Assembly: GCF_023716665.1 (NCBI RefSeq)
Contig: NZ_CP071859.1
Coordinates: 868,001-932,000 of the forward strand
Length of the DNA stretch: 64,000 nucleotides
Reading direction: 5' to 3'
Origin: Vibrio sp. SCSIO 43135
GTDB lineage: Bacteria > Pseudomonadota > Gammaproteobacteria > Enterobacterales > Vibrionaceae
How positions within the stretch are numbered: the first letter of the stretch is position 1; the number at the start of each line of letters is the position of its first letter. The notes under the pieces were generated by a model. That model made no database searches and was not told where the DNA came from. It was given only the letters and a program-made list of their open reading frames with translations. Shown in pieces: positions 1-64,000 of the stretch. Made by a program: the position numbers and the translations under genes.

Positions 1-114
1 GTCGACGATAGGGTCTGCTTCAACTTTAAATCGGATAGAAGCAAAACCAAGTACAGCACCGAAAATGGCTGCGAGTACCGCAATGGCAATAACCGCAATT
101 AATATAGAGCTCAT
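1..114 (-). CDS. rsxB: Electron transport complex subunit RsxB/RnfB, N-terminal fragment
   Basis: The gene runs off the left edge, so only the first 38 codons are present. They begin [20 protein letters not shown], a single hydrophobic anchor, followed by a short stretch with [10 protein letters not shown]. This is how RsxB/RnfB starts: the anchor holds its ferredoxin-like Fe-S domains on the cytoplasmic face of the membrane complex. In Rnf/Rsx complexes RnfB takes part in electron transfer between ferredoxin and NADH, and in enterics the complex keeps SoxR reduced. The ATG overlaps the rsxA stop codon by one base (TAATG), so the two genes are translationally coupled. The identification rests on this short N-terminus plus the rsxA neighbour; the Fe-S part cannot be seen. 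Confidence 0.85.
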
Positions 115-695
115 TACAACTTCACCAACCCAGTAAAGCCCATAAAGGCAAGAGACATAAGGCCTGCAGTGATCATGGCAATCGATGCGCCTTTAAATGG
201 AGTCGGGACATCAGCCGCGGCGATACGTTCGCGCATCGAGGCGAATAAGATAAGCACTAGTGAGAACCCCACTGCAGCACCAAAGCCATAGACGATTGAT
301 TCGACGAAGTTGTGGTTCTCGTTGATGTTTAACAACGCGACACCAAGTACGGCACAGTTGGTGGTGATCAATGGCAAAAATATACCAAGTAAGCGGTAGA
401 GAGTCGGGCTTGTTTTATGTACCACCATTTCAGTGAATTGCACCACAACTGCAATCACTAAGATGAAGCTCATGGTTCTTAAATACTGAAGGCCTAAAGG
501 TGCCAAAACATAGGTTTCAACAAGATATGCGCACACTGATGCGAGAGTTAGCACAAATGTTGTGGCTAACCCCATACCTATCGCGGTTTCTAGCTTTTTA
601 GAAACGCCCATAAATGGACATAAGCCCAGAAACTTTACCAGTACAAAGTTGTTGACTAGGACTGTGCCTACCAACAACAAAAGATATTCGGTCAT
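114..695 (-). CDS. rsxA: Electron transport complex subunit RsxA/RnfA
   Basis: RsxA is an integral membrane subunit of the Rnf/Rsx complex, homologous to NqrE of the sodium-pumping NADH:quinone reductase. The protein is very hydrophobic, with about six membrane segments. It begins [20 protein letters not shown] and then has the conserved [12 protein letters not shown]; a second family motif, [15 protein letters not shown], follows in the middle. The frame is open for 20 more codons upstream, but starting at this ATG gives 193 residues, the usual family length, and the conserved N-terminus. It is the first gene of the minus-strand rsxAB operon and overlaps rsxB by one base. Confidence 0.95.
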
Positions 696-912
696 AGTTA
701 TATAGTTTAGAAATTCCGATCCCAATATTATCGTGCTTTGCAAGCGCAATAACAACCAAGGAAAGCTAAGGTTTTATATCAATGGATAAAATTTAGCCGC
801 GTTTAAGAGGTTTTGTTGGCAAAGTACTGCTTGAATGAGCTCAGAATAGGAAGCGCGATAGCTCGGCTCACTCTGTTGTGTTGGTTTGGATCAGCAACTG
901 GTTGATACAACG

Positions 913-944
913 AAAAAAGCCCAATCTTTCGATTGGGCTTTTTT
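913..944 (-). terminator. Rho-independent terminator after tRNA-Asn
   Basis: An 8-bp stem, GCCCAATC/GATTGGGC, with a TTTC loop is flanked by A and T runs. It lies just past the 3' end of the tRNA-Asn gene and would end its minus-strand transcript. The symmetric A/T flanks mean it could also work in the other direction. Confidence 0.85.
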
Positions 945-952
945 CTAGAATA

Positions 953-1028
953 TGGCTCCCCCTGCGGGACTCGAACCTGCGACATACGGATTAACAGTCC
1001 GCCGTTCTACCAACTGAACTAAGGGGGA
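953..1028 (-). tRNA. tRNA-Asn (anticodon GTT)
   Basis: Read on the minus strand this 76-nt gene folds as a full cloverleaf. The acceptor stem is TCCCCCT/AGGGGGA, the anticodon loop reads CTGTTAATC with anticodon GTT, the T-loop is GTTCGAGTC, and the 3' CCA is encoded. It lies between rsxA and uvrB and is followed by a strong terminator. Confidence 0.97.
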
Positions 1029-1539
1029 AAAGTGATTCTGGCTATTGCCGGAAGCGGGGCGAATATTATCGGCACCTTAATTTGATGTCAACACTCGAGA
1101 GGACGAAAAAAGTAAAAAAACACGATAAAAAAGTCTTTACTTTTCTGTATCCCTTACGAGTTTTGGGCTCGAATTACTTATCCACCAATTTTGTGGATAA
1201 CTATGTTAATTAACCTTGAAAAACCAAATGATCGTAGAAGATGAATACTGAATTAGCGAGCAAGAAGTAGATGGTTAGCTATTGAAAATGTTGATGTTAA
1301 CAAGCGAAAACCAAGATAAAGAAAGCAGCAATAAGAGTAGGCGCTTAAAGGTGGTTTTTAGATAAAATGGGGAAAAGCTGTGAATGAAAATCCACGTATT
1401 AAAAGCAAGACTACGCATTGTAAAATGCATATTGCGGTAGCGAGGGCGAAAGATATTATCAAAGTTGCAATCGATGATCTAGAGCTGAAATCAATCATTC
1501 AACAAAATAGTGAGATATTTTGCTAACACTGTCATTAGA
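1029..1539. other. Long intergenic stretch before uvrB
   Basis: This is about 510 bases of A/T-rich sequence with no gene I can support firmly. One frame is open from a GTG at 1380 to a stop at 1524-1526 (48 codons, mildly basic, no family recognised). It has a purine-rich GGGGA seven bases before the GTG, but nothing else supports it. The tRNA-Asn promoter must lie near 1040-1090. Confidence 0.4.
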
Positions 1540-1555
1540 GTGTATATATGTACAG
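1540..1555 (+). promoter_or_regulatory. LexA (SOS) box upstream of uvrB
   Basis: The sequence GTGT-ATATATGT-ACAG differs from the LexA consensus CTGT-N8-ACAG at one base. It lies 40 bp before the uvrB start. Because uvrB is a classic SOS gene in gamma-proteobacteria, repression by LexA and induction after DNA damage is the straightforward reading. Confidence 0.8.
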
Positions 1556-1594
1556 TGAAAAGAATCAATAACGATAGCGCTTGTAGAGGCAGAA

Positions 1595-3625
1595 ATGAGC
1601 AAACTCTTTGATTTGGTGTCTGATTACCAACCGTCTGGGGATCAACCAACGGCGATTAATCAACTACTTGAAGGTCTAGATGCAGGATTAGCACATCAAA
1701 CATTGCTTGGTGTTACGGGCTCAGGAAAAACGTTTACCTTAGCTAACGTGATCGCACAAGCTCAGCGTCCCGCTATATTGCTAGCGCCAAACAAGACGCT
1801 TGCGGCGCAGTTGTATGGAGAGATGAAATCATTTTTTCCTAACAACGCAGTCGAGTATTTTGTCTCGTATTATGATTACTACCAGCCTGAAGCTTATGTC
1901 CCAACCACGGACACCTTTATCGAAAAAGACGCATCAGTGAATGCCCATATTGAGCAAATGCGACTTTCCGCAACCAAGGCTTTGCTAGAGCGTAAAGACG
2001 CCATTATCGTAGCGTCGGTTTCAGCTATTTATGGCTTGGGCGACCCTGATTCGTATTTGAAGATGATGCTGCATATACGCCGTGGTGATGTGATGGATCA
2101 GCGCGACATTCTAAGACGACTGGCTGAGCTTCAGTATTCACGAAATGATGTGGCGTTTGAGCGAGGGCAATTCAGAGTGCGTGGCGAGGTGATCGATATA
2201 TTCCCTGCGGAATCTGATCAAGATGCGGTGCGTATAGAAATGTTTGATGATGAGGTTGATTGTATCAGCGTGTTCGACCCGTTGACTGGCGCTGTTAAGC
2301 AGCGCGATCTACCGCGGTACACCATCTACCCTAAAACGCACTACGTTACCCCAAGAGAAAAAATTCTAGATGCGATTGAACTGATTAAAGAAGAACTTCG
2401 AACTCGTCAAACGTACTTAAAGGACAACAACAAGCTGCTTGAAGAGCAAAGAATTAGCCAAAGAACGCAGTTTGACATCGAAATGATGAATGAACTTGGT
2501 TTTTGTTCCGGTATAGAAAACTACTCTCGCTATTTAAGTGGTCGTGCAGAGGGTGAGCCGCCGCCGACCTTGTTTGATTATTTACCTCATGACGGTTTGT
2601 TAGTCATTGATGAGTCGCACGTGACAGTTCCACAAATCGGCGCGATGTACAAAGGTGACCGTTCACGTAAGGAAACGCTGGTGGAATTTGGCTTCCGGTT
2701 GCCTTCAGCTTTAGATAACCGTCCAATGAAGTTTGAAGAGTTTGAGTCGATTGCACCCCAAACGATTTTTGTATCGGCTACCCCAGGTAACTATGAACTC
2801 GAAAAGTCCGCCGATGAAATAGCGGATCAAGTAGTTAGGCCAACGGGCCTGTTGGACCCTGAACTAGAAGTGCGCCCGGTTGCGACGCAGGTTGATGATT
2901 TGTTATCAGAAATCAGAATTCGCTCGGCGAAAGATGAACGCGTGCTCGTGACTACTTTAACGAAGCGAATGGCGGAAGATTTAACAGAGTATCTCACTGA
3001 ACATGATGTGAAAGTTAGATATTTGCATTCTGATATCGACACGGTTGAGCGCGTTGAGATTATTCGCGATTTGCGACTAGGTGAGTTTGACGTTCTAGTA
3101 GGGATCAACTTGTTACGAGAAGGTCTTGATATGCCAGAGGTTTCTCTTGTCGCGATTCTTGATGCTGATAAAGAAGGTTTCTTACGTTCAGAGCGTTCTT
3201 TAATTCAGACCATTGGTCGTGCAGCTCGTAACCTTGAAGGTAAAGCGATCTTGTACGCTGATTCGATTACTAAATCGATGAAAAAAGCGATGGATGAAAC
3301 CAATCGTCGTCGAGAGAAACAGCAAGCCTATAACGAAAAAATGGGTATATCACCGCAAGCATTGAAACGTAATGTCAAAGACATCATGGAGCTGGGTGAT
3401 ATCACTAAGTCGAAGAAGCAACGTACAAATAAACAAGTACCGCTATCAAAAGTTGCTGAGCCTTCGCAGACTTATCAAGCTCTCACTCCTCAGCAGCTAG
3501 ATAAAGAGATCAGTAAGCTCGAAGCGCAGATGTACAAGCATGCACAAGATCTAGAGTTTGAATTGGCGGCACAGAAACGTGATGAAATAGAAAAGTTACG
3601 TCAGCAGTTCATTACTAACAGTTAA
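1595..3625 (+). CDS. uvrB: Excinuclease ABC subunit B (UvrB)
   Basis: UvrB verifies DNA damage in nucleotide excision repair: UvrA loads it, it opens the helix locally, and it then recruits UvrC for incision. At 676 residues it has the usual family length. Visible marks are the Walker A motif GVTGSGKT at residues 39-46, the damage-clamping beta-hairpin region [12 protein letters not shown], the DEAD-box-like VIDESH, the helicase motif QTIGRAAR, and a C-terminal UVR domain (about residues 635-670) that contacts UvrC. The ATG has a purine-rich AGAGGCAG ahead of it. An SOS box lies 40 bp upstream. The neighbouring qrr1-luxO-luxU arrangement is typical of vibrios. Confidence 0.98.
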
Positions 3626-3674
3626 TGTTATCGTTCACATTGAAGCTGGTTAAAGAAAGTAAGGTATTTGAAGC

Positions 3675-3770
3675 AAAAAAATAGCCAATAGAAATCAATT
3701 CTATTGGCTGTAATTTGTGAATACTAAGTTCACTAACAACGTCAGTTGGCTAGGTGACCCGTTAGGGTCA
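3675..3770 (-). ncRNA. qrr1: Qrr1 quorum-regulatory small RNA
   Basis: Read on the minus strand this starts TGACCCTAACGGGTCACC, a 5' hairpin. The conserved target-pairing core CTAGCCAACTGACGTTGT follows, then AGTGAAC, and it ends in an 11-bp terminator stem (AGCCAATAGAA/TTCTATTGGCT, 3683-3709) with a T run to 3675. This is the Qrr architecture. Qrr RNAs act with Hfq to repress LuxR/HapR-type mRNAs and activate aphA at low cell density. The gene is divergent from luxO, exactly as in other vibrios. The predicted 5' end at 3770 lies 12 bases after the sigma-54 -12 element, which independently confirms the boundary. Confidence 0.96.
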
Positions 3771-3780
3771 TTATTGATTT

Positions 3781-3796
3781 TGCAGTATTTGTGCCA
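3781..3796 (-). promoter_or_regulatory. Sigma-54 promoter of qrr1
   Basis: On the minus strand the sequence is TGGCACAAATACTGCA, matching the sigma-54 consensus TGGCACG-N4-TTGCA with the correct -24/-12 spacing. Counting 12 bases from the GC element places +1 at 3770, the first base of the conserved Qrr1 hairpin. Phosphorylated LuxO, encoded next door, is the known activator of such promoters. Confidence 0.93.
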
Positions 3797-3856
3797 GCCT
3801 CAAATGGCCATAATTGAGGCTATTTCACCATTTTTAAGTCAATCTTTGTCATAAAT

Positions 3857-3869
3857 TTGCAAAATGCAA
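3857..3869. promoter_or_regulatory. Probable LuxO binding site between qrr1 and luxO
   Basis: A perfect palindrome, TTGCA-AAA-TGCAA, lies about 90 bp upstream of the qrr1 start point, a normal distance for a sigma-54 enhancer. Further TGCAA half-sites follow at about 3877 and 3896. The form fits the TTGCA-type dyads reported for LuxO. Binding here could also affect luxO itself, since the site lies 49 bp before its start. Confidence 0.7.
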
Positions 3870-3917
3870 TTCGTAATGCAATCATTTAAACAAAATGCAA
3901 ATAACTATGGCTAGGCT

Positions 3918-5312
3918 ATGCAACAATCTACGGATGTTCACAAATCTAAATATCTATTGATGGTCGAAGATACGGCATCTGTAGCCGCATTGTACCGTTC
4001 TTATCTAACCCCACTTGGTATTGATATCAACATTGTGGGCACGGGTCGTGATGCCATCGATAGCTTATCACGTCGTACACCAGACCTTATCCTACTCGAT
4101 CTCCGACTACCTGATATGACGGGGATGGATGTGTTGTATAACGTTAAGCAAACACACCCAGACGTCCCTGTTATTTTTATGACGGCTCATGGCTCTATCG
4201 ATACTGCTGTTGATGCGATGCGCCATGGTGCACAAGACTTCTTGATTAAGCCATGTGAAGCAGACCGACTGCGTGTTACGGTCAATAATGCGATTCGCAA
4301 AGCGACCAAGCTACGAAATGAAGCCGGAAATGTCAGCAATCAGAATTACCAAGGCTTTATAGGCAGTAGCCAAACCATGCAAGCGGTATATCGCACTATC
4401 GACTCGGCAGCATCCAGTAAAGCCAGTATTTTCATTACCGGTGAAAGTGGTACTGGTAAAGAGGTGTGTGCGGAAGCGATCCACGCAGCGAGTCAGCGCG
4501 GTGATAAGCCATTTATTGCCATTAACTGTGCTGCGATACCGAAAGACTTGATTGAGAGCGAACTGTTTGGTCACGTGAAGGGTGCATTTACTGGTGCTTC
4601 CACAGATCGTCAAGGTGCAGCAGAGCTTGCTGACGGTGGTACGCTATTTTTGGATGAGCTGTGTGAGATGGACTTAGACCTTCAAACTAAGCTGCTTCGT
4701 TTCATTCAGACTGGTACATTCCAAAAAGTAGGCTCTTCAAAAATGAAGAGTGTTGATGTGCGTTTTGTTTGTGCAACCAACCGAGACCCATGGAAAGAGG
4801 TTCAGGAAGGGCGCTTTCGAGAAGATTTGTACTATCGACTTTACGTGATCCCACTGCATTTGCCGCCTTTGCGTGAACGTGGGGAAGACGTGATTGAAAT
4901 CGCTTATTCGTTGCTGGGTTTTATGTCGAATGAAGAAGGAAAAGGTTTTGTTCGAATGGCTCCAGAAGTCGTGGATTGCTTCAATCGATATGCGTGGCCG
5001 GGGAACGTTCGACAATTGCAGAACGTATTACGCAATGTGGTTGTGCTAAATAATGGAAGAGAGATCACTCTGGAAATGCTTCCTCCACCACTAAACTTAC
5101 CATCAGACAATCAAATCCGTATTCAACCTCAAGTGAAGGAACAAGTGTCGGTACACGACATATTCCCTCTCTGGTTAACGGAAAAAACAGCCATAGAGCA
5201 GGCAATCGAAGCGTGTGAGGGGAACATCCCACGTGCTGCTGGTTACCTAGACGTAAGCCCCTCAACGATCTACCGTAAACTCCAAGCTTGGAACGCAAAA
5301 GAAGAGCAATAG
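3918..5312 (+). CDS. luxO: Quorum-sensing sigma-54 response regulator LuxO
   Basis: LuxO receives phosphate from LuxU and, when phosphorylated at low cell density, activates the Qrr RNAs with sigma-54. Its 464 residues hold a receiver domain (about 12-125; LLDLRLPD with phospho-acceptor D61), an AAA+ domain (about 145-380) with Walker A GESGTGKE at 175-182, GAFTGA at 222-227 for sigma-54 contact and Walker B GGTLFLDE near 241, and a C-terminal Fis-type helix-turn-helix. D61 would be residue 47, the number used in the literature, if translation began at M15 (MVEDTASV). The true start is therefore open, as no strong ribosome site stands before either Met. luxU follows five bases after the stop. 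Confidence 0.97.
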
Positions 5313-5317
5313 AACCC

Positions 5318-5656
5318 ATGACTATTATGAATCAGGAAAAAATCGACCACTTAGCCGACGAAATCGGTAAAGAAAACGTCCCTGTTTTATTGGAAATCTT
5401 CTTAGGTGAACTCAAGATGTATATCGACAACTTGGGTGATGATGGAGTAGATAATCCGAGTTATCTAAAAGAAATCAGTCACGCATTGAAAAGCAGTGCT
5501 GCAAGTTTTGGTGCAGAAGCTTTGTGCCAACTGGCTATCGAAATGGATGCCAGAGCAAAAACTGGTGAGCTATTGGATAAAGAGAGTGATGTAGAAACAA
5601 TGGTGGTATTACTCAAGGATACCCAAGAGCAATACCTGCGCTTAGTTGCTCAATAG
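5318..5656 (+). CDS. luxU: Phosphorelay protein LuxU (Hpt)
   Basis: LuxU is a monomeric histidine phosphotransfer protein that passes phosphate from the hybrid autoinducer sensors (LuxN, LuxQ, CqsS types) to LuxO. The protein is 112 residues, close to the 114 of the V. harveyi protein. The Hpt motif [14 protein letters not shown] carries the phosphorylatable His at residue 55. The ATG at 5318 is five bases after the luxO stop, with GAAGAG as ribosome site inside the luxO end; a second Met three codons later is possible. The last 15 bases overlap the end of the convergent yvcK-like gene. Confidence 0.95.
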
Positions 5657-6532
5657 CGTTTCGATAGCCGACTGCAGTTTGCTGCGATCATGACGCCAAT
5701 CTCGATTTGGCGAGGCTAATTCAGTGGTTACACAGTTCCAGCGCTCGGCTAACTCTGGATGAGGCTCGTCGCCTAGGACAATATCAATTTTCCGTGCTTG
5801 GCATGAGCGCTCACACCACTCTAATTTTTGTTCAAGTGTCATTCTTCCCGCAGGACCAAATTCCGGAGATAGGTTTTCAATAAACACCAGTTTTGCTTTT
5901 TGATTGTTCGCGATGGCTTTACCTATTTCAGGTAGAAGTAGGGGAGGCATAATACTTGTTAAAAAGCTGCCTGGACCAAGTACGATACAATCAGCTTGCT
6001 CAATAGCGAGAACCCCTTCCTTCGTTGCTGGAACTTCTGGTGATAAATCTAAGCGAAGCAAGTCTTCTTCCATTTCATCGACGCTGGTTTCACCAGTGAC
6101 CCAACGACCATCGACTGATAAAGCCGCGAGATCTGACGGGTGCTCAGACATAGGCACGATATTCACGTCGACTTTCAACATACTTCTGATGAGTTGAATC
6201 GCCTCTAGTGGACGAACCGAAAGGTTATCAAGTGCGGTGAGCATCAGATTTCCCAGGTTATGGCCATCTAGCTCTCCTGCACCTTTAAATCGGTATTCAA
6301 ACATCATTGAGCTTATAGACGGCTCAGTAATCAACTGATTAATACAATTGCGGGTATCCCCCCACGCAATGCCGCCCTGACAATGGCGAATACGGCCCGT
6401 TGAACCACCATTGTCCGTGGTAGTGACTATGCCAGTGGCGTTACTACCAAAGTCCTTCAGTGCGGCCAGCATACGACCTAGACCATGCCCACCACCAATA
6501 GCGACAACTTTGTTAGTTTTATACACAGACAT
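5642..6532 (-). CDS. YvcK/CofD-like protein (gluconeogenesis factor family)
   Basis: This is a YvcK family member (YbhK in E. coli), related to the 2-phospho-L-lactate transferase CofD. YvcK proteins bind UDP-sugars and influence cell shape and growth on gluconeogenic carbon sources in Bacillus; the role in gamma-proteobacteria is not settled. Visible family marks are the N-terminal [37 protein letters not shown] and [10 protein letters not shown]. The 296-residue length fits. It is transcribed away from moaA, with about 320 bases between them, and its end overlaps the luxU end by 15 bases, leaving no room for a separate terminator. Confidence 0.88.
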
Positions 6533-6729
6533 CTAATTCTTCTTATTCGTTTAAACTGAACTACAATCTAGATTAATTCATTCACAAACCCTACTCAATA
6601 GTAGGTAATTTGAGTAGTCGACGCGATTTTTTGACCCAGAGGGTAGAAACACGCACAATTATTAAGTATTTTATTGGTACAAAGTGTTTAATTGATTTAG
6701 CTACTATCACTCCACAATGAGTGGTAGTT

Positions 6730-6855
6730 GCCATAACTCCGAGCTCTGCAAGCTAAGTTCAGTAGTTAGATGGATAAGCGTGCAAAGCCAGTGACATATT
6801 GTCACAAGGGCATAATTGGAAATGATTCTGCCTCCCGTGTTTGGAAAGGTGTTCC
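6730..6855 (+). promoter_or_regulatory. Molybdenum cofactor (Moco) riboswitch
   Basis: The leader of moaA carries the conserved blocks of the Moco RNA motif in order: ACTCCGAGC near 6737, a variable hairpin (GTGACA/TGTCAC near 6791), GGAAATGATTCTGCCTCCCG at 6819-6836, and GGAAAGGTGTTCCGTGGCG near the start codon. The last block contains both the ribosome site (GGAAAGG) and the GTG start. Ligand-dependent folding would therefore directly hide or expose the moaA start, as described for E. coli moaA. A separate 9-bp hairpin (about 6700-6726) lies just upstream. Confidence 0.85.
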
Positions 6856-7845
6856 GTGGCGCAACAATTCGAAGATAGATTCCATCGCAAGTTTTATTAC
6901 TTGCGCTTGTCTGTTACAGATGTCTGTAACTTTAAATGTACATATTGTTTACCTGATGGTTACAAACCGTCGGGTAAGAAAAACTCGTCCTTCTTAAACC
7001 TCCCTGAGATCAAACGTGTTGTACGTGCGTTTGCCGATTGTGGTACGTCGAAAGTTCGCATTACCGGTGGTGAACCAAGCTTGCGTAAAGACTTTACCGA
7101 TATTATCCATACTGTCGCGCAAACTGATGGCATAAAAAAAGTCGCAACGACAACCAACGGCTACCGTATGGAAAAGCAGGTTGCCGACTGGAAAGAGGCT
7201 GGCCTGACTCATATCAATGTTAGTGTCGATAGCCTAGATCCTCGCATGTTTTATCAAATCACAGGCGAGAACAAGTTTAGCCAAGTGATGGCAGGTATCG
7301 ACCGCGCGTTTGAAGTCGGTTATGAGCAAGTCAAAGTGAATGTGGTATTGATGAAAGACCTCAATCACAGCGAGCTCCCCGCTTTCCTTAATTGGATTAA
7401 AGACAGACCCATCCAGCTCCGCTTCATTGAATTAATGCAAACTGGCGAAATGGATGATCTGTTCCACCGTCATCATGTATCTGGTGTAGCGATTCGAAAC
7501 CAACTGATTGCCAATGGTTGGTTACTCAAAGTTAGAGCCGCAAATGATGGCCCTGCACAGGTGTTCGTTCACCCAGACTACAAAGGTGAGATTGGCCTTA
7601 TCATGCCGTACGAAAAAGACTTCTGCGAAAGCTGTAATCGTCTTCGTGTCTCGGCAACAGGTAAATTGCACTTATGCTTGTTTGGCGATCATGGTGTCGA
7701 GCTAAGAGACTTGCTTGAAGATGATACGCAAGAAGCTGCGTTGATCGCTCGTATTCAAGATCAGTTACAAACTAAGTCGGTGAGTCATTTCCTTCATGAC
7801 GGTAACTCGGGCATGACGCCACATCTCGCTTCCATCGGCGGTTAG
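6856..7845 (+). CDS. moaA: GTP 3',8-cyclase MoaA
   Basis: MoaA is a radical SAM enzyme that, with MoaC, converts GTP to cyclic pyranopterin monophosphate, the first step of molybdenum cofactor synthesis. The N-terminal cluster motif CNFKCTYC has cysteines 24, 28 and 31. The second cluster uses C257, C260 and C274 ([16 protein letters not shown]). The C-terminus ends in the conserved GG. I chose the GTG at 6856 because it gives 329 residues, identical in length to E. coli MoaA, and the matching N-terminus [23 protein letters not shown] five codons upstream is in frame but lies inside the riboswitch. The gene heads the moaABCDE operon. Confidence 0.97.
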
Positions 7846-7922
7846 CACAAACCAAACCATTCAGCGGCTGAGTTTGTGACTCGGCCTGCACAGTAATAAT
7901 TAGATTAAAAGTAGGTGAACAA

Positions 7923-8435
7923 ATGGGTCACGCAGAAAGCAAATTCCAACCAGCGAACATCGCAGTATTAACCGTTTCTGACACTCGTACAGAAGAAAAT
8001 GACACATCAGGTGGCTACTTAGCTGAGCAAGCGAAAGAAGCGGGCCACAATGTTGTTGATAAGCAGATCGTGATTGATGACATGTACAAAATTCGTGCAA
8101 TTGTTTCTCAGTGGATTGCTGATGAAAATGTACAGGCTGTGATGATCACTGGTGGTACGGGCTTTACGTCTCGTGACAGCACGCCAGAAGCCCTGATTCC
8201 ACTATTTGATAAGCAAGTAGAAGGTTTTGGTGAGCTATTCCGTATGGTTTCTTACGAAGAGATCGGTACATCGACGATTCAATCTCGTGCAATCGCTGGT
8301 TTCGCTAACCACACTGTTATCTTTGCTATGCCTGGTTCAACAGGTGCGTGTCGCACTGGTTGGACTAAGATCATCAAGCAGCAAATGGATGCGAGCCATC
8401 GTCCTTGTAACTTCATGCCACACCTATCGGTATAG
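7923..8435 (+). CDS. moaB: Molybdenum cofactor biosynthesis protein MoaB
   Basis: MoaB belongs to the MogA/MoaB molybdopterin-binding fold; in some organisms it adenylylates molybdopterin, while in E. coli its role is redundant. The protein is 170 residues. It shows [17 protein letters not shown] near the N-terminus and the binding-site block [17 protein letters not shown], followed by [13 protein letters not shown]. It sits 77 bases after moaA with its own AGGTGAAC ribosome site, and moaC follows after 17 bases, so it belongs to the same operon. Confidence 0.96.
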
Positions 8436-8452
8436 CTAGGAGTGGGACTACA

Positions 8453-8929
8453 ATGAGCCAATTTACTCATATCAATGCCTCTGGTGAAGCGAACATGGTG
8501 GATGTGTCTGCAAAAGCAGAGACAGTCCGTGAAGCGCGCGCTGAAGCGTTTGTACATATGGCGCCAGAAACGCTAGAGCTTATCGTCTCTGGTTCACACC
8601 ATAAAGGCGATGTATTTGCGACGGCCCGTATTGCAGGTATTCAAGCGGCGAAAAAAACATGGGATTTGATCCCTTTATGTCACCCACTTCTATTGTCTAA
8701 AGTCGAAGTTCAACTTGAGGCAATCGAAGCGGAAAATAAAGTACGTATTGAGTCAGTTTGTAAGTTAGCTGGTAAAACAGGTGTTGAAATGGAAGCGCTG
8801 ACTGCAGCTTCTGTTGCAGCTCTTACTATCTACGACATGTGTAAAGCGGTGCAAAAGGATATGGTGATTAGCCAAGTTCGTTTGCTAGAAAAGACCGGTG
8901 GTAAATCTGGTCACTTTAAGGCGGAATAA
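8453..8929 (+). CDS. moaC: Cyclic pyranopterin monophosphate synthase MoaC
   Basis: MoaC converts the MoaA product (3',8-cyclo-GTP) to cyclic pyranopterin monophosphate. The 158-residue protein has the family blocks [14 protein letters not shown], the active-site region [32 protein letters not shown] and the C-terminal GGKSGHF. The stop codon overlaps the moaD start by one base (TAATG), so MoaD translation is probably coupled to it. A ribosome site, CTAGGAGTGG, precedes the ATG. Confidence 0.97.
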
Positions 8930-9174
8930 TGATTAAAGTCCTTTTCTTTGCTCAAACTCGTGAGTTAGTCGGTACTGATAGCGTGGAGCTAGAAGCTCAG
9001 TTCGAGACTGTTGAAGCGGTACGTGCTCATCTAGCAGTGCAACAGGGTAAATGGGAGCTGGCGCTTGAGCAAGGCAAATTGCTCTGTGCCGTAAACCAAT
9101 CGATTGTTCCACTGGATACTCAGATCACTGATGGCGATGAAATTGCGTTCTTCCCACCAGTAACGGGAGGTTAA
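8929..9174 (+). CDS. moaD: Molybdopterin synthase sulfur carrier subunit MoaD
   Basis: MoaD is a ubiquitin-like sulfur carrier. Its C-terminal glycine is thiocarboxylated (MoeB and a sulfur donor) and supplies the dithiolene sulfurs to MoaE. The 81-residue protein begins [13 protein letters not shown] and ends FFPPVTGG, with the required terminal GG. It overlaps moaC by one base and is followed by moaE after a single base, a packing that favours equal output of the two synthase subunits. Confidence 0.96.
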   Translation: MIKVLFFAQTRELVGTDSVELEAQFETVEAVRAHLAVQQGKWELALEQGKLLCAVNQSIVPLDTQITDGDEIAFFPPVTGG

Positions 9175-9175
9175 C

Positions 9176-9631
9176 ATGGACTCTCGAGTATCGGTTCAAT
9201 ACGAAGATTTTTCACTTGCACAAGAGTATGACCAGCTAGCACAGGGAACGTCAGCGGGGGCTGTGGTAACTTTTGTTGGTAAAGTTCGCGACATGAACCT
9301 AGGTGATGATGTTACGGGGTTGTCACTTGAGCATTATCCAGGAATGACTGAAAAGTCACTGCTGGAGATTTGTGACCAAGCCGAAAGTCGATGGCCACTT
9401 CTTAATATTCGAGTTATTCACCGTGTGGGCGATTTGGATATTGGCGACCAAATAGTGTTTGTTGGTGTATCAAGCGCACACCGAGGTGCCGCTTTTGAAG
9501 CATGTGAGTTCGTGATGGACTACCTAAAGACCAAAGCGCCGTTCTGGAAGAAAGAGCGGACGACAGAGTCGACACGCTGGGTAGAATCGAGAGAGTCAGA
9601 TGCCACCGCCGCACAGCGCTGGGAAAAATGA
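9176..9631 (+). CDS. moaE: Molybdopterin synthase catalytic subunit MoaE
   Basis: MoaE forms the heterotetrameric molybdopterin synthase with MoaD and inserts two sulfurs into cyclic pyranopterin monophosphate. The 151-residue protein shows AGAVVTFVGKVRD, LEHYPGMTE, HRVGDLDIGDQIVFVGVSS and the active-site lysine block YLKTKAPFWKKE. It is the last gene of the moa operon; a bidirectional hairpin terminator begins four bases after its stop. Confidence 0.96.
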   Translation: MDSRVSVQYEDFSLAQEYDQLAQGTSAGAVVTFVGKVRDMNLGDDVTGLSLEHYPGMTEKSLLEICDQAESRWPLLNIRVIHRVGDLDIGDQIVFVGVSSAHRGAAFEACEFVMDYLKTKAPFWKKERTTESTRWVESRESDATAAQRWEK

Positions 9632-9634
9632 TTG

Positions 9635-9662
9635 AAGGTCAGCTACATAGCTGACCTTTTTA
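9635..9662. terminator. Bidirectional terminator between moaE and the GGDEF gene
   Basis: A 10-bp perfect stem (AGGTCAGCTA/TAGCTGACCT) is followed by a T run on the plus strand. On the minus strand its start overlaps the last codons of the convergent GGDEF gene. It most clearly ends the moa operon. Confidence 0.8.
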
Positions 9663-10611
9663 TTACATGTATTGTGCCGCGTTGAGAGTTTTTTGCCCGG
9701 AAAAGAGCGTTGTCGGCGATGCCAACGAATTTTTCTACTGTCATAATTTCAGGGATATGTTCACAGTGCTCGATGCCTATGGTGACGGACAGTATGTCTG
9801 ATACTTTTGAGCTTTCGTTAGGTATGGCCAACTTTTGAATCTCTCGTTGCAGTTGCTCGGCACGCTCAATGCAATCTGATTCTCTGAGCCCAGTCACGAA
9901 GACTAAAAACTCATCGCCACCGTAGCGAAAACACAGCTCTCCTTTCGTTCCCCACTTCAACATCGCGGCGCTGATCGAGCGTAACACTTCATCGCCTTTT
10001 AAATGGCCGTACTGGTCGTTGTAGCCCTTAAAGCTATCAATATCGATCATCAGTAAGGTCGCGCTAGTTTGCTTGAGTTTGGCTAATTCCAAAGCATCGG
10101 GGAGCAGGGCATCAAGAGCGTAGCGGTTATAAACTTGGGTAAGATGGTCGACATAAGTTAACTTTTCTAGTTCTAGTTGCTGCTTAGCTAGAGTGTCTAG
10201 AGCGCGTTTGTACTCGGAAATGTTACGTACTGTCCAAATGACACAGTCCAAGCCGGGAAGGGGAATGATCAGTGCGCTGAAAGATTGCACTTCCGTTGGG
10301 CCTTCAATACCGTCAAAACAGGAGAGCGATTTAGGGTCCAAATCGTATTCTAGCTCTGTGGGTGTACCGGATTCGATGGTGTCGACAATCACTTGACTAA
10401 ACCATATCGCTTTATCGGCTGGAAGCACCTCGTATTGGGTGAGGCCAACAATTGCTGAAGGGTTGTGATGACGTTTGGTATCTGTGCCTCCCCATGCTTC
10501 GATATACACGCCGGCTTTATTGATTAAAAACGTCGGCTCAGGGAGTGATTCAAAAATCACGTGCATCATATCTGGGTTATCGGCGAGCGCAGCAGAAAAT
10601 GTCGATTTCAC
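9643..10611 (-). CDS. Diguanylate cyclase with N-terminal PAS domain
   Basis: The protein probably makes cyclic di-GMP from two GTP. Residues about 12-135 look like a PAS sensor domain (DMMHVIFESLPEPTFLINKA and later IWTVRNISEYKRA). A short coiled-coil linker follows, and then a GGDEF domain from about 150 with LTYVDHLTQVYNRYALD, LMIDIDSFKGYNDQYGHLKG and the intact signature FRYGGDEF at residues 228-235. The RxxD inhibitory site expected five residues before GGDEF is replaced by TKGE (222-225), so simple product inhibition is unlikely. No membrane segment is seen, so it should be cytoplasmic. The start is GTG, with AGAGGG nine bases upstream. The sensed signal is unknown. Confidence 0.9.
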   Translation of the reverse strand: MKSTFSAALADNPDMMHVIFESLPEPTFLINKAGVYIEAWGGTDTKRHHNPSAIVGLTQYEVLPADKAIWFSQVIVDTIESGTPTELEYDLDPKSLSCFDGIEGPTEVQSFSALIIPLPGLDCVIWTVRNISEYKRALDTLAKQQLELEKLTYVDHLTQVYNRYALDALLPDALELAKLKQTSATLLMIDIDSFKGYNDQYGHLKGDEVLRSISAAMLKWGTKGELCFRYGGDEFLVFVTGLRESDCIERAEQLQREIQKLAIPNESSKVSDILSVTIGIEHCEHIPEIMTVEKFVGIADNALFRAKNSQRGTIHVIKRSAM

Positions 10612-10992
10612 TTCAAATTTCCCTCTACGTTTTCCAATTCCTTATATAAAGATATAGCGTAGCTTTAGGCGAAAATCTTGTGCGAATTGGCAAAAATATC
10701 AACAACGATAAGGGCTAGGTTGCGTCGACGAAGAGTTAGCAAATTCGCAGAGATTACTGTATTGCCTCTACTCATTTTTTACTGAGGTGTAGTGTGACGG
10801 CGTTAAAACAAATACAAAATAGCCCAACTGGTGCGGAGGTTGCGACTGCTTGTCAGGGTCGGTGATATAAGGCTTTTCTAATTAATCGGTATTGCCTATC
10901 AATAAAATTGCTCAATTCCATTTAGTAAAATCAAGAAATTAGACAACAATTATCTTATAGGCAGCGTAACGTTGCGGGTTAAGGAGAACAGT
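10612..10992. other. Intergenic stretch between divergent GGDEF and CBS genes
   Basis: These 380 bases must contain the promoters of both divergent genes. I see no clear operator, small RNA, terminator or riboswitch signature in them. The only firm signal is AAGGAG at 10981-10986, the ribosome site of the CBS gene. Confidence 0.5.
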
Positions 10993-11409
10993 ATGGAATC
11001 ATTAAAAGTAAAAGACTACATGACGCTGCAGGCGATCACTTTTAAGCCTGAAATGTCACTCAGCGCCGCACTTGAGAAGGTGATGAAATCTGATCACTTA
11101 GGCGGTCCGGTAATCAACGAAAAAGAAGAAGTGATAGGGTTCCTTTCTGAGCAAGACTTATTGGATAAGCTGGTTAAAGTGAGCTATTTCTGTCAAGACA
11201 CGCATATCGTGAGTGACTGTATGCATGGTGAAGTGCTGTCAGTCTCGCCTGATACCACCATTATTGAGATGGCGGACAAAATGCAGGTCGGTAAGCCAAA
11301 AGTGTATCCGGTGATAGATAATGGCAAGCTGGTGGGGATTATTACACGTCGTGACGTACTCCGAGCGATCGGTAAGAGTATTGATGATTGCTTTAAGCAC
11401 CCAGTATGA
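10993..11409 (+). CDS. CBS-domain pair protein
   Basis: The protein is a stand-alone Bateman module of two CBS domains (about residues 1-65 and 70-130). Visible marks are VKDYMTLQAITFKPEMSL, GGPVINEKEEVIGFLSEQDL and VYPVIDNGKLVGIITRRDVL. Such modules bind adenosine nucleotides and report energy state, but there is no attached catalytic domain here, so the partner is unknown. The ATG at 10993 has a perfect AAGGAG six bases before it; starting there gives 138 residues. A TTG seven codons upstream is also open but has no ribosome site. A strong terminator follows, so it is probably a single-gene transcript. Confidence 0.88.
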   Translation: MESLKVKDYMTLQAITFKPEMSLSAALEKVMKSDHLGGPVINEKEEVIGFLSEQDLLDKLVKVSYFCQDTHIVSDCMHGEVLSVSPDTTIIEMADKMQVGKPKVYPVIDNGKLVGIITRRDVLRAIGKSIDDCFKHPV

Positions 11410-11428
11410 TAATTTGTAACAAAATATA

Positions 11429-11451
11429 AAAGGCGCGTTCAGCGCCTTTTG
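11429..11451 (+). terminator. Terminator after the CBS gene
   Basis: The stem AAAGGCGC/GCGCCTTT with a GTTCA loop begins 19 bases after the CBS gene stop and is followed by a short T run. Confidence 0.85.
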
Positions 11452-11502
11452 TCGTTTACGCGCTCAGCGCAGATCTTATCGTTGCCATCATTGGAGAACT
11501 CT

Positions 11503-12954
11503 ATGTCCGATCAAAACGCCAAATTTGTTGAAGGCTCAACCATGCGACACATCCTTGTGATGTCAGGAACGGGCTCAATAGGTTTGATGGCGCTATTTGT
11601 GGTCGACCTACTGGATATGTTGTTCATCAGTATGCTTGGGCAAGTTGAACTCGCGGCCGCCGTGGGCTTTGCGGGCACGTTGGTATTCTTTTCTACGTCT
11701 ATCTCGATTGGTACGTCGATCGCAATGGGGGCATTGGTTTCAAAGGCGATAGGGGCCAAACAGCGAGAACACGCTAGGCAGCTCAGTGCCAGCATTATGG
11801 TAACGGCATTTGCTATCAGTAGCGTGGTGAGTGCGACTATGTTTGTTTACATTCCCGAACTACTGCAAAGCATCGGAGCGCAAGGTTATGCTGCTGAAAG
11901 GGCCGAAGCGTATTTAAGAATCCTGCTACCAAGTAGCCCGGTGATTGCACTTGCTATGGCTGCAGGAGCGGGGCTTCGAGCCGCAGGAGATGCAAAACGT
12001 TCGATGTGGGCAACCTTATCTGGTGGGATTGTTAATGCGGTTCTTGATCCACTGTTTATCTTTGGCTTTGGCTGGAATGTTGAAGGCGCAGCGTTAGCTT
12101 CTGTTGTAGCCCGATTTACGGTGCTGTATTTCTCAATCGCACCTTTGATTCGTTTTCATCAGTTGGTGGCTATCCCTTCATTCATCAATTGGCGCCGTAA
12201 TTTGAAAGTGATTTTGGCGATTGCAGTACCTGCCATCATTACCAATATTGCTACTCCGATTGGGAATGCGATTGTCACTTCCTCCATCGCGCAATTTGGT
12301 GAAGATTTTGTCGCAGGCTATGCCGTCATCGGTCGCCTTATTCCGGTATGTTTTGCGGTGATCTTTGCTTTGTCTGGTGCTGTAGGGCCAATTATTGGCC
12401 AGAACTTTGGGGCTGAGCGTTTTGATAGAGTCAAAGAAACGCTGAACAACTCTTTGATTGTCACCACTGTGTATACCATTGCGGTGTGTCTCATCCTTTA
12501 TTTGGTCCAAGATTTAATCATTCTAGGCTTCAGTTTACAGGGTGATGCACGTGTGATTGTGTCTGCGTTTTGTACTTATGTTGCTGTTAGCTTCATTTTC
12601 AACGGTACTTTGTTCGTCGCCAATACGTCTTTTAACAACTTAGGGAAACCGCTCTATTCAACTGCGCTTAACCTTGGCAAAGCGACAATCGGTACTTTGC
12701 CATTTGTGTATTTAGGTGCCCAGTGGTACGGCGCATTAGGTGTACTTTATGGTCAGGCTGTCGGCACTATAGTATTTGGTTTGATCGCGATGCTAGTCCT
12801 TAATAAACATATCGCTGACGTGATGAAAGGGCAGGAACCAGAACCTGTTGAAGATGATCCTTCGATTACCTGCGTCAACACCCAACCTTTTTGTTCTCAC
12901 GATGCTGTGTTGATTGATGAAGTGGCCGCGAATGCAGATAAACTGGATAAATAA
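11503..12954 (+). CDS. MATE-family multidrug/toxin efflux protein
   Basis: This is a MATE-family exporter with about twelve membrane segments in two similar halves; such proteins expel cationic compounds using a Na+ or H+ gradient. From the ATG at 11503 (GGAG about 8 bases upstream) it is 483 residues, typical for the family. The frame is open 18 codons further upstream, but that part overlaps the previous terminator. Family features are VVDLLDMLFISMLG in helix 1 and GLRAAGDAKRSMWATLSGG before the second half, with a GAVGPIIGQNFGA block in the second half. The substrate cannot be told from sequence. The final 40 residues form a charged cytoplasmic tail. Confidence 0.9.
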   Translation: MSDQNAKFVEGSTMRHILVMSGTGSIGLMALFVVDLLDMLFISMLGQVELAAAVGFAGTLVFFSTSISIGTSIAMGALVSKAIGAKQREHARQLSASIMVTAFAISSVVSATMFVYIPELLQSIGAQGYAAERAEAYLRILLPSSPVIALAMAAGAGLRAAGDAKRSMWATLSGGIVNAVLDPLFIFGFGWNVEGAALASVVARFTVLYFSIAPLIRFHQLVAIPSFINWRRNLKVILAIAVPAIITNIATPIGNAIVTSSIAQFGEDFVAGYAVIGRLIPVCFAVIFALSGAVGPIIGQNFGAERFDRVKETLNNSLIVTTVYTIAVCLILYLVQDLIILGFSLQGDARVIVSAFCTYVAVSFIFNGTLFVANTSFNNLGKPLYSTALNLGKATIGTLPFVYLGAQWYGALGVLYGQAVGTIVFGLIAMLVLNKHIADVMKGQEPEPVEDDPSITCVNTQPFCSHDAVLIDEVAANADKLDK

Positions 12955-12967
12955 TTGTAATTGATGC

Positions 12968-12999
12968 TTGACCTTGGAGTAGGCTCCAAGGTTTAAGCT
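12968..12999 (+). promoter_or_regulatory. MerR-family (ZntR/CadR-like) metal-responsive promoter
   Basis: A -35 element TTGACC (12968-12973) and a -10 element TAAGCT (12994-12999) are separated by 20 bp. The spacer holds most of a perfect dyad, CCTTGGAG-TAGG-CTCCAAGG (12972-12991). The overlong spacer with a central dyad is the hallmark of MerR-type activators, and the dyad resembles ZntR operators. It fits the metal ATPase gene that follows. The regulator gene is not next door. Confidence 0.85.
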
Positions 13000-13030
13000 A
13001 AAGGTGTACATGAAGAATGGAGAAAGAAAT

Positions 13031-15364
13031 ATGTGCACTAAACATGACGCGTGTCGCTCAGACAAAACCGCGATGACACCCCATCAATCTGGTTCATGCG
13101 CGAGTCCAAAAATCAATTCGATTCAAATGGCTGGTGTTGTAACCGCAGAACCTGGCTGCTGTGCTTCTGATTCTTGCTCTAGTGGTACCGATCCCGCCGA
13201 TGAGGAAAGTGACTCCGGTCTCGCCACTGGACTTAAATCAAATCAACCTCAACTGACTCAGAGCTGGAAAATTGGCGGAATGGACTGCCCGGCTTGTGCT
13301 CGAAAAATAGAAACAGCAGTGGGTAAAGTTGAAGGTATATTAGAGGCCAAAGTACTGTTTGCCACAGAAAAGCTGGTGGTTAAATTTAATGACACCTCTG
13401 TCGCCGAACAAGTAGAACAAACGATCACTGCCACAGGCTTTACTTTCCACAGTGGCCCATCAAACTCTAAAGCCCCGCAGCCGACAGGCTGGAAAGTGAC
13501 GATTCAACAGAATGCCCAGATTATCACAATAGCCAGTGCAATGGCTGTGGGTGCGATGATCAAACCCATATTCCCAATAGCCAGTGAATGGATCTTTATT
13601 CTTACCTGTTTGGCTGGTTTATATCCGATTGGTAAAAAAGCCATCCAGCTTGCTAAGTCGGGTACACCTTTCGCTATCGAAACTTTAATGAGTGTTGCTG
13701 CTCTCGGAGCCCTTTATTTAGGGGAGACGATCGAAGCTGCAATGGTTCTGTTGTTATTTCTCATTGGTGAGCGACTTGAAGCATTCGCCGCCTCACGTGC
13801 TCGCAGTGGCGTTCAAGCCTTAATGGCGTTAGTGCCAGAGACAGCGACAAAGATCATCAATGGAGAGCGCGTTGAAGTGTCGGCGAGTGAGCTAAATCCT
13901 GGTGATGTGATTGAAGTATCTCCAGGTGCTCGTTTACCTGCAGATGGCAAGCTGCATGATGATGTTGCGAGCTTTGATGAAAGCGCATTGACTGGCGAAT
14001 CACTGCCAGTAGAGCGATACAAGGGCGAGTCTGTGATGGCTGGCGCTGTTGTTGCTGATCGAGTGGTCCGTTTTACTATCACTTCTAAACAAGGTGAAAA
14101 TGCAATCGATCGCATTTTACACCTGATTGAAGAAGCCGAATCACGCAAAGCGCCACTTGAACGATTCTTAGATAAGTTTAGCCGTTGGTATACGCCGCTT
14201 ATGATGGTGGTTGCGTTAGCAGTCATAATCGTGCCACCAACGTTATTTGCTCAGCCATGGGAAACATGGGTGTATCGTGGATTAGCGCTTCTTCTGATTG
14301 CTTGTCCGTGTGCGTTGGTGATATCAACCCCAGCTGCGATTACCTCTGGATTGGCCGCTGCCGCGCGTCGAGGAGCCTTGATCAAAGGGGGCGCTGCGTT
14401 AGAACAACTTGGTCGAGTAGAAACTGTCGCATTCGATAAAACCGGCACATTGACCAAAGGTAAGCCTGAAGTCACCAATGTCATAGCACTAAACGGTTGG
14501 GATGAGGAACGTTTACTGACCGTGGTCGGTGCGGTCGAAGTGGGGTCGAGTCACCCGCTCGCGGTATCTCTGGTAAGAAAAACAGAGCAATTAGGCCTGA
14601 CGCTTCCTGAAGCAAACAACAAACAAGCTTTAGTCGGCAGTGGTGTAATAGGCGAAGTTGATGGTGACACGTACTTGGTTAGTGCTCCTAGTAAACTTGA
14701 ACTGGTTCTTCCAGCGCAAATCTCAGAGCAAATTCAACAGCTAGAAGATCATGGTAAAACCGTTGTGGTGGCAGTTCGAGGTAGCAAAGAAGTCATTGGT
14801 GTCATCGCATGGCAGGACACGCTTCGTGAAGACGCTAGGCAAGCGGTTGAGGCTTTAAACGCTTTGGGCGTTAACTCGATTATGCTGACGGGGGATAACC
14901 CGCGCAGCGCTGCTGCAATCAGTAGTCAAATTAATATCGACTTCAAAGCAAGCCTGTTGCCAAAAGACAAAGTGACGTACGTAGAGCAGCTATCTCAAAG
15001 TGCGAATGTGGCGATGGTCGGTGATGGCATCAACGACGCTCCAGCGATGAAAGCAGCGAGTATCGGTATTGCGATGGGAGGGGGAACGGATGTCGCGTTG
15101 GAAACCGCTGACTCTGCGATCACCCACAATCGTTTGGTTGAACTGGCGGGTATGATTGAGTTATCTCGCGCAACACTGAGTAATATCCGTCAAAACATCA
15201 TTTTGGCTTTGGGGCTCAAGGGAGTGTTTCTAGTAACGAGCCTACTGGGTATAACCGGGCTGTGGGTAGCAGTGCTAGCCGATAGTGGGGCGACTGCGAT
15301 AGTGACGCTAAATGCACTTCGTCTACTGAAATTTAAATCTAAACAAGATGGAATAGCGGGATAG
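13031..15364 (+). CDS. zntA: Zinc/cadmium/lead-exporting P1B-type ATPase
   Basis: A P1B-2 ATPase that exports divalent soft metals. Residues 1-80 are rich in Cys and His (CTKHDAC, GCCASDSCS), probably extra metal ligands. A heavy-metal-associated domain follows with GMDCPAC (C86, C89), then the membrane domain with the transport motif CPC at 425-427, phosphorylation motif DKTGTLTKG starting at D469, and the hinge motif MVGDGINDAPAMKAA near the C-terminus. The ATG at 13031 has GGAGAAAG upstream and gives 777 residues; a GTG nine codons earlier is less likely. A MerR-type promoter directly precedes it. ZntA specificity is inferred from the CPC motif and that promoter type. Confidence 0.93.
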   Translation: MCTKHDACRSDKTAMTPHQSGSCASPKINSIQMAGVVTAEPGCCASDSCSSGTDPADEESDSGLATGLKSNQPQLTQSWKIGGMDCPACARKIETAVGKVEGILEAKVLFATEKLVVKFNDTSVAEQVEQTITATGFTFHSGPSNSKAPQPTGWKVTIQQNAQIITIASAMAVGAMIKPIFPIASEWIFILTCLAGLYPIGKKAIQLAKSGTPFAIETLMSVAALGALYLGETIEAAMVLLLFLIGERLEAFAASRARSGVQALMALVPETATKIINGERVEVSASELNPGDVIEVSPGARLPADGKLHDDVASFDESALTGESLPVERYKGESVMAGAVVADRVVRFTITSKQGENAIDRILHLIEEAESRKAPLERFLDKFSRWYTPLMMVVALAVIIVPPTLFAQPWETWVYRGLALLLIACPCALVISTPAAITSGLAAAARRGALIKGGAALEQLGRVETVAFDKTGTLTKGKPEVTNVIALNGWDEERLLTVVGAVEVGSSHPLAVSLVRKTEQLGLTLPEANNKQALVGSGVIGEVDGDTYLVSAPSKLELVLPAQISEQIQQLEDHGKTVVVAVRGSKEVIGVIAWQDTLREDARQAVEALNALGVNSIMLTGDNPRSAAAISSQINIDFKASLLPKDKVTYVEQLSQSANVAMVGDGINDAPAMKAASIGIAMGGGTDVALETADSAITHNRLVELAGMIELSRATLSNIRQNIILALGLKGVFLVTSLLGITGLWVAVLADSGATAIVTLNALRLLKFKSKQDGIAG

Positions 15365-15393
15365 AGTATCTCCACTAACTGCTGATCTTCTTC

Positions 15394-15447
15394 AAACGCC
15401 TTGTTGATCGATACTGAGAAGTAATCTGATGACAAGGCGTTTTTTTA
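15394..15447 (+). terminator. Probable terminator after zntA
   Basis: AAACGCCTTGT at 15394-15404 pairs with ACAAGGCGTTT at 15432-15442, followed by more T residues. The loop is unusually long (27 nt), which lowers confidence, but the stem and T run are clear. Confidence 0.65.
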
Positions 15448-15529
15448 TGCAACTATGGCTATCACTCGACAGTAAAGTGTGATCTAAACCGTTTTTATTT
15501 GTAATTTATAATTCTATTGCGATCTTTAT

Positions 15530-15545
15530 TGTGACATTGAGCACT
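15530..15545 (+). promoter_or_regulatory. Possible CRP site upstream of udp
   Basis: TGTGA-CATTGA-GCACT matches the CRP consensus TGTGA-N6-TCACA fully in the left half and at three of five bases in the right half. A second TGTGA half-site lies at 15479-15483. In E. coli udp is controlled by CRP and CytR from two spaced CRP sites, which makes the reading plausible. Confidence 0.5.
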
Positions 15546-15651
15546 CTTTGTCGTGGGTGAGTTGGTTAAAGTATTCCTGTACCCAATACATTGATAGAGC
15601 GAAAAATGAACCCAGAGTGTTCGATTTATTTCGCCATGAAAGGAGCCCCCT

Positions 15652-16410
15652 ATGTCTCAAGCTGTATTCCACCTTGGTGTTACTGAAGCCGATCTAGCAG
15701 GCGCGACTCTAGCGATCATCCCTGGTGATCCTGCACGCGTACAAAAAATTGCAGAAGAAATGGAAAACCCAGTTTTCTTAGCAAGTCACCGTGAATACAC
15801 ACTTTACCGTGCTGAGCTGGATGGCAAGCCAGTGGTTGTTTGTTCAACAGGTATTGGTGGCCCTTCTACATCTATCGCAGTTGAAGAACTTGCGCAGCTA
15901 GGTGTTCGCACTTTCCTACGTGTAGGTACAACTGGTGCAATTCAACCACATGTGAATGTCGGCGATATGATTGTATCAACTGGTTCAGTTCGTTTAGATG
16001 GCGCGAGCCTTCACTTTGCTCCAATGGAGTTTCCTGCAGTAGCCGACTTTGAAGTAGCAACAGCAATGAAAGCAGCCGTTGAGGAATCCGGCGCTACCGT
16101 TCATATGGGCGTGACTGCTTCAAGTGATACTTTCTACCCTGGTCAAGAACGTTACGATACGTTCTCTGGTCGCGTGGTTAAGCGTTTCCAAGGATCGATG
16201 CAAGAATGGCAAGATATGGGCGTACTGAACTTCGAAATGGAATCAGCGACGCTATTGACCATGTGTGCAAGCTCTGGCCTGAAAGCGGGCTGTGTAGCTG
16301 GTGTTATTATCAACCGTACACAGAAAGAGATCCCAGATCACTCTACATTGAAAGAGACAGAAGCTCGCTCTATTAAAGTAGTAGTAGAAGCTGCACGTAA
16401 AATGCTTTAA
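15652..16410 (+). CDS. udp: Uridine phosphorylase
   Basis: Udp cleaves uridine with phosphate to uracil and ribose-1-phosphate in pyrimidine salvage. The 252-residue protein begins with [20 protein letters not shown], in which the phosphate-binding GDP is followed by ARV. It also shows [32 protein letters not shown] and [13 protein letters not shown], all typical of the nucleoside phosphorylase-I family. A strong ribosome site (AAAGGAG) precedes the ATG. The transcript ends at a strong terminator beginning about 37 bases after the stop. Confidence 0.96.
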
Positions 16411-16446
16411 GGACTCAGCAGAGTCATAAGCACTTTAAGATGAAGA

Positions 16447-16482
16447 AAAACCTCAATTGGGTAGCCCAGTTGAGGTTTTTTG
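16447..16482 (+). terminator. Terminator after udp
   Basis: A near-perfect stem, AAAACCTCAATTGGG/CCCAGTTGAGGTTTT, with a TAG loop and a T run lies just after udp. The A-rich 5' arm means it may also end the convergent minus-strand gene. Confidence 0.9.
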
Positions 16483-16520
16483 TCTTTAGTGAGATAAGTA
16501 AGAGTTAGATGAGTAAGCGC

Positions 16521-17000
16521 TTATGCGACAAACTCTTCTGAATCAGGGCGATGTGTGAATTGTACGCCGCATAAGAAATCGCATAGCAATTGATCTTCAC
16601 ACGCTTTGTAATTTTTGTTGTTTGGCTTACGAAAGTAAGCACCGATTTCATATTTACTCAGGCTAATACCAACCACTTCTAGTACATCCAATACATCTTC
16701 TGCTTTCATATTCAGCGCAATACGTAGCTTCATGAAAATCATGTTGTTTGTCAGTGTTTGCTCTGGTTTTGGTTGCTCGCCTTCTTTCTTACCGCGCTTT
16801 AAGTTAATGAAACCATTAAGAAATAGAGCAAGCTCTTTGTCTTTCATCTTAGTCATTGACTTATCTGAGTCTGCCTTTAACCAGTCGTTAACTTGATTAG
16901 GTGCTACCTTGGTATCTACCTGCTCAAAAGCTTTCATTATTTGAGTGTTTTTTAAATTAAGTGAATGCTGGATACGGCGTAAGATTTCGTTATTAGTCAC
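16521..17000 (-). CDS. DUF1456 family protein (YehS-like)
   Basis: The 159-residue protein contains two copies of the DUF1456 unit: NEILRRIQHSLNLKNTQIMK at the N-terminus and MIFMKLRIALNMKAEDVL from about residue 87. Each is followed by a segment ending in a charged W/Y-containing helix (NDWLK and GAYFRK). E. coli YehS has this double-unit arrangement. No enzyme motif, signal peptide or membrane segment is seen and the function is unknown. The gene stands alone, convergent with udp. Confidence 0.85.
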   Translation of the reverse strand: MTNNEILRRIQHSLNLKNTQIMKAFEQVDTKVAPNQVNDWLKADSDKSMTKMKDKELALFLNGFINLKRGKKEGEQPKPEQTLTNNMIFMKLRIALNMKAEDVLDVLEVVGISLSKYEIGAYFRKPNNKNYKACEDQLLCDFLCGVQFTHRPDSEEFVA

Positions 17001-17117
17001 AAGATTCTCTTTGTGGTAAGTCGTCGCTGACGAGATATAGTAGCGCGTGACTTTAACAGAGTTACCTATCTAGTGATAGAAGTAAAAGGGCACATACCGT
17101 GCCCTATAACGACGGAG

Positions 17118-17936
17118 TTACGAATAGGCGATGGAAGGAAGCGGAAGGTATAGACTTTCTGACATTTCAGAGATCATTTGGTCATAAACATGAGAGATTG
17201 TTGCTGAAATGTCACTAGTCACGTCATACATCTCTTGGGTACTAAGCGGCAGACTCATCGCTGAAGAAACCTCGGTGAGCTGACGAATCGAATCGACACT
17301 TGCAGGTGAAGCCACTGATAAAGGGCTGATTATCGACAGTTGATTGAGCTTGCGTCTTGTTTTGTCGCAGTAATGTTTAAGTCGCATAAACCCTTCAGGG
17401 GTGTCACTATCCGGAATGGAGAGGCGTAACTGGGTTAACACTTCCATACTATCCAGTACCTGCTGCCAGTTTAGATGGTACTCATCGCTTAGGTCGTCTC
17501 GTTCAGAGTCAACTAGCCAGGCCAAAGCGATTTCGTCCATCAAGAACATTGAGTGACGAATAGTCTTACCGTGAATGATTTGGTTGCGAGAAACAGAGCG
17601 GGTATGCCAGTCGTCATGCATTGCTTTTAGTTTCAGCTGATAGATTCGATACATGGGTTTATTGTCAAAGGGTACCGTAGCGATGAGGCTATTCGAGCAC
17701 TCGATCATCTTGGCATACAGTGAATTAGTATCGCGCAGACACTGATCGGTTACTTCGGAACTGAGTGCTTTATGACTGACCTTACGATGGTCACGACATA
17801 ATTGAAGTAGTGTGCGTAACTGAACTAGCGTGTCGAACTTACGTTTTAGTATGACTTGGCGCTTTTTCGAGTGATGAAATAGCAGCGCTAAGATGACGCA
17901 TGAACAAAGTAATGAAAATAGTACAAACATAGCCAA
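17118..17936 (-). CDS. Uncharacterised single-pass membrane protein
   Basis: I do not recognise this 272-residue protein. Residues 2-21 are a hydrophobic helix (FVLFSLLCSCVILALLF), followed immediately by a basic stretch (HHSKKRQVILKRK). The rest is therefore predicted to be cytoplasmic and mainly helical, with conserved-looking acidic and leucine-rich segments but no catalytic motif. A small hairpin, AGGGCAC/GTGCCCT (17088-17105), follows the stop and may end the transcript. Nothing in its neighbours suggests a role. Confidence 0.75.
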   Translation of the reverse strand: MAMFVLFSLLCSCVILALLFHHSKKRQVILKRKFDTLVQLRTLLQLCRDHRKVSHKALSSEVTDQCLRDTNSLYAKMIECSNSLIATVPFDNKPMYRIYQLKLKAMHDDWHTRSVSRNQIIHGKTIRHSMFLMDEIALAWLVDSERDDLSDEYHLNWQQVLDSMEVLTQLRLSIPDSDTPEGFMRLKHYCDKTRRKLNQLSIISPLSVASPASVDSIRQLTEVSSAMSLPLSTQEMYDVTSDISATISHVYDQMISEMSESLYLPLPSIAYS

Positions 17937-18081
17937 CTCCTTTATATGCTTTACCTATAAAGTGGTAGGCATGTTTAGTGCCACTGATAGATTTCCTTAT
18001 ATTTCAATGTCTTGGTTTCTATGTGCTGAGTGGGTTGTCCCTATTTGGTGCATTTATTTCCCAAAGTAGTGAAACTTAAGT

Positions 18082-18112
18082 GATAAAAAACCCCGCGATC
18101 AAAGCGGGGTTT
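18082..18112 (-). terminator. Terminator after metG
   Basis: On the minus strand the stem AAACCCCGC/GCGGGGTTT, with a seven-base loop, is followed by a T run. It lies about 20 bases after the metG stop. Confidence 0.9.
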
Positions 18113-18133
18113 CGTCTTTTGGTTAACCTAGGC

Positions 18134-20194
18134 TTACATGACACGCATGCCAGGCTGTGCACCTTCGTGCGGCTCAAGAATCCACAGGTCGCTGCCTCCT
18201 GGGCCAGCAGCTAGGATCATGCCTTCAGACATACCAAATTTCATCTTACGAGGTTTAAGGTTTGCTACCATTACTGTTAGCTTACCTTCTAGCTCTTCAG
18301 GTTTGTACGCTGACTTAATGCCAGAGAATACCTGACGAGTTTCACCGCCGATGTCTAGTTGGAACTTAAGCAGTTTGTTTGCTTTTGGCACTTCTTCACA
18401 AGAGATGATACGAGCAATACGCATATCAACAGCTGCGAAAGCGTCAAATTCAATCTCTTCTGCGATTGGATCTTTGTCTAGCTCAGTTTGGCTTGCTTTG
18501 TTCTTTTCCGCTTCTGCTTTTTCTTTCGCTGCTACTTCTGCTGCTGCGTCTTCTTTAGAAGCTTCAACCATCGCTTCAACCTTCTTAGGATCGATACGGT
18601 TGAATAGCGCTTTGAACTTAGTGATCTCATGATCAGTTAGCGGTGCTGCGATGCCTTCCCAAGTTAGCTCTTCGTTTAGGAATGCTTCAGTACGTGCAGC
18701 AAGCTCTGGCATTACCGGTTTCAGGTAAGTCATCAGAACGCGGAATAGGTTGATACCAACAGAACAGATGTCTTGTAGCTCTTGGTCTTTACCTTCTTCT
18801 TTCGCAACAACCCACGGTGCTTTCTCATCAACGTATTGGTTTGCTTTGTCTGCCAGTGCTGTGATTTCACGGATTGCACGGCCAAATTCACGCGTTTCAA
18901 ATAGCTCTGCGATACGGTCGGCTGCCGCAACGAATTCGTTGTATAGCTCAGGTTCAGCGAAGTTAGCAGATAGTTTGCCTTCGAAACGCTTGCTGATAAA
19001 GCCTGCGTTACGAGACGCTAGGTTAACAATCTTGTTTACTACGTCTGCGTTAACACGCTGAGTGAAGTCTTCAAGGTTAAGGTCTAGATCATCGATACGG
19101 CTGTTTAGCTTAGCGGCGTAGTAGTAACGTAGACACTCAGGGTCTAGGTGATCTAAATAAGTCGCAGCTTTAATGAATGTGCCTTTCGACTTAGACATCT
19201 TGGCGCCGTTTACCGTTACGTAGCCATGTACGAATACGTTGTTTGGTTTACGGAAACCACTGCCTTCCAGCATTGCTGGCCAGAATAGAGAGTGGAAGTA
19301 AACAATATCTTTACCAATGAAGTGGTAAAGCTCAGTGGTACTGTCTTTCTTCCAGTATTCGTCGAAGTCTAGGTCATCACGCTTATCACATAGGTTTTTG
19401 AATGAGCCCATGTAGCCGATAGGTGCATCTAGCCATACGTAGAAGAACTTGTCTTTTTCACCTGGGATTTCAAAGCCGAAGTAAGGCGCATCACGAGAGA
19501 TGTCCCACTGCTGAAGGCCAGACTCAAACCACTCTTGCATCTTGTTCGCTGTTTCAGCTTGAAGAGAGCCAGAGCGAGTCCACTCTTGTAGCATGCTTTC
19601 GAACTGAGGTAGGTCGAAGAAGAAGTGCTCAGAGTCTTTCATGATTGGTGTTGCACCAGAAACCGCTGACTTTGGATTGATCAGTTCAGTCGGGCTGTAC
19701 GTTTCACCACAGTTGTCACAGTTATCACCGTATTGGTCTTCTGACTTACACTTAGGACAAGTACCTTTTACGAAACGATCCGGTAGGAACATCTCTTTTT
19801 CAGGGTCAAATAGCTGAGAGATAGTACGACTAGAAATGAAGCCGTTTTTCTTAAGCTCTAGGTAGATGTGTGAAGCCAGCTCACGGTTCTCTTCCGAGTG
19901 TGTGCTGTGGTAGTTATCAAAGCTAATATCGAAGCCAGCGAAGTCTTTTTGGTGCTCTTCACTTACTGCAGCGATCATCTCTTCTGGCGTAATACCCATC
20001 TGTTGTGCTTTTAGCATGATTGGTGTGCCGTGAGCATCGTCAGCACAGATGAAGTTTACAGTGTTGCCACGTAGGCGTTGGTAGCGAACCCAGATGTCAG
20101 CTTGAATGTGCTCAAGCATGTGACCTAGGTGAATCGAACCGTTAGCGTACGGGAGGGCACAAGTTACCAGTAATTTGCGTGGATCGTTTGCCAT
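18134..20194 (-). CDS. metG: Methionine--tRNA ligase
   Basis: MetG charges initiator and elongator tRNA-Met. The 686-residue protein has the class I signatures HLGH (residues 22-25) and KMSKS (332-336). A zinc knuckle uses C146, C149, C159 and C162 (CPKC, CDNC). The C-terminal 110 residues, after an Ala/Lys/Glu linker, form the EMAP/Trbp111-like tRNA-binding dimerisation domain ([20 protein letters not shown] and [15 protein letters not shown]). The length fits the E. coli-type dimeric enzyme. Codon use is strongly biased, as expected for a highly expressed gene. It is divergent from mrp, with a MITE-like element in between. Confidence 0.98.
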
Positions 20195-20275
20195 ACTTAA
20201 TATTCGCTTCTTAAGGTGTATGAAAAAATAGAGAGTAATACTACCTCATCAGGCTAGTGACTCCAAGGTGTGAGC

Positions 20276-20543
20276 TAGGGTCTGATGACCTTTTGAGCTG
20301 ATTTTTGCAGCAATTTGTGGGTTCTTTATACAAGGCAGAGGCTTTGATATGTAGATGCCCTACCTGAGAAGCCGATAACGCAGTAGAAAGGAGCCACAAA
20401 TGCTGCCCATAGGGTTCGGCTAAAAGCGTTTTACTCTTTGTTGATAGGTATTTTGCTTAGAATGCTAGGCGACAAACCTCTCGCCGCGATTAAAACGCTT
20501 TTATCTCGAACAAAATTTAACCGCAAAAGGTCATCAGACCCTA
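20276..20543. mobile_element. MITE-like element with perfect 19-bp terminal inverted repeats
   Basis: TAGGGTCTGATGACCTTTT at 20276-20294 recurs exactly inverted at 20525-20543, enclosing a 268-bp noncoding segment. Each end carries TA, so the element may be 17-bp inverted repeats flanked by a duplicated TA, the target mark of the IS630/Tc1-mariner group. Inside, TAAAAGCGTTTTA (20421-20433) and TAAAACGCTTTTA (20491-20503) form a second inverted pair, so the transcript could fold extensively. No transposase is encoded, so any movement would need one elsewhere in the genome. It lies in the metG-mrp divergent promoter region. Confidence 0.75.
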
Positions 20544-20616
20544 TGTATCCCCCTAGTTTTTTCAGGGTTCAGTCTAGGCTGGTGGAGTGTTACGATTAGA
20601 TGCATAAGGAGGACCT

Positions 20617-21693
20617 ATGCGTCAGTTCACTTCAAAGCAAGATTTCTGTGATTGGTTGAACGAGTTTTCACACCCTAACCTCATTGAAGGTTGGGCGAAT
20701 CAGCCATCTATCGTTACGGTTTCCGCAAGCGGCGTGTTTGGTATCGCACTGCCTTTTGCTGCGAAATCTTTACAAGCTACTCTTCAAGAATGGATCACGG
20801 CCCAGCATGAAAACAAGCAGGTTGCGCCATTTGATTTCGACATTAGCATTGCTCCTAAAGCCCTTGAAACCGTTGTCGCTAACTCGGTTAATGGCGTTAA
20901 AAACATCATTGCAGTGACGTCTGCAAAAGGCGGTGTAGGGAAATCAACCACAGCCGTTAACCTAGCTCTGGCGATTTCTCAATCCGGCGCCAAAGTGGGA
21001 TTGTTGGATGCGGACATTTATGGTCCGTCTGTACCTATGATGATGGGCGAAGTGGATGCCAAGCCAGAAGTTCGTGACAACAAATGGATGCAGCCAATTA
21101 CCTCTCACGGTATTCACACCCATTCAATTGGCTATTTAGTGTCTAAAGACGAAGCAGCGATTTGGCGTGGACCTATGGCATCTAAGGCGCTTGCTCAACT
21201 GTTGAACGAAACCGAGTGGCCTGAACTGGATTACTTGGTGATTGATATGCCGCCGGGGACGGGTGATATTCAGCTGACCTTGTCTCAACAAATCCCAGTG
21301 ACGGGCGCTCTCATTGTCACAACGCCACAAGATCTTGCTTTGGCTGATGCTCGCAAAGGCGCTGCGATGTTTGAGAAAGTCGATGTCCCTGTGATTGGTA
21401 TGGTCGAAAACATGAGCTATCACATCTGCAGTCATTGTGGTGAAAAAGAGCATATCTTTGGGGCAGGAGGCGCGGAGAAGCTGGCTGGTGAATACGGTTT
21501 AGCGCTATTAGCGCAAGTGCCATTGCACATTTCTATGCGCGAAGATATCGATAAAGGTACGCCGACTGTGGCCGCGAGGCCGGATAGTGAGCACTCCCAA
21601 ACTTACCTAAAGCTTGCAGAAACCGTGTGTAGTCGAATGTACTGGCATGGAAAAGCGAAGCCTGAAGCGATCAGCTTCACGATGGTGGAGTAG
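20617..21693 (+). CDS. apbC: Iron-sulfur cluster carrier protein Mrp/ApbC
   Basis: ApbC (Mrp) is a P-loop ATPase that binds and transfers Fe-S clusters to target proteins. Residues 1-95 form the MIP18-like N-terminal domain seen in long Mrp proteins. The deviant Walker A KGGVGKST is at residues 104-111, then GLLDADIYGPSVPMMMG and DMPPGTGDIQLTLSQ, and the cluster-binding CxxC in SYHICSHCGEKEHIFG. The total of 358 residues is usual. AGGAGG lies directly before the ATG. It is divergent from metG, the same arrangement as in many gamma-proteobacteria. Confidence 0.96.
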   Translation: MRQFTSKQDFCDWLNEFSHPNLIEGWANQPSIVTVSASGVFGIALPFAAKSLQATLQEWITAQHENKQVAPFDFDISIAPKALETVVANSVNGVKNIIAVTSAKGGVGKSTTAVNLALAISQSGAKVGLLDADIYGPSVPMMMGEVDAKPEVRDNKWMQPITSHGIHTHSIGYLVSKDEAAIWRGPMASKALAQLLNETEWPELDYLVIDMPPGTGDIQLTLSQQIPVTGALIVTTPQDLALADARKGAAMFEKVDVPVIGMVENMSYHICSHCGEKEHIFGAGGAEKLAGEYGLALLAQVPLHISMREDIDKGTPTVAARPDSEHSQTYLKLAETVCSRMYWHGKAKPEAISFTMVE

Positions 21694-21756
21694 TCTTTTC
21701 GTCCAGTAACTGCACTTGGTGGCAGTGCAAAAACGTATAATTTGAAGTAAAAGCAG

Positions 21757-21794
21757 AGCCATGTATTCGAGGTAATCGATTGCATGGCTTTTTG
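21757..21794 (+). terminator. Terminator between apbC and udk
   Basis: AGCCATG pairs with CATGGCT, with an inner TCGA/TCGA helix, followed by a run of five T. It sits between two plus-strand genes and separates their transcripts. Confidence 0.75.
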
Positions 21795-21914
21795 TTATTC
21801 TATTTACGTAAAACCTGACATTTAACCCTATCCGCGACTAGTATCTAACTAGTGAACTCCCTATAATCAGGCGGTTTATCTGTTTCCACCAAAACCATCA
21901 TCGGGTGCAAAAAA

Positions 21915-22556
21915 ATGTCTGATAATAATCAATGTGTCATCGTAGGTATCGCTGGCGCTTCCGCTTCTGGTAAGAGTCTAATCGCAAGTACGATTTACAA
22001 CGAACTGCGTGCAAAGGTTGGCGATCACCAAATTGGTGTTATCACGGAAGATTGCTACTACAACGACCAAAGCGACCTAAGCATGGAAGAGCGTGTGAAA
22101 ACAAACTATGACCACCCGAATGCGTTGGATCATGACCTGCTTTGTGAGCACCTAGAAAAGCTAATCAAAGGTGAAGCGGTAGAAGTACCGGAATACAGCT
22201 ACACAGAGCACACTCGTACTGAAAACACCACGGCGATGACACCTAAGAAAGTGATCATTCTAGAAGGCATCCTTCTTCTTACTGACCCTCGCTTGCGTAA
22301 GTTAATGCATGCAACGGTATTTATGGATACGCCACTTGATATTTGTCTTCTTCGCCGTGTTAAGCGTGATGTTGAAGAACGTGGTCGTACGATGGATTCT
22401 GTGCTTAAACAGTACCAAGAGACCGTTCGCCCAATGTTTATGCAATTTATTGAGCCGTCTAAACAACATGCGGATATCATCGTTCCACGTGGTGGTAAAA
22501 ACCGCATCGCAATCGATGTATTGAAAGCACACATTGCGAAGTTATTGAAAGCTTAA
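21915..22556 (+). CDS. udk: Uridine kinase
   Basis: Udk phosphorylates uridine and cytidine in pyrimidine salvage. The 213-residue protein has the P-loop GASASGKS at residues 14-21, [18 protein letters not shown] and [13 protein letters not shown] for nucleoside binding, and the lid/arginine region [20 protein letters not shown]. Length and motif order are those of bacterial Udk. It has its own promoter region after the apbC terminator and is followed by a strong terminator. Confidence 0.97.
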
Positions 22557-22594
22557 AAGTAATTAACGATTCAAAGCTTTATTTTTTCTATGAT

Positions 22595-22625
22595 AAGTGG
22601 CACTTTTAGTGCCACTTTCTTTTTA
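22595..22625 (+). terminator. Terminator after udk
   Basis: A 10-bp stem, AAGTGGCACT/AGTGCCACTT, with a three-base loop is followed by TCTTTTT. It lies about 40 bases after udk. Confidence 0.9.
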
Positions 22626-22696
22626 TTGATGCAGACGAAACGTTTGTTTATCTCTATCTTTTTAAGAGTCCGACGAATTAAGCAAGGATACTGCTG

Positions 22697-24859
22697 ATGA
22701 AAAAACTGCTATTAGTTGTCGCCATTCCCGTCGTTGCCATTGTATTGGCTATGTTAGCCCTCGTCTTACTGGTTAACCCTAACCAATTTAAACCACTGAT
22801 TGTGGAGCAAGCTAAGCAGCACACTGGGTTAGAGCTGGTTATTGAAGGTGACATAAGCTGGCAATTTTTCCCGTCTATTGGGTTTGAGCTAGGTAAAACC
22901 GAGCTGCGTAACCCTCAAGGGTTTACTAATCCCAATTTATTTAAAGTTGACTCCATTGGTATCGATGTGTCGGTCATGCCGCTATTTAGCCAACAGCTAG
23001 AAATTGGCAACGTATCGCTAAACGGTGCTGAGTTCGACTTAGAAACACTAAAAGATGGTAGCAAGAACATCGACGCTTTAACGGCATCGAATACACAACC
23101 AGAAACGAGCACTAGCGAACCTAAAGGTGCAGTAGAAGAAAGTGCAACGTCTACAAGTGAAGTTGCTACCATCGACTCAGCAGCTTCTGCCTGGACGATT
23201 AACCTTGCGGGCGTCACTGTGTCTAACGCAGTACTAGAAATCCAAGATCGACAAGCTGGTACGTACACTAAACTCTACGATGTAGCGTTTGAGCTCTCGG
23301 AGTTTGCTGCTGAGAAGTGGACCAAAGCAACGTTTGCGGCTAAAGGTGAGAACAACCAGCAGAAGTTTTCTGCCAAAGGCAGTGCCGAGTTCAAATTAGC
23401 GAAAGGTTTTTCTGAGTATGCTCTGCGTAATATTGAACTGGATGCAAGCTTTAATGACCCTGCTACGCAAATTGACTCTGCTAAGATTGGCCTTGAGACG
23501 TTTGAGTTCGATAAGGCCAATAAGATGAGCTATGCCGTTAAAGGGCAAGCAGCGGGCCTAGGTATCGACATGAATGGTTCTGGCGTCTTAACCGTCGATA
23601 AGGCTATCTCTCTGGTTAATATTGCGACGCTGACTTTGGATGCCAACTTTACAGGCGATACGCTTCCTCAGAATCCTATGAAAGTGGATATGGCGTCAGA
23701 CCTAAGCTTTGATCTGACCAAGAGTCACTTAACCTTTGTTCTAGAGAAACTCACTGCCAACGCGATTGCATTAGATGGTAAAGCGGAAGTGACATTGGCA
23801 GACATCCCTAAGGTGCGTTTTGCGCTGCACAGCCCAAATATTGATTTAGATGAGTTCTTAGGGCTAAACAAAGCCAGTGAGCAGAGCGGATCTTCAGACC
23901 AAAAAGGGACGAGCACAACGAGTAGCTCAGACAAGGCAGTAAAAACGTCGCCGGCTAAACCTCAAAAAGAAGTTGAGCCAGATTTATCTGCGCTAAAAAC
24001 CCTTGATGTGAAAGGCTCGGTCACCATCGATAAATTCAAAGCCAATAACGCCAGAATGCAAAACGTGAAAGCGAAGTTTTATGTGAATCGCGGTGTTGCA
24101 GAATTAACGTCTTTCAGCTCGAACCTATACCAAGGCTCAATTACAGCAAATGCGAAGTTGGATGGACGTAAAACGCCTGCGACGTACTCGGCTAAGAAGC
24201 GTATCAAGGGTGTACAGGTACAGCCACTGTTAATGGATGTTGCTAACAACGACATGTTGGAAGGTACGGGTAATATCGATGTTGATGTGAAAGGTCGCAG
24301 CCTGACGCCAACGGGTATAAAGAAAAACCTAGTGGGCACAGTGAAGATCAACTTTGAAGATGGTGCGGTGAACGGCATCAACGTTGCGCAGATGATCCGA
24401 GAAAACTACGCCAAAATAAAAGGTGAAAAAGTCGAAGGGACTAACGAACCGAAGAAAACAGACTTTAGTGCAATGAAGGCAACTTTAAAGTTAAACAAAG
24501 GCAATGTTTCGACTAATGATCTTCATATGCAGTCTCCTTTGCTACGTATTCGTGGCCAAGGAAGTGCAAACTATCTAAAAGAAACAGTCGACTTTACGGT
24601 CAGTACGTCGATAGTGGGTTCTTTGAAAGGTCAAGGTGGTAAAGACATCGATGAGTTGAAAGGAGTAACGATTCCTATCAATGTGTCTGGCAAATGGGCT
24701 GAACCTAAATTCAAACTCGTTTTTGATGACGTCTTGAAACAGAAAGCGGAAAAAGAAATTGACCGCGGCTTGGATAAGCTTGAAGAAAAGTATGGCGACA
24801 AACTAAAGCCAGAAGATAAAGATGCAGTGAAAGGTCTGCTTAAAGGGCTATTTAACTAG
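22697..24859 (+). CDS. asmA: AsmA family protein
   Basis: AsmA-like proteins are inner-membrane proteins with long periplasmic beta-rich bodies, thought to take part in lipid transport to the outer membrane. Residues 1-25 are an anchor (KLLLVVAIPVVAIVLAMLAL), followed by the family start NPNQFKPLIVEQAKQHTG and ISWQFFPSIGFELG. The C-terminal AsmA domain has VDVKGRSLTPTGIKKNLVGT and DGAVNGINVAQMIRENY. Two low-complexity Ser/Thr/Glu linkers (about residues 135-160 and 395-425) separate the parts. At 720 residues it is somewhat longer than E. coli AsmA (617). A typical terminator follows. Confidence 0.92.
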   Translation: MKKLLLVVAIPVVAIVLAMLALVLLVNPNQFKPLIVEQAKQHTGLELVIEGDISWQFFPSIGFELGKTELRNPQGFTNPNLFKVDSIGIDVSVMPLFSQQLEIGNVSLNGAEFDLETLKDGSKNIDALTASNTQPETSTSEPKGAVEESATSTSEVATIDSAASAWTINLAGVTVSNAVLEIQDRQAGTYTKLYDVAFELSEFAAEKWTKATFAAKGENNQQKFSAKGSAEFKLAKGFSEYALRNIELDASFNDPATQIDSAKIGLETFEFDKANKMSYAVKGQAAGLGIDMNGSGVLTVDKAISLVNIATLTLDANFTGDTLPQNPMKVDMASDLSFDLTKSHLTFVLEKLTANAIALDGKAEVTLADIPKVRFALHSPNIDLDEFLGLNKASEQSGSSDQKGTSTTSSSDKAVKTSPAKPQKEVEPDLSALKTLDVKGSVTIDKFKANNARMQNVKAKFYVNRGVAELTSFSSNLYQGSITANAKLDGRKTPATYSAKKRIKGVQVQPLLMDVANNDMLEGTGNIDVDVKGRSLTPTGIKKNLVGTVKINFEDGAVNGINVAQMIRENYAKIKGEKVEGTNEPKKTDFSAMKATLKLNKGNVSTNDLHMQSPLLRIRGQGSANYLKETVDFTVSTSIVGSLKGQGGKDIDELKGVTIPINVSGKWAEPKFKLVFDDVLKQKAEKEIDRGLDKLEEKYGDKLKPEDKDAVKGLLKGLFN

Positions 24860-24881
24860 TTCAAGACTCTTTAAATGAAAT

Positions 24882-24914
24882 AAAAAGGTAGGCTTTATGC
24901 CTACCTTTTTTATT
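24882..24914. terminator. Terminator after asmA
   Basis: AAAAAGGTAGGC pairs with GCCTACCTTTTT around a TTTAT loop. Symmetric A/T flanks allow it to serve both asmA and the convergent adenosyltransferase gene. Confidence 0.9.
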
Positions 24915-24962
24915 TTGTATCACTAGATAAAACGCGCTGAAGAATGTTAGATGCGGTGAGAA

Positions 24963-25568
24963 TTACCAATCGACACCTTTGAGCGCTTTTACACCCGACT
25001 CAAAGGCATGTTTTACGTTCTTCACTTCAGACACTGTATCGGCCATTTCTATTAACGAGCGATGCGCACCGCGGCCTGTGATGATCACCGACTGCATTTT
25101 TGGGCGATTTGCCAACGCTTCGACCACTTCATCAAGCTCTACGTAGCCATAACTAACCATGTAGGTGAGCTCATCGAATAATATGACGTCGATGGAGTCA
25201 TCCGCTAGCATGCGTTTGCATTCTTGCCAAACTAACTGGGCTGCCTCGGTATCTGCTGCTTTGTTTTGTGTTTCCCAAGTAAAACCCGTTGCCATTACTT
25301 GAAATTCAACACCGAGCTTTTCTAATAGGTTTCGCTCGCCATTATCCCAAGTACCTTTGATAAATTGTGCAACGGCACATTTTTTTCCGTGTCCAACTGC
25401 GCGTGCCACAGTACCAAAGCCTGATGTAGATTTACCTTTACCGTTACCGGTGATAACTAATAGCAAGCCTTTCTCTTTCTGTGCAGCTGCGACTTTGGCA
25501 TCAACTTGTTCTTTGACTTTCTGTTGGCGAGCTTTATGACGTTGTTCTTTGTTACTATCTGTGGACAT
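24963..25568 (-). CDS. btuR: Corrinoid adenosyltransferase (CobO/BtuR type)
   Basis: This ATP:cob(I)alamin adenosyltransferase attaches the 5'-deoxyadenosyl group to cobalamin. The 201-residue protein has the P-loop GNGKGKST at residues 41-48, then AVGHGKKCAVAQFIKG, ILFDELTYMVSYGYV and ITGRGAHRSLIEMAD, all family marks. The frame is open 87 codons further upstream, but the ATG at 25568 is preceded by AAGGA and gives the standard length and N-terminus. The upstream part would also overlap the divergent phosphatase gene. The N-terminal 30 residues are a charged, probably flexible extension. Confidence 0.94.
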   Translation of the reverse strand: MSTDSNKEQRHKARQQKVKEQVDAKVAAAQKEKGLLLVITGNGKGKSTSGFGTVARAVGHGKKCAVAQFIKGTWDNGERNLLEKLGVEFQVMATGFTWETQNKAADTEAAQLVWQECKRMLADDSIDVILFDELTYMVSYGYVELDEVVEALANRPKMQSVIITGRGAHRSLIEMADTVSEVKNVKHAFESGVKALKGVDW

Positions 25569-25669
25569 CGGAAATCCTTTTTTAATCACTGACTTTATCG
25601 GTATGATAACTGAAGTTGTGAATAGCAAAAACCTACGACTTTTCTGGGAATTAGGTTCGGGTAAATAAA

Positions 25670-26119
25670 ATGAAACGGATTTTGGTTGTCTGTATGGGCA
25701 ATATTTGCCGCTCGCCGACAGGGGAAGCGGTGTTGAGAGCGAAGGCCGCTCAACTTGGCGTTGATGTTGAAGTGGATTCGGCTGGCACGATTGGTTATCA
25801 CCAAGGTAACCCGCCAGATAGTCGTTCACGTAAGGCTGGAGAAAGACGGGGTTATTCGTTTAAAGGCATAAGTTCCCGCAAAGTGGTGATGCAAGACTTT
25901 ACCGATTTTGATTTGATTTTAGCTGCAGATAAAGCCAATTTGGCCGATCTTTATGACATTTGCCCTGCGCAATACCAGCATAAGCTATCACTGTTTTTAA
26001 GCTATTCTGATGGGAAATTCGATGAAATACCTGACCCATACTATGGCGGAGACAATGGATTTGAGTTGGTACTCGATCTCATTGAAGAGGCATCGGAGCA
26101 AATATTAAGTAAGCTGTAG
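25670..26119 (+). CDS. Low-molecular-weight protein-tyrosine phosphatase
   Basis: The 149-residue protein belongs to the LMW-PTP family. The active-site loop CMGNICRS at residues 8-15 (CX5R with C8 and R14) is at the expected N-terminal place, and the general-acid loop DPYYGG lies near the C-terminus. VDSAGTIGYHQGNPPDSRS is the family's substrate-loop region. Such enzymes remove phosphate from tyrosine kinases of capsule synthesis (Wzb/Etp types) or from other proteins. No capsule genes are nearby, so the substrate is unknown. It is divergent from btuR. Confidence 0.93.
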   Translation: MKRILVVCMGNICRSPTGEAVLRAKAAQLGVDVEVDSAGTIGYHQGNPPDSRSRKAGERRGYSFKGISSRKVVMQDFTDFDLILAADKANLADLYDICPAQYQHKLSLFLSYSDGKFDEIPDPYYGGDNGFELVLDLIEEASEQILSKL

Positions 26120-26160
26120 TTCTGAAAAAGCACTGATGTGTACTTCGTTGACACAAAAAG

Positions 26161-26197
26161 AAGAAGGTCATCAAGCAAATTGATGACCTTCTTTGTC
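26161..26197. terminator. Terminator between phosphatase and degenerate SDR genes
   Basis: A perfect 14-bp stem, AAGAAGGTCATCAA/TTGATGACCTTCTT, with a five-base loop lies between two convergent genes and can serve both. Confidence 0.9.
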
Positions 26198-26230
26198 ATT
26201 TGAGGTGTTTCTTGTTAGTAGAACTCGACT

Positions 26231-26911
26231 CTAAGCTTCGGCTGCCATCACTCGCCCACTGAAATACTCGTTAGAGACAATGTATTCTGTATTTCGTATC
26301 AACTCATCTTGGACTTCTGCCCAGTGGTAATCGTCATCGTTAGTCACATGGCTTAGGGCTGGTACTACACCTCCGACTCGAATATTAAATGGTGTTAACT
26401 CTTTCGCCCAGCTTTGGGTAAACCCTGCCACCATTGATGACGCATTTTCAAACCCAGAGAGATCTCGGTAGTCTTCATAAGAAACGATATTGACGATCAC
26501 CCCTTTCTTTTTCTCCTGCATCATACGCTCGGCAGTGGCTTGGCCGAATCCAAACAGCGAGGATGCCATCACTGAAAGCTTTTTGGTGAACAGATCAGCA
26601 GAGCGTTCACTCATTAATGTCGGGAGAGGATTGCTGGTCCAATTGTTTACCAGTACATCGGGCGAGGAGTGGAACATTTCATCGACATAGTCAAAAAGTT
26701 TATCTATCGACTCATATGAATAATCAGCGACTGGGAAAGAATAAACATGGTCTGACACCATTCGACAACGTGAAAGAGTTTCATTAAGTCGGTGGATATC
26801 TTGATCGCACAGAATCAGCTTCGCACCTAGTGATGCAAAGTGTGTTGCAAGCGTACCGCCTAGCAGAGAACCAGCAGAAGTAATTAATATTACGGCACTT
26901 TTTATGTCCAT
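26231..26911 (-). CDS. SDR-fold protein lacking the catalytic YxxxK
   Basis: The protein has the short-chain dehydrogenase/reductase layout: a Rossmann glycine motif TSAGSLLGG near residues 11-19, the acidic nucleotide-selecting end ILCDQD, and VLVNNW where NNAG is expected. The serine strand reads IVNIVSYEDY. The position of the catalytic YxxxK reads FENAS, with both Tyr and Lys missing, and NNAG is also altered. It therefore probably binds a nucleotide or protein without acting as a normal dehydrogenase. From the ATG at 26911 (GAGG upstream) it is 226 residues; an upstream extension is open but lacks support. It is reminiscent of the cytosolic YdfG/FabG-type folds only in general. Function unknown. 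Confidence 0.8.
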   Translation of the reverse strand: MDIKSAVILITSAGSLLGGTLATHFASLGAKLILCDQDIHRLNETLSRCRMVSDHVYSFPVADYSYESIDKLFDYVDEMFHSSPDVLVNNWTSNPLPTLMSERSADLFTKKLSVMASSLFGFGQATAERMMQEKKKGVIVNIVSYEDYRDLSGFENASSMVAGFTQSWAKELTPFNIRVGGVVPALSHVTNDDDYHWAEVQDELIRNTEYIVSNEYFSGRVMAAEA

Positions 26912-27106
26912 ATTTAACCTCACCCAATATGATTTGTTCTTTTTGGTGGATGTTTTTTGTCCACATAGCATGGTTTATTGGCTGTGATTTAGGTGTGAAT
27001 AACCTCAAATTAATCGGTCGAAAAATCAGAAAGTTTTTTGTTTTATGCAGTGATTCACACAAAGCGATGTCATGAATGTACGCGTTTAAAAAGTGAGACG
27101 TAGATC

Positions 27107-27628
27107 TTATGCCTGAGTTTGTATTTGATAGTTTCGTTGAGCTACGACCAGTTGATTGTAGATGTCAGCGGACATCAAATTCCGTGGCTTAGTTTCGGCC
27201 AACTGGCGTCGTTGATGACCCGAAAGGTTGTGGTATACCTCTTCAGGTAAATCAAAGGTTTCTGACGGCAAGTAAGTCAGTGGTTCGGGGGTGAGGTAGT
27301 GGCTGAGCTTGGCACTAGGTAACCCTGCAGCATGGAACATATCGGCATGCCGAGCTGAAATAGGGTAGGAGGTGGGATCCGAGCGCAGTGGCTGTGGTTC
27401 CTGAAGTTCAAAGCGCTGTCTGAGTACAGCATCCGTAACTTCGGGTGGATCTATTTGTTCTACCGGTGTGTTGTCACGAACATCATCCGAAAACATAGAT
27501 AAAATCAACGCAAAATCAGAGCGACGACCGGCATGAACGGCATGATTGATACCGTTGCCAAATCGCAACTCATTAATGATGGTTGCTTTGTCTAATGTAT
27601 GAATGGTGTCTACGTTATCGGCGTACAT
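27107..27628 (-). CDS. VC2046/SO_2500 family protein of unknown function
   Basis: I recognise this as the conserved hypothetical VC2046/SO_2500 family of Vibrio and Shewanella, found beside sodB as here. The ATG at 27628, with GAGGG seven bases upstream, gives 173 residues; a GTG seven codons earlier is possible. Visible features are LDKATIINELRFGNGINHAV, RRSDFALILSMFSDDVRD and a Pro-rich C-terminal half. No signal, membrane segment or catalytic motif is seen. Confidence 0.8.
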   Translation of the reverse strand: MYADNVDTIHTLDKATIINELRFGNGINHAVHAGRRSDFALILSMFSDDVRDNTPVEQIDPPEVTDAVLRQRFELQEPQPLRSDPTSYPISARHADMFHAAGLPSAKLSHYLTPEPLTYLPSETFDLPEEVYHNLSGHQRRQLAETKPRNLMSADIYNQLVVAQRNYQIQTQA

Positions 27629-27699
27629 GAAGTCCCTCGCTTGATGCACTTATAACGGCTTAAAGGCGAGAAACTTGAGAGTCTTCAAGAAATAAAGAT

Positions 27700-27728
27700 C
27701 AAAAAAAAGCCTGCATAAGCAGGCTTTT
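27700..27728 (-). terminator. Terminator after sodB
   Basis: On the minus strand AAAAGCCTGC pairs with GCAGGCTTTT around a TTAT loop, followed by a T run. It lies 22 bases after the sodB stop. Confidence 0.92.
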
Positions 27729-27750
27729 AAAATCATTGTAGTAATTTACA

Positions 27751-28335
27751 TTACTTAGCTAGGTTTTCTTCAACGAATGCCCAGTTAACTAGAGCCCAGA
27801 AACCGTTCATGTAATCTGGACGAACGTTACGGTAATCGATGTAGTAAGCGTGTTCCCACAGGTCAACAGTTAGAAGTGGAGTAGTCCCTTCTTCTGTTAG
27901 TGGTGTCGCTGCGTTAGAAGTGTTAACGATTTCTAGAGAACCGTCAGCTTTTTTAACTAGCCAAGTCCAAGAAGAACCGAAGTTGTTGATTGCAGAATCA
28001 GTGAACTTCGCTTTGAACTCTTCGAAAGAACCGAATGCAGCATTGATTGCATCAGCAACTGCACCTGTTGGTTCACCGCCAGCGTTTGGCGCTAGACAGT
28101 GCCAGTAGAACGTGTGGTTCCAGATTTGTGCAGCGTTGTTGAATACGCCACCAGTAGAAGTCTTAACGATTTCTTCTAGCGTTTTGCCTTCGAACTCAGT
28201 TCCTGGGATAAGACCGTTTAGCTTAACAACGTAAGTGTTGTGGTGCTTACCGTGGTGGAAATCTAGAGTTTCTGCTGAGATGTGTGGTTCTAGCGCGTCT
28301 TTCGCGTAAGGAAGAGCTGGTAGTTCAAATGCCAT
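27751..28335 (-). CDS. sodB: Superoxide dismutase [Fe]
   Basis: SodB converts superoxide to hydrogen peroxide and oxygen in the cytoplasm. The 194-residue protein has the metal ligands in their usual blocks: [13 protein letters not shown] (His), [10 protein letters not shown] (His), and [12 protein letters not shown] (Asp and His). [13 protein letters not shown] with [11 protein letters not shown] is typical of the iron rather than manganese class. The ATG at 28335 has GGAGA upstream and gives the standard N-terminus [17 protein letters not shown]; the open five codons before it are not needed. In related bacteria the RyhB small RNA and Fur control this gene; I did not find a clear Fur box here. 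Confidence 0.97.
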
Positions 28336-28601
28336 TGCTCGATTCTCCATATATATGAAAGGCTTAGCCTTTCGATTGCTTCCGATGTTTTTTGTTATGT
28401 GTAGTCGATACGACTGACTTGCGATTCATTTTAGCAAGTTTTTACTTTATTAAAAGAGCTTGCACCCAAATAACTTGTGATCGTTATGTGAAACTGCATC
28501 CATTTGACTGCTTTATAACCATACACTTTATGTGCTTTATATTCTCGTCTAATGGTTTAGAATGAAGCAAATCTTTGCAGTACATCCATTAAGAGGAAGA
28601 A

Positions 28602-28937
28602 ATGGAAACTATCGACAAAATCAAACAGCAAATTTCAGAAAACTCGATCCTTCTATACATGAAAGGGTCGCCAAAACTACCTAGCTGTGGTTTCTCTTCT
28701 CAAGCTTCACAAGCTCTAATGGCATGTGGAGAAAAATTTGCTTACGTAGATATTCTACAAAACCCAGATATCCGTGCTGAGCTACCAGCATACGCTCAAT
28801 GGCCAACTTTCCCACAACTATGGGTAGAAGGTGAGCTAATTGGCGGTTGTGACATCATTCTAGAAATGTTCCAGAAAGGTGAACTTCAGCCACTAATTAA
28901 AGAAGCTGCTGCACGCGTTGAAGGTGATGCAGAGTAA
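28602..28937 (+). CDS. grxD: Monothiol glutaredoxin GrxD
   Basis: GrxD (Grx4 family) binds a [2Fe-2S] cluster together with glutathione and works in Fe-S cluster trafficking and iron sensing. The 111-residue protein has the CGFS active site in MKGSPKLPSCGFSSQAS, then YVDILQNPDIRAELP, WPTFPQLWVEGELIGGCDII for glutathione and cluster contacts. A GAGG ribosome site precedes the ATG. It is divergent from sodB, an arrangement common to enterics and vibrios, and ends at a clear hairpin. Confidence 0.97.
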   Translation: METIDKIKQQISENSILLYMKGSPKLPSCGFSSQASQALMACGEKFAYVDILQNPDIRAELPAYAQWPTFPQLWVEGELIGGCDIILEMFQKGELQPLIKEAAARVEGDAE

Positions 28938-28974
28938 TTAACTGTATATTTAAACAGTTTTCTCTTGCCTTATT

Positions 28975-29005
28975 AGAGCCACATTCGATAATGTGGCTCT
29001 AATTA
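28975..29005 (+). terminator. Hairpin terminator after grxD
   Basis: A 10-bp stem, AGAGCCACAT/ATGTGGCTCT, with a six-base loop lies 38 bases after grxD. The T run is weak (AATTATTTG), so termination may be incomplete and some topB transcription may come from here. Confidence 0.65.
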
Positions 29006-29032
29006 TTTGTGCCAAAGAAAATACCATCGCTT

Positions 29033-30994
29033 ATGTCCCGTTTATTCATCGCCGAAAAGCCTAGCCTCGGGCGTGCTATTGCGGCAGCACTGCCAAATCC
29101 TCAGAAAAAAGATCAAGGCTTTATTCGTTGCGGTAATGGTGATGTAGTGACATGGTGCATCGGGCATTTATTAGAGCAAGTGGAGCCCGATGCGTATGAC
29201 GAACGTTATAAAAAGTGGAACTTGGCTGATCTCCCGATAGTTCCTGAACAGTGGCAGCTTAGGCCAAGGAAGTCGGCCAGCAAACAGCTTTCGGTGGTGC
29301 GCAAACTATTGAAAGAGTCCTCCCAGATTATCCATGCAGGTGACCCTGATAGAGAAGGTCAGCTGCTGGTGGATGAAGTCATTGATTATTGTAAAGTCTC
29401 CAAAACCAAAAAGGAGTCGATTCAACGCTTATTAATCAGCGACTTGAACTTACCAGCCGTCAAGCGTGCACTCTCTCAAATGCGCAGTAATCGAGATTTT
29501 ATTCCGCTCTCTGTTTCGGCATTGGCGCGCTCTCGCGCCGATTGGCTGTATGGCATGAACATGTCTCGGGCCTATACATTGCTTGGTCAAAAAGCGGGTT
29601 ATCAAGGCGTACTGTCGGTTGGTCGAGTACAGACACCAGTGTTAGGGCTAGTCGTACGCAGAGATGAAGAAATCGAAAACTTTGTACCTCGTGATTACTT
29701 TACACTTCATGCACTTATTCCCTATCAGAATGGCAGTCATCAGTTCGATATTCGTGCTCGCTGGAAGCCAAGTGACGCATGCAAGCCGTGGCAAGATGAG
29801 GAAGGGCGAGTTCTCAATCGTAAATTGGTTGAGAATGTGGCTAATCGAATTGCAAATCAGCCCGCCAAAGTGGTGGAATCTGAACAAAAGCAGACCAAGC
29901 AAGCTCCTCCATTGCCGTATTCATTATCTGCCCTACAAATTGATGCCGCCAAACGATTCGGTATGAGTGCACAACAGGTTCTTGATACTTGCCAAAGCCT
30001 ATATGAAAAGCACAAGTTAATCACTTATCCCCGTTCAGACAGCCGTTATTTGCCTAAAGAGCATTATGCTCAAGCGGGAAGTGTGTGTGACGCGATCTCC
30101 AATAACGCGAAAGATTTGGCCACAGCAGTGAACGAGTCGGATCTTAGTCTGAAGTCAAAGGCTTGGAACGACAGTAAAGTGGATGCTCACCATGCGATCA
30201 TCCCAACACCCAAAAAAGCATCGATGAATGCTCTATCAGCCAATGAAATGAAAATTTACCAGCAGATTGCTCGGCAGTATTTAATGCAGTTTTATCCGGC
30301 TGCGGTATACGCAGAAGCAAAGCTTGTGTTTGATATCGCGGGAGGAATGTTCATTGCGAAAGGTCGACAGCTTGTTTCGGCTGGTTGGAAAGTGCTGATG
30401 GGCAAAACAGATGACGACGATGCTAATGTCGATGCGGTTCCTCCTCTGGAGCAAGGCTCGGTCCTTACCTGCCGAGAAGGTGAAATTAAAGACCGTAAAA
30501 CAGAACCTCCCAAGCACTTTACTGAGGCGACATTGCTGCAAGCGATGACAGGAATTGCGAGGTTTGTCGAAGACAAAGAACTGAAAAAAATTCTTAAAGA
30601 AACGGATGGTCTTGGTACGGAAGCAACAAGAGCAGGTATCTTAGATACCTTATTCAAACGGCAACTGCTTAAACGTCAAGGCAAGACTATTTTGAGCAGT
30701 GAGGCAGGCAGAGGTTTGATTCATGCGCTTCCATCAGATTCTACCTTTCCAGACATGACGGCTCATTGGGAGCATCAACTACAAGGGATGGCAGAAAGAA
30801 ATCAAGCCTACCAACCCTTCATGCAAACCTTACAACAGCGTATCGATAGCTTAATGCAACAAGTCAAAACGGGCCCCATACCGGATTCGCTGCGCTCGTT
30901 GCCAAAAGTTGAGCGACCAGCGTTTAAACGAAAAAAAAGAAGCGGTACAAAATCAGCATCACCAAAACGTGGAGCTCGTCGTACTAGCAGCTAG
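29033..30994 (+). CDS. topB: DNA topoisomerase III
   Basis: TopB is a type IA topoisomerase that decatenates DNA during replication and recombination, often with RecQ. The 653-residue protein starts [17 protein letters not shown] with the Toprim domain, including [16 protein letters not shown]. The active-site tyrosine is Y332 in [13 protein letters not shown]. The tail [19 protein letters not shown] is basic and probably binds DNA. The ATG at 29033 matches the family N-terminus; eight upstream codons are open but unlikely. No strong ribosome site is visible, so expression may be low. Confidence 0.95.
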
Positions 30995-31006
30995 TGACTC
31001 TGGTTA

Positions 31007-31792
31007 CTAATGGTTTTGGTTAATTGTGCGCTGATATTCTGTCGGTGTTAAACCAAATTTATCTTTAAATCGACGTCTAAAGCGTTGTTCTGACTGATAG
31101 CCACACATTTGGGCTAACAGATAGCCGTCATAATGATGTTTTCGCATAAGCTGAAGCGCGTGGTTAAGCCGAACTTGAGCAAGCAGATGACGGTATTGAT
31201 GTCCTTCCTGTTTAAGTTTTCTAATCAATGTTGCTCGGCTCATAGCAAAATGTTCTGCAACGTTTTCTAACGTATGTTCTTGCGCTGGCGAAGCCGCAAG
31301 GTACCGAGCAATCATTTCACTGTAAGATGACTTGGATGAAGGGTATATCCTGTGTAACGCTCCGCGTTCTGCAAGCTGCTGGAAAAGTGCCATCAGCCAA
31401 AAATGCTGTGTTTGGTGGCTCATCGAGTTCAAGTTGAACCCTGCCAGAGCATTGAGCGTTTCTTGTATTGCTTGGTCGGTCAAAGAGTGAGTAGAGTCTG
31501 TTATCGACGTATTGTTTTCGCTCAGTGTTAGCATTTCTTGGCTAGGGTTGCAGTGAAAACTGAAGACACGAGAAAGAAATGGCCCTTTTTCTGGGACGTT
31601 GGCGAAGCTAAATGAGGCGGATGCAGGGCTAAGCAATAGTGAACTTGGTGTGAGTGTTACCGACTCTTCTTGCCCAAAAAGCCGTTTGTTACCAGAGATA
31701 ATCTGAATGATGCTTGGGGAGTGAATCGTCACGTTTCTTAATGCCTGTAACTGCTGGGCTCGAAACTCAGATATCTGAAGCTTGTGAGTCAT
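31007..31792 (-). CDS. AraC-family transcriptional regulator
   Basis: The protein is 261 residues with an N-terminal cupin-like half (about 1-150) and a C-terminal pair of AraC-type helix-turn-helix motifs (about 165-258): NVAEHFAMSRATLIRKLK, then LAQMCGYQSEQRFRRRFKDK and FGLTPTEYQR. It resembles the single-gene activators with a ligand-sensing N-terminal half, but I cannot name the ligand. AAGGA lies six bases before the ATG at 31792. The PEBP gene lies 14 bases upstream on the same strand, so the two are probably cotranscribed and the regulator may control that gene or the SDR further upstream. Confidence 0.9.
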   Translation of the reverse strand: MTHKLQISEFRAQQLQALRNVTIHSPSIIQIISGNKRLFGQEESVTLTPSSLLLSPASASFSFANVPEKGPFLSRVFSFHCNPSQEMLTLSENNTSITDSTHSLTDQAIQETLNALAGFNLNSMSHQTQHFWLMALFQQLAERGALHRIYPSSKSSYSEMIARYLAASPAQEHTLENVAEHFAMSRATLIRKLKQEGHQYRHLLAQVRLNHALQLMRKHHYDGYLLAQMCGYQSEQRFRRRFKDKFGLTPTEYQRTINQNH

Positions 31793-31806
31793 CACTCATC
31801 CTTATT

Positions 31807-32340
31807 TTAGCGTGTGTACGTTGCCGTGAGTGTGGTTTTAGCCAAGGCAACACTATTTAATGTAAAGCCAACAACTGCCGCGGGTGTGTTTTCGGTCAGG
31901 CTTAATGTTGTTTCAGGTATGGCCCAGACTGTGAACTGGTAACGGTGCATGCCATCATCAACAGGGGGACAGGCCCCGCCAAACCCCTTGATACCATAGT
32001 CAATACCTGACTCTAAACCACCTAGTTTTTGTATGTCTGCTCCACGAGGTAGTTGACTTACATCGGCTGGGATATTGAAAGCAACCCAATGCCAGAATCC
32101 GCTACCGGTTGGGGCATCAGGATCGTACGCAGTTATAGCAAAACTTTTCGTCCCTTTCGGTGCACCTTTCCAGCTTAGCTGAGGTGACAAGTTTTCCCCA
32201 GAGCAACCCCATCCTGAAAACTCAAAGGTTTTGGCCATAGGGTAGCCTTCTTTAATATCTTGGCTGGTGAGTTCAAAAGCGAGCACCTGACCAGATATCA
32301 TCATGCTCGATAGTGAGAGAGTTAGAATGGTTTTCTTCAT
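31807..32340 (-). CDS. Exported YbhB/YbcL (PEBP-like) protein
   Basis: The protein belongs to the bacterial phosphatidylethanolamine-binding-protein-like family. It has a clear signal peptide (MKKTILTLSLSSMMISGQVLA) and is therefore exported, with a mature body of about 155 residues. Family motifs are FEFSGWGCSGENLSPQLSW, AYDPDAPTGSGFWHWVAFNI and GGACPPVDDGMHRYQFTVW. The bacterial members' ligand is unsettled. GAGCG stands before the ATG. The AraC regulator gene follows after 14 bases. Confidence 0.92.
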   Translation of the reverse strand: MKKTILTLSLSSMMISGQVLAFELTSQDIKEGYPMAKTFEFSGWGCSGENLSPQLSWKGAPKGTKSFAITAYDPDAPTGSGFWHWVAFNIPADVSQLPRGADIQKLGGLESGIDYGIKGFGGACPPVDDGMHRYQFTVWAIPETTLSLTENTPAAVVGFTLNSVALAKTTLTATYTR

Positions 32341-32453
32341 GTTACGCTCCTTAGTTGATATTAATCAGTCTATAGAGCGGATAATGAAGCTATGCTCCAA
32401 TAAGTATCACTGTTGGTGGTTTTTTAGTTTATTTTGATACTTATTGTTTTATG

Positions 32454-33137
32454 TTACCAAGGGATAGATGTACCATCGTAGTTAATGAACTCACCTGAAT
32501 GGCTTGGGTTAGCTTGGTTAATCACCTTCATTAATCCTGCTGCTGAGGTGGCGGTATCGATTAGCGCATTTGGCCCGCCCATTTCTGTTTGTACCCAACC
32601 AGGGTGTAGTGCCAAAACCGTAAACCCTTGCGGGGACAGATCGTTGCTTAAGCTCTTTACTACTGAGTTTAACGCGGCTTTAGAAGAGCGATAAATATAG
32701 CCTCCCCCTGAAGTATTCTCTGCCATACTGCCAACTTTAGAAGATAAGCAAGCGACTTTTTTATCATCACTTTTGTCCAAGTTAGCGTGAAAAGCTTCGA
32801 CCAATTTCAGCGGGGCAATTGCATTAACTTCAAATACTTTTCGCCACTGCTCAACATCGGTATTACCGAATCCATAGCCTTTAGGCCCATAGTAGCCTGC
32901 ATTATTAATCAGTAGGTCGATGGTGGGTAGAGAAGCAGATAATGAGTTTACCATCGTATAGTCAGTCACATCTAACTGGTGGCAAGTGACAGAATTTTTC
33001 TCGGCTAATTCAAGCAGTTCGGTAGCGGTATTTGCTTCCCTGTATGTCGCATGAACATGCCAACCTTGAGACAAATATCCTTTGACCAAGCTCAAGCCGA
33101 TCCCTCTATTGGCGCCGGTGATAAATACGGTTTTCAT
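32454..33137 (-). CDS. Short-chain dehydrogenase/reductase
   Basis: A complete classical SDR of 227 residues. The nucleotide-binding motif is TGANRGIG (residues 7-14), then LLINNAGYYG, the catalytic serine in VACLSSKVGS and the active YxxxK in YIYRSSKAAL. It probably uses NAD(P)H on a small carbonyl or alcohol substrate that cannot be told from sequence. The preceding 40-codon hydrophobic reading frame ends 35 bases upstream, and a Fur-like palindrome lies before that, so the gene may be iron-regulated. Confidence 0.92.
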   Translation of the reverse strand: MKTVFITGANRGIGLSLVKGYLSQGWHVHATYREANTATELLELAEKNSVTCHQLDVTDYTMVNSLSASLPTIDLLINNAGYYGPKGYGFGNTDVEQWRKVFEVNAIAPLKLVEAFHANLDKSDDKKVACLSSKVGSMAENTSGGGYIYRSSKAALNSVVKSLSNDLSPQGFTVLALHPGWVQTEMGGPNALIDTATSAAGLMKVINQANPSHSGEFINYDGTSIPW

Positions 33138-33172
33138 ATTGGTTCCTAACTCAGAAATTTGGAAACAGTTTG

Positions 33173-33295
33173 CTAAGCAATCAAGACAAAATCAACTACC
33201 CACCAACTGGAAAGCAACATAAATGAAAAGAGAGCCATTGCGCAGAGAGATCCAACCAGCAGACCTAGAATCAAGAAAAAATGAGATTGAGACAT
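33173..33295 (-). CDS. Possible 40-residue single-helix membrane protein
   Basis: A short open frame on the minus strand encodes MSQSHFFLILGLLVGSLCAM, then further hydrophobic sequence, a WW pair and an acidic DF near the end. The whole product is one or two membrane helices with no charged core. It begins 14 bases after a Fur-like box and ends 35 bases before the SDR start. The box contains TGATAT, a possible -10 spaced 16 bp from TTGAAT, which would give a leader of about 20 bases. There is no clear ribosome site, which keeps confidence low. Confidence 0.4.
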   Translation of the reverse strand: MSQSHFFLILGLLVGSLCAMALFSFMLLSSWWVVDFVLIA

Positions 33296-33308
33296 ATTAA
33301 ATTTAAAT

Positions 33309-33327
33309 GATATTGAGAATTAATATC
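33309..33327. promoter_or_regulatory. Fur-like iron box inside a perfect 14-bp palindrome
   Basis: GATATTGAGAATTAATATC matches the 19-bp Fur consensus at 15 positions and holds both TGAGAAT and AATATCA arms of the 7-1-7 form. It is the core of a larger perfect inverted repeat (arms 33301-33314 and 33322-33335, spacer of seven). It lies between the minus-strand small frame and SDR and the plus-strand deacetylase, so it could control either side. Confidence 0.65.
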
Positions 33328-33458
33328 ATTTAAATGTCTTTTGAATTCAATTACAAGCTTAATATTAAAGAGACCAACAATATTCCCTAACAGGATGATC
33401 AGTTTTGGGAGATAACTGGTATAACATAAACAAAGATTGTCACCACATAACGAACACC

Positions 33459-34385
33459 ATGATCCCGCTAATTTATCATCCGATATACTCGGAACTCCCT
33501 TTGCCGGAAGGGCATCGATATCCGATTAACAAATATCGTTTATTGTACGAAGATGTTGAGAGGTTGCGTCGTGAACATAAGGAGTGGGAGGAAGGCTTCT
33601 GTTTTGAGCACCCCGCACCTATTACCACAGATGAGGTCATGCTTACGCATTGCCGTCAGTACATTGCGTCTTTGACCGACGGCACGTTAGCGGCAGCGAA
33701 AATGCGAAGAATTGGGTTTCCTTGGAGTACACAACTTATAGAGCGTACTCTTACGTCAGCCGGAGGCACTTGTTTAACCGTTGAACAGGCTATTGAGCAT
33801 AAGGTAGCGATCCACTTAAGTGGTGGTTACCACCATGCGCATTATGATTTTGGTAGTGGGTTCTGTTTAATCAATGACTTAGTGCTAGCAGCCAAGCGGG
33901 CTTTGCAGTTTGAACATATAGATAAAGTCCTAATAGTAGATAGTGATGTCCATCATGGGGATGGAACCGCAACGTTATGTGCCGATGATGATGAGATAAT
34001 CACCCTCTCATTCCACTGCGATAAGAACTTCCCCGCGAGAAAACCAGATTCAGATTTAGATGTGGCAATGGCAAGGGAAACCGATGATGAACGTTATCTA
34101 CAGTCATTTACTTCGGTAGTGGAAATGGCCGTTAATCTCCATCAGCCTGACCTGATTTTGTACGATGCGGGCGTCGATATTCATCAAGATGACGAGCTTG
34201 GTTATTTCAATGTATCGACTCAAGGGATCTATCAACGAGACAAGTTTATGTTTCAGTTGGCGAAAGACAAACAATTGCCAATTGCCTGTGTGGTTGGAGG
34301 GGGGTATCGCACATCACATCAGGATTTGGTTCCTATTCACTTGCAGCTGCTAGAAGCGGCATTAGACACCAAGGAAGAGTCATGA
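33459..34385 (+). CDS. Histone deacetylase-family protein
   Basis: The protein is a class II-like member of the zinc-dependent deacetylase/acetoin utilisation/acetylpolyamine hydrolase superfamily. Key residues are in place: HLSGGYHHAHYDFGSGFC with the tandem active-site histidines, DSDVHHGDGTA with a metal-binding Asp and His, and DAGVDIHQDDELG with the second metal Asp. From the Met at 33459 it has 308 residues, starting MIPLIYHPIYSELPLPEGHR, the usual family N-terminus; an 18-codon upstream extension is open. The stop overlaps the NUDIX start (ATGA). The substrate is unknown: small acetylated amides or protein lysines are both possible. Confidence 0.9.
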   Translation: MIPLIYHPIYSELPLPEGHRYPINKYRLLYEDVERLRREHKEWEEGFCFEHPAPITTDEVMLTHCRQYIASLTDGTLAAAKMRRIGFPWSTQLIERTLTSAGGTCLTVEQAIEHKVAIHLSGGYHHAHYDFGSGFCLINDLVLAAKRALQFEHIDKVLIVDSDVHHGDGTATLCADDDEIITLSFHCDKNFPARKPDSDLDVAMARETDDERYLQSFTSVVEMAVNLHQPDLILYDAGVDIHQDDELGYFNVSTQGIYQRDKFMFQLAKDKQLPIACVVGGGYRTSHQDLVPIHLQLLEAALDTKEES

Positions 34386-34864
34386 AGCACCGAATTCGCT
34401 CAGCGGGCATACTGATCCAAAACCAGTCTATATTAATGGTCCGAGTTAAAGACTTTTCGGGTGAATACTGGATTCCACCGGGTGGTGGTATGGAGAAAGG
34501 CGATCGCAGTAGTAAAGATGGTTTGAAGAGAGAGTTCCTAGAGGAGACAGGGCTAGAGGTTGAAGTCGGTGAACTCATTTGTGTTCGGGAGTTTTTAGAG
34601 ACTCATACTGAGCGCTACCATGCGGAGTTTTTCTACCAAATCACCGCCTTCAGCGGTGAACCTCATACCGATAATCTAGTCGGATTGAATGACGAGCAGT
34701 ACATACAGTCGGTAGAATGGATAGCAATTAACGAGCTAGATGGGAAGAGGGTCTACCCAGCCGATTTAAAGAGTAAAGTGATTGGCATGGTTGAGCAAAA
34801 AAACTTTTCAACTCACCTTGGCAGTTATGTCCAAGGTGAAGATGAAAAGACCAACTATTTATGA
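34382..34864 (+). CDS. NUDIX hydrolase
   Basis: The 160-residue protein has a NUDIX fold. The catalytic helix reads REFLEETGLEVEV and is complete, preceded by WIPPGGGMEKG. The spacing before RE is one residue longer than the standard Gx5Ex7RE box, so the first part of the motif is slightly irregular. Substrates of the family are nucleoside diphosphates linked to another group; none can be assigned here. It overlaps the deacetylase gene by four bases (ATGA) and so is translationally coupled to it. Confidence 0.87.
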   Translation: MKHRIRSAGILIQNQSILMVRVKDFSGEYWIPPGGGMEKGDRSSKDGLKREFLEETGLEVEVGELICVREFLETHTERYHAEFFYQITAFSGEPHTDNLVGLNDEQYIQSVEWIAINELDGKRVYPADLKSKVIGMVEQKNFSTHLGSYVQGEDEKTNYL

Positions 34865-34942
34865 ATGTTTTTATCTGGCTACAGTCACAAATGCTCGAGC
34901 TGAGTCGTTTTAAGTCAACATCTTGCCAACTCCATGAGCACT

Positions 34943-35842
34943 TTACTTTGCCGTTGAATGGTTAAATAGCTTAGGCCCAAATACATTGATAAGCGCACCA
35001 GCAACAATCAGTGAGCCACCGATGTAAGTCCAAACGGACGGGATCTCATTAAAAATCACCGCGCCTAAAATGGCCGAAAATACGATCTGCACGTAGGAGT
35101 AGGCTGATGCTTTGCCAGCGGATTGGGTTTGCATTGCTTTGGTTAGCCCTAACTGGCCTATTTGTGTAAATATGCCCACCAGAATAAGCATTAGCGTGAT
35201 ATATAGGCTAGGCCATACAAAGTCATTGGCTACCAGCAGAATAGAGGCTGGGAGAGCGACCAAAGGAAAATAGAAGATGATGACTGAACTGTCTTCGGTT
35301 TGGCTGAGCTTTCTTACGATGACATAAGCTATCGAGCTACCAAATGCACCTAATAGAGCGATCATGACGCTGAACATCGGAAGCTCATAGCCCTCCTGAT
35401 GAGAGACGCTCGGTTGTACTATGACCAGCAAACCAACCAAACAAAGTACGATGCATATCATTGTCGACTTTTGGATACGTTCTTTGAGAAATAACACACC
35501 TAGCAAAGCAGTAAATACCGGGTGAACGTATTGCAAAATAGTGGCTTCCGCTAAAGGTAAGCTGGTGACAGAGTAATACACACACATTAGTGCCAATGTT
35601 CCGACAAGGCCGCGTGCGAAGAGCAGTGGTTTATTATTCCCCCAGATCGAAATCTTTTTTCGTTTTACATCAAGGTAGCTAATGATGAGCGATACCAAAG
35701 CTCTTGCTGCCACAATTTCGAACACCGGAATACCGTAGTTACTGACGTATTTCACGCAGGCAGACATAAGTGCGAAACCCAGCGCGGAGATAAGCATAAA
35801 CTTAACCCCGCTAGGGATAGAAAAAGTGGACTGTGAAGGCAT
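34943..35842 (-). CDS. EamA/DMT-superfamily permease
   Basis: A drug/metabolite transporter of the ten-helix EamA type, made of two homologous halves of five helices each. The first half has PLLFARGLVGTLALMCVYYS and ATILQYVHPVFTALLGVLFL; the second has KASAYSYVQIVFSAILGAVI with GSLIVAGALI. The substrate is not predictable. The ATG at 35842 gives 299 residues; a GTG twelve codons upstream is open and equally poorly supported, since neither has a good ribosome site. It is convergent with the NUDIX gene. Confidence 0.88.
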   Translation of the reverse strand: MPSQSTFSIPSGVKFMLISALGFALMSACVKYVSNYGIPVFEIVAARALVSLIISYLDVKRKKISIWGNNKPLLFARGLVGTLALMCVYYSVTSLPLAEATILQYVHPVFTALLGVLFLKERIQKSTMICIVLCLVGLLVIVQPSVSHQEGYELPMFSVMIALLGAFGSSIAYVIVRKLSQTEDSSVIIFYFPLVALPASILLVANDFVWPSLYITLMLILVGIFTQIGQLGLTKAMQTQSAGKASAYSYVQIVFSAILGAVIFNEIPSVWTYIGGSLIVAGALINVFGPKLFNHSTAK

Positions 35843-35928
35843 GTCTAGGTTCGGGGGAGAAATGAGTGATTGCCGCACTTTAGCATAATCGCTACGAAAT
35901 GGGTTATTTAGTCCGCTTTCAAAAATTA

Positions 35929-36081
35929 TTAGCTTCTCCAGCTATTACCAAGTATTAGTGAAACTGCGACTGAGATGCCTAACGCGATCAAGATATTGGG
36001 TAACGAGAAGCCCCAAATAGCGACACAAACTGCAACTGTAACCACTGCCCATAGTGTTGTCTCTAATAACCAAATACCCAT
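35929..36081 (-). CDS. Two-helix small membrane protein, 50 residues
   Basis: This short gene has a perfect AAGGAG (36089-36094) seven bases before its ATG. It encodes two membrane helices: MGIWLLETTLWAVVTVAVCV and, after a short turn with Pro-Asn, ILIALGISVAVSLILG, ending NSWRS. It belongs to no family I recognise. It follows the histidine kinase gene by 75 bases on the same strand. The 18-bp operator found upstream of that kinase operon recurs 44 bases before this start codon, so it is probably a member or target of that two-component regulon. Confidence 0.75.
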   Translation of the reverse strand: MGIWLLETTLWAVVTVAVCVAIWGFSLPNILIALGISVAVSLILGNSWRS

Positions 36082-36125
36082 ACTGGTTCTCCTTATGATT
36101 GATGCGACTAGAGTAACGAATAGGT

Positions 36126-36143
36126 GGTTAACATTTGGTTATC
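36126..36143 (-). promoter_or_regulatory. Tandem operator before the small membrane protein
   Basis: GGTTAAC-ATTT-GGTTATC on the plus strand (its complement faces the small gene) consists of two GGTTA half-sites exactly 11 bp apart. It is the same at every half-site base as the site at 39623-39640. Eleven-base tandem half-sites are the usual target of OmpR/PhoB-type dimers. It lies across the last codons of the kinase gene and the untranslated region, with the ATG 44 bases further on. Confidence 0.7.
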
Positions 36144-36156
36144 TCGGTATGGAAGC

Positions 36157-37449
36157 CTAGATGTCAGATGAACATGGCCCGATAAAATGGACGCTGACAT
36201 TGTAGCGACTGGCTTCTTCAGAGTGAGTGAACTGCCAGCCATTGTTTGCACAAATGCGCTCGATCAATAGTAAACCAATACCGAATGAGGGCTCTGGTGA
36301 AGTTGAGCTTTGATGTTCGGTAGAATTACTGACCGATATTTTATCGCTCGATACAATGATGTGGATATTGCCTTGAGATGAATGTTGGAAAGCATTACGG
36401 ATAAGGTTAGTGATGACTATCTGAACCAAAGTATGGGGTAGGGGCTTGCTTTGCAGCTTCTCTGGGGAATCGATATGGACGGTTAACTCTTTACCTTCTA
36501 TCAAATATTGGTGGTTCGAAACGGTATCTAATAGCAGTGCTTCCATATCAAAAGAGTCTAAATCTAATGGCGTACGCTTCTCTCTACTCATCCAGAGTAG
36601 AGTGTTTATCAGGTTGTGCATGGTTGTGACTGAACGATTGATCCGAGCAATCGCTCTCTGCCCACCTTTACTGAGAGAAGGAGAGAGGCGAGATAGCATT
36701 GCCCCACTAGCTGAAATCGTTGTGACAGGTGTGCGTAACTCATGGCTTGCAGTACGAAGGAAAAACTCTTCCCTCTCTATTGCTGCTTGCTGGTGGCGAA
36801 CGCTGCTGATTAATTGATTGGCAAGGCGCTGCACCTCCGTGTAGCGAAGCTTTTGTAGTGAACCTGTTTCGTTCAAATTCAGATCTTTACTCCATTGAGA
36901 CAACTCTAAAATTGGTTTAGTAATTCGGTATACGAGAATGCGGCTGATTAGAAATATACCCAGCAGTAAGACACCGAGTATTACGAAGGAAGAGTTCAAT
37001 TGGTCAATAGATTCTGGTGGATGTTGCTCTAGTAAATCTGCATAGATCTTTTCATCGTACTGAGAGACCACATACAGGTATTGAGCTTTACTGGACACAT
37101 AGTGCTTAGCCGCATAGAGATAGTGGCCGTATTCATCAGTACTTGGTGATAAATAATTCTCATAGATTTGGTCGTTCGAAAAATTTGCCCAATCAAAAAC
37201 CTTTTGAAACTTGTCTGGTACATCGTCTAGGTGAGTAAACACTTGAAAAGTGTTGGTCTGGGTAACGGCTCCTGTTTCAACAAACTCTGCTTCAGCCTGT
37301 TTTAACTCATAAAGAAAGCCATACTTGGCCGACTCATTGAGCCCGACTTGATAGCTGTGATTGACCATCAAGGCGTAAATAGCGGTTAAAGTGAGTACCA
37401 TTCCGAATAGATATAGATAAACATCCCGCTTGATACTGACTGGTGTCAT
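36157..37449 (-). CDS. Membrane sensor histidine kinase
   Basis: The 430-residue protein has helices at about 11-29 and 154-172 flanking a periplasmic sensor region of about 120 residues. A HAMP-like linker follows, then the phospho-acceptor H236 in FFLRTASHELRTPVTTISAS, the N box IVITNLIRNAFQHSSQG and the G box FGIGLLLIERICANNGW. The sensor part is unlike any I recognise. Its start overlaps the regulator stop by four bases (ATGA), so the pair is translationally coupled. It is the fourth gene of the operon running from 39566 to here. Confidence 0.92.
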   Translation of the reverse strand: MTPVSIKRDVYLYLFGMVLTLTAIYALMVNHSYQVGLNESAKYGFLYELKQAEAEFVETGAVTQTNTFQVFTHLDDVPDKFQKVFDWANFSNDQIYENYLSPSTDEYGHYLYAAKHYVSSKAQYLYVVSQYDEKIYADLLEQHPPESIDQLNSSFVILGVLLLGIFLISRILVYRITKPILELSQWSKDLNLNETGSLQKLRYTEVQRLANQLISSVRHQQAAIEREEFFLRTASHELRTPVTTISASGAMLSRLSPSLSKGGQRAIARINRSVTTMHNLINTLLWMSREKRTPLDLDSFDMEALLLDTVSNHQYLIEGKELTVHIDSPEKLQSKPLPHTLVQIVITNLIRNAFQHSSQGNIHIIVSSDKISVSNSTEHQSSTSPEPSFGIGLLLIERICANNGWQFTHSEEASRYNVSVHFIGPCSSDI

Positions 37450-38123
37450 TGGTTTTCTTCCCTGAATGCAATCCCAACCCCGTGGACGGTTTGGATCAAC
37501 TTGGTGTCAAATGGAGCATCGATAGCTTGGCGAAGCTTAAACAAGTGTACTTTTAGGCTATCTGCATTGGGGACATCTTCTCCCCAGACTGCCTCTTCGA
37601 TTTGAGCTTTGCTGACCACGTTCGGGCTATGTTGCATTAAGCAGACAAGTATTTTCCAGCAGACTGGAGCCAGCCTTATGGTTTGGTTCGCTCGAGAAAC
37701 AAGGTGTTGTTCCAAATCTACACTGACGTCACTGATACTCAACGAAGTAACTGCCCCTTTTCCGCGCCGAGTAAGTGCTAACATACGGACTTTCAGCTCT
37801 TCCATTGCAAATGGCTTAACTAAGTAATCATCAGAACCTACAGAGAATCCAGTGAGCTTATCATCGAGCGTATCTCTTGCGGTGAGCATCAACACAGGAG
37901 TATTTATCCCTTTTTCTCTGAGCTGTTTACAGAAGCGAAACCCATCCATTTTGGGCATGTTAACGTCGGTCAAGATGATATCGTACGGGTGGGACTGTGC
38001 GAGAGTGAGCCCTGCTGAGCCATTGTAAGCAAAATCGAATTCGAACCCATCCAGTTCCATATAATCACTGATGGCTTCGGCGAGATCTTTGTCATCTTCA
38101 ATGAGCAGGGCATTGATTTTCAT
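37446..38123 (-). CDS. OmpR-family response regulator
   Basis: The 225-residue protein has a receiver domain with the acidic pair LLIEDDKDL, phospho-acceptor D53 in IILTDVNMPKMDG, the Thr/Lys switch residues (MLTARDT, DYLVKPFA), and a winged-helix DNA-binding domain from about 125 (VCWKILVCLMQHSPNVVSKA, VHLFKLRQAI). The ATG at 38123 overlaps the hydroxylase stop (ATGA), and the kinase start overlaps its own stop in the same way. It should bind the tandem 11-bp repeats found before the operon and before the small membrane gene. A 14-codon upstream extension is rejected because of the overlap. Confidence 0.94.
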   Translation of the reverse strand: MKINALLIEDDKDLAEAISDYMELDGFEFDFAYNGSAGLTLAQSHPYDIILTDVNMPKMDGFRFCKQLREKGINTPVLMLTARDTLDDKLTGFSVGSDDYLVKPFAMEELKVRMLALTRRGKGAVTSLSISDVSVDLEQHLVSRANQTIRLAPVCWKILVCLMQHSPNVVSKAQIEEAVWGEDVPNADSLKVHLFKLRQAIDAPFDTKLIQTVHGVGIAFREENQ

Positions 38124-39022
38124 CGCTGTTCTTGTTCCTTCATCTGTTTTTGCTGCCAAGCCCAAATAGGGGGCTTAATAAGTAGCTGTAAGCGATACTT
38201 CCAATTAGGCGCGTACCATATCTGTCTTAGTAGCCTGCCATACCCATGAAAGTACACTTTAAGCGGATTAACCGAATTAACGTGAGGGTATATTCCATAT
38301 TTAACCGATTCTTCTTCCTTTGCAAAAGTACCAAACATTCGGTCCCAAATAATCAAGATGCCCGCATAGTTTTTATCGAGGTATTGCTTATTGGTTGCAT
38401 GATGGACTCTATGATGTGACGGTGTGTTGAATATTGCCTCTATGGGTCTAGGCAATTTTTTAACCGTCTCTGTGTGAAGCAGCGTCTGGTAGAGTTGAAC
38501 GAAGGTCTCGCACATCAGAACGACGAAAGGGTTAAAACCAAGTAACACCAATGGGATATGGAAGAAGAATGGGAAGAACCAATCGAGTGGGCCAAATCGG
38601 TACGCCACTGAAATATTAAAGTAAGGTGAGCTGTGGTGTACGGAATGTGTCCCCCATGCAAACCCGTTGCTGTGCAAAAAACGATGCTCCCAGTAATACG
38701 CTAAGTCAGCCAGTACCAAGCAACCCAATATAGTCCAGCCGGTTATCGGCAGTTGAGTAATGCTAAAGTGTTCGTACGCAAAGATAAATGCTCCAACATA
38801 AGCCAAACCAATGACGAATACCGTCGTAAGTAGGAACAACAACGTAACGAAGTTGGTTGCGCTGTCGCCGACCATGTTCCAGCTTAGTTTCTTCTTAATA
38901 GCGTAGCGGACGAGCTCAAACACAAAAACAGCTAGGGCGATAAGTACAAAGTTATCGTCTACCCAAGTTTCGGTAAAAATGATGGTGCTCTCGGTGAACA
39001 CTTGAGACATAAAATCAAACAT
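38120..39022 (-). CDS. Sterol desaturase/fatty acid hydroxylase superfamily membrane protein
   Basis: An integral membrane protein of the di-iron fatty acid hydroxylase superfamily. The histidine ligands are in the expected boxes: WEHRFLHS, GTHSVHHSSPYF and HHRVHHATN near the end, among four or more membrane helices. Members hydroxylate or desaturate lipids, so a membrane lipid is the likely substrate. The ATG at 39022 has GAGG upstream and gives 300 residues; a Met nine codons earlier would overlap the previous gene by 11 bases. It is the second gene of the operon and overlaps the regulator gene by four bases. Confidence 0.88.
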   Translation of the reverse strand: MFDFMSQVFTESTIIFTETWVDDNFVLIALAVFVFELVRYAIKKKLSWNMVGDSATNFVTLLFLLTTVFVIGLAYVGAFIFAYEHFSITQLPITGWTILGCLVLADLAYYWEHRFLHSNGFAWGTHSVHHSSPYFNISVAYRFGPLDWFFPFFFHIPLVLLGFNPFVVLMCETFVQLYQTLLHTETVKKLPRPIEAIFNTPSHHRVHHATNKQYLDKNYAGILIIWDRMFGTFAKEEESVKYGIYPHVNSVNPLKVYFHGYGRLLRQIWYAPNWKYRLQLLIKPPIWAWQQKQMKEQEQR

Positions 39023-39038
39023 GACTGTTTCCTCAAAG

Positions 39039-39566
39039 CTATTGTTCATAGTAGACGCTTACTTCACTGCTGTCCGGTAAGCCGTGCTGATTGAGATAAT
39101 GAACTTCCACCACTGCTGAAATTGGTTGATGGAAGTCGATTTGATGCCAAGCTTGTTCCAACACTGAAGCTGAGTGTTGTCCTTTGGGGAGCAAAACCTG
39201 ACGAGTAGAATCAACGGATAACTGAACAGAAAGTGATTGTTTAGCATCTTGAGCGTAGCCAATGGTGACTTTCGCGTGGGTGAAGCTTTTATCTATTTGC
39301 TGGTATATGACTATCAGTGTATTTACGTCGCTAGGGATAGTGGGGTTGTCGGTATAAAACTGATGCCACAATGCTGGTAGCTCTTGTAAATGAATGGTTT
39401 TACTGACTCCCGTAACAGAGTCTGGTTTTTCGTTATTGAGAGATGAGGTGAGGTTGTTCAAAGCGGTGGCTGGCGCAGTTTCCGCAGTCGCTGGCTGTAG
39501 GGTTACAGCGCTCCATATCACACCAGTAATAAGTATGGTTGTAGTTATTGAGGCAAGTAGTTTCAT
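39039..39566 (-). CDS. Exported protein of unknown function
   Basis: The 175-residue protein has a signal peptide of about 27 residues ending near PATAETA, so it is exported to the periplasm. The mature part has LQELPALWHQFYTDN, VIYQQIDKSFTHAKVTIGY and LLPKGQHSASVLEQAWHQI in that order. That order loosely recalls the GyrI-like effector-binding fold of small-molecule sensors, but this is only an impression and the match is weak. It has GGGAGG before the ATG. As first gene of the hydroxylase-regulator-kinase operon it could be the periplasmic sensing or ligand-carrying partner of the kinase. Confidence 0.7.
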   Translation of the reverse strand: MKLLASITTTILITGVIWSAVTLQPATAETAPATALNNLTSSLNNEKPDSVTGVSKTIHLQELPALWHQFYTDNPTIPSDVNTLIVIYQQIDKSFTHAKVTIGYAQDAKQSLSVQLSVDSTRQVLLPKGQHSASVLEQAWHQIDFHQPISAVVEVHYLNQHGLPDSSEVSVYYEQ

Positions 39567-39622
39567 GCTTCCTCCCTGAACGGTGAGTGATGTTTGTTCA
39601 GGAAAGAGGATAATAGAGTAGG

Positions 39623-39640
39623 GGTTAACAAAAGGTTATC
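39623..39640 (-). promoter_or_regulatory. Tandem operator before the two-component operon
   Basis: GGTTAAC-AAAA-GGTTATC on the plus strand lies 57 bases before the operon's first ATG. Both half-sites are identical to those at 36126-36143 and the 11-bp spacing is the same. Another GTTAAC follows at 39647-39652. A plausible -10, TATTAT, lies on the minus strand seven bases after the operator. Autoregulation by the operon's own OmpR-type regulator is the simplest reading. Confidence 0.7.
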
Positions 39641-39712
39641 AAAGAAGTTAACCCACTAGGCAGTTGAATCAAGGGGTACGGCTGAACTCAGGTAAACCGT
39701 TCAAGTTATCAA

Positions 39713-39964
39713 ATACAAAAAACTCCACGAGCTACTTAGTGGGCTTTTAAATGTGGCGGAGTGCTGGGCTTGCATTCAAGGAGGGATTTGGGCAAATCCC
39801 GTTTAATCCTTTGAAATACGAAAAGGCCCACTAATTTCTTAGCGGGCCTTTCTAAATGTGGCGGAGTGCTGGACTTGCATTCAAGGAGGGATTTGGGCAA
39901 ATCCCGTTTAATCCTTTGAAATACAAAAAAGCCCACTAATTTCTTAGCGGGCTTTTTCTAAATG
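39713..39964 (-). repeat. Tandem repeats carrying copies of the tRNA-Ser 3' end and terminator
   Basis: Downstream of tRNA-Ser two units of 106 and 105 bp (39859-39964 and 39754-39858) are nearly identical, and a third, partial terminator copy lies at about 39713-39748. At each unit boundary the last bases of the tRNA (CTCCGCCA) are repeated, followed by CATTTA, a terminator hairpin and a spacer with the dyad GGGATTTG-CC-CAAATCCC. The two terminator stems differ by a paired change (G-C in one, A-T in the other), so the hairpin has been maintained. This layout resembles the tyrT-linked repeats (Rtt) of E. coli. Confidence 0.85.
39925..39957 (-). terminator. Terminator after tRNA-Ser
   Basis: On the minus strand AAAAAGCCCGCTAA pairs with TTAGTGGGCTTTTTT, followed by a T run; one G-T pair interrupts the stem. 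Copies of it recur in each downstream repeat unit. Confidence 0.88.
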
Positions 39965-40055
39965 TGGCGGAGAGATAGGGATTTGAACCCTAGATACGCT
40001 ATTAACGTATGCCGGTTTTCAAGACCGGTGCTTTCAACCACTCAGCCATCTCTCC
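39965..40055 (-). tRNA. tRNA-Ser (anticodon TGA)
   Basis: The 91-nt minus-strand gene has the acceptor stem GGAGAGA/TCTCTCC, a D-arm, anticodon loop CTTGAAA with anticodon TGA, the long variable arm expected for tRNA-Ser (CATACGTTAATAGCGTA), T-loop GTTCAAATC and an encoded CCA. Confidence 0.97.
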
Positions 40056-40171
40056 GTTGTTGAGGCGCATAATATAGGGCTTGGAAAACCTTGTAAAGTC
40101 CTTAAATGACTGTTTGCTGTTTTTCTATGCGCTTTTCAAAGATAACGCTCTTTTTTCAATCCATTAGATAC

Positions 40172-40200
40172 AAAATAAGCACTCAATGAGTGCTTATTTT
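40172..40200 (-). terminator. Terminator after yejM
   Basis: A perfect 14-bp stem, AAAATAAGCACTCA/TGAGTGCTTATTTT, lies 13 bases past the yejM stop on the minus strand. The A/T flanks give a T run in both directions. Confidence 0.85.
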
Positions 40201-40212
40201 TGGAGTCGGCCG

Positions 40213-42021
40213 CTAGTTAGAGTGGGGGCTCTTTACATAAAAGCGCTGCAGTTCTGTTAAGCCTTGCATCAAGACTGGTAGTTTAGGGTTTTCTTCTTTC
40301 AAGCGGTTGTAGTCTTTATCGTAAAGTTTGAAGTTACCAAACTTATCTATCACAGTTGTACGATCTGCGGTTATAAGTGCAAGCTCTCGAGAGTCGCCGG
40401 CCAAAATCCAGCGGCGTTTGCGTTCACTAAATAGGTTACGACCACTACTAAAGTCAGTTGGATTCGATGAGACGCCCAATAGATCTTGAAGTAGAGTGAC
40501 AGATAAATCTAGGTGACTCGACCTGTGGGTGTAAGTCGCAGCCAACTTACCTGGCCAATGAATAACCATAGGAACTTGAAGCTGGTAACGACTATAGTTG
40601 GAGTTTGAACCCCAGCTATTAGTATTGGTTTCATTGAACTCGGTGCCGTGATTAGAAGTAATGATTACTACGGTGTTATTGTCGAGTTCAAGCGCTTCTA
40701 GTTGCTGATAGAGCTTAGCAAGTTCAGCATCAACTTGTTTGACCGATTCTGCGTAGCTAGCGCGCAAAATATCGTTGGCAGAGCCTTGAGCACTGCTGTA
40801 GTCGCTGAAGTTATCTACCGTGGTGAGCTCAATGTAGCTAAACCAAGGTTTCTTTGCGCCATCATTGACCCATGCACTCCAAGCATCAATTGCCTGACCA
40901 TCGGCCGACTCTTTGCTATCGAATGCAATACCAGTGAACTGCAGGCCACGGAAAATGGTTTCTGCGTAAAGATCATCCGAGAAGTTATCGCCACTGAAGA
41001 GCCCGAATTCATAGCCTTTGTCAGCTAGAGTCGTCATTAACAACGGCAATGTGCCTTGAGATTTAATGCTACCTGCATAACTACTTGGAAGCCCGTAGAA
41101 CAGGCCAAATGTACCAAAGGCATCGTTGCTTGAGCTGTAATGATTGGTGAAGTTCAGGTTCTGTTCGGCATAAGCGTTGGTTGATGGCATTGCCTCAGCA
41201 TTGAGGGCGTCACCGCGCAGATTGTTTACACTAACCATCAAGATATTCAAATTGCCAGCACGGCGATCGAATGTAATTTCTTCTAACGGGTAACGAACTA
41301 AATCGTTGTTGCCTTCGTTTTCTTTCAGGCGCTTCAAGTATTCTTCGCGATCCAGTAAGCCATGCTTTTCCATAAAAGATTTTGCTGTCATAGGGTAAGA
41401 CAGCGGGAAATTCGCTTTCTGGTTCGTTACCGGGTTGTAGAAATACGCGTCCGACCAAACGTAAATTAAGTGGCTGGTAATAAAGCTGACAAAAAATACC
41501 GCAGCAATTGGGCGACCGACGTGTTTGTGAGAAAGTTTACGTTGCTTGCGCCATACCCATTCAGACAACCCCAGTTGAAGCAAAAAGATCAAAGGCAGAA
41601 CAATGAAAAGGTGCTGTAAGTCGGCGCTGAGTGCGCTGTCTTCGGTGCTAAATAGAAGCTCCCACACTACAGGGTTTAAGTGCAGGTTAATCGACTGGTA
41701 AGCTTGGGTATCAACCAGAAGTAGGGTTAGACCAACGGTCGCGAAGCAGACCGATACCAAACGAAATAACTTACGCGACGGTATTAAAAACGTCAGTGGG
41801 AATAAGATAAGTAGATAGAGGGCGAATACAAGGAAGCCAAAGTGGCCAATCCAAGAAACCGCTAGGTAAAATTGACCCAGCAGTGTCTCCGGCCAAGGAG
41901 ACTGGACGATGTATCGCGTTCCGATTAACAGTGCAGCAATAATGTTGAAGAAAGCAAACCAATGCCCCCAACCCACTAAGCGTGATACGCGATCGCCGTA
42001 TGTATTTCCGCTATCTACCAT
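40213..42021 (-). CDS. yejM: YejM/PbgA-family inner-membrane protein
   Basis: YejM (PbgA, LapC) senses lipopolysaccharide in the inner membrane and adjusts LpxC stability in E. coli. The 602-residue protein has five N-terminal membrane helices (about 15-190; WGHWFAFFNIIAALLIGTRY is the DUF3413 start) and a periplasmic sulfatase-fold domain from about 250 with NILMVSVNNLRGDALN, FGLFSGDNF and VVIITSNHGTEFN. The sulfatase fold is typical of the family though it is not thought to be a sulfatase. yejL lies directly upstream, with yejK divergent, as in E. coli. Confidence 0.93.
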   Translation of the reverse strand: MVDSGNTYGDRVSRLVGWGHWFAFFNIIAALLIGTRYIVQSPWPETLLGQFYLAVSWIGHFGFLVFALYLLILFPLTFLIPSRKLFRLVSVCFATVGLTLLLVDTQAYQSINLHLNPVVWELLFSTEDSALSADLQHLFIVLPLIFLLQLGLSEWVWRKQRKLSHKHVGRPIAAVFFVSFITSHLIYVWSDAYFYNPVTNQKANFPLSYPMTAKSFMEKHGLLDREEYLKRLKENEGNNDLVRYPLEEITFDRRAGNLNILMVSVNNLRGDALNAEAMPSTNAYAEQNLNFTNHYSSSNDAFGTFGLFYGLPSSYAGSIKSQGTLPLLMTTLADKGYEFGLFSGDNFSDDLYAETIFRGLQFTGIAFDSKESADGQAIDAWSAWVNDGAKKPWFSYIELTTVDNFSDYSSAQGSANDILRASYAESVKQVDAELAKLYQQLEALELDNNTVVIITSNHGTEFNETNTNSWGSNSNYSRYQLQVPMVIHWPGKLAATYTHRSSHLDLSVTLLQDLLGVSSNPTDFSSGRNLFSERKRRWILAGDSRELALITADRTTVIDKFGNFKLYDKDYNRLKEENPKLPVLMQGLTELQRFYVKSPHSN

Positions 42022-42045
42022 TTATCTTTTTGTAATCCGTTTTTA

Positions 42046-42273
42046 TTAGTGTGTTGTATTGTCTTCAATAGAAGAAATTAACGCTTGAGCAAATTTTTCA
42101 GCAATTGCTTTGCGTTGTGAAGCAGCAACATTTTGATTTAAGACATTGGTTGCGATATTTCCCGCAATCATCAGTGATAGCTCAGGCGTTGCTCCGTGTT
42201 TTTCTAAAATGGCAGCTACTTCTGCAAGGATGTTTTCAACTTGGTCGTCACTGTATTTAGATGTAATCGGCAT
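42046..42273 (-). CDS. yejL: YejL family protein (UPF0352)
   Basis: A 75-residue, all-helical cytoplasmic protein of the UPF0352/DUF1414 family, of unknown function. The start [19 protein letters not shown] and the block [15 protein letters not shown] are characteristic. It lies 24 bases before yejM on the same strand and is divergent from yejK, a conserved arrangement. Confidence 0.93.
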
Positions 42274-42358
42274 AAATACTCTATAGATGATAGTAAAAGC
42301 GGCTTATGATAACCTACTATGCCTTACAACTGAAACCTAGAACGACGATAAATTCATT

Positions 42359-43357
42359 ATGAGTCTTCATCTTTCCAATGTCATTTTACATCAGCTGTCT
42401 AAAAACGATCAGGACGAGCTGGTAGTAAATTTCCGTGCTGAATCATTAGCTAATGATGCATCGAGCGAAAATCTTGTGGCAGAGCTGCATCGTGTTTTTA
42501 ATTCCAAAGCTGGAAAAGGCTTTGGAGCTTTTAAGTCTGACAGCGATTTTCAGATCTGGTTGCAAGAATTTCGTAAAAATGAACGATCTTTCAACGACTT
42601 CTCACAAGACAGTGCAAACCGCCTCAAAGAAGAGTTGGCGAAGTACCCATTTGCCGATGAAGGCATTTTGGTGATTGCAGAATACCAAGCGTTAGCAACG
42701 GATTATCTGTTCATTGCTTTGCTGCCATCAAATCAAAGCCTTAAAGTCACCGAAGGGTTGGATATTAGCGCGACTGACTATTTGGATATCAATAAGATGG
42801 ACATCGCAGCTCGTATTGATTTGTCTAGTTACGAGACAGACAAAGAATCTAATCGTTACTTGGCGTACATCAAAGGGCGTGTGGGCCGAAAAGTTGCCGA
42901 TTTCTTCTTGGATTTCTTACAAGCTGAAGTCGGGCTTGACACTAAGCAGCAAAACCAAGTGTTAATGCAGGCCGTGCAAGATTTTTGTAGCGATTCAAAG
43001 CTCGAAAAAGATGAAGCTACCAACTACAAAAAACAAGTTTATGACTACTGCAATGAGCAGATTAAAGCTGGTGAGGAAGTTCAAGTTCAGGAGCTGTCGG
43101 GCGAATTGCCAGCAAGCTCGGACGGCACAAGCTTCTTAGATTACACCAAGGAGCAAGGCTATGAGTTGGAAGAAAGCTTCCCAGCAGATCGCTCAACCAT
43201 GCGTAAGCTAACTAAGTACGTTGGTGCTGGTGGTGGTTTGAACGTGAGTTTCGATAGTTTGCTATTGGGTGAGCGTATTTTTTACGATCCAGAAACGGAT
43301 ACGCTAACGATTAAAGGGACACCGCCTAATTTGCGTGACCAACTTACAAGAAATTAA
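42359..43357 (+). CDS. yejK: Nucleoid-associated protein NdpA/YejK
   Basis: YejK (NdpA) is a conserved nucleoid-associated protein of proteobacteria; its precise function is unsettled. The 332-residue protein begins MSLHLSNVILHQLSKNDQDE, with SKAGKGFGAFKSDSDFQIWL and YIKGRVGRKVADFFLDFLQA, which are family blocks. The C-terminal segment GLNVSFDSLLLGERIFYDPE is also typical. It is divergent from yejL. The next gene starts about 100 bases after its stop. Confidence 0.94.
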   Translation: MSLHLSNVILHQLSKNDQDELVVNFRAESLANDASSENLVAELHRVFNSKAGKGFGAFKSDSDFQIWLQEFRKNERSFNDFSQDSANRLKEELAKYPFADEGILVIAEYQALATDYLFIALLPSNQSLKVTEGLDISATDYLDINKMDIAARIDLSSYETDKESNRYLAYIKGRVGRKVADFFLDFLQAEVGLDTKQQNQVLMQAVQDFCSDSKLEKDEATNYKKQVYDYCNEQIKAGEEVQVQELSGELPASSDGTSFLDYTKEQGYELEESFPADRSTMRKLTKYVGAGGGLNVSFDSLLLGERIFYDPETDTLTIKGTPPNLRDQLTRN

Positions 43358-43458
43358 TCAAATTTGAGAGAGCCATGGCTCTCTCTTTTTGTATTTGTGC
43401 TCAATGGGTCATAACATGTAGAGAGAAGGAAAAAAGGACTTTTCAAAAGGTTAGCGAT

Positions 43459-44733
43459 ATGTCGAAGGAATCGGTTAAGAACAAATACAAGCTCCTGGCA
43501 GTGATTTTCGGCCTGTGGTTGGCTGTGGTAATAGGAACCATCATGATGGTTCGCACCACAATGGCAACGCTGGAAACCATTGAAGAATTAGGTAATGGTG
43601 TCGAGGAGCTTAGAAGTGAGCTGTATTTTGATTCTCCGTTTCGTATTCAGCATGCCGACGACATTTCATTGAAAATTCAACTCATCTACTCGCTGCGCTT
43701 GCAGCTGGAAGCTAACGACAAAGGAAGTTGGTTCCAACCTGATATTAACCAACTGCTCTTCACGACGGACCGATTCTTAGATTTGGTAAGGCAGTTTGTT
43801 GATACTGAAGTTGAAGTGGTCAACTTAGTGAACAGTTTGCAACAAGTGCGTGAGAACTACACTGATCAGCCTGAAGTGAGTGCGCTCTATTACCAACTAA
43901 GCGCAAGAGTGTTCGAAGCTATGTTCAGTGACTCTGCGAACAGCCCTAAGGTGTACCGCTCGCTCGACCAACTTTTCATTACTTCCCAACAGTTACCCAA
44001 TGAAGATAGGGAAAGACTACAGCAATTGCTTGCTCAAACGTCTTCTGTACTGGGTGGTTATGCGAAAGGTAGCTATTTAGTTGAAAAGTTACTCAGTCAC
44101 TCGCTGAACTATCAGGTTTATCAGATGGAAGAGGCGTACCACCACTCCATTTCTCGCAGTGGACTTTTCCTAGTGACATTAAGTGGTTTTACGTTGTTGT
44201 TGGTTGCATTCATCGCTGTTCGCACTGAAGACTCAGAGGCAGAGCAAATCGTAATGCAGGCCGAGCTTGCAACCGTCAGCGAAGTAAAAGAGCCCGTGAA
44301 AGTTACTGTAGAGCAGCCAGCTCCTGAAGTAGTGAAGCCAGTTGAAGTGTTACAGCCTGAACCAAAACCTGAGCCGAAGCCCGTAGAAGCCAATTTGGCG
44401 ACCGTTGATATCGACCACATGTTGAATTCGCTGAACGGAGATACTGAGTCAGTGAAGTTGCTTTTAGAGGTATTCATTCAGGATCATCAAGATGACGCCA
44501 ATCAGCTACCAGACTTACTAGACTCAGATAAAACGTTGGCAATGCGCAAAGCGCACAGCCTGAAAGGCGTTGCGGGTAACTTAGGTGCTATGACTTTACG
44601 CGACATTGCGACTCAGATAGAAGCAGACATCAAGAATGATGTTGACGTGGCGCCAGAGAAACTGCAGCAACTTAAGGAAAACTTGGCGTCGGCGGTTGAG
44701 AGCGCTCAAGTGTATCTTAAAAGTAAGACATAG
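43459..44733 (+). CDS. Membrane-anchored Hpt (histidine phosphotransfer) protein
   Basis: The 424-residue protein has two membrane helices (about 14-33 and 236-255) around a helical periplasmic region of about 200 residues. A Pro/Glu/Lys/Val-rich linker with a repeated PEPKPEPKP follows, and then a C-terminal Hpt domain. The phosphorylatable His sits in RKAHSLKGVAGNLGAMTLRD. There is no kinase or receiver domain, so it must take phosphate from another protein. The ATG at 43459 has AAGG upstream; the 28 codons before it overlap the yejK intergenic region. Partners are not encoded nearby. Confidence 0.88.
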   Translation: MSKESVKNKYKLLAVIFGLWLAVVIGTIMMVRTTMATLETIEELGNGVEELRSELYFDSPFRIQHADDISLKIQLIYSLRLQLEANDKGSWFQPDINQLLFTTDRFLDLVRQFVDTEVEVVNLVNSLQQVRENYTDQPEVSALYYQLSARVFEAMFSDSANSPKVYRSLDQLFITSQQLPNEDRERLQQLLAQTSSVLGGYAKGSYLVEKLLSHSLNYQVYQMEEAYHHSISRSGLFLVTLSGFTLLLVAFIAVRTEDSEAEQIVMQAELATVSEVKEPVKVTVEQPAPEVVKPVEVLQPEPKPEPKPVEANLATVDIDHMLNSLNGDTESVKLLLEVFIQDHQDDANQLPDLLDSDKTLAMRKAHSLKGVAGNLGAMTLRDIATQIEADIKNDVDVAPEKLQQLKENLASAVESAQVYLKSKT

Positions 44734-45022
44734 TTGATTTACCGTAATACATGATATTCCTCTGACTTTAAAATCGGATACTAGATAATTGATACCTAAA
44801 TGACATCAAGATACTGATTTAAGAAACAATTGCTGTTGAATAAACTTCGAAAACGTTTTATTTCCTAAAGCCCTAAACAGGCTTTAAAAACTAGCCCACT
44901 CACCAAGGGCTACTGACGCAATTTCTACTTAGATTAACTTGAACCCGTGTTTTGACTCTGAGTTCTGATTCTTACGGTCATTTCGGTATGTTTAAAATCA
45001 ATGAGCTAGGCTAGAGGTAAAA

Positions 45023-46207
45023 ATGTTTCTCCGTCATTTCTATAAGGTACTCACGTTAATGGTTATTGTGAGTGTGAGTGGTTGTTCTTTGCTTGAGGTG
45101 AAGCTCGACAGCCAAACAACGCCTTTGACCAAACAAGAGTTGAATATGCGTATTTTGACGCGAGAGTATGCTCAGCTATTTTTTACTCAGGTCGAACAGT
45201 CTGCCGATGAAATTTCCGCTACGTACGATAGCCAAGATACCGTGCACCAATCCTATGTTCTGCTTTGGAAGATTAACGCAGAAGAGGGACTGCAAAGTGC
45301 CGCATATCAAGCCTCTCCAACAGCCGCGTTGATCGACAGCTGGGTATTTACTTACCAGATGGACCAGTTTTTCCAATCTGAAGCGGGCTCAACGCTCTTT
45401 TTAGGAGATTCAGCCCAAGCCACTTCTGCTCGTTTGCTAACAGAGATTGATGCATTGGCGAAGTCGCTGCTCAAAGGGGATGTGTATCGTTCAAGTAAAG
45501 AGTTTGTAGAGCAGTTTTCCTCTGAGCAACCATTTACCGATCTTACTTTTTTCCGCACGCCTGCTTACCGACCATGGCTAGCTCACAGCGGTATTGCGGA
45601 AGATGAAGCGGTGACGACTTTAGGGACTATGCCTGAAGCCATGGGCGATGTGTCTGACAGATTGAGCCTTGTAACCGAGCAAACACCAAAGATCATGAAC
45701 TGGAAAGCCCAGCTGATCGCGATGAATAGCAGTGTCAGTGGTGAAGAGTTTACCGCAACGATGGAGAGTTTCCGTAAAACGTCAGAGTCTTTCCAGGATT
45801 TTGTGGCGAACAATCCCGAATATATGCGTAATTTAGCCGAGCAAATGGCGATAGAACTTCAACCTTTGGTTAATGATATCGACGCAAAAACGGATGCTAA
45901 GTTGGTTCAACTTAGTGGCGAGCGTGCAGCGTTAGAAGCTATGGTTGCTCGTGAGCGAGCTGAACTGGTGGATATGATTGAACGAGAACGGAAAGCGATT
46001 GCGGTAATTGTCGCAACAGAGCGTGAGAAGTTCACTCAAGATATCGATAAAGTCTCGCAAGATGTGTTGACGTTAGCGATGGATAAGTTAGTCAGCTTGA
46101 TTAAGAGTACTATCATCTACTTTGTCTTGTTTATCATTGCGATTTTCTTTGCTCCACTTGGCTTAGGCTACATGCTAGGTAAGCGGGCTGCAGTGAAAGC
46201 GAAGTAA
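45023..46207 (+). CDS. Putative lipoprotein with C-terminal membrane anchor
   Basis: I do not recognise this 394-residue protein. The N-terminus is a lipoprotein signal (LTLMVIVSVSGC) with the lipid-bearing Cys at residue 21 and Ser at +2, which by the E. coli sorting rule favours the outer membrane. The middle is helical; about 270-350 is a long charged coiled coil rich in RER. A C-terminal membrane helix (TIIYFVLFIIAIFFAPLGLG) ends with positive residues (KRAAVKAK). If both ends are anchored as predicted the protein could span the periplasm. The Hpt gene lies 289 bases upstream. Confidence 0.7.
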   Translation: MFLRHFYKVLTLMVIVSVSGCSLLEVKLDSQTTPLTKQELNMRILTREYAQLFFTQVEQSADEISATYDSQDTVHQSYVLLWKINAEEGLQSAAYQASPTAALIDSWVFTYQMDQFFQSEAGSTLFLGDSAQATSARLLTEIDALAKSLLKGDVYRSSKEFVEQFSSEQPFTDLTFFRTPAYRPWLAHSGIAEDEAVTTLGTMPEAMGDVSDRLSLVTEQTPKIMNWKAQLIAMNSSVSGEEFTATMESFRKTSESFQDFVANNPEYMRNLAEQMAIELQPLVNDIDAKTDAKLVQLSGERAALEAMVARERAELVDMIERERKAIAVIVATEREKFTQDIDKVSQDVLTLAMDKLVSLIKSTIIYFVLFIIAIFFAPLGLGYMLGKRAAVKAK

Positions 46208-46219
46208 ACCTTAAACATG

Positions 46220-46248
46220 AAAAAGAGCGCCGAATAGGCGCTCTTTTT
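46220..46248. terminator. Bidirectional terminator between convergent genes
   Basis: AAAAAGAGCGCC pairs with GGCGCTCTTTTT around a GAATA loop. It lies between the putative lipoprotein gene and the nhaC stop and serves both. Confidence 0.92.
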
Positions 46249-46270
46249 GTATCCATAACGCTATTGTCAA

Positions 46271-47704
46271 TTAAGCGCTCTGCTTCTCTAACTGGACTTC
46301 TTCTTCAGCAGTTGCCTCTGCGGTTGGTTCGCACTTATCGACAAACCAGCCCATGTAAGAAGAGAGGATCGTGACGATGATACAAATAAAGCTTAACCAC
46401 ATGAATGGCGCGTACGAGAGTGTAGCGACACCCAAAATGCTTGCCATATAGATACCGTTATCACTCCAAGGCACCATTCCTGACGTGAGTGTGCCTCCAA
46501 ACTCAGCATTTCGAGATAAGTTCTTGCGTTGGTAGCCTAAACGATCGTAGTTCTTAGCACAGATTTTTGGCGTCAGAATGAGTGATACGTACATAGCCGA
46601 ACCAAACACATTTCCCATGAAGGCTGTACCAATTGTGCTGGTAGCTAGTGAACCGGCGCTGTTGACCCTACGCTCGAACAACTTGGCGATAGTTTCAAGC
46701 ACCCCAACTTTGTCTAGTAGTCCCCCGAAGCCTAAACCGAAAACAATAACTGCGACGGACCCCAGCATCGAAGACATACCGCCACGGTTGAGAATAGAAT
46801 CAATAAACTCTACCCCTGATTCGATCGAGTAAGGTGCCCATGCCGTGTTGAAAGCACGCAAGAAATCGACATCTTGAATCATCACTGCCCAAATGATCCC
46901 CAGTAGAGAGCCAAAACTGATGACAGGGAAAGAAGGCATACGCATCGCAAGCAAGCCAAGCACTATTAAGACCGGAACAAATGAATAAGGGGTAATGTAA
47001 AATTGTTCATCCATCGCATTTATCACCGACTGAACCTGAGACATATCGACGTTGCCAGCGTAGTGGAAACCAAATGCGGTGAATAGAATCCCAGTGATGA
47101 TGTAGCTGATCAATGCTATAGGCAGCATGCCCTTGATGTGTTCTACCACTTCAACGTTCGACATAGATGAAGCGAGAATAACCGAATCAGACAAAGGAGA
47201 TAGCTTATCGCCAAAGTAACATCCTGACAGTACCGCACCTGCCGTTATCGGTGCAGGCACACCAAGGCCTTGACCAATCCCCATCATCGCAATACCTGCT
47301 GTGCCTGCTGCTCCCCAAGAAGTACCTGTCGCAAGTGCTGTCAAAGAACAAATGATCATAGTCGCGAGGAGGAAAATTGACGGGTGGATTGCCTGTAGAC
47401 CGTAATAGATGATAGTTGGAACAATACCGCCAGAAATCCACGTACCAACCAAGGCACCAACCGCCAGCAGAATCAGTACCGCACCTAGCCCGTTAGAAAT
47501 ACCGTTCAAGGCGGCTTGTTCTAATTGTTTGTAGCTGTGCCCAAGGCGAACGCCAAGTAACATGATGATAAACCAGCCAATATATAATGCGAGCTGAATG
47601 GGAAGATCGAGCTTGGCAGTGAATGAAAACGCCAATAATAGAAACAAGCCAAGCGAAATAATCACTTGCAGCAAGTTAGGTAAACGAGGAGTAATGTGCT
47701 TCAT
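46271..47704 (-). CDS. nhaC: NhaC-family Na+/H+ antiporter
   Basis: The 477-residue protein is a polytopic transporter of the NhaC family, exchanging Na+ (or another cation or amino acid) for H+. Characteristic segments are ALVGTWISGGIVPTIIYYGL, SLTALATGTSWGAAGTAG, GCYFGDKLSPLSDSVILAS and SRNAEFGGTLTSGMVPWSDN. In the related proteins of gamma-proteobacteria some are predicted lysine transporters under a lysine riboswitch; I looked for that element in the 415 bases upstream and did not find it. GAGG precedes the ATG. Confidence 0.9.
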   Translation of the reverse strand: MKHITPRLPNLLQVIISLGLFLLLAFSFTAKLDLPIQLALYIGWFIIMLLGVRLGHSYKQLEQAALNGISNGLGAVLILLAVGALVGTWISGGIVPTIIYYGLQAIHPSIFLLATMIICSLTALATGTSWGAAGTAGIAMMGIGQGLGVPAPITAGAVLSGCYFGDKLSPLSDSVILASSMSNVEVVEHIKGMLPIALISYIITGILFTAFGFHYAGNVDMSQVQSVINAMDEQFYITPYSFVPVLIVLGLLAMRMPSFPVISFGSLLGIIWAVMIQDVDFLRAFNTAWAPYSIESGVEFIDSILNRGGMSSMLGSVAVIVFGLGFGGLLDKVGVLETIAKLFERRVNSAGSLATSTIGTAFMGNVFGSAMYVSLILTPKICAKNYDRLGYQRKNLSRNAEFGGTLTSGMVPWSDNGIYMASILGVATLSYAPFMWLSFICIIVTILSSYMGWFVDKCEPTAEATAEEEVQLEKQSA

Positions 47705-48122
47705 AAGAGCCTCAGATCCGATTGAAATATTGTGAACACTACCGCGCTCATCAGGATGTGAGGTGTACTTTACAGTGCTTGGAGTAATATATCGATAAAT
47801 CCTCGCTCTATTGTGATTGTAGTCTGCGTAAACGTTTGTATTTAGTTTATTGTTTTATTATTGGTTAATATTCATGGTTTGAAATGTTTTGTAATGTAAA
47901 TTTTATGTGTCACAAGTGATTGTGAAGAGCTTAGTGGTGAGTAAAAAGCGGATTCATCCATGAAAATATCGACTTATTCGCCTTTCAAGCAAAATGGACA
48001 GGCAATAACTCGAAATTAGAAAGAAAAAGTTACGAGTTAGGGCATTTTTTGCTTGAGATTTTGTGTAGAAAATTGAAGTATGGAGGAAGTCGTTTTTTAA
48101 AGAATACACGGAGAGTAATGTG
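47705..48122. other. Divergent promoter region between nhaC and asd
   Basis: The 418 bases are A/T-rich and must hold both divergent promoters. I see no riboswitch, terminator or small RNA. The ribosome site GGAGAG (48110-48115) precedes asd. A TGTGA-type CRP half-site occurs at 47812-47816 without a second half. Confidence 0.5.
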
Positions 48123-49238
48123 ATGAGAGTAGGTTTAGTTGGTTGGCGCGGTATGGTTGGTTCCGTATTGATGCAACGTATGGTTGAAGAGAAAGACTTT
48201 GATCTTATCGAACCAGTATTTTACAGCACCTCTCAAGTAGGTATACCTGCACCTAACCTTGGTAAAGATGCAGGTATGCTTCAAGATGCATTTGACATCG
48301 AAAGCTTAAAGCAGTTGGATGCTGTGATTACATGTCAGGGCGGTGGATACACTGAAAAAGTGTACCCAGCACTGCGCCAAGCAGGCTGGAAAGGTTACTG
48401 GATTGATGCAGCGTCAACACTTCGTATGGATAAAGACTCCATTATTACGCTTGACCCTGTTAACTTAGCGCAAATCCAACAAGGCATTCATTCCGGAACC
48501 AACACTTTCGTTGGTGGTAACTGTACAGTGAGCTTGATGCTGATGGCACTTGGCGGCCTATACGAAAAAGGTATGGTTGAGTGGATGAGCGCAATGACGT
48601 ACCAAGCCGCATCGGGTGCAGGTGCGAAAAACATGCGTGAGCTTATCTCTCAGATGGGCGTTGTGAATGACTGTGTAAGCTCTGAGCTAGCTAATCCTGC
48701 AAGTTCTATCCTAGATATCGATAAAAAAGTTGCCGACACGATTCGTTCATCTTCTTTCCCAACCGATCAATTTGGTGCACCTCTAGCTGGTTCATTGATT
48801 CCTTGGATCGATGTGAAGCGTGAAAATGGGCAAAGCAAAGAAGAATGGAAAGCCGGTGTCGAAGCAAACAAAATTCTTGGCCTAGATGGTCAGCCTATTC
48901 CGATCGATGGTACATGTGTTCGAATTGGTGCAATGCGCTGTCATGCTCAAGCTCTCACCATTAAGCTGAAGCAAAATGTACCAATGGATGAGATCGAAGA
49001 GATCATAGCAACGCACAACGATTGGGTGAAAGTGATTCCGAACGATCGTGATATTACTGCTCAAGAGCTTACTCCAGCGAAAGTCACGGGTACTATGTCT
49101 GTACCAGTAGGGCGACTACGTAAGATGTCTATGGGTGATGACTTCCTCAATGCCTTTACTGTTGGTGACCAACTGCTATGGGGTGCTGCTGAACCACTTC
49201 GTCGTACGCTACGCATCATTTTGGCAGAAAAGCAGTAA
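48123..49238 (+). CDS. asd: Aspartate-semialdehyde dehydrogenase
   Basis: Asd reduces aspartyl phosphate to aspartate semialdehyde, the branch point to lysine/diaminopimelate, threonine and methionine. The 371-residue protein begins [20 protein letters not shown] with the NADPH-binding loop. The catalytic cysteine is in [15 protein letters not shown], and the His/Arg region is [15 protein letters not shown]. The ATG at 48123 is seven bases after GGAGAG; a GTG directly before it is also in frame but less likely. A strong terminator follows. Confidence 0.97.
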
Positions 49239-49258
49239 CTGCTAGTAAGAAAACTCTG

Positions 49259-49287
49259 AAAAAGCGCCAAATAAGGCGCTTTTTTTA
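49259..49287 (+). terminator. Terminator after asd
   Basis: AAAAAGCGCC pairs with GGCGCTTTTT around an AAATAA loop, followed by a further T run. Confidence 0.92.
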
Positions 49288-49351
49288 TATCCCGCCAATT
49301 TGTTGAACCGTATTCATTTAACCTGTCGCTCTGTTATTCGGCGAGGTAGGT

Positions 49352-49885
49352 ATGATGAAAGGTGAGTTGGGCTTTACTCTTATTGAATTGGTCGTTGTGA
49401 TTGTGATTTTGGGTGTTTTGTCTGTGGTCGCGGCACCGAGGTTTCTTAACTTCAACCATGATGCAAAAGCCGCAGTCATAGAGGGCATGAAAGGGTCAGT
49501 TGATGCTGCCGCTCAATTTGCGTACTCACGTGCCGCGATAGACAACGAAGAAAATAATCCGAGTTATCACATTGAAGTGGGGGGTAAAAGCGGCAACGTC
49601 GCCTTTGGTTACCCAACGGTAGAAAGGGGTGGGATGGAAAACTTTCTCAATGCTGAAAGTGGTTACCATGACCTAGACGCAGAGTGGACTTGGGCGGCAT
49701 ACAATAGTGGTGGAAGCGTATCCGATCCAGACTATTGGCTGGTGACGCAATCGAAGTTTATTGCGAATTATACGGGCTCCGACTTTAACAGTGCGATTGA
49801 GGATAGTGGTTGCTATGTTAAGTACACTGCTTCGATGGAACAAGGTGCGTCATTCGAAACTCAAGCATATACTGACGGTTGTTAG
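49352..49885 (+). CDS. Type IV prepilin-like protein
   Basis: The 177-residue protein has a class IVa prepilin leader, MMKGELG, cleaved before F8, and then FTLIELVVVIVILGVLSVVA. E12 is the conserved glutamate at position 5 of the mature protein. The globular part ends with two cysteines (SGCYVKY and YTDGC), the D-region disulphide of pilins, and resembles MshA-type pilins in this layout. No other pilus genes are present here, so it is a solitary pilin that would need a peptidase and assembly machine from elsewhere. A GAGG ribosome site precedes the ATG. Confidence 0.88.
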   Translation: MMKGELGFTLIELVVVIVILGVLSVVAAPRFLNFNHDAKAAVIEGMKGSVDAAAQFAYSRAAIDNEENNPSYHIEVGGKSGNVAFGYPTVERGGMENFLNAESGYHDLDAEWTWAAYNSGGSVSDPDYWLVTQSKFIANYTGSDFNSAIEDSGCYVKYTASMEQGASFETQAYTDGC

Positions 49886-49903
49886 CCTTCATTAATTGAT
49901 TAT

Positions 49904-49928
49904 AAAGCGCTCCTTTAAGGAGCGTTTT
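49904..49928. terminator. Bidirectional terminator after pilin and potassium channel genes
   Basis: AAAGCGCTCCTT pairs with AAGGAGCGTTTT with one G-T pair, followed by TTTT on the plus strand. The convergent channel gene stops inside this hairpin (49915). Confidence 0.8.
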
Positions 49929-50772
49929 GTGTTTCATCAACTGGGACGACTCTTTGATCGGGATCGGCCAGTTCACTACCGCAATGCTTACAAAAAGTGG
50001 CATCGGCTTCGTGCCCTGATTTCGAACAATTTGGGCATTTTACTAGCTGTCGATGAGAGTTCATCTCTTGGTTGAGCTCTGCGGTTATGATACCGGTGGG
50101 AACTGCAAGAATGGAGTAGCCAAGAAGCATGGTCATGGAAGCGATTGCCTGACCAAATGGGGTCTTGGGTACCAAATCTCCGTAGCCTACCGTCGTAATT
50201 GTCACAATCGCCCAATAGATACTTTGAGGGATGCTAGTAAAGCCGTGCTCAGGTCCTTCAATCACATAAATAAGGGCGCCAAAAATGGTGACTAAAATCG
50301 CAACCGTGCTGAAGAAGATGAATATCTTACGTCGCGCCATCAGTAATGAGCGCAGTAAAATATTAGAATCTTGTAGGTAACGCACCAACTTTAGGATTCG
50401 GAAGATACGCATTACACGCAGCAGGCGGATCACACCCATAAACGAAGCGGACGGGAAGAAGAAGGCCAAATAAGTTGGCAAGATGGCCAACAGATCCACG
50501 ACGCCATAAAAGCTTTTGGCGTAAGCCTTCGGTTTCGGCGAGCAATAAAGCCTCAATATGTATTCGAGTGTGAAGAGGAACGTAAAAGAGTATTCGAAGT
50601 AGCGCAGTACCGATGCCCATTTCGGGCCAATGGATGGAATTGACTCAAGTACTAGCACCACCAAAGAGCTGATGATCGCGATGATCAAAGCGATGTCAAA
50701 GATCCGGCCCGCACGAGTGTGCGTTCCAAAAATAATGACGTATAAGTGATGCTTAAGGGAGTTTCTTGGCAT
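49915..50772 (-). CDS. Voltage-gated potassium channel with C-terminal zinc ribbon
   Basis: The 285-residue protein is a six-helix ion channel. The voltage-sensor helix S4 reads RLLRVMRIFRILKLVRYL, with regularly spaced arginines. The selectivity filter is TTVGYGDL, followed by the last membrane helix. After the pore a cytoplasmic tail carries CPNC and CKHC, a four-Cys zinc-ribbon-like site not usual in simple KvAP-type channels. The expected assembly is a tetramer. It is convergent with the pilin gene. Confidence 0.92.
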   Translation of the reverse strand: MPRNSLKHHLYVIIFGTHTRAGRIFDIALIIAIISSLVVLVLESIPSIGPKWASVLRYFEYSFTFLFTLEYILRLYCSPKPKAYAKSFYGVVDLLAILPTYLAFFFPSASFMGVIRLLRVMRIFRILKLVRYLQDSNILLRSLLMARRKIFIFFSTVAILVTIFGALIYVIEGPEHGFTSIPQSIYWAIVTITTVGYGDLVPKTPFGQAIASMTMLLGYSILAVPTGIITAELNQEMNSHRQLVKCPNCSKSGHEADATFCKHCGSELADPDQRVVPVDETQNAP

Positions 50773-50821
50773 GATAAAGCGACCTATTTTCTAAGTCGCC
50801 CTATCATACCAGAATGATTGA

Positions 50822-51460
50822 TTACGCCAATCCTGGAAAGAGGTTGCGCAGGCCGTTAGCGATGAACTCAATCCCCAGAGCACCCAAAATTAGACCCATG
50901 ATACGAGTAATTACGTTGATGCCTGTTTGTCCTAAGAAACGAACGATGAGTGGTGCCGAGCGAAATAGCAGCCAAGAGCATAAACAAAATAGGCTAACGG
51001 TCACAATAATTCCTACGGTATCCATCATGCTTGGGTAACGCGCGCCATAGACTATTGTTGAACTTATCGCGCCAGGGCCGGCCATCAGGGGCATGGCTAG
51101 TGGCACCACACCGATTTGCTCTCGGCTAACGTATTCGGATTTCTCTTGCTTGTTCTGTTTATCTTCACCGAGTTTACCGCTCATCATTGAGAAAGCGATG
51201 CTAAGTAGCAATAAACCACCTGCGACTCGAAATGAGTCTAAGGAAATGCTGAACATATCGAGCAACATTTGCCCCGCAAGTAGAGAAATAATCAAAATGA
51301 TGGCCACAGCGACATTCGCTGTAGTGGCTGTCTTTCGTTTCTCTTCTACGGTCATATGTCCAGTGAGTGATACGAATACCGGCATGATGCCAACTGGGTT
51401 TACCGCAGCGACTAAGCCAAGAAAGAACTGTAGAAAGATAGCTAACTCGAAGGTTTGCAT
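50822..51460 (-). CDS. ychE: MarC-family membrane protein (YchE-like)
   Basis: The 212-residue protein has six membrane segments of the MarC/UPF0056 family, whose function is unknown; the older link to antibiotic resistance has been withdrawn for MarC itself. Family blocks are AVNPVGIMPVFVSLTG and PLAMPLMAGPGAISSTIV. The first nine codons of the open frame before the ATG at 51460 have no ribosome site and are excluded. In E. coli the MarC relative next to adhE is ychE; here the same neighbour suggests the same name. Confidence 0.85.
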   Translation of the reverse strand: MQTFELAIFLQFFLGLVAAVNPVGIMPVFVSLTGHMTVEEKRKTATTANVAVAIILIISLLAGQMLLDMFSISLDSFRVAGGLLLLSIAFSMMSGKLGEDKQNKQEKSEYVSREQIGVVPLAMPLMAGPGAISSTIVYGARYPSMMDTVGIIVTVSLFCLCSWLLFRSAPLIVRFLGQTGINVITRIMGLILGALGIEFIANGLRNLFPGLA

Positions 51461-52143
51461 AGCGTTGATCTCAAAAACATCACACAAGTGAAATTAATAA
51501 AAAGTAGCCTGATTGTTTCAAACTTCAAGTGGTTGAGAAAGAACCGCTGAGAGTGAAACATCGCTAATGTAAGCGAAAGGAATCAATAACTCGAATGAAA
51601 AAAACTAACTTGTTGAGTATTTCATTACTGAGAAAAACTAATCATTCACTCTCTTAGGATCGATCCAGATACCAATTGTTACGTATTATGAGTAGAACAG
51701 ATTCTAAGGATTGTATAACTGTTAACATTCGCACATTTCCCATAAAAACAATGAAGGGGTCTAGAGCAAAATGTCAGTTTGGATATACTCTCAGTAGCAC
51801 AAGGATTGCGGACTACATGTAATTTTGTAGTCTAAAAATGAAACTTTTTTACAGATTATTGCTAATTCTAAAATTTAATAGTCTGACTGCGTCTTTTTTG
51901 TTCGAAGTGTAATTGTGACTTAAATTGTTATTTATCAGTGGTTTGTGGTGTATTTTGTGATTAACTTACCACTTATGGGGTAAATAATATTTGAGAACTG
52001 ATCTGGGTCAATTTTTTTCACAGAATGAAATAATATACTCAGCCCTGAAAGCAATTTACTAAGACATCTGTTTTCAACGCACTAGAGCAACAGTGACCTT
52101 AATAAAAAGTTTTTAATATTTTATTATTTTTAGGAGATCCACT
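51461..52143. other. Long divergent leader between ychE and adhE
   Basis: The 683 bases precede adhE and are A/T-rich. I see a small hairpin GACTACA/TGTAGTC (51811-51832) and a possible FNR site (listed separately), but no gene or terminator. E. coli adhE also has a long, regulated leader. A clear ribosome site, AGGAGA (52131-52136), ends it. Confidence 0.5.
51998..52011 (+). promoter_or_regulatory. Possible FNR site upstream of adhE
   Basis: CTGAT-CTGG-GTCAA matches the FNR consensus TTGAT-N4-ATCAA at eight of ten positions. It lies 132 bases before the adhE start. FNR control would fit an anaerobically expressed gene, but in E. coli adhE is controlled mainly by Fis, NarL, Cra and others, so this is only a candidate. 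Confidence 0.45.
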
Positions 52144-54846
52144 ATGCCTGTAACTAATTTGGCTGAACTAGATGCACTAGTCGCACGCGTTCAAGCAGCT
52201 CAAGCTGAGTTTGCTACTTTTTCTCAAGAGAAAGTCGACGCAATCTTCCGCGCAGCTTCTCTAGCAGCTAACCAAGCTCGTATCCCGCTAGCTCAACAAG
52301 CGGTAGCAGAGTCTGGCATGGGTATTGTTGAAGATAAGGTAATCAAAAACCACTTCGCTTCAGAATTTATCTACAACAAGTACAAAGACGAAAAAACGTG
52401 TGGTGTTCTAGAAGAAGACGATAACCTAGGCACTATGACTATCGCAGAACCTGTAGGTATCATCTGTGGTATCGTACCAACGACTAACCCAACATCTACA
52501 GCAATCTTCAAATCTCTAATTTCTCTTAAAACTCGTAACGGCATCATCTTCTCGCCACACCCACGTGCGAAAAACTCTACTAACGATGCAGCGAAACTGG
52601 TTCTAGACGCAGCAGTAGCAGCGGGTGCACCAAAAGATATCATCGGTTGGATTGACCAACCATCTGTAGAACTTTCTAACGCTCTTATGAAGCACGATGG
52701 CATTGCTCTTATCCTTGCAACTGGTGGTCCAGGTATGGTTAAAGCAGCATACTCTTCTGGTAAGCCAGCAATCGGTGTAGGTGCAGGTAACGTTCCTGTT
52801 GTTATCGATGAAACGGCTGACATCAAACGTGCAGTTGCTTCTATCCTAATGTCTAAGACTTTCGATAACGGTGTTGTATGTGCTTCTGAGCAAGCAGCAA
52901 TCGTTGTTGATTCTGTGTACGATGAAGTGAAAGAGCGTTTCGCTTCTCACAAAGCTTACGTATTGAGCAAAGCTGAAGCAGAGAAAGTACGCAAAGTACT
53001 GCTAATCGACGGCAACCTAAACGCGAAAATCGTAGGTCAGCCAGCACCAGCAATCGCTGAAATGGCAGGCGTTAAAGTTCCAGCTGATACTAAAGTTCTT
53101 GTTGGTGAAGGCATTGGTAAAGTGTCTTACGACGACGAATTTGCTCACGAGAAATTGTCTCCAACACTAGGCCTATTCCGCGCAGACGACTTCGAAGACG
53201 CAGTTGCTCAAGCAGTAACTATGGTTGAAATCGGTGGTATCGGCCACACATCTGGTCTTTACACTAACCAAGACGTAAACGCAGACCGTATCCGTTACTT
53301 CGGTGACAAGATGAAGACTGCACGTATTCTTGTAAACATCCCAACTACTCACGGTGGTATCGGTGACCTTTACAACTTCAACGTAGCTCCTTCTCTAACT
53401 CTAGGTTGTGGTTCGTGGGGTGGTAACTCTATCTCTGAAAACGTTGGTCCTAAGCACCTTATCAACAAGAAAACTGTAGCTAAGCGAGCTGAAAACATGT
53501 TGTGGCACAAACTACCTAAGTCTATCTACTTCCGTCGTGGTAGCCTTCCAATCGCAATGAGCGACCTAGAAGGTAAGAAACGCGCATTCCTAGTAACTGA
53601 CCGTTTCCTATTCAACAACGGTTACGCTGACGAAGTAGTTAAGCTGCTTAAAGAGCAAGGCATCGAAGTTCAAACATTCTTCGACGTAGAAGCGGATCCA
53701 ACACTGTCTGTTGTTGAGAAAGGTGCAGAAGCAATGAAGAGCTTCCAACCTGACGTAATCCTAGCTCTAGGTGGTGGTTCACCAATGGATGCTGCGAAGA
53801 TTATGTGGGTAATGTACGAGCACCCAGACACTCACTTCGAAGAACTAGCAATGCGCTTTATGGACATCCGTAAACGTATCTACAAGTTCCCTAAAATGGG
53901 TAAGAAAGCTGAGCTTGTATGTATCACTACCACTTCAGGTACTGGTTCAGAAGTTACTCCATTCGCGGTTGTTACTGACGACAAGACTGGTGCTAAATAC
54001 CCACTAGCTGACTACGAAATCACGCCAAACATGGCTATCGTTGATGCTAACCTAGTAATGAACATGCCTAAGTCTCTAACAGCATTCGGTGGTTACGATG
54101 CAGTAACTCACGCTCTAGAAGCTTACGTATCTGTTCTTGCTAACGAGTACTCTGACGGTCAAGCTCTACAAGCACTTAAGATGCTTAAAGAGTACCTACC
54201 TTCAAGCTACGCGAACGGTGCAAATGACCCAATCGCTCGTGAGAAAGTACACAACGCGGCAACTATCGCTGGTATCGCGTTTGCGAACGCATTCCTAGGT
54301 GTTTGTCACTCTATGGCGCACAAGATTGGTGCTGAGTTCCACTTACCACACGGTTTGGCGAACGCACTACTAATCTCTAACGTTGTACGTTACAACGCGA
54401 ACGATAACCCAACTAAGCAGACTGCATTCTCTCAATACGACCGTCCACAAGCACGTCGTCGTTACGCTGAGGTTGCTGACCACCTAGGCCTAAGCCAAGA
54501 AGGTGACCGTACTGCTCAGAAGATTGAGCGTCTACTAGCATGGTTGGACGAGCTGAAAGGCGACCTAGACATTCCTAAGTCAATCAAAGAAGCAGGTGTT
54601 TCTGAAGCTGACTTTGTAGCGAAACTAGATGAGCTAGCGGTAGAAGCGTTTGATGACCAATGTACTGGTGCGAACCCTCGTTACCCTCTAATCACTGAGC
54701 TGAAAGAAGTACTACTAGCTTCTTACTACGGTAAAGCATTCGTTGAAGGTGAAACTTTCGAAGGCACGACTGTAATCAAGAAGAAAGCAGACCAAAAGCC
54801 AGCTGAAGCGCCTAAAAAGGCAAAAAAAGAGAAAGCTGAAGCGTAA
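52144..54846 (+). CDS. adhE: Bifunctional acetaldehyde-CoA/alcohol dehydrogenase
   Basis: AdhE reduces acetyl-CoA to acetaldehyde and then to ethanol during fermentation, forming long spirosome filaments. Residues 1-440 are the aldehyde dehydrogenase part, with catalytic C246 in NGVVCASEQAAIV. Residues 450-870 are the iron-dependent alcohol dehydrogenase part with GGGSPMDAAK and HSMAHKIGAEFHLPHG, whose histidines bind iron. The C-terminal tail KKADQKPAEAPKKAKKEKAE is basic and Ala-rich. At 900 residues it is full length. Codon use is strongly biased, indicating very high expression. A strong AGGAGA ribosome site and a long leader precede it. Confidence 0.98.
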   Translation: MPVTNLAELDALVARVQAAQAEFATFSQEKVDAIFRAASLAANQARIPLAQQAVAESGMGIVEDKVIKNHFASEFIYNKYKDEKTCGVLEEDDNLGTMTIAEPVGIICGIVPTTNPTSTAIFKSLISLKTRNGIIFSPHPRAKNSTNDAAKLVLDAAVAAGAPKDIIGWIDQPSVELSNALMKHDGIALILATGGPGMVKAAYSSGKPAIGVGAGNVPVVIDETADIKRAVASILMSKTFDNGVVCASEQAAIVVDSVYDEVKERFASHKAYVLSKAEAEKVRKVLLIDGNLNAKIVGQPAPAIAEMAGVKVPADTKVLVGEGIGKVSYDDEFAHEKLSPTLGLFRADDFEDAVAQAVTMVEIGGIGHTSGLYTNQDVNADRIRYFGDKMKTARILVNIPTTHGGIGDLYNFNVAPSLTLGCGSWGGNSISENVGPKHLINKKTVAKRAENMLWHKLPKSIYFRRGSLPIAMSDLEGKKRAFLVTDRFLFNNGYADEVVKLLKEQGIEVQTFFDVEADPTLSVVEKGAEAMKSFQPDVILALGGGSPMDAAKIMWVMYEHPDTHFEELAMRFMDIRKRIYKFPKMGKKAELVCITTTSGTGSEVTPFAVVTDDKTGAKYPLADYEITPNMAIVDANLVMNMPKSLTAFGGYDAVTHALEAYVSVLANEYSDGQALQALKMLKEYLPSSYANGANDPIAREKVHNAATIAGIAFANAFLGVCHSMAHKIGAEFHLPHGLANALLISNVVRYNANDNPTKQTAFSQYDRPQARRRYAEVADHLGLSQEGDRTAQKIERLLAWLDELKGDLDIPKSIKEAGVSEADFVAKLDELAVEAFDDQCTGANPRYPLITELKEVLLASYYGKAFVEGETFEGTTVIKKKADQKPAEAPKKAKKEKAEA

Positions 54847-54909
54847 TAGTAAGGTTTAGTTTGAGATAGATTTTCGCTAGCACGAACAATCTACATCGGG
54901 AAATATGAC

Positions 54910-54941
54910 AAGCCCCAGCCGAAAGGTTGGGGCTTTTTTTA
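54910..54941 (+). terminator. Terminator after adhE
   Basis: AAGCCCCAGCC pairs with GGTTGGGGCTT (one G-T pair) around GAAA, followed by seven T. It lies 64 bases after adhE. Confidence 0.93.
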
Positions 54942-55031
54942 TTTGGAATAAGGGATATTCCACAAAACCCCGATATCATTGATAGTTTAGTCAGAACTTA
55001 TTCTTTCTCTTACTTAGTTTGGTTCTGCGAT

Positions 55032-55421
55032 ATGAAAAAATACACTGCAATTGCACTGACACTTCTTTTGGCTACTCCAGCACATGCGAAGCTCATCATT
55101 GATAAGCAAGGTGTCGATGAAAAAGACTATATTTACGACATGCATCAATGTGAGGAGTTAGCGAATCAGGTTGAAAAAGATAGCCGTTCTCGAGGTGCAG
55201 TAGGCGGTGCGGTGAAAGGTGCTGCGATTGGTTCTGCTGGTAAAGCAATTGCAGGTGGTTCGGGCTCTGAAGGTGCAAAACAGGGCGCAGCAGTTGGCTT
55301 AGCCGCGGGTGTGGTAGGTGGCAGCAGAGACCGCAGAAAAAACACTGAAAATTATGAACAGGAAAAGCAAACAGTGCTTAGAAACTGTATGACTAATCGA
55401 GGGTATCAAGTTCTTAACTAG
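55032..55421 (+). CDS. Exported glycine-zipper protein
   Basis: The 129-residue protein has a signal peptide (MKKYTAIALTLLLATPAHA) and a mature part with the glycine-zipper segment VGGAVKGAAIGSAGKAIAGG and AAVGLAAGVVGG, which favours tight helix packing in a membrane. Two cysteines, in HQCEELAN and LRNCMTN, may form a disulphide. Outer-membrane proteins of this type often have unclear roles. The ATG at 55032 is preceded by no strong ribosome site; a 35-codon upstream extension is open but overlaps the adhE terminator. A clear terminator follows. Confidence 0.8.
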   Translation: MKKYTAIALTLLLATPAHAKLIIDKQGVDEKDYIYDMHQCEELANQVEKDSRSRGAVGGAVKGAAIGSAGKAIAGGSGSEGAKQGAAVGLAAGVVGGSRDRRKNTENYEQEKQTVLRNCMTNRGYQVLN

Positions 55422-55436
55422 AATCTATAAAGCAAT

Positions 55437-55466
55437 AAAAAGGGGCGTGTATACGCCCCTTTTTTG
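55437..55466 (+). terminator. Terminator after the glycine-zipper gene
   Basis: AAAAAGGGGCGT pairs with ACGCCCCTTTTT around a short loop, followed by more T. It lies 16 bases after the stop. Confidence 0.93.
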
Positions 55467-55614
55467 TAGGCATGACAGGTTGCAGTGCTCAATTTACATC
55501 ACTTAATAACCAGCAAACCATAATGTACGGGAGTCGATAAATAAATTAATTACGTCTATACCTATAGATGAACTGCATTGCATAAAAATAACAATGGTTG
55601 GCAAGGATATCGCG

Positions 55615-57789
55615 ATGAAATTTAAAAACATCCCATTGAGATTCAAACTAGCGTTAGGGACAGGGACGCCGATGCTATTGCTAGTGTTTCTGGCGTTCAT
55701 AGCCATCACAAGTTCGCGCTCGCAAGTGCAGACCAATGCTATGGTCGACCATACCCACAAAGTGATTCAACAGGCTAAACAAATCGAAGCGGCTGCAGTG
55801 GATATGGAAACCGGTATGCGTGGCTTTTTACTCGCGGGTAAAGAGGATTTCCTAGAGCCATATATTCAAGGGCAACAAAGATTCTCGGTATTAGTCTCTG
55901 AGCTAAAAACAACCGTCAGTGACAATCCGACGCAGGTTAAAAGGCTTGGTGAAATAGAGCAAACGATAAATGACTGGTTAACTAACGTTACGGAGCCCGT
56001 TATCCAATTACGGAGAGAGATTGGCCATGCTAAGACGATGGATGATGTATCAGACTTAATTGCAGAGGCTCGTGGTAAAGTGTTTTTCGATAAGTTCCGA
56101 AGCCAAATTACTTTGTTTACGGAGCGAGAAGAAAAATTACTCGCAGAGAGGCAGGCGGTCAATCGTAGTAAGTTTGACGACAGCGTGCTGACGTTGGTCA
56201 CTCTCAATGAGCAGGGGTATTTAGATAAGCCGGATAGCGAAGCACTTATGAACTCATTCTCTGAGCTCAGCAGCGCCACGGATTGGGTTAACCACACCTA
56301 CAAGGTCATGGCATCGGCACAGGATGTGTTAGCTGCTGCAGTCGACATGGAAACTGGTATGAGAGGGTATCTACTGGCTGGTCGGGAAGAGTTTTTAGAG
56401 CCTTATCGTCAGGGTAGCAGCCGATTCAAACAATTGGTGTCTGAGCTGAAACAAACGGTGGGTGATAACCCACAACAAGTCGCGCTACTAGAAGAAATGA
56501 ATACCACCATCTCATCTTGGCAAGCGGATGTAGTGGATCCTATGATCACGCTCCGCCGCGAAATCGGTGATGCTAAAACGATGAACGATATGGCGAAGCT
56601 TGTAGGTGAAGCTCGCGGTAAAGTTTACTTTGACAAGTTCCGAGGTCAAATTTCTGAGTTTGTTGCAATGGAAGATGAGCTGATGGTCGAAAGGCAGGCT
56701 GCGGCGGTTGGTGCTGCGAAAACGGCTGAAACGACCATCATGTTGGGAACGTTGCTCGCCATTGCACTTGGAGTAGGCATATCTTGGGTAGTACTAAGAG
56801 CAATCACTGAACCTGTTAAACAGGTAGCCATCGGTTTGGAAAGCTTAGCTAAGGGCGACTTAACTAATACATTGGATATTGATTCCAAGGATGAGCTTGG
56901 TGCGATGGCCGCGAGTTATAACCAAGCAGTTGAAAAAACCAATAGAGCAATTCTGGAGGTACTTCAGACAACCGATGAAGTTGTCGATGGTTCGATGGCC
57001 ATCAGTCAGGCAAACACTCATATGTCTCAAGAGCTTGGTGTGCAATCTGAGAAGATTGCCCAAATATCTTCATCGATAGAACAGATGAGCCATAGTATTC
57101 AGGAAGTTGCTGCTAAATCGTCAGAAGCGACTGCGAACGCGCAAGAAGCTGGTGTCACGGCAAACTCTGGAGGGAAAGTTGTACAAAACACTATTGAAGG
57201 GATGAATTCGATTAATGAAGCGGTAACGGCGTCGTCCAATAGTGTTTCGGAGCTGGGTAAACGTGGGGCAGAAATTGGTGAGATTATTAATGTGATCAAA
57301 GAAATCGCCGAGCAAACTAACCTGCTTGCATTGAACGCCGCTATTGAAGCCGCGCGAGCCGGTGAGGCTGGGCGAGGGTTTGCAGTAGTGGCTGATGAGG
57401 TAAGAGCACTAGCAGATAGAACAACTACTGCCACAGAGGAGATAGGGCAGTCTATCGTAGCTATTCAAAATGAAACGACGCAAGCAGTGGAGCGTATGAA
57501 GGTAGGAGCGGAGCAAGTTTCAGAAGGTTTAGCGTTAGTGAAAAAGGCTGGAGTGAGCCTAGATGAGATTGTAGACGGCGCACAAAATGTCGCGAATATG
57601 ATCGACAGTATTGCGGCCGCAGCGGAAGAGCAGTCGGTAGCCAGTGGCGAAGTATCGAAAAATGTCGAAAGCGTTTCTGAAGTATCGATGCTTGCAAATG
57701 AACAAGCCAACTTAGCGGCTAATTCAGCGAAAACACTCGAGCACAAAGCGGATGCGTTGAAGCGTTTAGTCAATCAATTCAAGGTGTGA
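55615..57789 (+). CDS. Methyl-accepting chemotaxis protein with two CHASE3 domains
   Basis: A chemoreceptor of 724 residues. A membrane helix at about 10-30 is followed by two tandem CHASE3-type sensor domains, each carrying [15 protein letters not shown] and then FLEPY (about residues 60-210 and 235-380). A second helix at about 380-402, a HAMP domain, and the signalling hairpin tip [20 protein letters not shown] follow, with [18 protein letters not shown]. It should signal to CheA/CheW. The ATG at 55615 has AAGGA seven bases upstream; seven upstream codons are rejected. No CheB/CheR pentapeptide is seen at the end. Confidence 0.93.
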
Positions 57790-57833
57790 ACCCAGCTACC
57801 GAAGTGGGGTTGAGCTGTTAGTGGGAAGGAATA

Positions 57834-57872
57834 AAAAAAGGGCTTGAATCGAATTGGATTCAAGCCCTTTTA
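57834..57872. terminator. Bidirectional terminator after the chemoreceptor and SulP genes
   Basis: AAAAGGGCTTGAATC pairs perfectly with GATTCAAGCCCTTTT around a six-base loop. It lies between convergent genes. Confidence 0.93.
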
Positions 57873-57885
57873 ATATGGTTTGCTG

Positions 57886-59442
57886 TTAAGCTAATACGTC
57901 AGTTGCGACTTTGTAGCTTGGGTCTTCTTTCACGTTGATTTCGACTAGGCTACCTGCTTTATCAAGCAACTTACGGCAGTCTGGACTTAGATGTCGAAGG
58001 TGAAGGGTTTTCCCTTGAGCCGAATAGCGCTCTGCGAGAGTTTCAATAGCTTCGATTGCTGAATGGTCGGTAACACGAGAGTCCGCAAAGTCGACGATAA
58101 CATCGCTTGGATCTTCATGTGCGTCGAAGATCTCTAGGAAGTTGGCAACCGAGCCAAAAAAGACTGGGCCGTGAATTTTGTATTCCTTTGAGCCTTCCTC
58201 ATTGATGTTAGTGTCTGCGTAGATGTGCTTGGCATGTTGCCACGCGAACATCAATGCTGACGCGATAACACCGACGAAAACTGCGATAGCAAGGTCGGTT
58301 AGTACAGTGACTACCGTCACCAACACAATCACAAAGAAATCTTGTTTAGGTACGCGGCGTGCCAGCTTGAACGTCGCCCATTCAAATGTACCGATGACCA
58401 CCATAAACATAACACCCACAAGTGCGGCTAGTGGGATCATTTCAATCAGTGAAGACGCAAACAAGATGAACATCAGTAGCGCGATCGCTGCAACAATGCC
58501 TGAAAGGCGACCACGGCCACCAGAGTTTACGTTGATCATAGATTGGCCAATCATCGCACAACCACCCATTGCACCAAACACTGAACAAGTCATGTTCGCC
58601 ATACCTTGCCCCACACATTCGCGGTTAGATTGACCACGAGTGTTTGTCATTTCGTCAAGTACAGTTAGTGTTAGCAGTGATTCTATCAGACCGATTGCAG
58701 CAAGAATAATCGCGTACGGTAGGATGATTTGCAGAGTTTCCAGCGTAAATGGTACTGATGGGATTGAGAATGTCGGTAGAGAGCCAGCAAGAGTAGCGGC
58801 TTCGTCACCAGACATTGTGCGTAGGAAATCAACAACAGTGCGAGTTTCAAGGTCCAAACCAACTACTAATCCGGTGACGGTCACTATTGCTACTAGTGAT
58901 GAAGGTACGGCAGTCGTGAACTTAGGCAAGAAATGAATGATCGCCATAGTTAGGCCAACTAAGCCTAGCATCAGCGCCATTTGATCGGTTGGTAGCCAGG
59001 TTAGGGCACCCGTTAAATCTGGCGCTTTAAACTGACCGAGCTGTGCAAGGAAAATAACAATCGCGAGTCCGTTAACGAAACCAATCATAACGGGGTGAGG
59101 AACGATACGAATGAACTTACCTAGCTTGAATAGGCCAGCTGCAACCTGAAGGATACCTGCCAACATAATAGCTGCAAATAGATACTGAACCCCGTGGGTC
59201 GCGACGAGTGATACCATAACAACAGCCATTGCGCCTGTTGCGCCGGAGATCATACCTGGACGACCGCCGAAAATGGAAGTAATGAGGCCAACGATAAAGG
59301 CTGCATAAAGGCCAACCATCGGGTCGACGCCAGCGACGAACGCGAATGCAACGGCTTCAGGTACCAGAGCGAGCGCTACTGTTAAACCTGACAGCACGTC
59401 ATTTTTTACAGAGTGCTTAGAAAATTGTGGGAATTCAAACAT
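57886..59442 (-). CDS. SulP-family anion transporter
   Basis: A SulP (SLC26) type transporter of 518 residues with about twelve to fourteen membrane segments and a C-terminal STAS domain (about 410-518; [20 protein letters not shown]). The N-terminal motif is [20 protein letters not shown], followed by [20 protein letters not shown] and the conserved [16 protein letters not shown]. Substrates of the family include sulfate, bicarbonate, dicarboxylates and chloride, so specificity is open. It is followed by a terminator shared with the chemoreceptor gene. Confidence 0.92.
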
Positions 59443-59642
59443 GTTTGCTCAGTATTAGCGGATGTTAGTTTTATTCTAGATGATGATTTCAACAAGCTGA
59501 GCAAAATGCATTGTAAAAGAGCAGCGTATAGAATCTCATCATTTAGAGCGAGTCGGCGAATGCTACCGAAAAGTGTGATTAAGTTCAATAATGAACCGGG
59601 GCTTGAACAATATTTGTGAGCAATATTTTTGTTGGAGATATA

Positions 59643-59669
59643 AAAAGGGCCGCTAAATAGCAGCCCTTT
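59643..59669 (-). terminator. Terminator after rne
   Basis: On the minus strand AAAGGGCTGCTA pairs with TAGCGGCCCTTT (one mismatch), followed by a T run. It lies just past the rne stop. Confidence 0.85.
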
Positions 59670-59705
59670 CGTTACATTGTTAGTTATGTACAACTAACAG
59701 GAATT

Positions 59706-62621
59706 CTAATAACCAACAGGTTTGGCCATTGCTGCGCCTGCTTGGCTGCGAGCCACTTGACTACCAGCACCTTTTGGCTGGTAACGCTCAGCGCGGAAAG
59801 GTGCAGCAACAACAGCGATCTCTTTCAGTTCCTGCGGTCCAGGTGCTTTTGCCATTGGAGCAGACGCTTGAGATTTAATTGCTTTCGGCAAACTAATCTC
59901 AGATGCTACAACGTTCGTCGGCTTGCTCTCTGGGGCAGTTTCAACAGGTGTTTTTGCTGCCGCTACTGGTTCTTGTGGTGCTTCAACCACAGGAGCTCGT
60001 TCAGTAGTCGTTACTTGTTCAACTGCTGGCGCTTCGCTTTTCACTTCTACCGATTCAACAACGGCAACGTCACGGCGAATAATCACTTTACCCATTGCCA
60101 TTTCTGGACAAGCAAAGCCGCCTAGAGTTGCTACAGAAGCTACAGTTTCTACTGATTTCTCAGTGGATTGCTCCTCACGCTTTGGTTTTTGATTCGGCTT
60201 CGCTAAATCATAGCGAGGGATCACTTTACCCATCGCCATTTCTGGTGAAGCAACCCCACCTTTGCGTAGACGGAATGGGTTAGGGCGACGATCGCGACCA
60301 CGACGGCGACGCTGACCACTTGCACGAAGGTGGCGTGGAGAGCGACGGTTACGACGCTGCTTCGGCTCTTCCTTTTCACCAGCCTCTGCTGACGGTTGAG
60401 CTGCAACCTCTTGTGCAACTTGTTCAGCTTTCGCTACATTTGCTTCTTCGCTTGCCTTTTGATCTTTCACTCGAACTTGCTTGTTCAGCTTACGGCGTTG
60501 GCGACGCTCTTTCACTTTAACCACTTTCTCTTCTGGTTGAGACTCAGCTTTAGTGTTTTGAGCTTCAGCTGCTAGCTGCTGGCCTTGTTCTGCCAACTGG
60601 TTCGCTTTAGCATCATCACGCTTATTACGGCGATCTTGCTTAGGCTTACGGTTTTGCTGTCTGCGTTCTTGCTTGTTCTCTGAACTTTCTGCAACTTGCT
60701 CATCGCGAGGGTTTTTACGCTTGTTACCACGCTCGTTGCGCTCATTACGATTGTCGCGGTCATTGCGGTTACCACGATTGTTGCGGCGACGTTGATCATT
60801 ACGATTACGGCGTTGGCGATTGTTGCGATTTGATTTAGGCTTTTCTTCAGGTTGTTCTTCTTTCTTCGGTTCTTCTGGTGAACCGAATAGGAAGCTACCT
60901 ATTGCCTTGAACAGTCGACTAATCACACCAGGCTGATTCTCTTCAGCTTTTGGTGCTTCCGGTTCCGCCGCTTTAGGCGCTGGAGTTGGCGCTGGCGTCG
61001 GAGCTGATTGAGCCGGTGCAGCAAAACCTTTGAGCGCAGGTTCTTCTAGCTTGCGAGGCCTAGCTTCAACTTCAACAGGCTCACGACCTTCCGCTTCTTT
61101 CATTGCTTCCAGTTTGTTTGGAAGAAGGTAAGACAATAAGTCAAACTCTTCACCTTCACGAACACGGATAACCTCGAAATGCGGAGTTTCCATATCTGAG
61201 TTAGGAACAACAGTGATCTTAACTTCTTGAATACGCTCGATGTGGTTTACAGAGCGACGTTTTTCGTTCAATAGGTAAGAGGCAATCGGCACTGGTACTA
61301 CAGCCAGTACTTGAGACGTATTGTCTTTTAGTGCTTCTTCTTCAATTAAGCGAAGAACAGATAGAGCCAATGATTCGTTATCACGTACAACACCAGTGCC
61401 CGTACAACGAGGACAAATATGGTGGCTTGCCTCTGCTAGAGATGGGCTCAGGCGTTGGCGAGACATTTCTAGTAGACCAAAACGCGAGATTCGACCGATC
61501 TGAACACGTGCTCTATCTAGGCGCACAGCATCACGTAAGCGGTTTTCCACTTCACGTTGGTGGCGTACCGGCGTCATATCGATAAAGTCGATAACAACTA
61601 AACCACCTAGGTCACGTAGTCGCAATTGACGAGCAATCTCGTCGGCAGCTTCTAGGTTGGTGTTTAGTGCTGTTTCTTCTATATCTCCACCTTTCGTTGC
61701 GCGAGCAGAGTTGATATCGATAGAAGTCAGTGCTTCTGTTGGGTCAATAACAATTGAGCCGCCTGATGGTAAGCGAACTTCACGTTGGAAGGCTGACTCG
61801 ATCTGGCTTTCAATTTGGTAGTGACTGAAAAGAGGCACTTCGCCATCGTACTTCTTAACTCGGTTAACAAAATCTGGACGTACCAAGCGGATGTGCTCAA
61901 GTGCGCGTTCATAGATAGTGTTACTATCGATAAGAATTTCACCAATGTCGCGACGTAAGTAATCACGAATTGCGCGAACAATTACGTTACTTTCTTGGTG
62001 AATTAGGAAAGGTGCTGGGTTGGAATCAGACGCTTGCTTAATTGCACCCCAGTGGTTGAGTAGAACATTTAAATCCCACTCCAACTCTTCTGCGCTTTTA
62101 CCTACTCCTGCAGTGCGGACAATCAGGCCCATACCTTGTGGTAGCTCTAAAGTGCTAAGAGCTGCTTTCAGCTGAGTACGCTCGTCACCTTCAATACGAC
62201 GAGAAATACCGCCCGCGCGTGGGTTATTTGGCATTAATACCAAGTAACTTCCTGCAAGCGAAATAAATGTCGTTAATGCTGCCCCTTTGCTGCCACGCTC
62301 TTCTTTCTCAACTTGTACAATGACTTCCTGACCTTCGGTTAGGACTTCTTTGATACTTGGTCGACCTTGGTAGGTATAACCTTCTGGGAAATATTCGCGA
62401 GCAATTTCTTTTAGGGGAAGGAAACCGTGTCGTTCTGCTCCGTAATCAACGAAAGCAGCTTCTAGACTTGGTTCAATGCGAGTGATACGTCCTTTGTAGA
62501 TATTCGCTTTTTTAGATTCGTGACCTGGACTTTCGATATCTAAATCGAACAGTCGCTGGCCATCGACCAAAGCGACACGCAACTCTTCTTTTTGAGTTGC
62601 GTTGATTAACATTCTTTTCAT
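59706..62621 (-). CDS. rne: Ribonuclease E
   Basis: RNase E starts mRNA decay and processes rRNA and tRNA, and scaffolds the degradosome. The N-terminal catalytic half has an S1 domain (from about 36), 5'-sensor, the DNase I-like block ending in [16 protein letters not shown] with magnesium-binding Asp, [18 protein letters not shown], and the zinc-link CPRCTGTG. The C-terminal half (about 530-971) is disordered, with an Arg/Asn-rich RNA-binding region ([18 protein letters not shown]) and a later RGRDRRPNP block. EMAMGKVI occurs twice, and APMAKAP and AAMAKPVGY follow near the end. 971 residues is in the family range. A long structured leader precedes it. Confidence 0.97.
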
Positions 62622-63233
62622 TTAAAAAATCTCGTTATCTTTTCTTTTGTTTTAATTTCTCTCGTTGCTTTTAGTCGTCATCACGGTGTCAGATCCCATG
62701 GCTAAATCGGTGCAGCCTCCCGGCTGGAGGGGATGCTCTATGGACACTTCAGTCTTCACAAACACAGTTTTCAAAGGAAAACGATACTGGGCTTGTGCTC
62801 CGCAAACTGGCGGAGAATACTCAACATGAACAGACGATGAGTAGAGCAACAAGATGACTCAGCTCGACAATGTCTTACGCCGTTTGCGGCATCGCGATAC
62901 TAAGTGGTCTACTCATTATTTTTTGCTCCATCGCATTTAATGTTGGCTAAATATCAGCCAAAATGCGCATTGCAGCTGTGAACTATAGCAGTGCATTGAA
63001 ATATCAGCAATCTGCTTTGTTATAAACAGAATAAAAAAAACGAACCAAGTTATGCGGTGTGAGTTCTATCTGTATGTTTTTTCAATTGAATTCTTAGTGT
63101 TCGATAGTCGGCGGTCGTTTTTTATCCACAGCATTTTATCGTGGAGATAAAAATAATTATTTAAATGAGAAAAAGGGAAATATGTTGCGAAGAAAATGTG
63201 AATTAGAGCGAGTTTGAGTGATACAATAACGAA
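62622..63233. other. Long structured leader of rne and rluC promoter region
   Basis: The rne transcript (minus strand) probably has a leader of several hundred bases here. Two GC-rich hairpins stand out: GCC-TCC with GGAGG around CGGCT (62712-62736) and CTCCGC/GCGGAG (62798-62815). E. coli rne also has a long leader whose hairpins bind RNase E for autoregulation, so a similar role is likely but the sequences need not match. rluC is divergent and its promoter must lie near 63000-63200. Confidence 0.6.
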
Positions 63234-64000
63234 ATGAGTGAAATAAGAACAAAAGTCCAGTTTGTCGAGATTGATGCCGACATGGCTGGGCAGCGTATTG
63301 ATAACTTTCTACGCAATCAATTAAAAAACCTACCTAAGAGTATGATTTATCGAATTGTACGCAAGGGAGAGGTGCGCGTTAATAAAAAGCGTATTAAGGC
63401 AGAATATAAGCTAAAAGCAGGCGACTTAGTTCGAATTCCTCCAGTGACAATGGAAGAAACGACGGATGAGCCTGTGGTGAGTACTAAACTGAACAAAGTA
63501 GCAGAACTCGAACAGCACATTATTTTTGAAGACGAACACATGCTCATTCTCAATAAGCCATCTGGAACCGCAGTTCATGGCGGTAGTGGTCTTAAGTTTG
63601 GAGCAATTGAGGCGTTACGTGCGCTGCGCCCTCAAGCGAGGTTTCTGGAATTGGTTCATCGTATCGACCGAGATACGTCTGGAATTCTTCTTGTGGCCAA
63701 AAAGCGTTCAGCACTACGCCATTTGCAAGCCCAATTTAGAGAAAAAACCGTCAAGAAGTTCTATTTTGCGTTGGTTATGGGTCAATGGAAGTCGAGCTGC
63801 AAAGTTGTTAATGCTCCGCTTTTAAAGAATGAAGTGAATAGCATCGTTCGAGTGAATCCGAATGGTAAAGCGTCAGAAACACGTTTTAAGATTCTTGAGA
63901 AGTTCGAACAAGCCACATTAATCCAAGCCAGCCCAATTACTGGTCGCACTCACCAAATTCGCGTGCATACTCAATATACGGGTCACCCGATTGCTTGGGA
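63234..64000 (+). CDS. rluC: Ribosomal large subunit pseudouridine synthase C, N-terminal part
   Basis: RluC makes pseudouridine at positions 955, 2504 and 2580 of 23S rRNA. The first 255 codons are present and the gene runs off the right edge. An S4 RNA-binding domain occupies about 1-80 (GQRIDNFLRNQLKNLPKSMI, RKGEVRVNKKRIKAEYKLKA). The catalytic block is LVHRIDRDTSGILLVAKK with the essential Asp at residue 145. PITGRTHQIRVHTQYTGHPI follows. It is divergent from rne, the standard gamma-proteobacterial arrangement. Confidence 0.95.
   Translation, partial: MSEIRTKVQFVEIDADMAGQRIDNFLRNQLKNLPKSMIYRIVRKGEVRVNKKRIKAEYKLKAGDLVRIPPVTMEETTDEPVVSTKLNKVAELEQHIIFEDEHMLILNKPSGTAVHGGSGLKFGAIEALRALRPQARFLELVHRIDRDTSGILLVAKKRSALRHLQAQFREKTVKKFYFALVMGQWKSSCKVVNAPLLKNEVNSIVRVNPNGKASETRFKILEKFEQATLIQASPITGRTHQIRVHTQYTGHPIAW

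Follow-up and report, generated by a model that had tools for sequence, protein, structure and literature searches.

In the window analysed here, a stretch of 64,000 nucleotides from Vibrio sp. SCSIO 43135, a four-gene operon encoding a two-component system and a separate gene for a 50-residue protein (S50) are preceded by the same 18-bp element. Since this operator is common to both promoters and is conserved with the regulator across species, the genes very likely form, as judged from the sequence, an autoregulated module that controls the small gene separately, in agreement with the original prediction. We consider it probable that this is an autoactivating two-component system with a microprotein loop similar to that of PhoPQ/MgrB, which would drive envelope or lipid chemistry. 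In this model, the regulator would switch on the operon, the S50 gene and, in the sister species, a radical-SAM unit; S50 would feed back on the sensor kinase, with either sign but more likely negatively; the exported GyrI-like protein A175 would bind an amphiphilic small molecule or lipid, and an envelope lipid would be the joint target of A175 and the di-iron membrane hydroxylase. No paper on this gene set was found in the open-access literature, a coverage that leaves subscription journals mostly outside.

All five genes lie on the minus strand. The operon begins with A175 (39039..39566), a protein of 175 aa, exported or membrane-anchored as read by eye, with a predicted GyrI-like domain at residues ~43–175. 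It is followed by a predicted membrane di-iron hydroxylase of 300 aa (38120..39022; PF04116, start picked by alignment), an OmpR/PhoB-family response regulator of 225 aa (37446..38123; Response_reg and Trans_reg_C) and a sensor histidine kinase of 430 aa (36157..37449; HisKA). The S50 gene (35929..36081) follows, and two hydrophobic stretches, read by eye, make its product a probable membrane protein. The five ORFs and the ATGA overlaps between hydroxylase and regulator (38120–38123) and between regulator and kinase (37446–37449) proved to be real when the ORF list and the coordinates were checked. A tRNA-Ser and a 105-bp tandem repeat adjoin the operon; in an Rfam scan near the cluster the tRNA alone reached the gathering score.

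The element, GGTTAAC-N4-GGTTATC, occurs at 36126–36143 and 39623–39640 with half-site starts 11 bp apart, and its coding-strand form is GATAACC-N4-GTTAACC. Operator 1 (39623..39640, minus strand, GATAACC-TTTT-GTTAACC), identified as an exact repeat and by PWM, lies ahead of the operon, 56 nt from the ATG of A175; operator 2 (36126..36143, minus strand, GATAACC-AAAT-GTTAACC), identified as an exact repeat and by conservation, lies 44 nt from the ATG of the S50 gene. Of the gaps claimed beforehand, 44 was right, while 57 has to be replaced by the measured 56. Predicted −10 boxes, assigned from a spacing conserved across sites, are found 10 nt past each operator on the same strand (TATCCT at 39607..39612 and TACTCT at 36110..36115, respectively). 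The exact element has only two copies in the 4.98-Mb genome, both ahead of cluster genes, when simple arithmetic on its 14 fixed bases gives ~0.04 expected copies; thus, the prediction of a shared element with identical half-sites at both promoters was confirmed beyond chance, and a genome check for random copies returned exact ones nowhere else. Two copies with one mismatch are both inside long ORFs, which we take to be nrdB and flhA. Moreover, a whole-genome search for the element plus the −10 with up to one mismatch returned the same two sites (reversed control, 1) and no third regulon site, and a PWM trained solely on the 50-aa-gene promoters gave operator 1 a score of 27.6, reached by 0 of 200 shuffles.

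In relatives the exact 18-mer is not conserved, being found only in L081 among 21 ortholog loci, but a looser operator, GNTNACC-N4-GTTWACC on the coding strand, is kept. When sites were scored on the operator only, with the −10 unused, TANNNT lay exactly 10 nt downstream in 66 of 71 distinct sites, no other offset between 4 and 18 had it in more than 2 of 71, and the best match to TTGACA at these sites never exceeded 3/6. The 71 sites derive from 96 promoters minus 24 duplicates and minus the L099 A175 promoter, whose site is too close to the assumed start and is found by a separate promoter scan. Outside this set are L198, L292 and L293, which have no site and would bring it to 99 promoters with the same 71, and L138, L285, L286 and L295, where the site is that of an S50 promoter or shows such a promoter a second time. 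Half-sites in tandem at a spacing of ~11 bp, covering the −35 at a fixed distance from the −10, correspond to the OmpR/PhoB class II arrangement. The predicted promoter layout has the geometry of class II activators and resembles PhoP architecture-I promoters, whose boxes PMC3335776 places 12 nt ahead of the −10 and terms class II.

The strict operator pattern was found in 21 of the 27 kinase-positive genomes searched, which are part of the 39 with the kinase, and was absent in six; these co-occurrence counts are non-independent events, because the genomes share ancestry. Target promoters accounted for 33 of 37 strict-pattern sites (reversed control, 0), and the pattern was found in none of 20 kinase-negative genomes and in none of 7 further genus members of unlisted kinase status (reversed control for the two sets, 1). 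The PWM from the 50-aa-gene promoters recovered all 21 linked A175 promoters, the score of each being reached by 0 of 200 shuffles. At target genes that have relocated, the operator mostly persists: it is retained at the separated small gene and A175 of G037 and at A175 of G265 and G227, and is not visible at the unlinked small gene of G084, whose score was reached by 47 of 200 shuffles. In TetR lineages, it was found at 0 of 27 A175 promoters and 0 of 42 TetR promoters. Autoregulation is not universal, because among regulator–kinase pairs without A175 and the hydroxylase ahead the regulator promoter carries the operator in L200 and not in L199, L201, L242 and L243.

The receiver and winged-helix domains of the regulator, with the HisKA/HATPase kinase, place the pair in the OmpR/PhoB family of two-component systems. 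PhoP, PhoB and QseB were each rejected as identities for the regulator, which scored 110, 147 and 138 bits against NCBIfam equivalog cut-offs of 336, 296 and 345. HATPase_c reached 16.3 bits in the window kinase, under the Pfam cut-off of 26.4; all 14 kinase members matched it with an E value no higher than 1, the lowest being 7.5e-5. In the fold search the kinase core matched and filled the results, and the periplasmic sensor domain got no fold assignment. For alignment A4, the 20 relative kinases were reduced to 13 by dropping six near-duplicates and the broken L077; over its 14 rows the N-terminus with the first helix was narrowly the most conserved stretch (0.84), followed by HisKA (0.81), the periplasmic part (0.68) and the ATPase (0.58).

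The protein described beforehand simply as exported does exist, and its bare label can be refined to a predicted GyrI-like ligand-binding fold, since the fold search recovered the duplicated strand-helix-strand-strand arrangement. PF06445 (GyrI-like) was matched by 9 of 55 A175 members with an E value no higher than 1, the lowest being 1.6e-6, and the window member was not one of them. Residues W140 and E154 of the exported domain are invariant. Alignment A2 held 20 of 21 relatives, without L071, where the A175 frame is shortened to 142 aa, and A175 alignment A5 held 54 of 56 A175 loci, without L092 (47-aa frame) and L094 (no start). The call of a membrane di-iron hydroxylase is backed by PF04116 (FA_hydroxylase, E 1.5e-28) and by the histidine clusters HX3H, HX2HH and HHX2HH of that superfamily, which are invariant in 22 sequences; membership of this family suggests that the enzyme may act on a lipid and that the system may sense an envelope or lipid state. 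The enzyme was rejected as OlsE (69.3 bits against an equivalog cut-off of 475), and a sequence search for solved structural relatives gave none that is plausible, the best hit (E 0.01) being a nanobody. A175 and the hydroxylase are a wider pair, often beside a TetR gene outside this system: among 80 loci, 42 lie beside TetR, 18 with this two-component system and none with both.

Among 296 Vibrionaceae genomes, S50 was found in 38, and every one of these also has the kinase; the kinase occurs in one more genome, G257, making 39, and its match there is weaker. S50 is exactly 50 aa in 21 of 21 aligned sequences and has no Pfam family, NCBIfam giving just one unrelated sub-threshold match; mean pS was 0.71 and pN 0.135 over 91 pairs from 14 chosen sequences. 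In the same autoactivated regulon, S50 could be an output that has the membrane or a different enzyme as its target, instead of a kinase modulator, a reading that we regard as rather unlikely. Its own operator, like that of other targets, would suit an output, and so would its separation from the kinase, the two being on different contigs in G037 and G084. However, S50 is there even in two genomes without a close hydroxylase (G073 and G084), whereas the 94-aa target protein of the sister species is patchy (14 strong matches in 296 genomes), and its mean column identity is 92% compared to 65% for the kinase, although over different row sets. This suggests that S50 is tied to the kinase and is not a standalone output.

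As for the direction of control, a regulator bound over the −35 region could also repress both promoters, blocking polymerase until a signal arrives, and a repressor could indeed sit at this position. This appears improbable: a recognisable −35 was found in 0 of 71 promoters and a plain −35/−10 sigma-70 scan gave no promoter at either window site, so both promoters should be weak without an activator. In addition, the fixed −10 distance fits activators of this family, which require it according to PMC3335776 and PMC10294691. We infer that the regulator binds the element and activates. That the repeat is due to chance or shared descent, with no regulatory role, is very hard to credit: the neighbouring tRNA-Ser and tandem repeat could speak for it, but the element is conserved while its flanks diverge, is retained at relocated genes and is absent from the 20 kinase-negative genomes.

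In the sister species, the operator also precedes a unit of the 94-residue protein and a predicted radical-SAM enzyme; neither this protein nor the A175 of the window has a Pfam or NCBIfam name at cut-off. The predicted regulon comprises two or three transcription units, the third in the sister species. A bolder proposal, which we advance tentatively and ourselves doubt, is that a two-component system new to description, equipped with a double-helix feedback microprotein of its own, took over from TetR an older pair of exported receptor and hydroxylase and commands a B12-dependent, BchE/HpnJ-type radical-SAM enzyme in the sister species. Because that enzyme would also be commanded, a membrane component may be subject to either of two chemistries, the oxygen-dependent di-iron one or the oxygen-sensitive radical-SAM one, with a single sensor as the switch and the periplasmic GyrI-like receptor as the readout.

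Among known systems, PhoPQ-MgrB resembles the favoured autoactivating loop in size and setting, and we claim no membership of the MgrB family for S50: MgrB has one membrane helix and a periplasmic tail, whereas S50 has two hydrophobic stretches, read by eye. An own operator and the presence of the kinase in 38 of 38 genomes with S50 fit a small protein in the predicted regulon of its own kinase. PhoPQ-MgrB has an OmpR-family regulator, a direct-repeat box roughly a helical turn ahead of the −10 at class II promoters, including that of phoP itself, and a membrane protein of ~50 aa in the regulon, MgrB being a 47-aa member that inhibits PhoQ (PMC3335776, PMC8404706); the present system shares the regulator family and the box, and S50 would be the counterpart of the membrane protein. 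By contrast, the regulon here has two or three units, and its regulator is far under the PhoP model; the PhoQ model is absent among the 25 kinase matches listed. PhoB and the pho box likewise combine a direct-repeat operator with strict spacing to the core promoter (PMC10294691). The regulator differs from PhoB in its score, given above. The pho box half-site also differs from that of this operator. QseBC has an exported small protein (YgiW, upstream), regulator and kinase in one operon; YgiW has an OB fold, and A175 is predicted GyrI-like instead. The QseB and QseC models are far below cut-off here (47 of 475 bits for QseC), and a hydroxylase and a separate small gene are added. A175 resembles the GyrI-like effector-binding proteins Cass2, BrlR-C, BmrR and SbmC in predicted fold, but is exported (by eye), lacks a DNA-binding part and is paired with a membrane hydroxylase. 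The hydroxylase shares the PF04116 domain and histidine motifs with OlsE and its superfamily, but not the OlsE score.

This small closed regulon is of interest in that its operator, promoter spacing and members are readable from sequence. A new family of microproteins linked to kinases would be expected from it outside enterobacteria. It also offers natural cases of regulator exchange (TetR versus two-component) and of targets that moved with the operator kept, and draws attention to a GyrI-like exported protein and a membrane hydroxylase that would act on a joint substrate. As a minor observation, the window contains 9 copies of the element at up to three mismatches compared to 4.0 expected, a weak excess reached in 2 of 100 shuffles.

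Five minus-strand genes make up the cluster: A175 (39566-39039), for a 175-aa exported or membrane-anchored protein with a predicted GyrI-like domain; Hyd (39022-38120), for a predicted membrane di-iron hydroxylase (FA_hydroxylase, PF04116); RR (38123-37446), for an OmpR/PhoB-type response regulator; HK (37449-36157), for a HisKA sensor kinase; and S50 (36081-35929), for a 50-residue protein with two hydrophobic stretches. A175 and S50 had no family match at cut-off, and ATGA overlaps join Hyd to RR and RR to HK. The operator, GGTTAAC-N4-GGTTATC, stands before A175 (39623-39640) and S50 (36126-36143); the 4.98-Mb genome has no other exact copy, and both copies with one mismatch fall within unrelated long ORFs. 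The original prediction of such a cluster with two operator copies was right, and the case is stronger than first stated. It had also been unaware of any earlier account of such a gene set; none was found in the open-access literature searched, and the kinds of component (OmpR-type system, class II operator, small regulon member) are already known.

A simple sigma-70 scan gave no promoter at either window operator. In aligned upstream regions of relatives, the direct repeat is conserved at both promoters and the flanks diverge. A scoring matrix trained on S50 promoters alone (17 distinct sites) gave each of 21/21 linked A175 promoters a higher score than any of its 200 shuffles. With the −10 columns switched off, 96 promoters yielded 71 distinct sites (28 S50, 31 A175, 11 radical-SAM and 1 RR), in 66 of which a hexamer TANNNT starts exactly 10 nt past the repeat, while no other offset between 4 and 18 accounts for more than 2; the best TTGACA match reaches 1-3 of 6 positions in all 71. 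The five exceptions are the A175 sites of loci L079 and L201 and the S50 sites of L099, L101 and L201, with a TA-like hexamer one base closer to the repeat at the S50 genes of L099 and L101. In PhoP architecture-I promoters, described as class II in PMC3335776, the box lies 12 nt before the −10 and overlaps the −35; PMC10294691 likewise describes strict spacing at PhoB promoters. Judging from sequence, the neighbouring RR likely activates the operator-bearing promoters. The 4-bp spacer of the operator differs by promoter type (36133-36136 and 39630-39633 in the window): on the coding strand it begins with AA in 28/28 distinct S50 sites and 9/11 radical-SAM sites, and is TTTT in 29/31 distinct A175 sites.

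Across genomes the operator goes with the regulator. Of 27 HK-positive genomes, chosen from 39, 21 carry the strict pattern, operator plus −10, and 33 of its 37 sites lie at S50, A175, RR or 94-aa/radical-SAM promoters; a reversed-pattern control gave none there. None of 27 further genomes of the genus (20 listed as HK-negative and 7 outside the HK positives, not listed either way) has the strict pattern, and the reversed control occurred once among them. Among the six HK-positive genomes missing the strict form, G009, G074 and G295 have GGTTACC-N4-GGTTACC instead. The rearranged genomes G037, G265 and G227 are natural tests of the link between operator and regulator. RR-HK, S50 and A175-Hyd occupy three separate places in G037, and the site is retained at S50 and A175, with matrix scores of 17.9 and 8.8; since the background of 2896 windows of 250 bp reached 11.5 and held 7 windows scoring at least 8, the latter is weak support. 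G265 has A175-Hyd on a separate contig, where the site is retained (15.2), and its RR-HK-S50 run has sites before RR (22.4) and S50 (30.2). In G227, A175-Hyd is found at a distance of 2 kb, on the opposite strand, with scores of 17.1 at A175 and 23.4 at S50. Speaking against such a link, matrix scoring found no site at the S50 promoter of G084 or at the RR promoters of L199, L201, L242 and L243. G077 carries a site (L277:5319-5352) resembling the A175 promoter of the V. splendidus group with no A175 after it, possibly a relic. Two Photobacterium-group genomes, G257 and G265, also have a more distant RR-HK pair (L244, L245) with no linked S50 and a variant site, AATAACC-N4-GATAAC[CT], at the RR promoter.

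Other species have a putative third target: in G283 and G069 sites stand before genes for a membrane-like protein of 94 aa and for a radical-SAM protein. The latter passes the cut-off for PF04055; its N-terminus is B12-binding-like (PF02310, below cut-off), and its nearest models, BchE and HpnJ, match far under their cut-offs. The radical-SAM gene (limit of E up to 1e-60) occurs in 15/38 S50-positive genomes, and is absent from 20/20 HK-negative genomes, from G257 and from the genome of the window. The 94-aa gene matched in 15/296 genomes. Of these, 14 are HK-positive; in the remaining one the match has 29% identity and falls inside a long frame. A site scoring at least 8 lies within 700 bp at 15/17 radical-SAM loci and at neither L292 nor L293; it is weak in L296 (8.2), and in L285, L286 and L295, where the genes form a joined run, the site is that of the S50 promoter. 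A good operator with −10 was also seen upstream of DUF1800 and DUF1501 genes in G283 (L278:10568-10601), a possible extra target.

Across 148 genomes of the genus, including its own, Hyd recurs at 71-84% identity in 21 others. The order A175-Hyd-RR-HK-S50 was kept in 20/21 of these loci, a count that accepts a partial HK match (L077), a partial RR match (L080) and a displaced, cut A175 (L071); L079, from G037, has only A175-Hyd. Named relatives with the cluster include Vibrio coralliilyticus, V. splendidus, V. fortis, V. maritimus and V. tapetis. Among relatives in at most 4 contigs, the cluster is on a replicon of 1.5-2.1 Mb in 14/15 and of 3.8 Mb in G003; here it is on a 3.2-Mb replicon, beside tRNA-Ser. 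All five genes are also present in a Marinomonas (L096) and an uncultured Ferrimonas (L099), which suggests that the cluster moved horizontally. The tRNA-Ser gene (39965-40055) is adjoined by a 105-bp unit repeated 2.5 times (39711-39972), possibly a tRNA flank duplicated at an insertion point. In the V. maritimus loci L080, L101 and L102 the RR match starts only at residue 68, a possible sign of a broken frame or an assembly error, and in G140 (L071:8259-9496) A175 is shortened to a 142-aa frame about 0.8 kb from Hyd.

A scan of named genomes gave 139 Hyd relatives; the 80 best loci were analysed, extending at most 6 kb each way, with some contigs stopping sooner. These 80 comprised A175 and Hyd with a TetR-type gene (27), Hyd with TetR (15), the RR-HK-S50 set (18, on the other strand in L138), A175 and Hyd only (11) and Hyd only (9); none had both regulators. 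TetR genes were called by tblastn match to one family member passing the Pfam TetR_N cut-off; they lie upstream on the same strand in 25/42 loci, near Hyd and divergent in 13, and about 4-5 kb off in 4 (L129, L133, L139, L148), where they may be unrelated. The operator was found upstream of 0/42 TetR genes and 0/27 A175 genes of these lineages, and is also missing in 10/11 loci that have neither regulator nearby; it is present in the remaining one, L097, whose genome, G265, carries RR-HK-S50 elsewhere. Because TetR and RR-HK-S50 loci are exclusive and TetR lineages lack the operator, A175-Hyd looks like a wider unit, probably older, whose regulator was exchanged, a direction that we infer.

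Of 296 Vibrionaceae genomes, 39 have HK and 38 have S50; every genome with S50 is among those with HK, and 36 of the 38 also have Hyd (limits of E up to 1e-80 for HK and 1e-90 for Hyd; overlaps judged by eye from the genome lists). The HK match of G257, which lacks S50, is weaker (306 bits). In G037 and G084 S50 sits on a different contig from HK, and G073 and G084 are without a close Hyd. In 21 aligned sequences S50 is exactly 50 aa long, with a mean column identity of 92% and an invariant acidic residue, E7, within the first hydrophobic stretch. Its mean pS of 0.71 against a pN of 0.135 (91 pairs, 14 sequences) indicates that selection acts on the protein itself. MgrB, a 47-aa member of the PhoP/PhoQ regulon, is described in PMC8404706 as an inhibitor of PhoQ; by analogy only, with no homology claimed, we infer that S50 may adjust HK. 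Conservation of HK is narrowly highest in the N-terminus and first helix (0.84), followed by HisKA (0.81), the second helix (0.77), the periplasmic part (0.68) and the ATPase (0.58).
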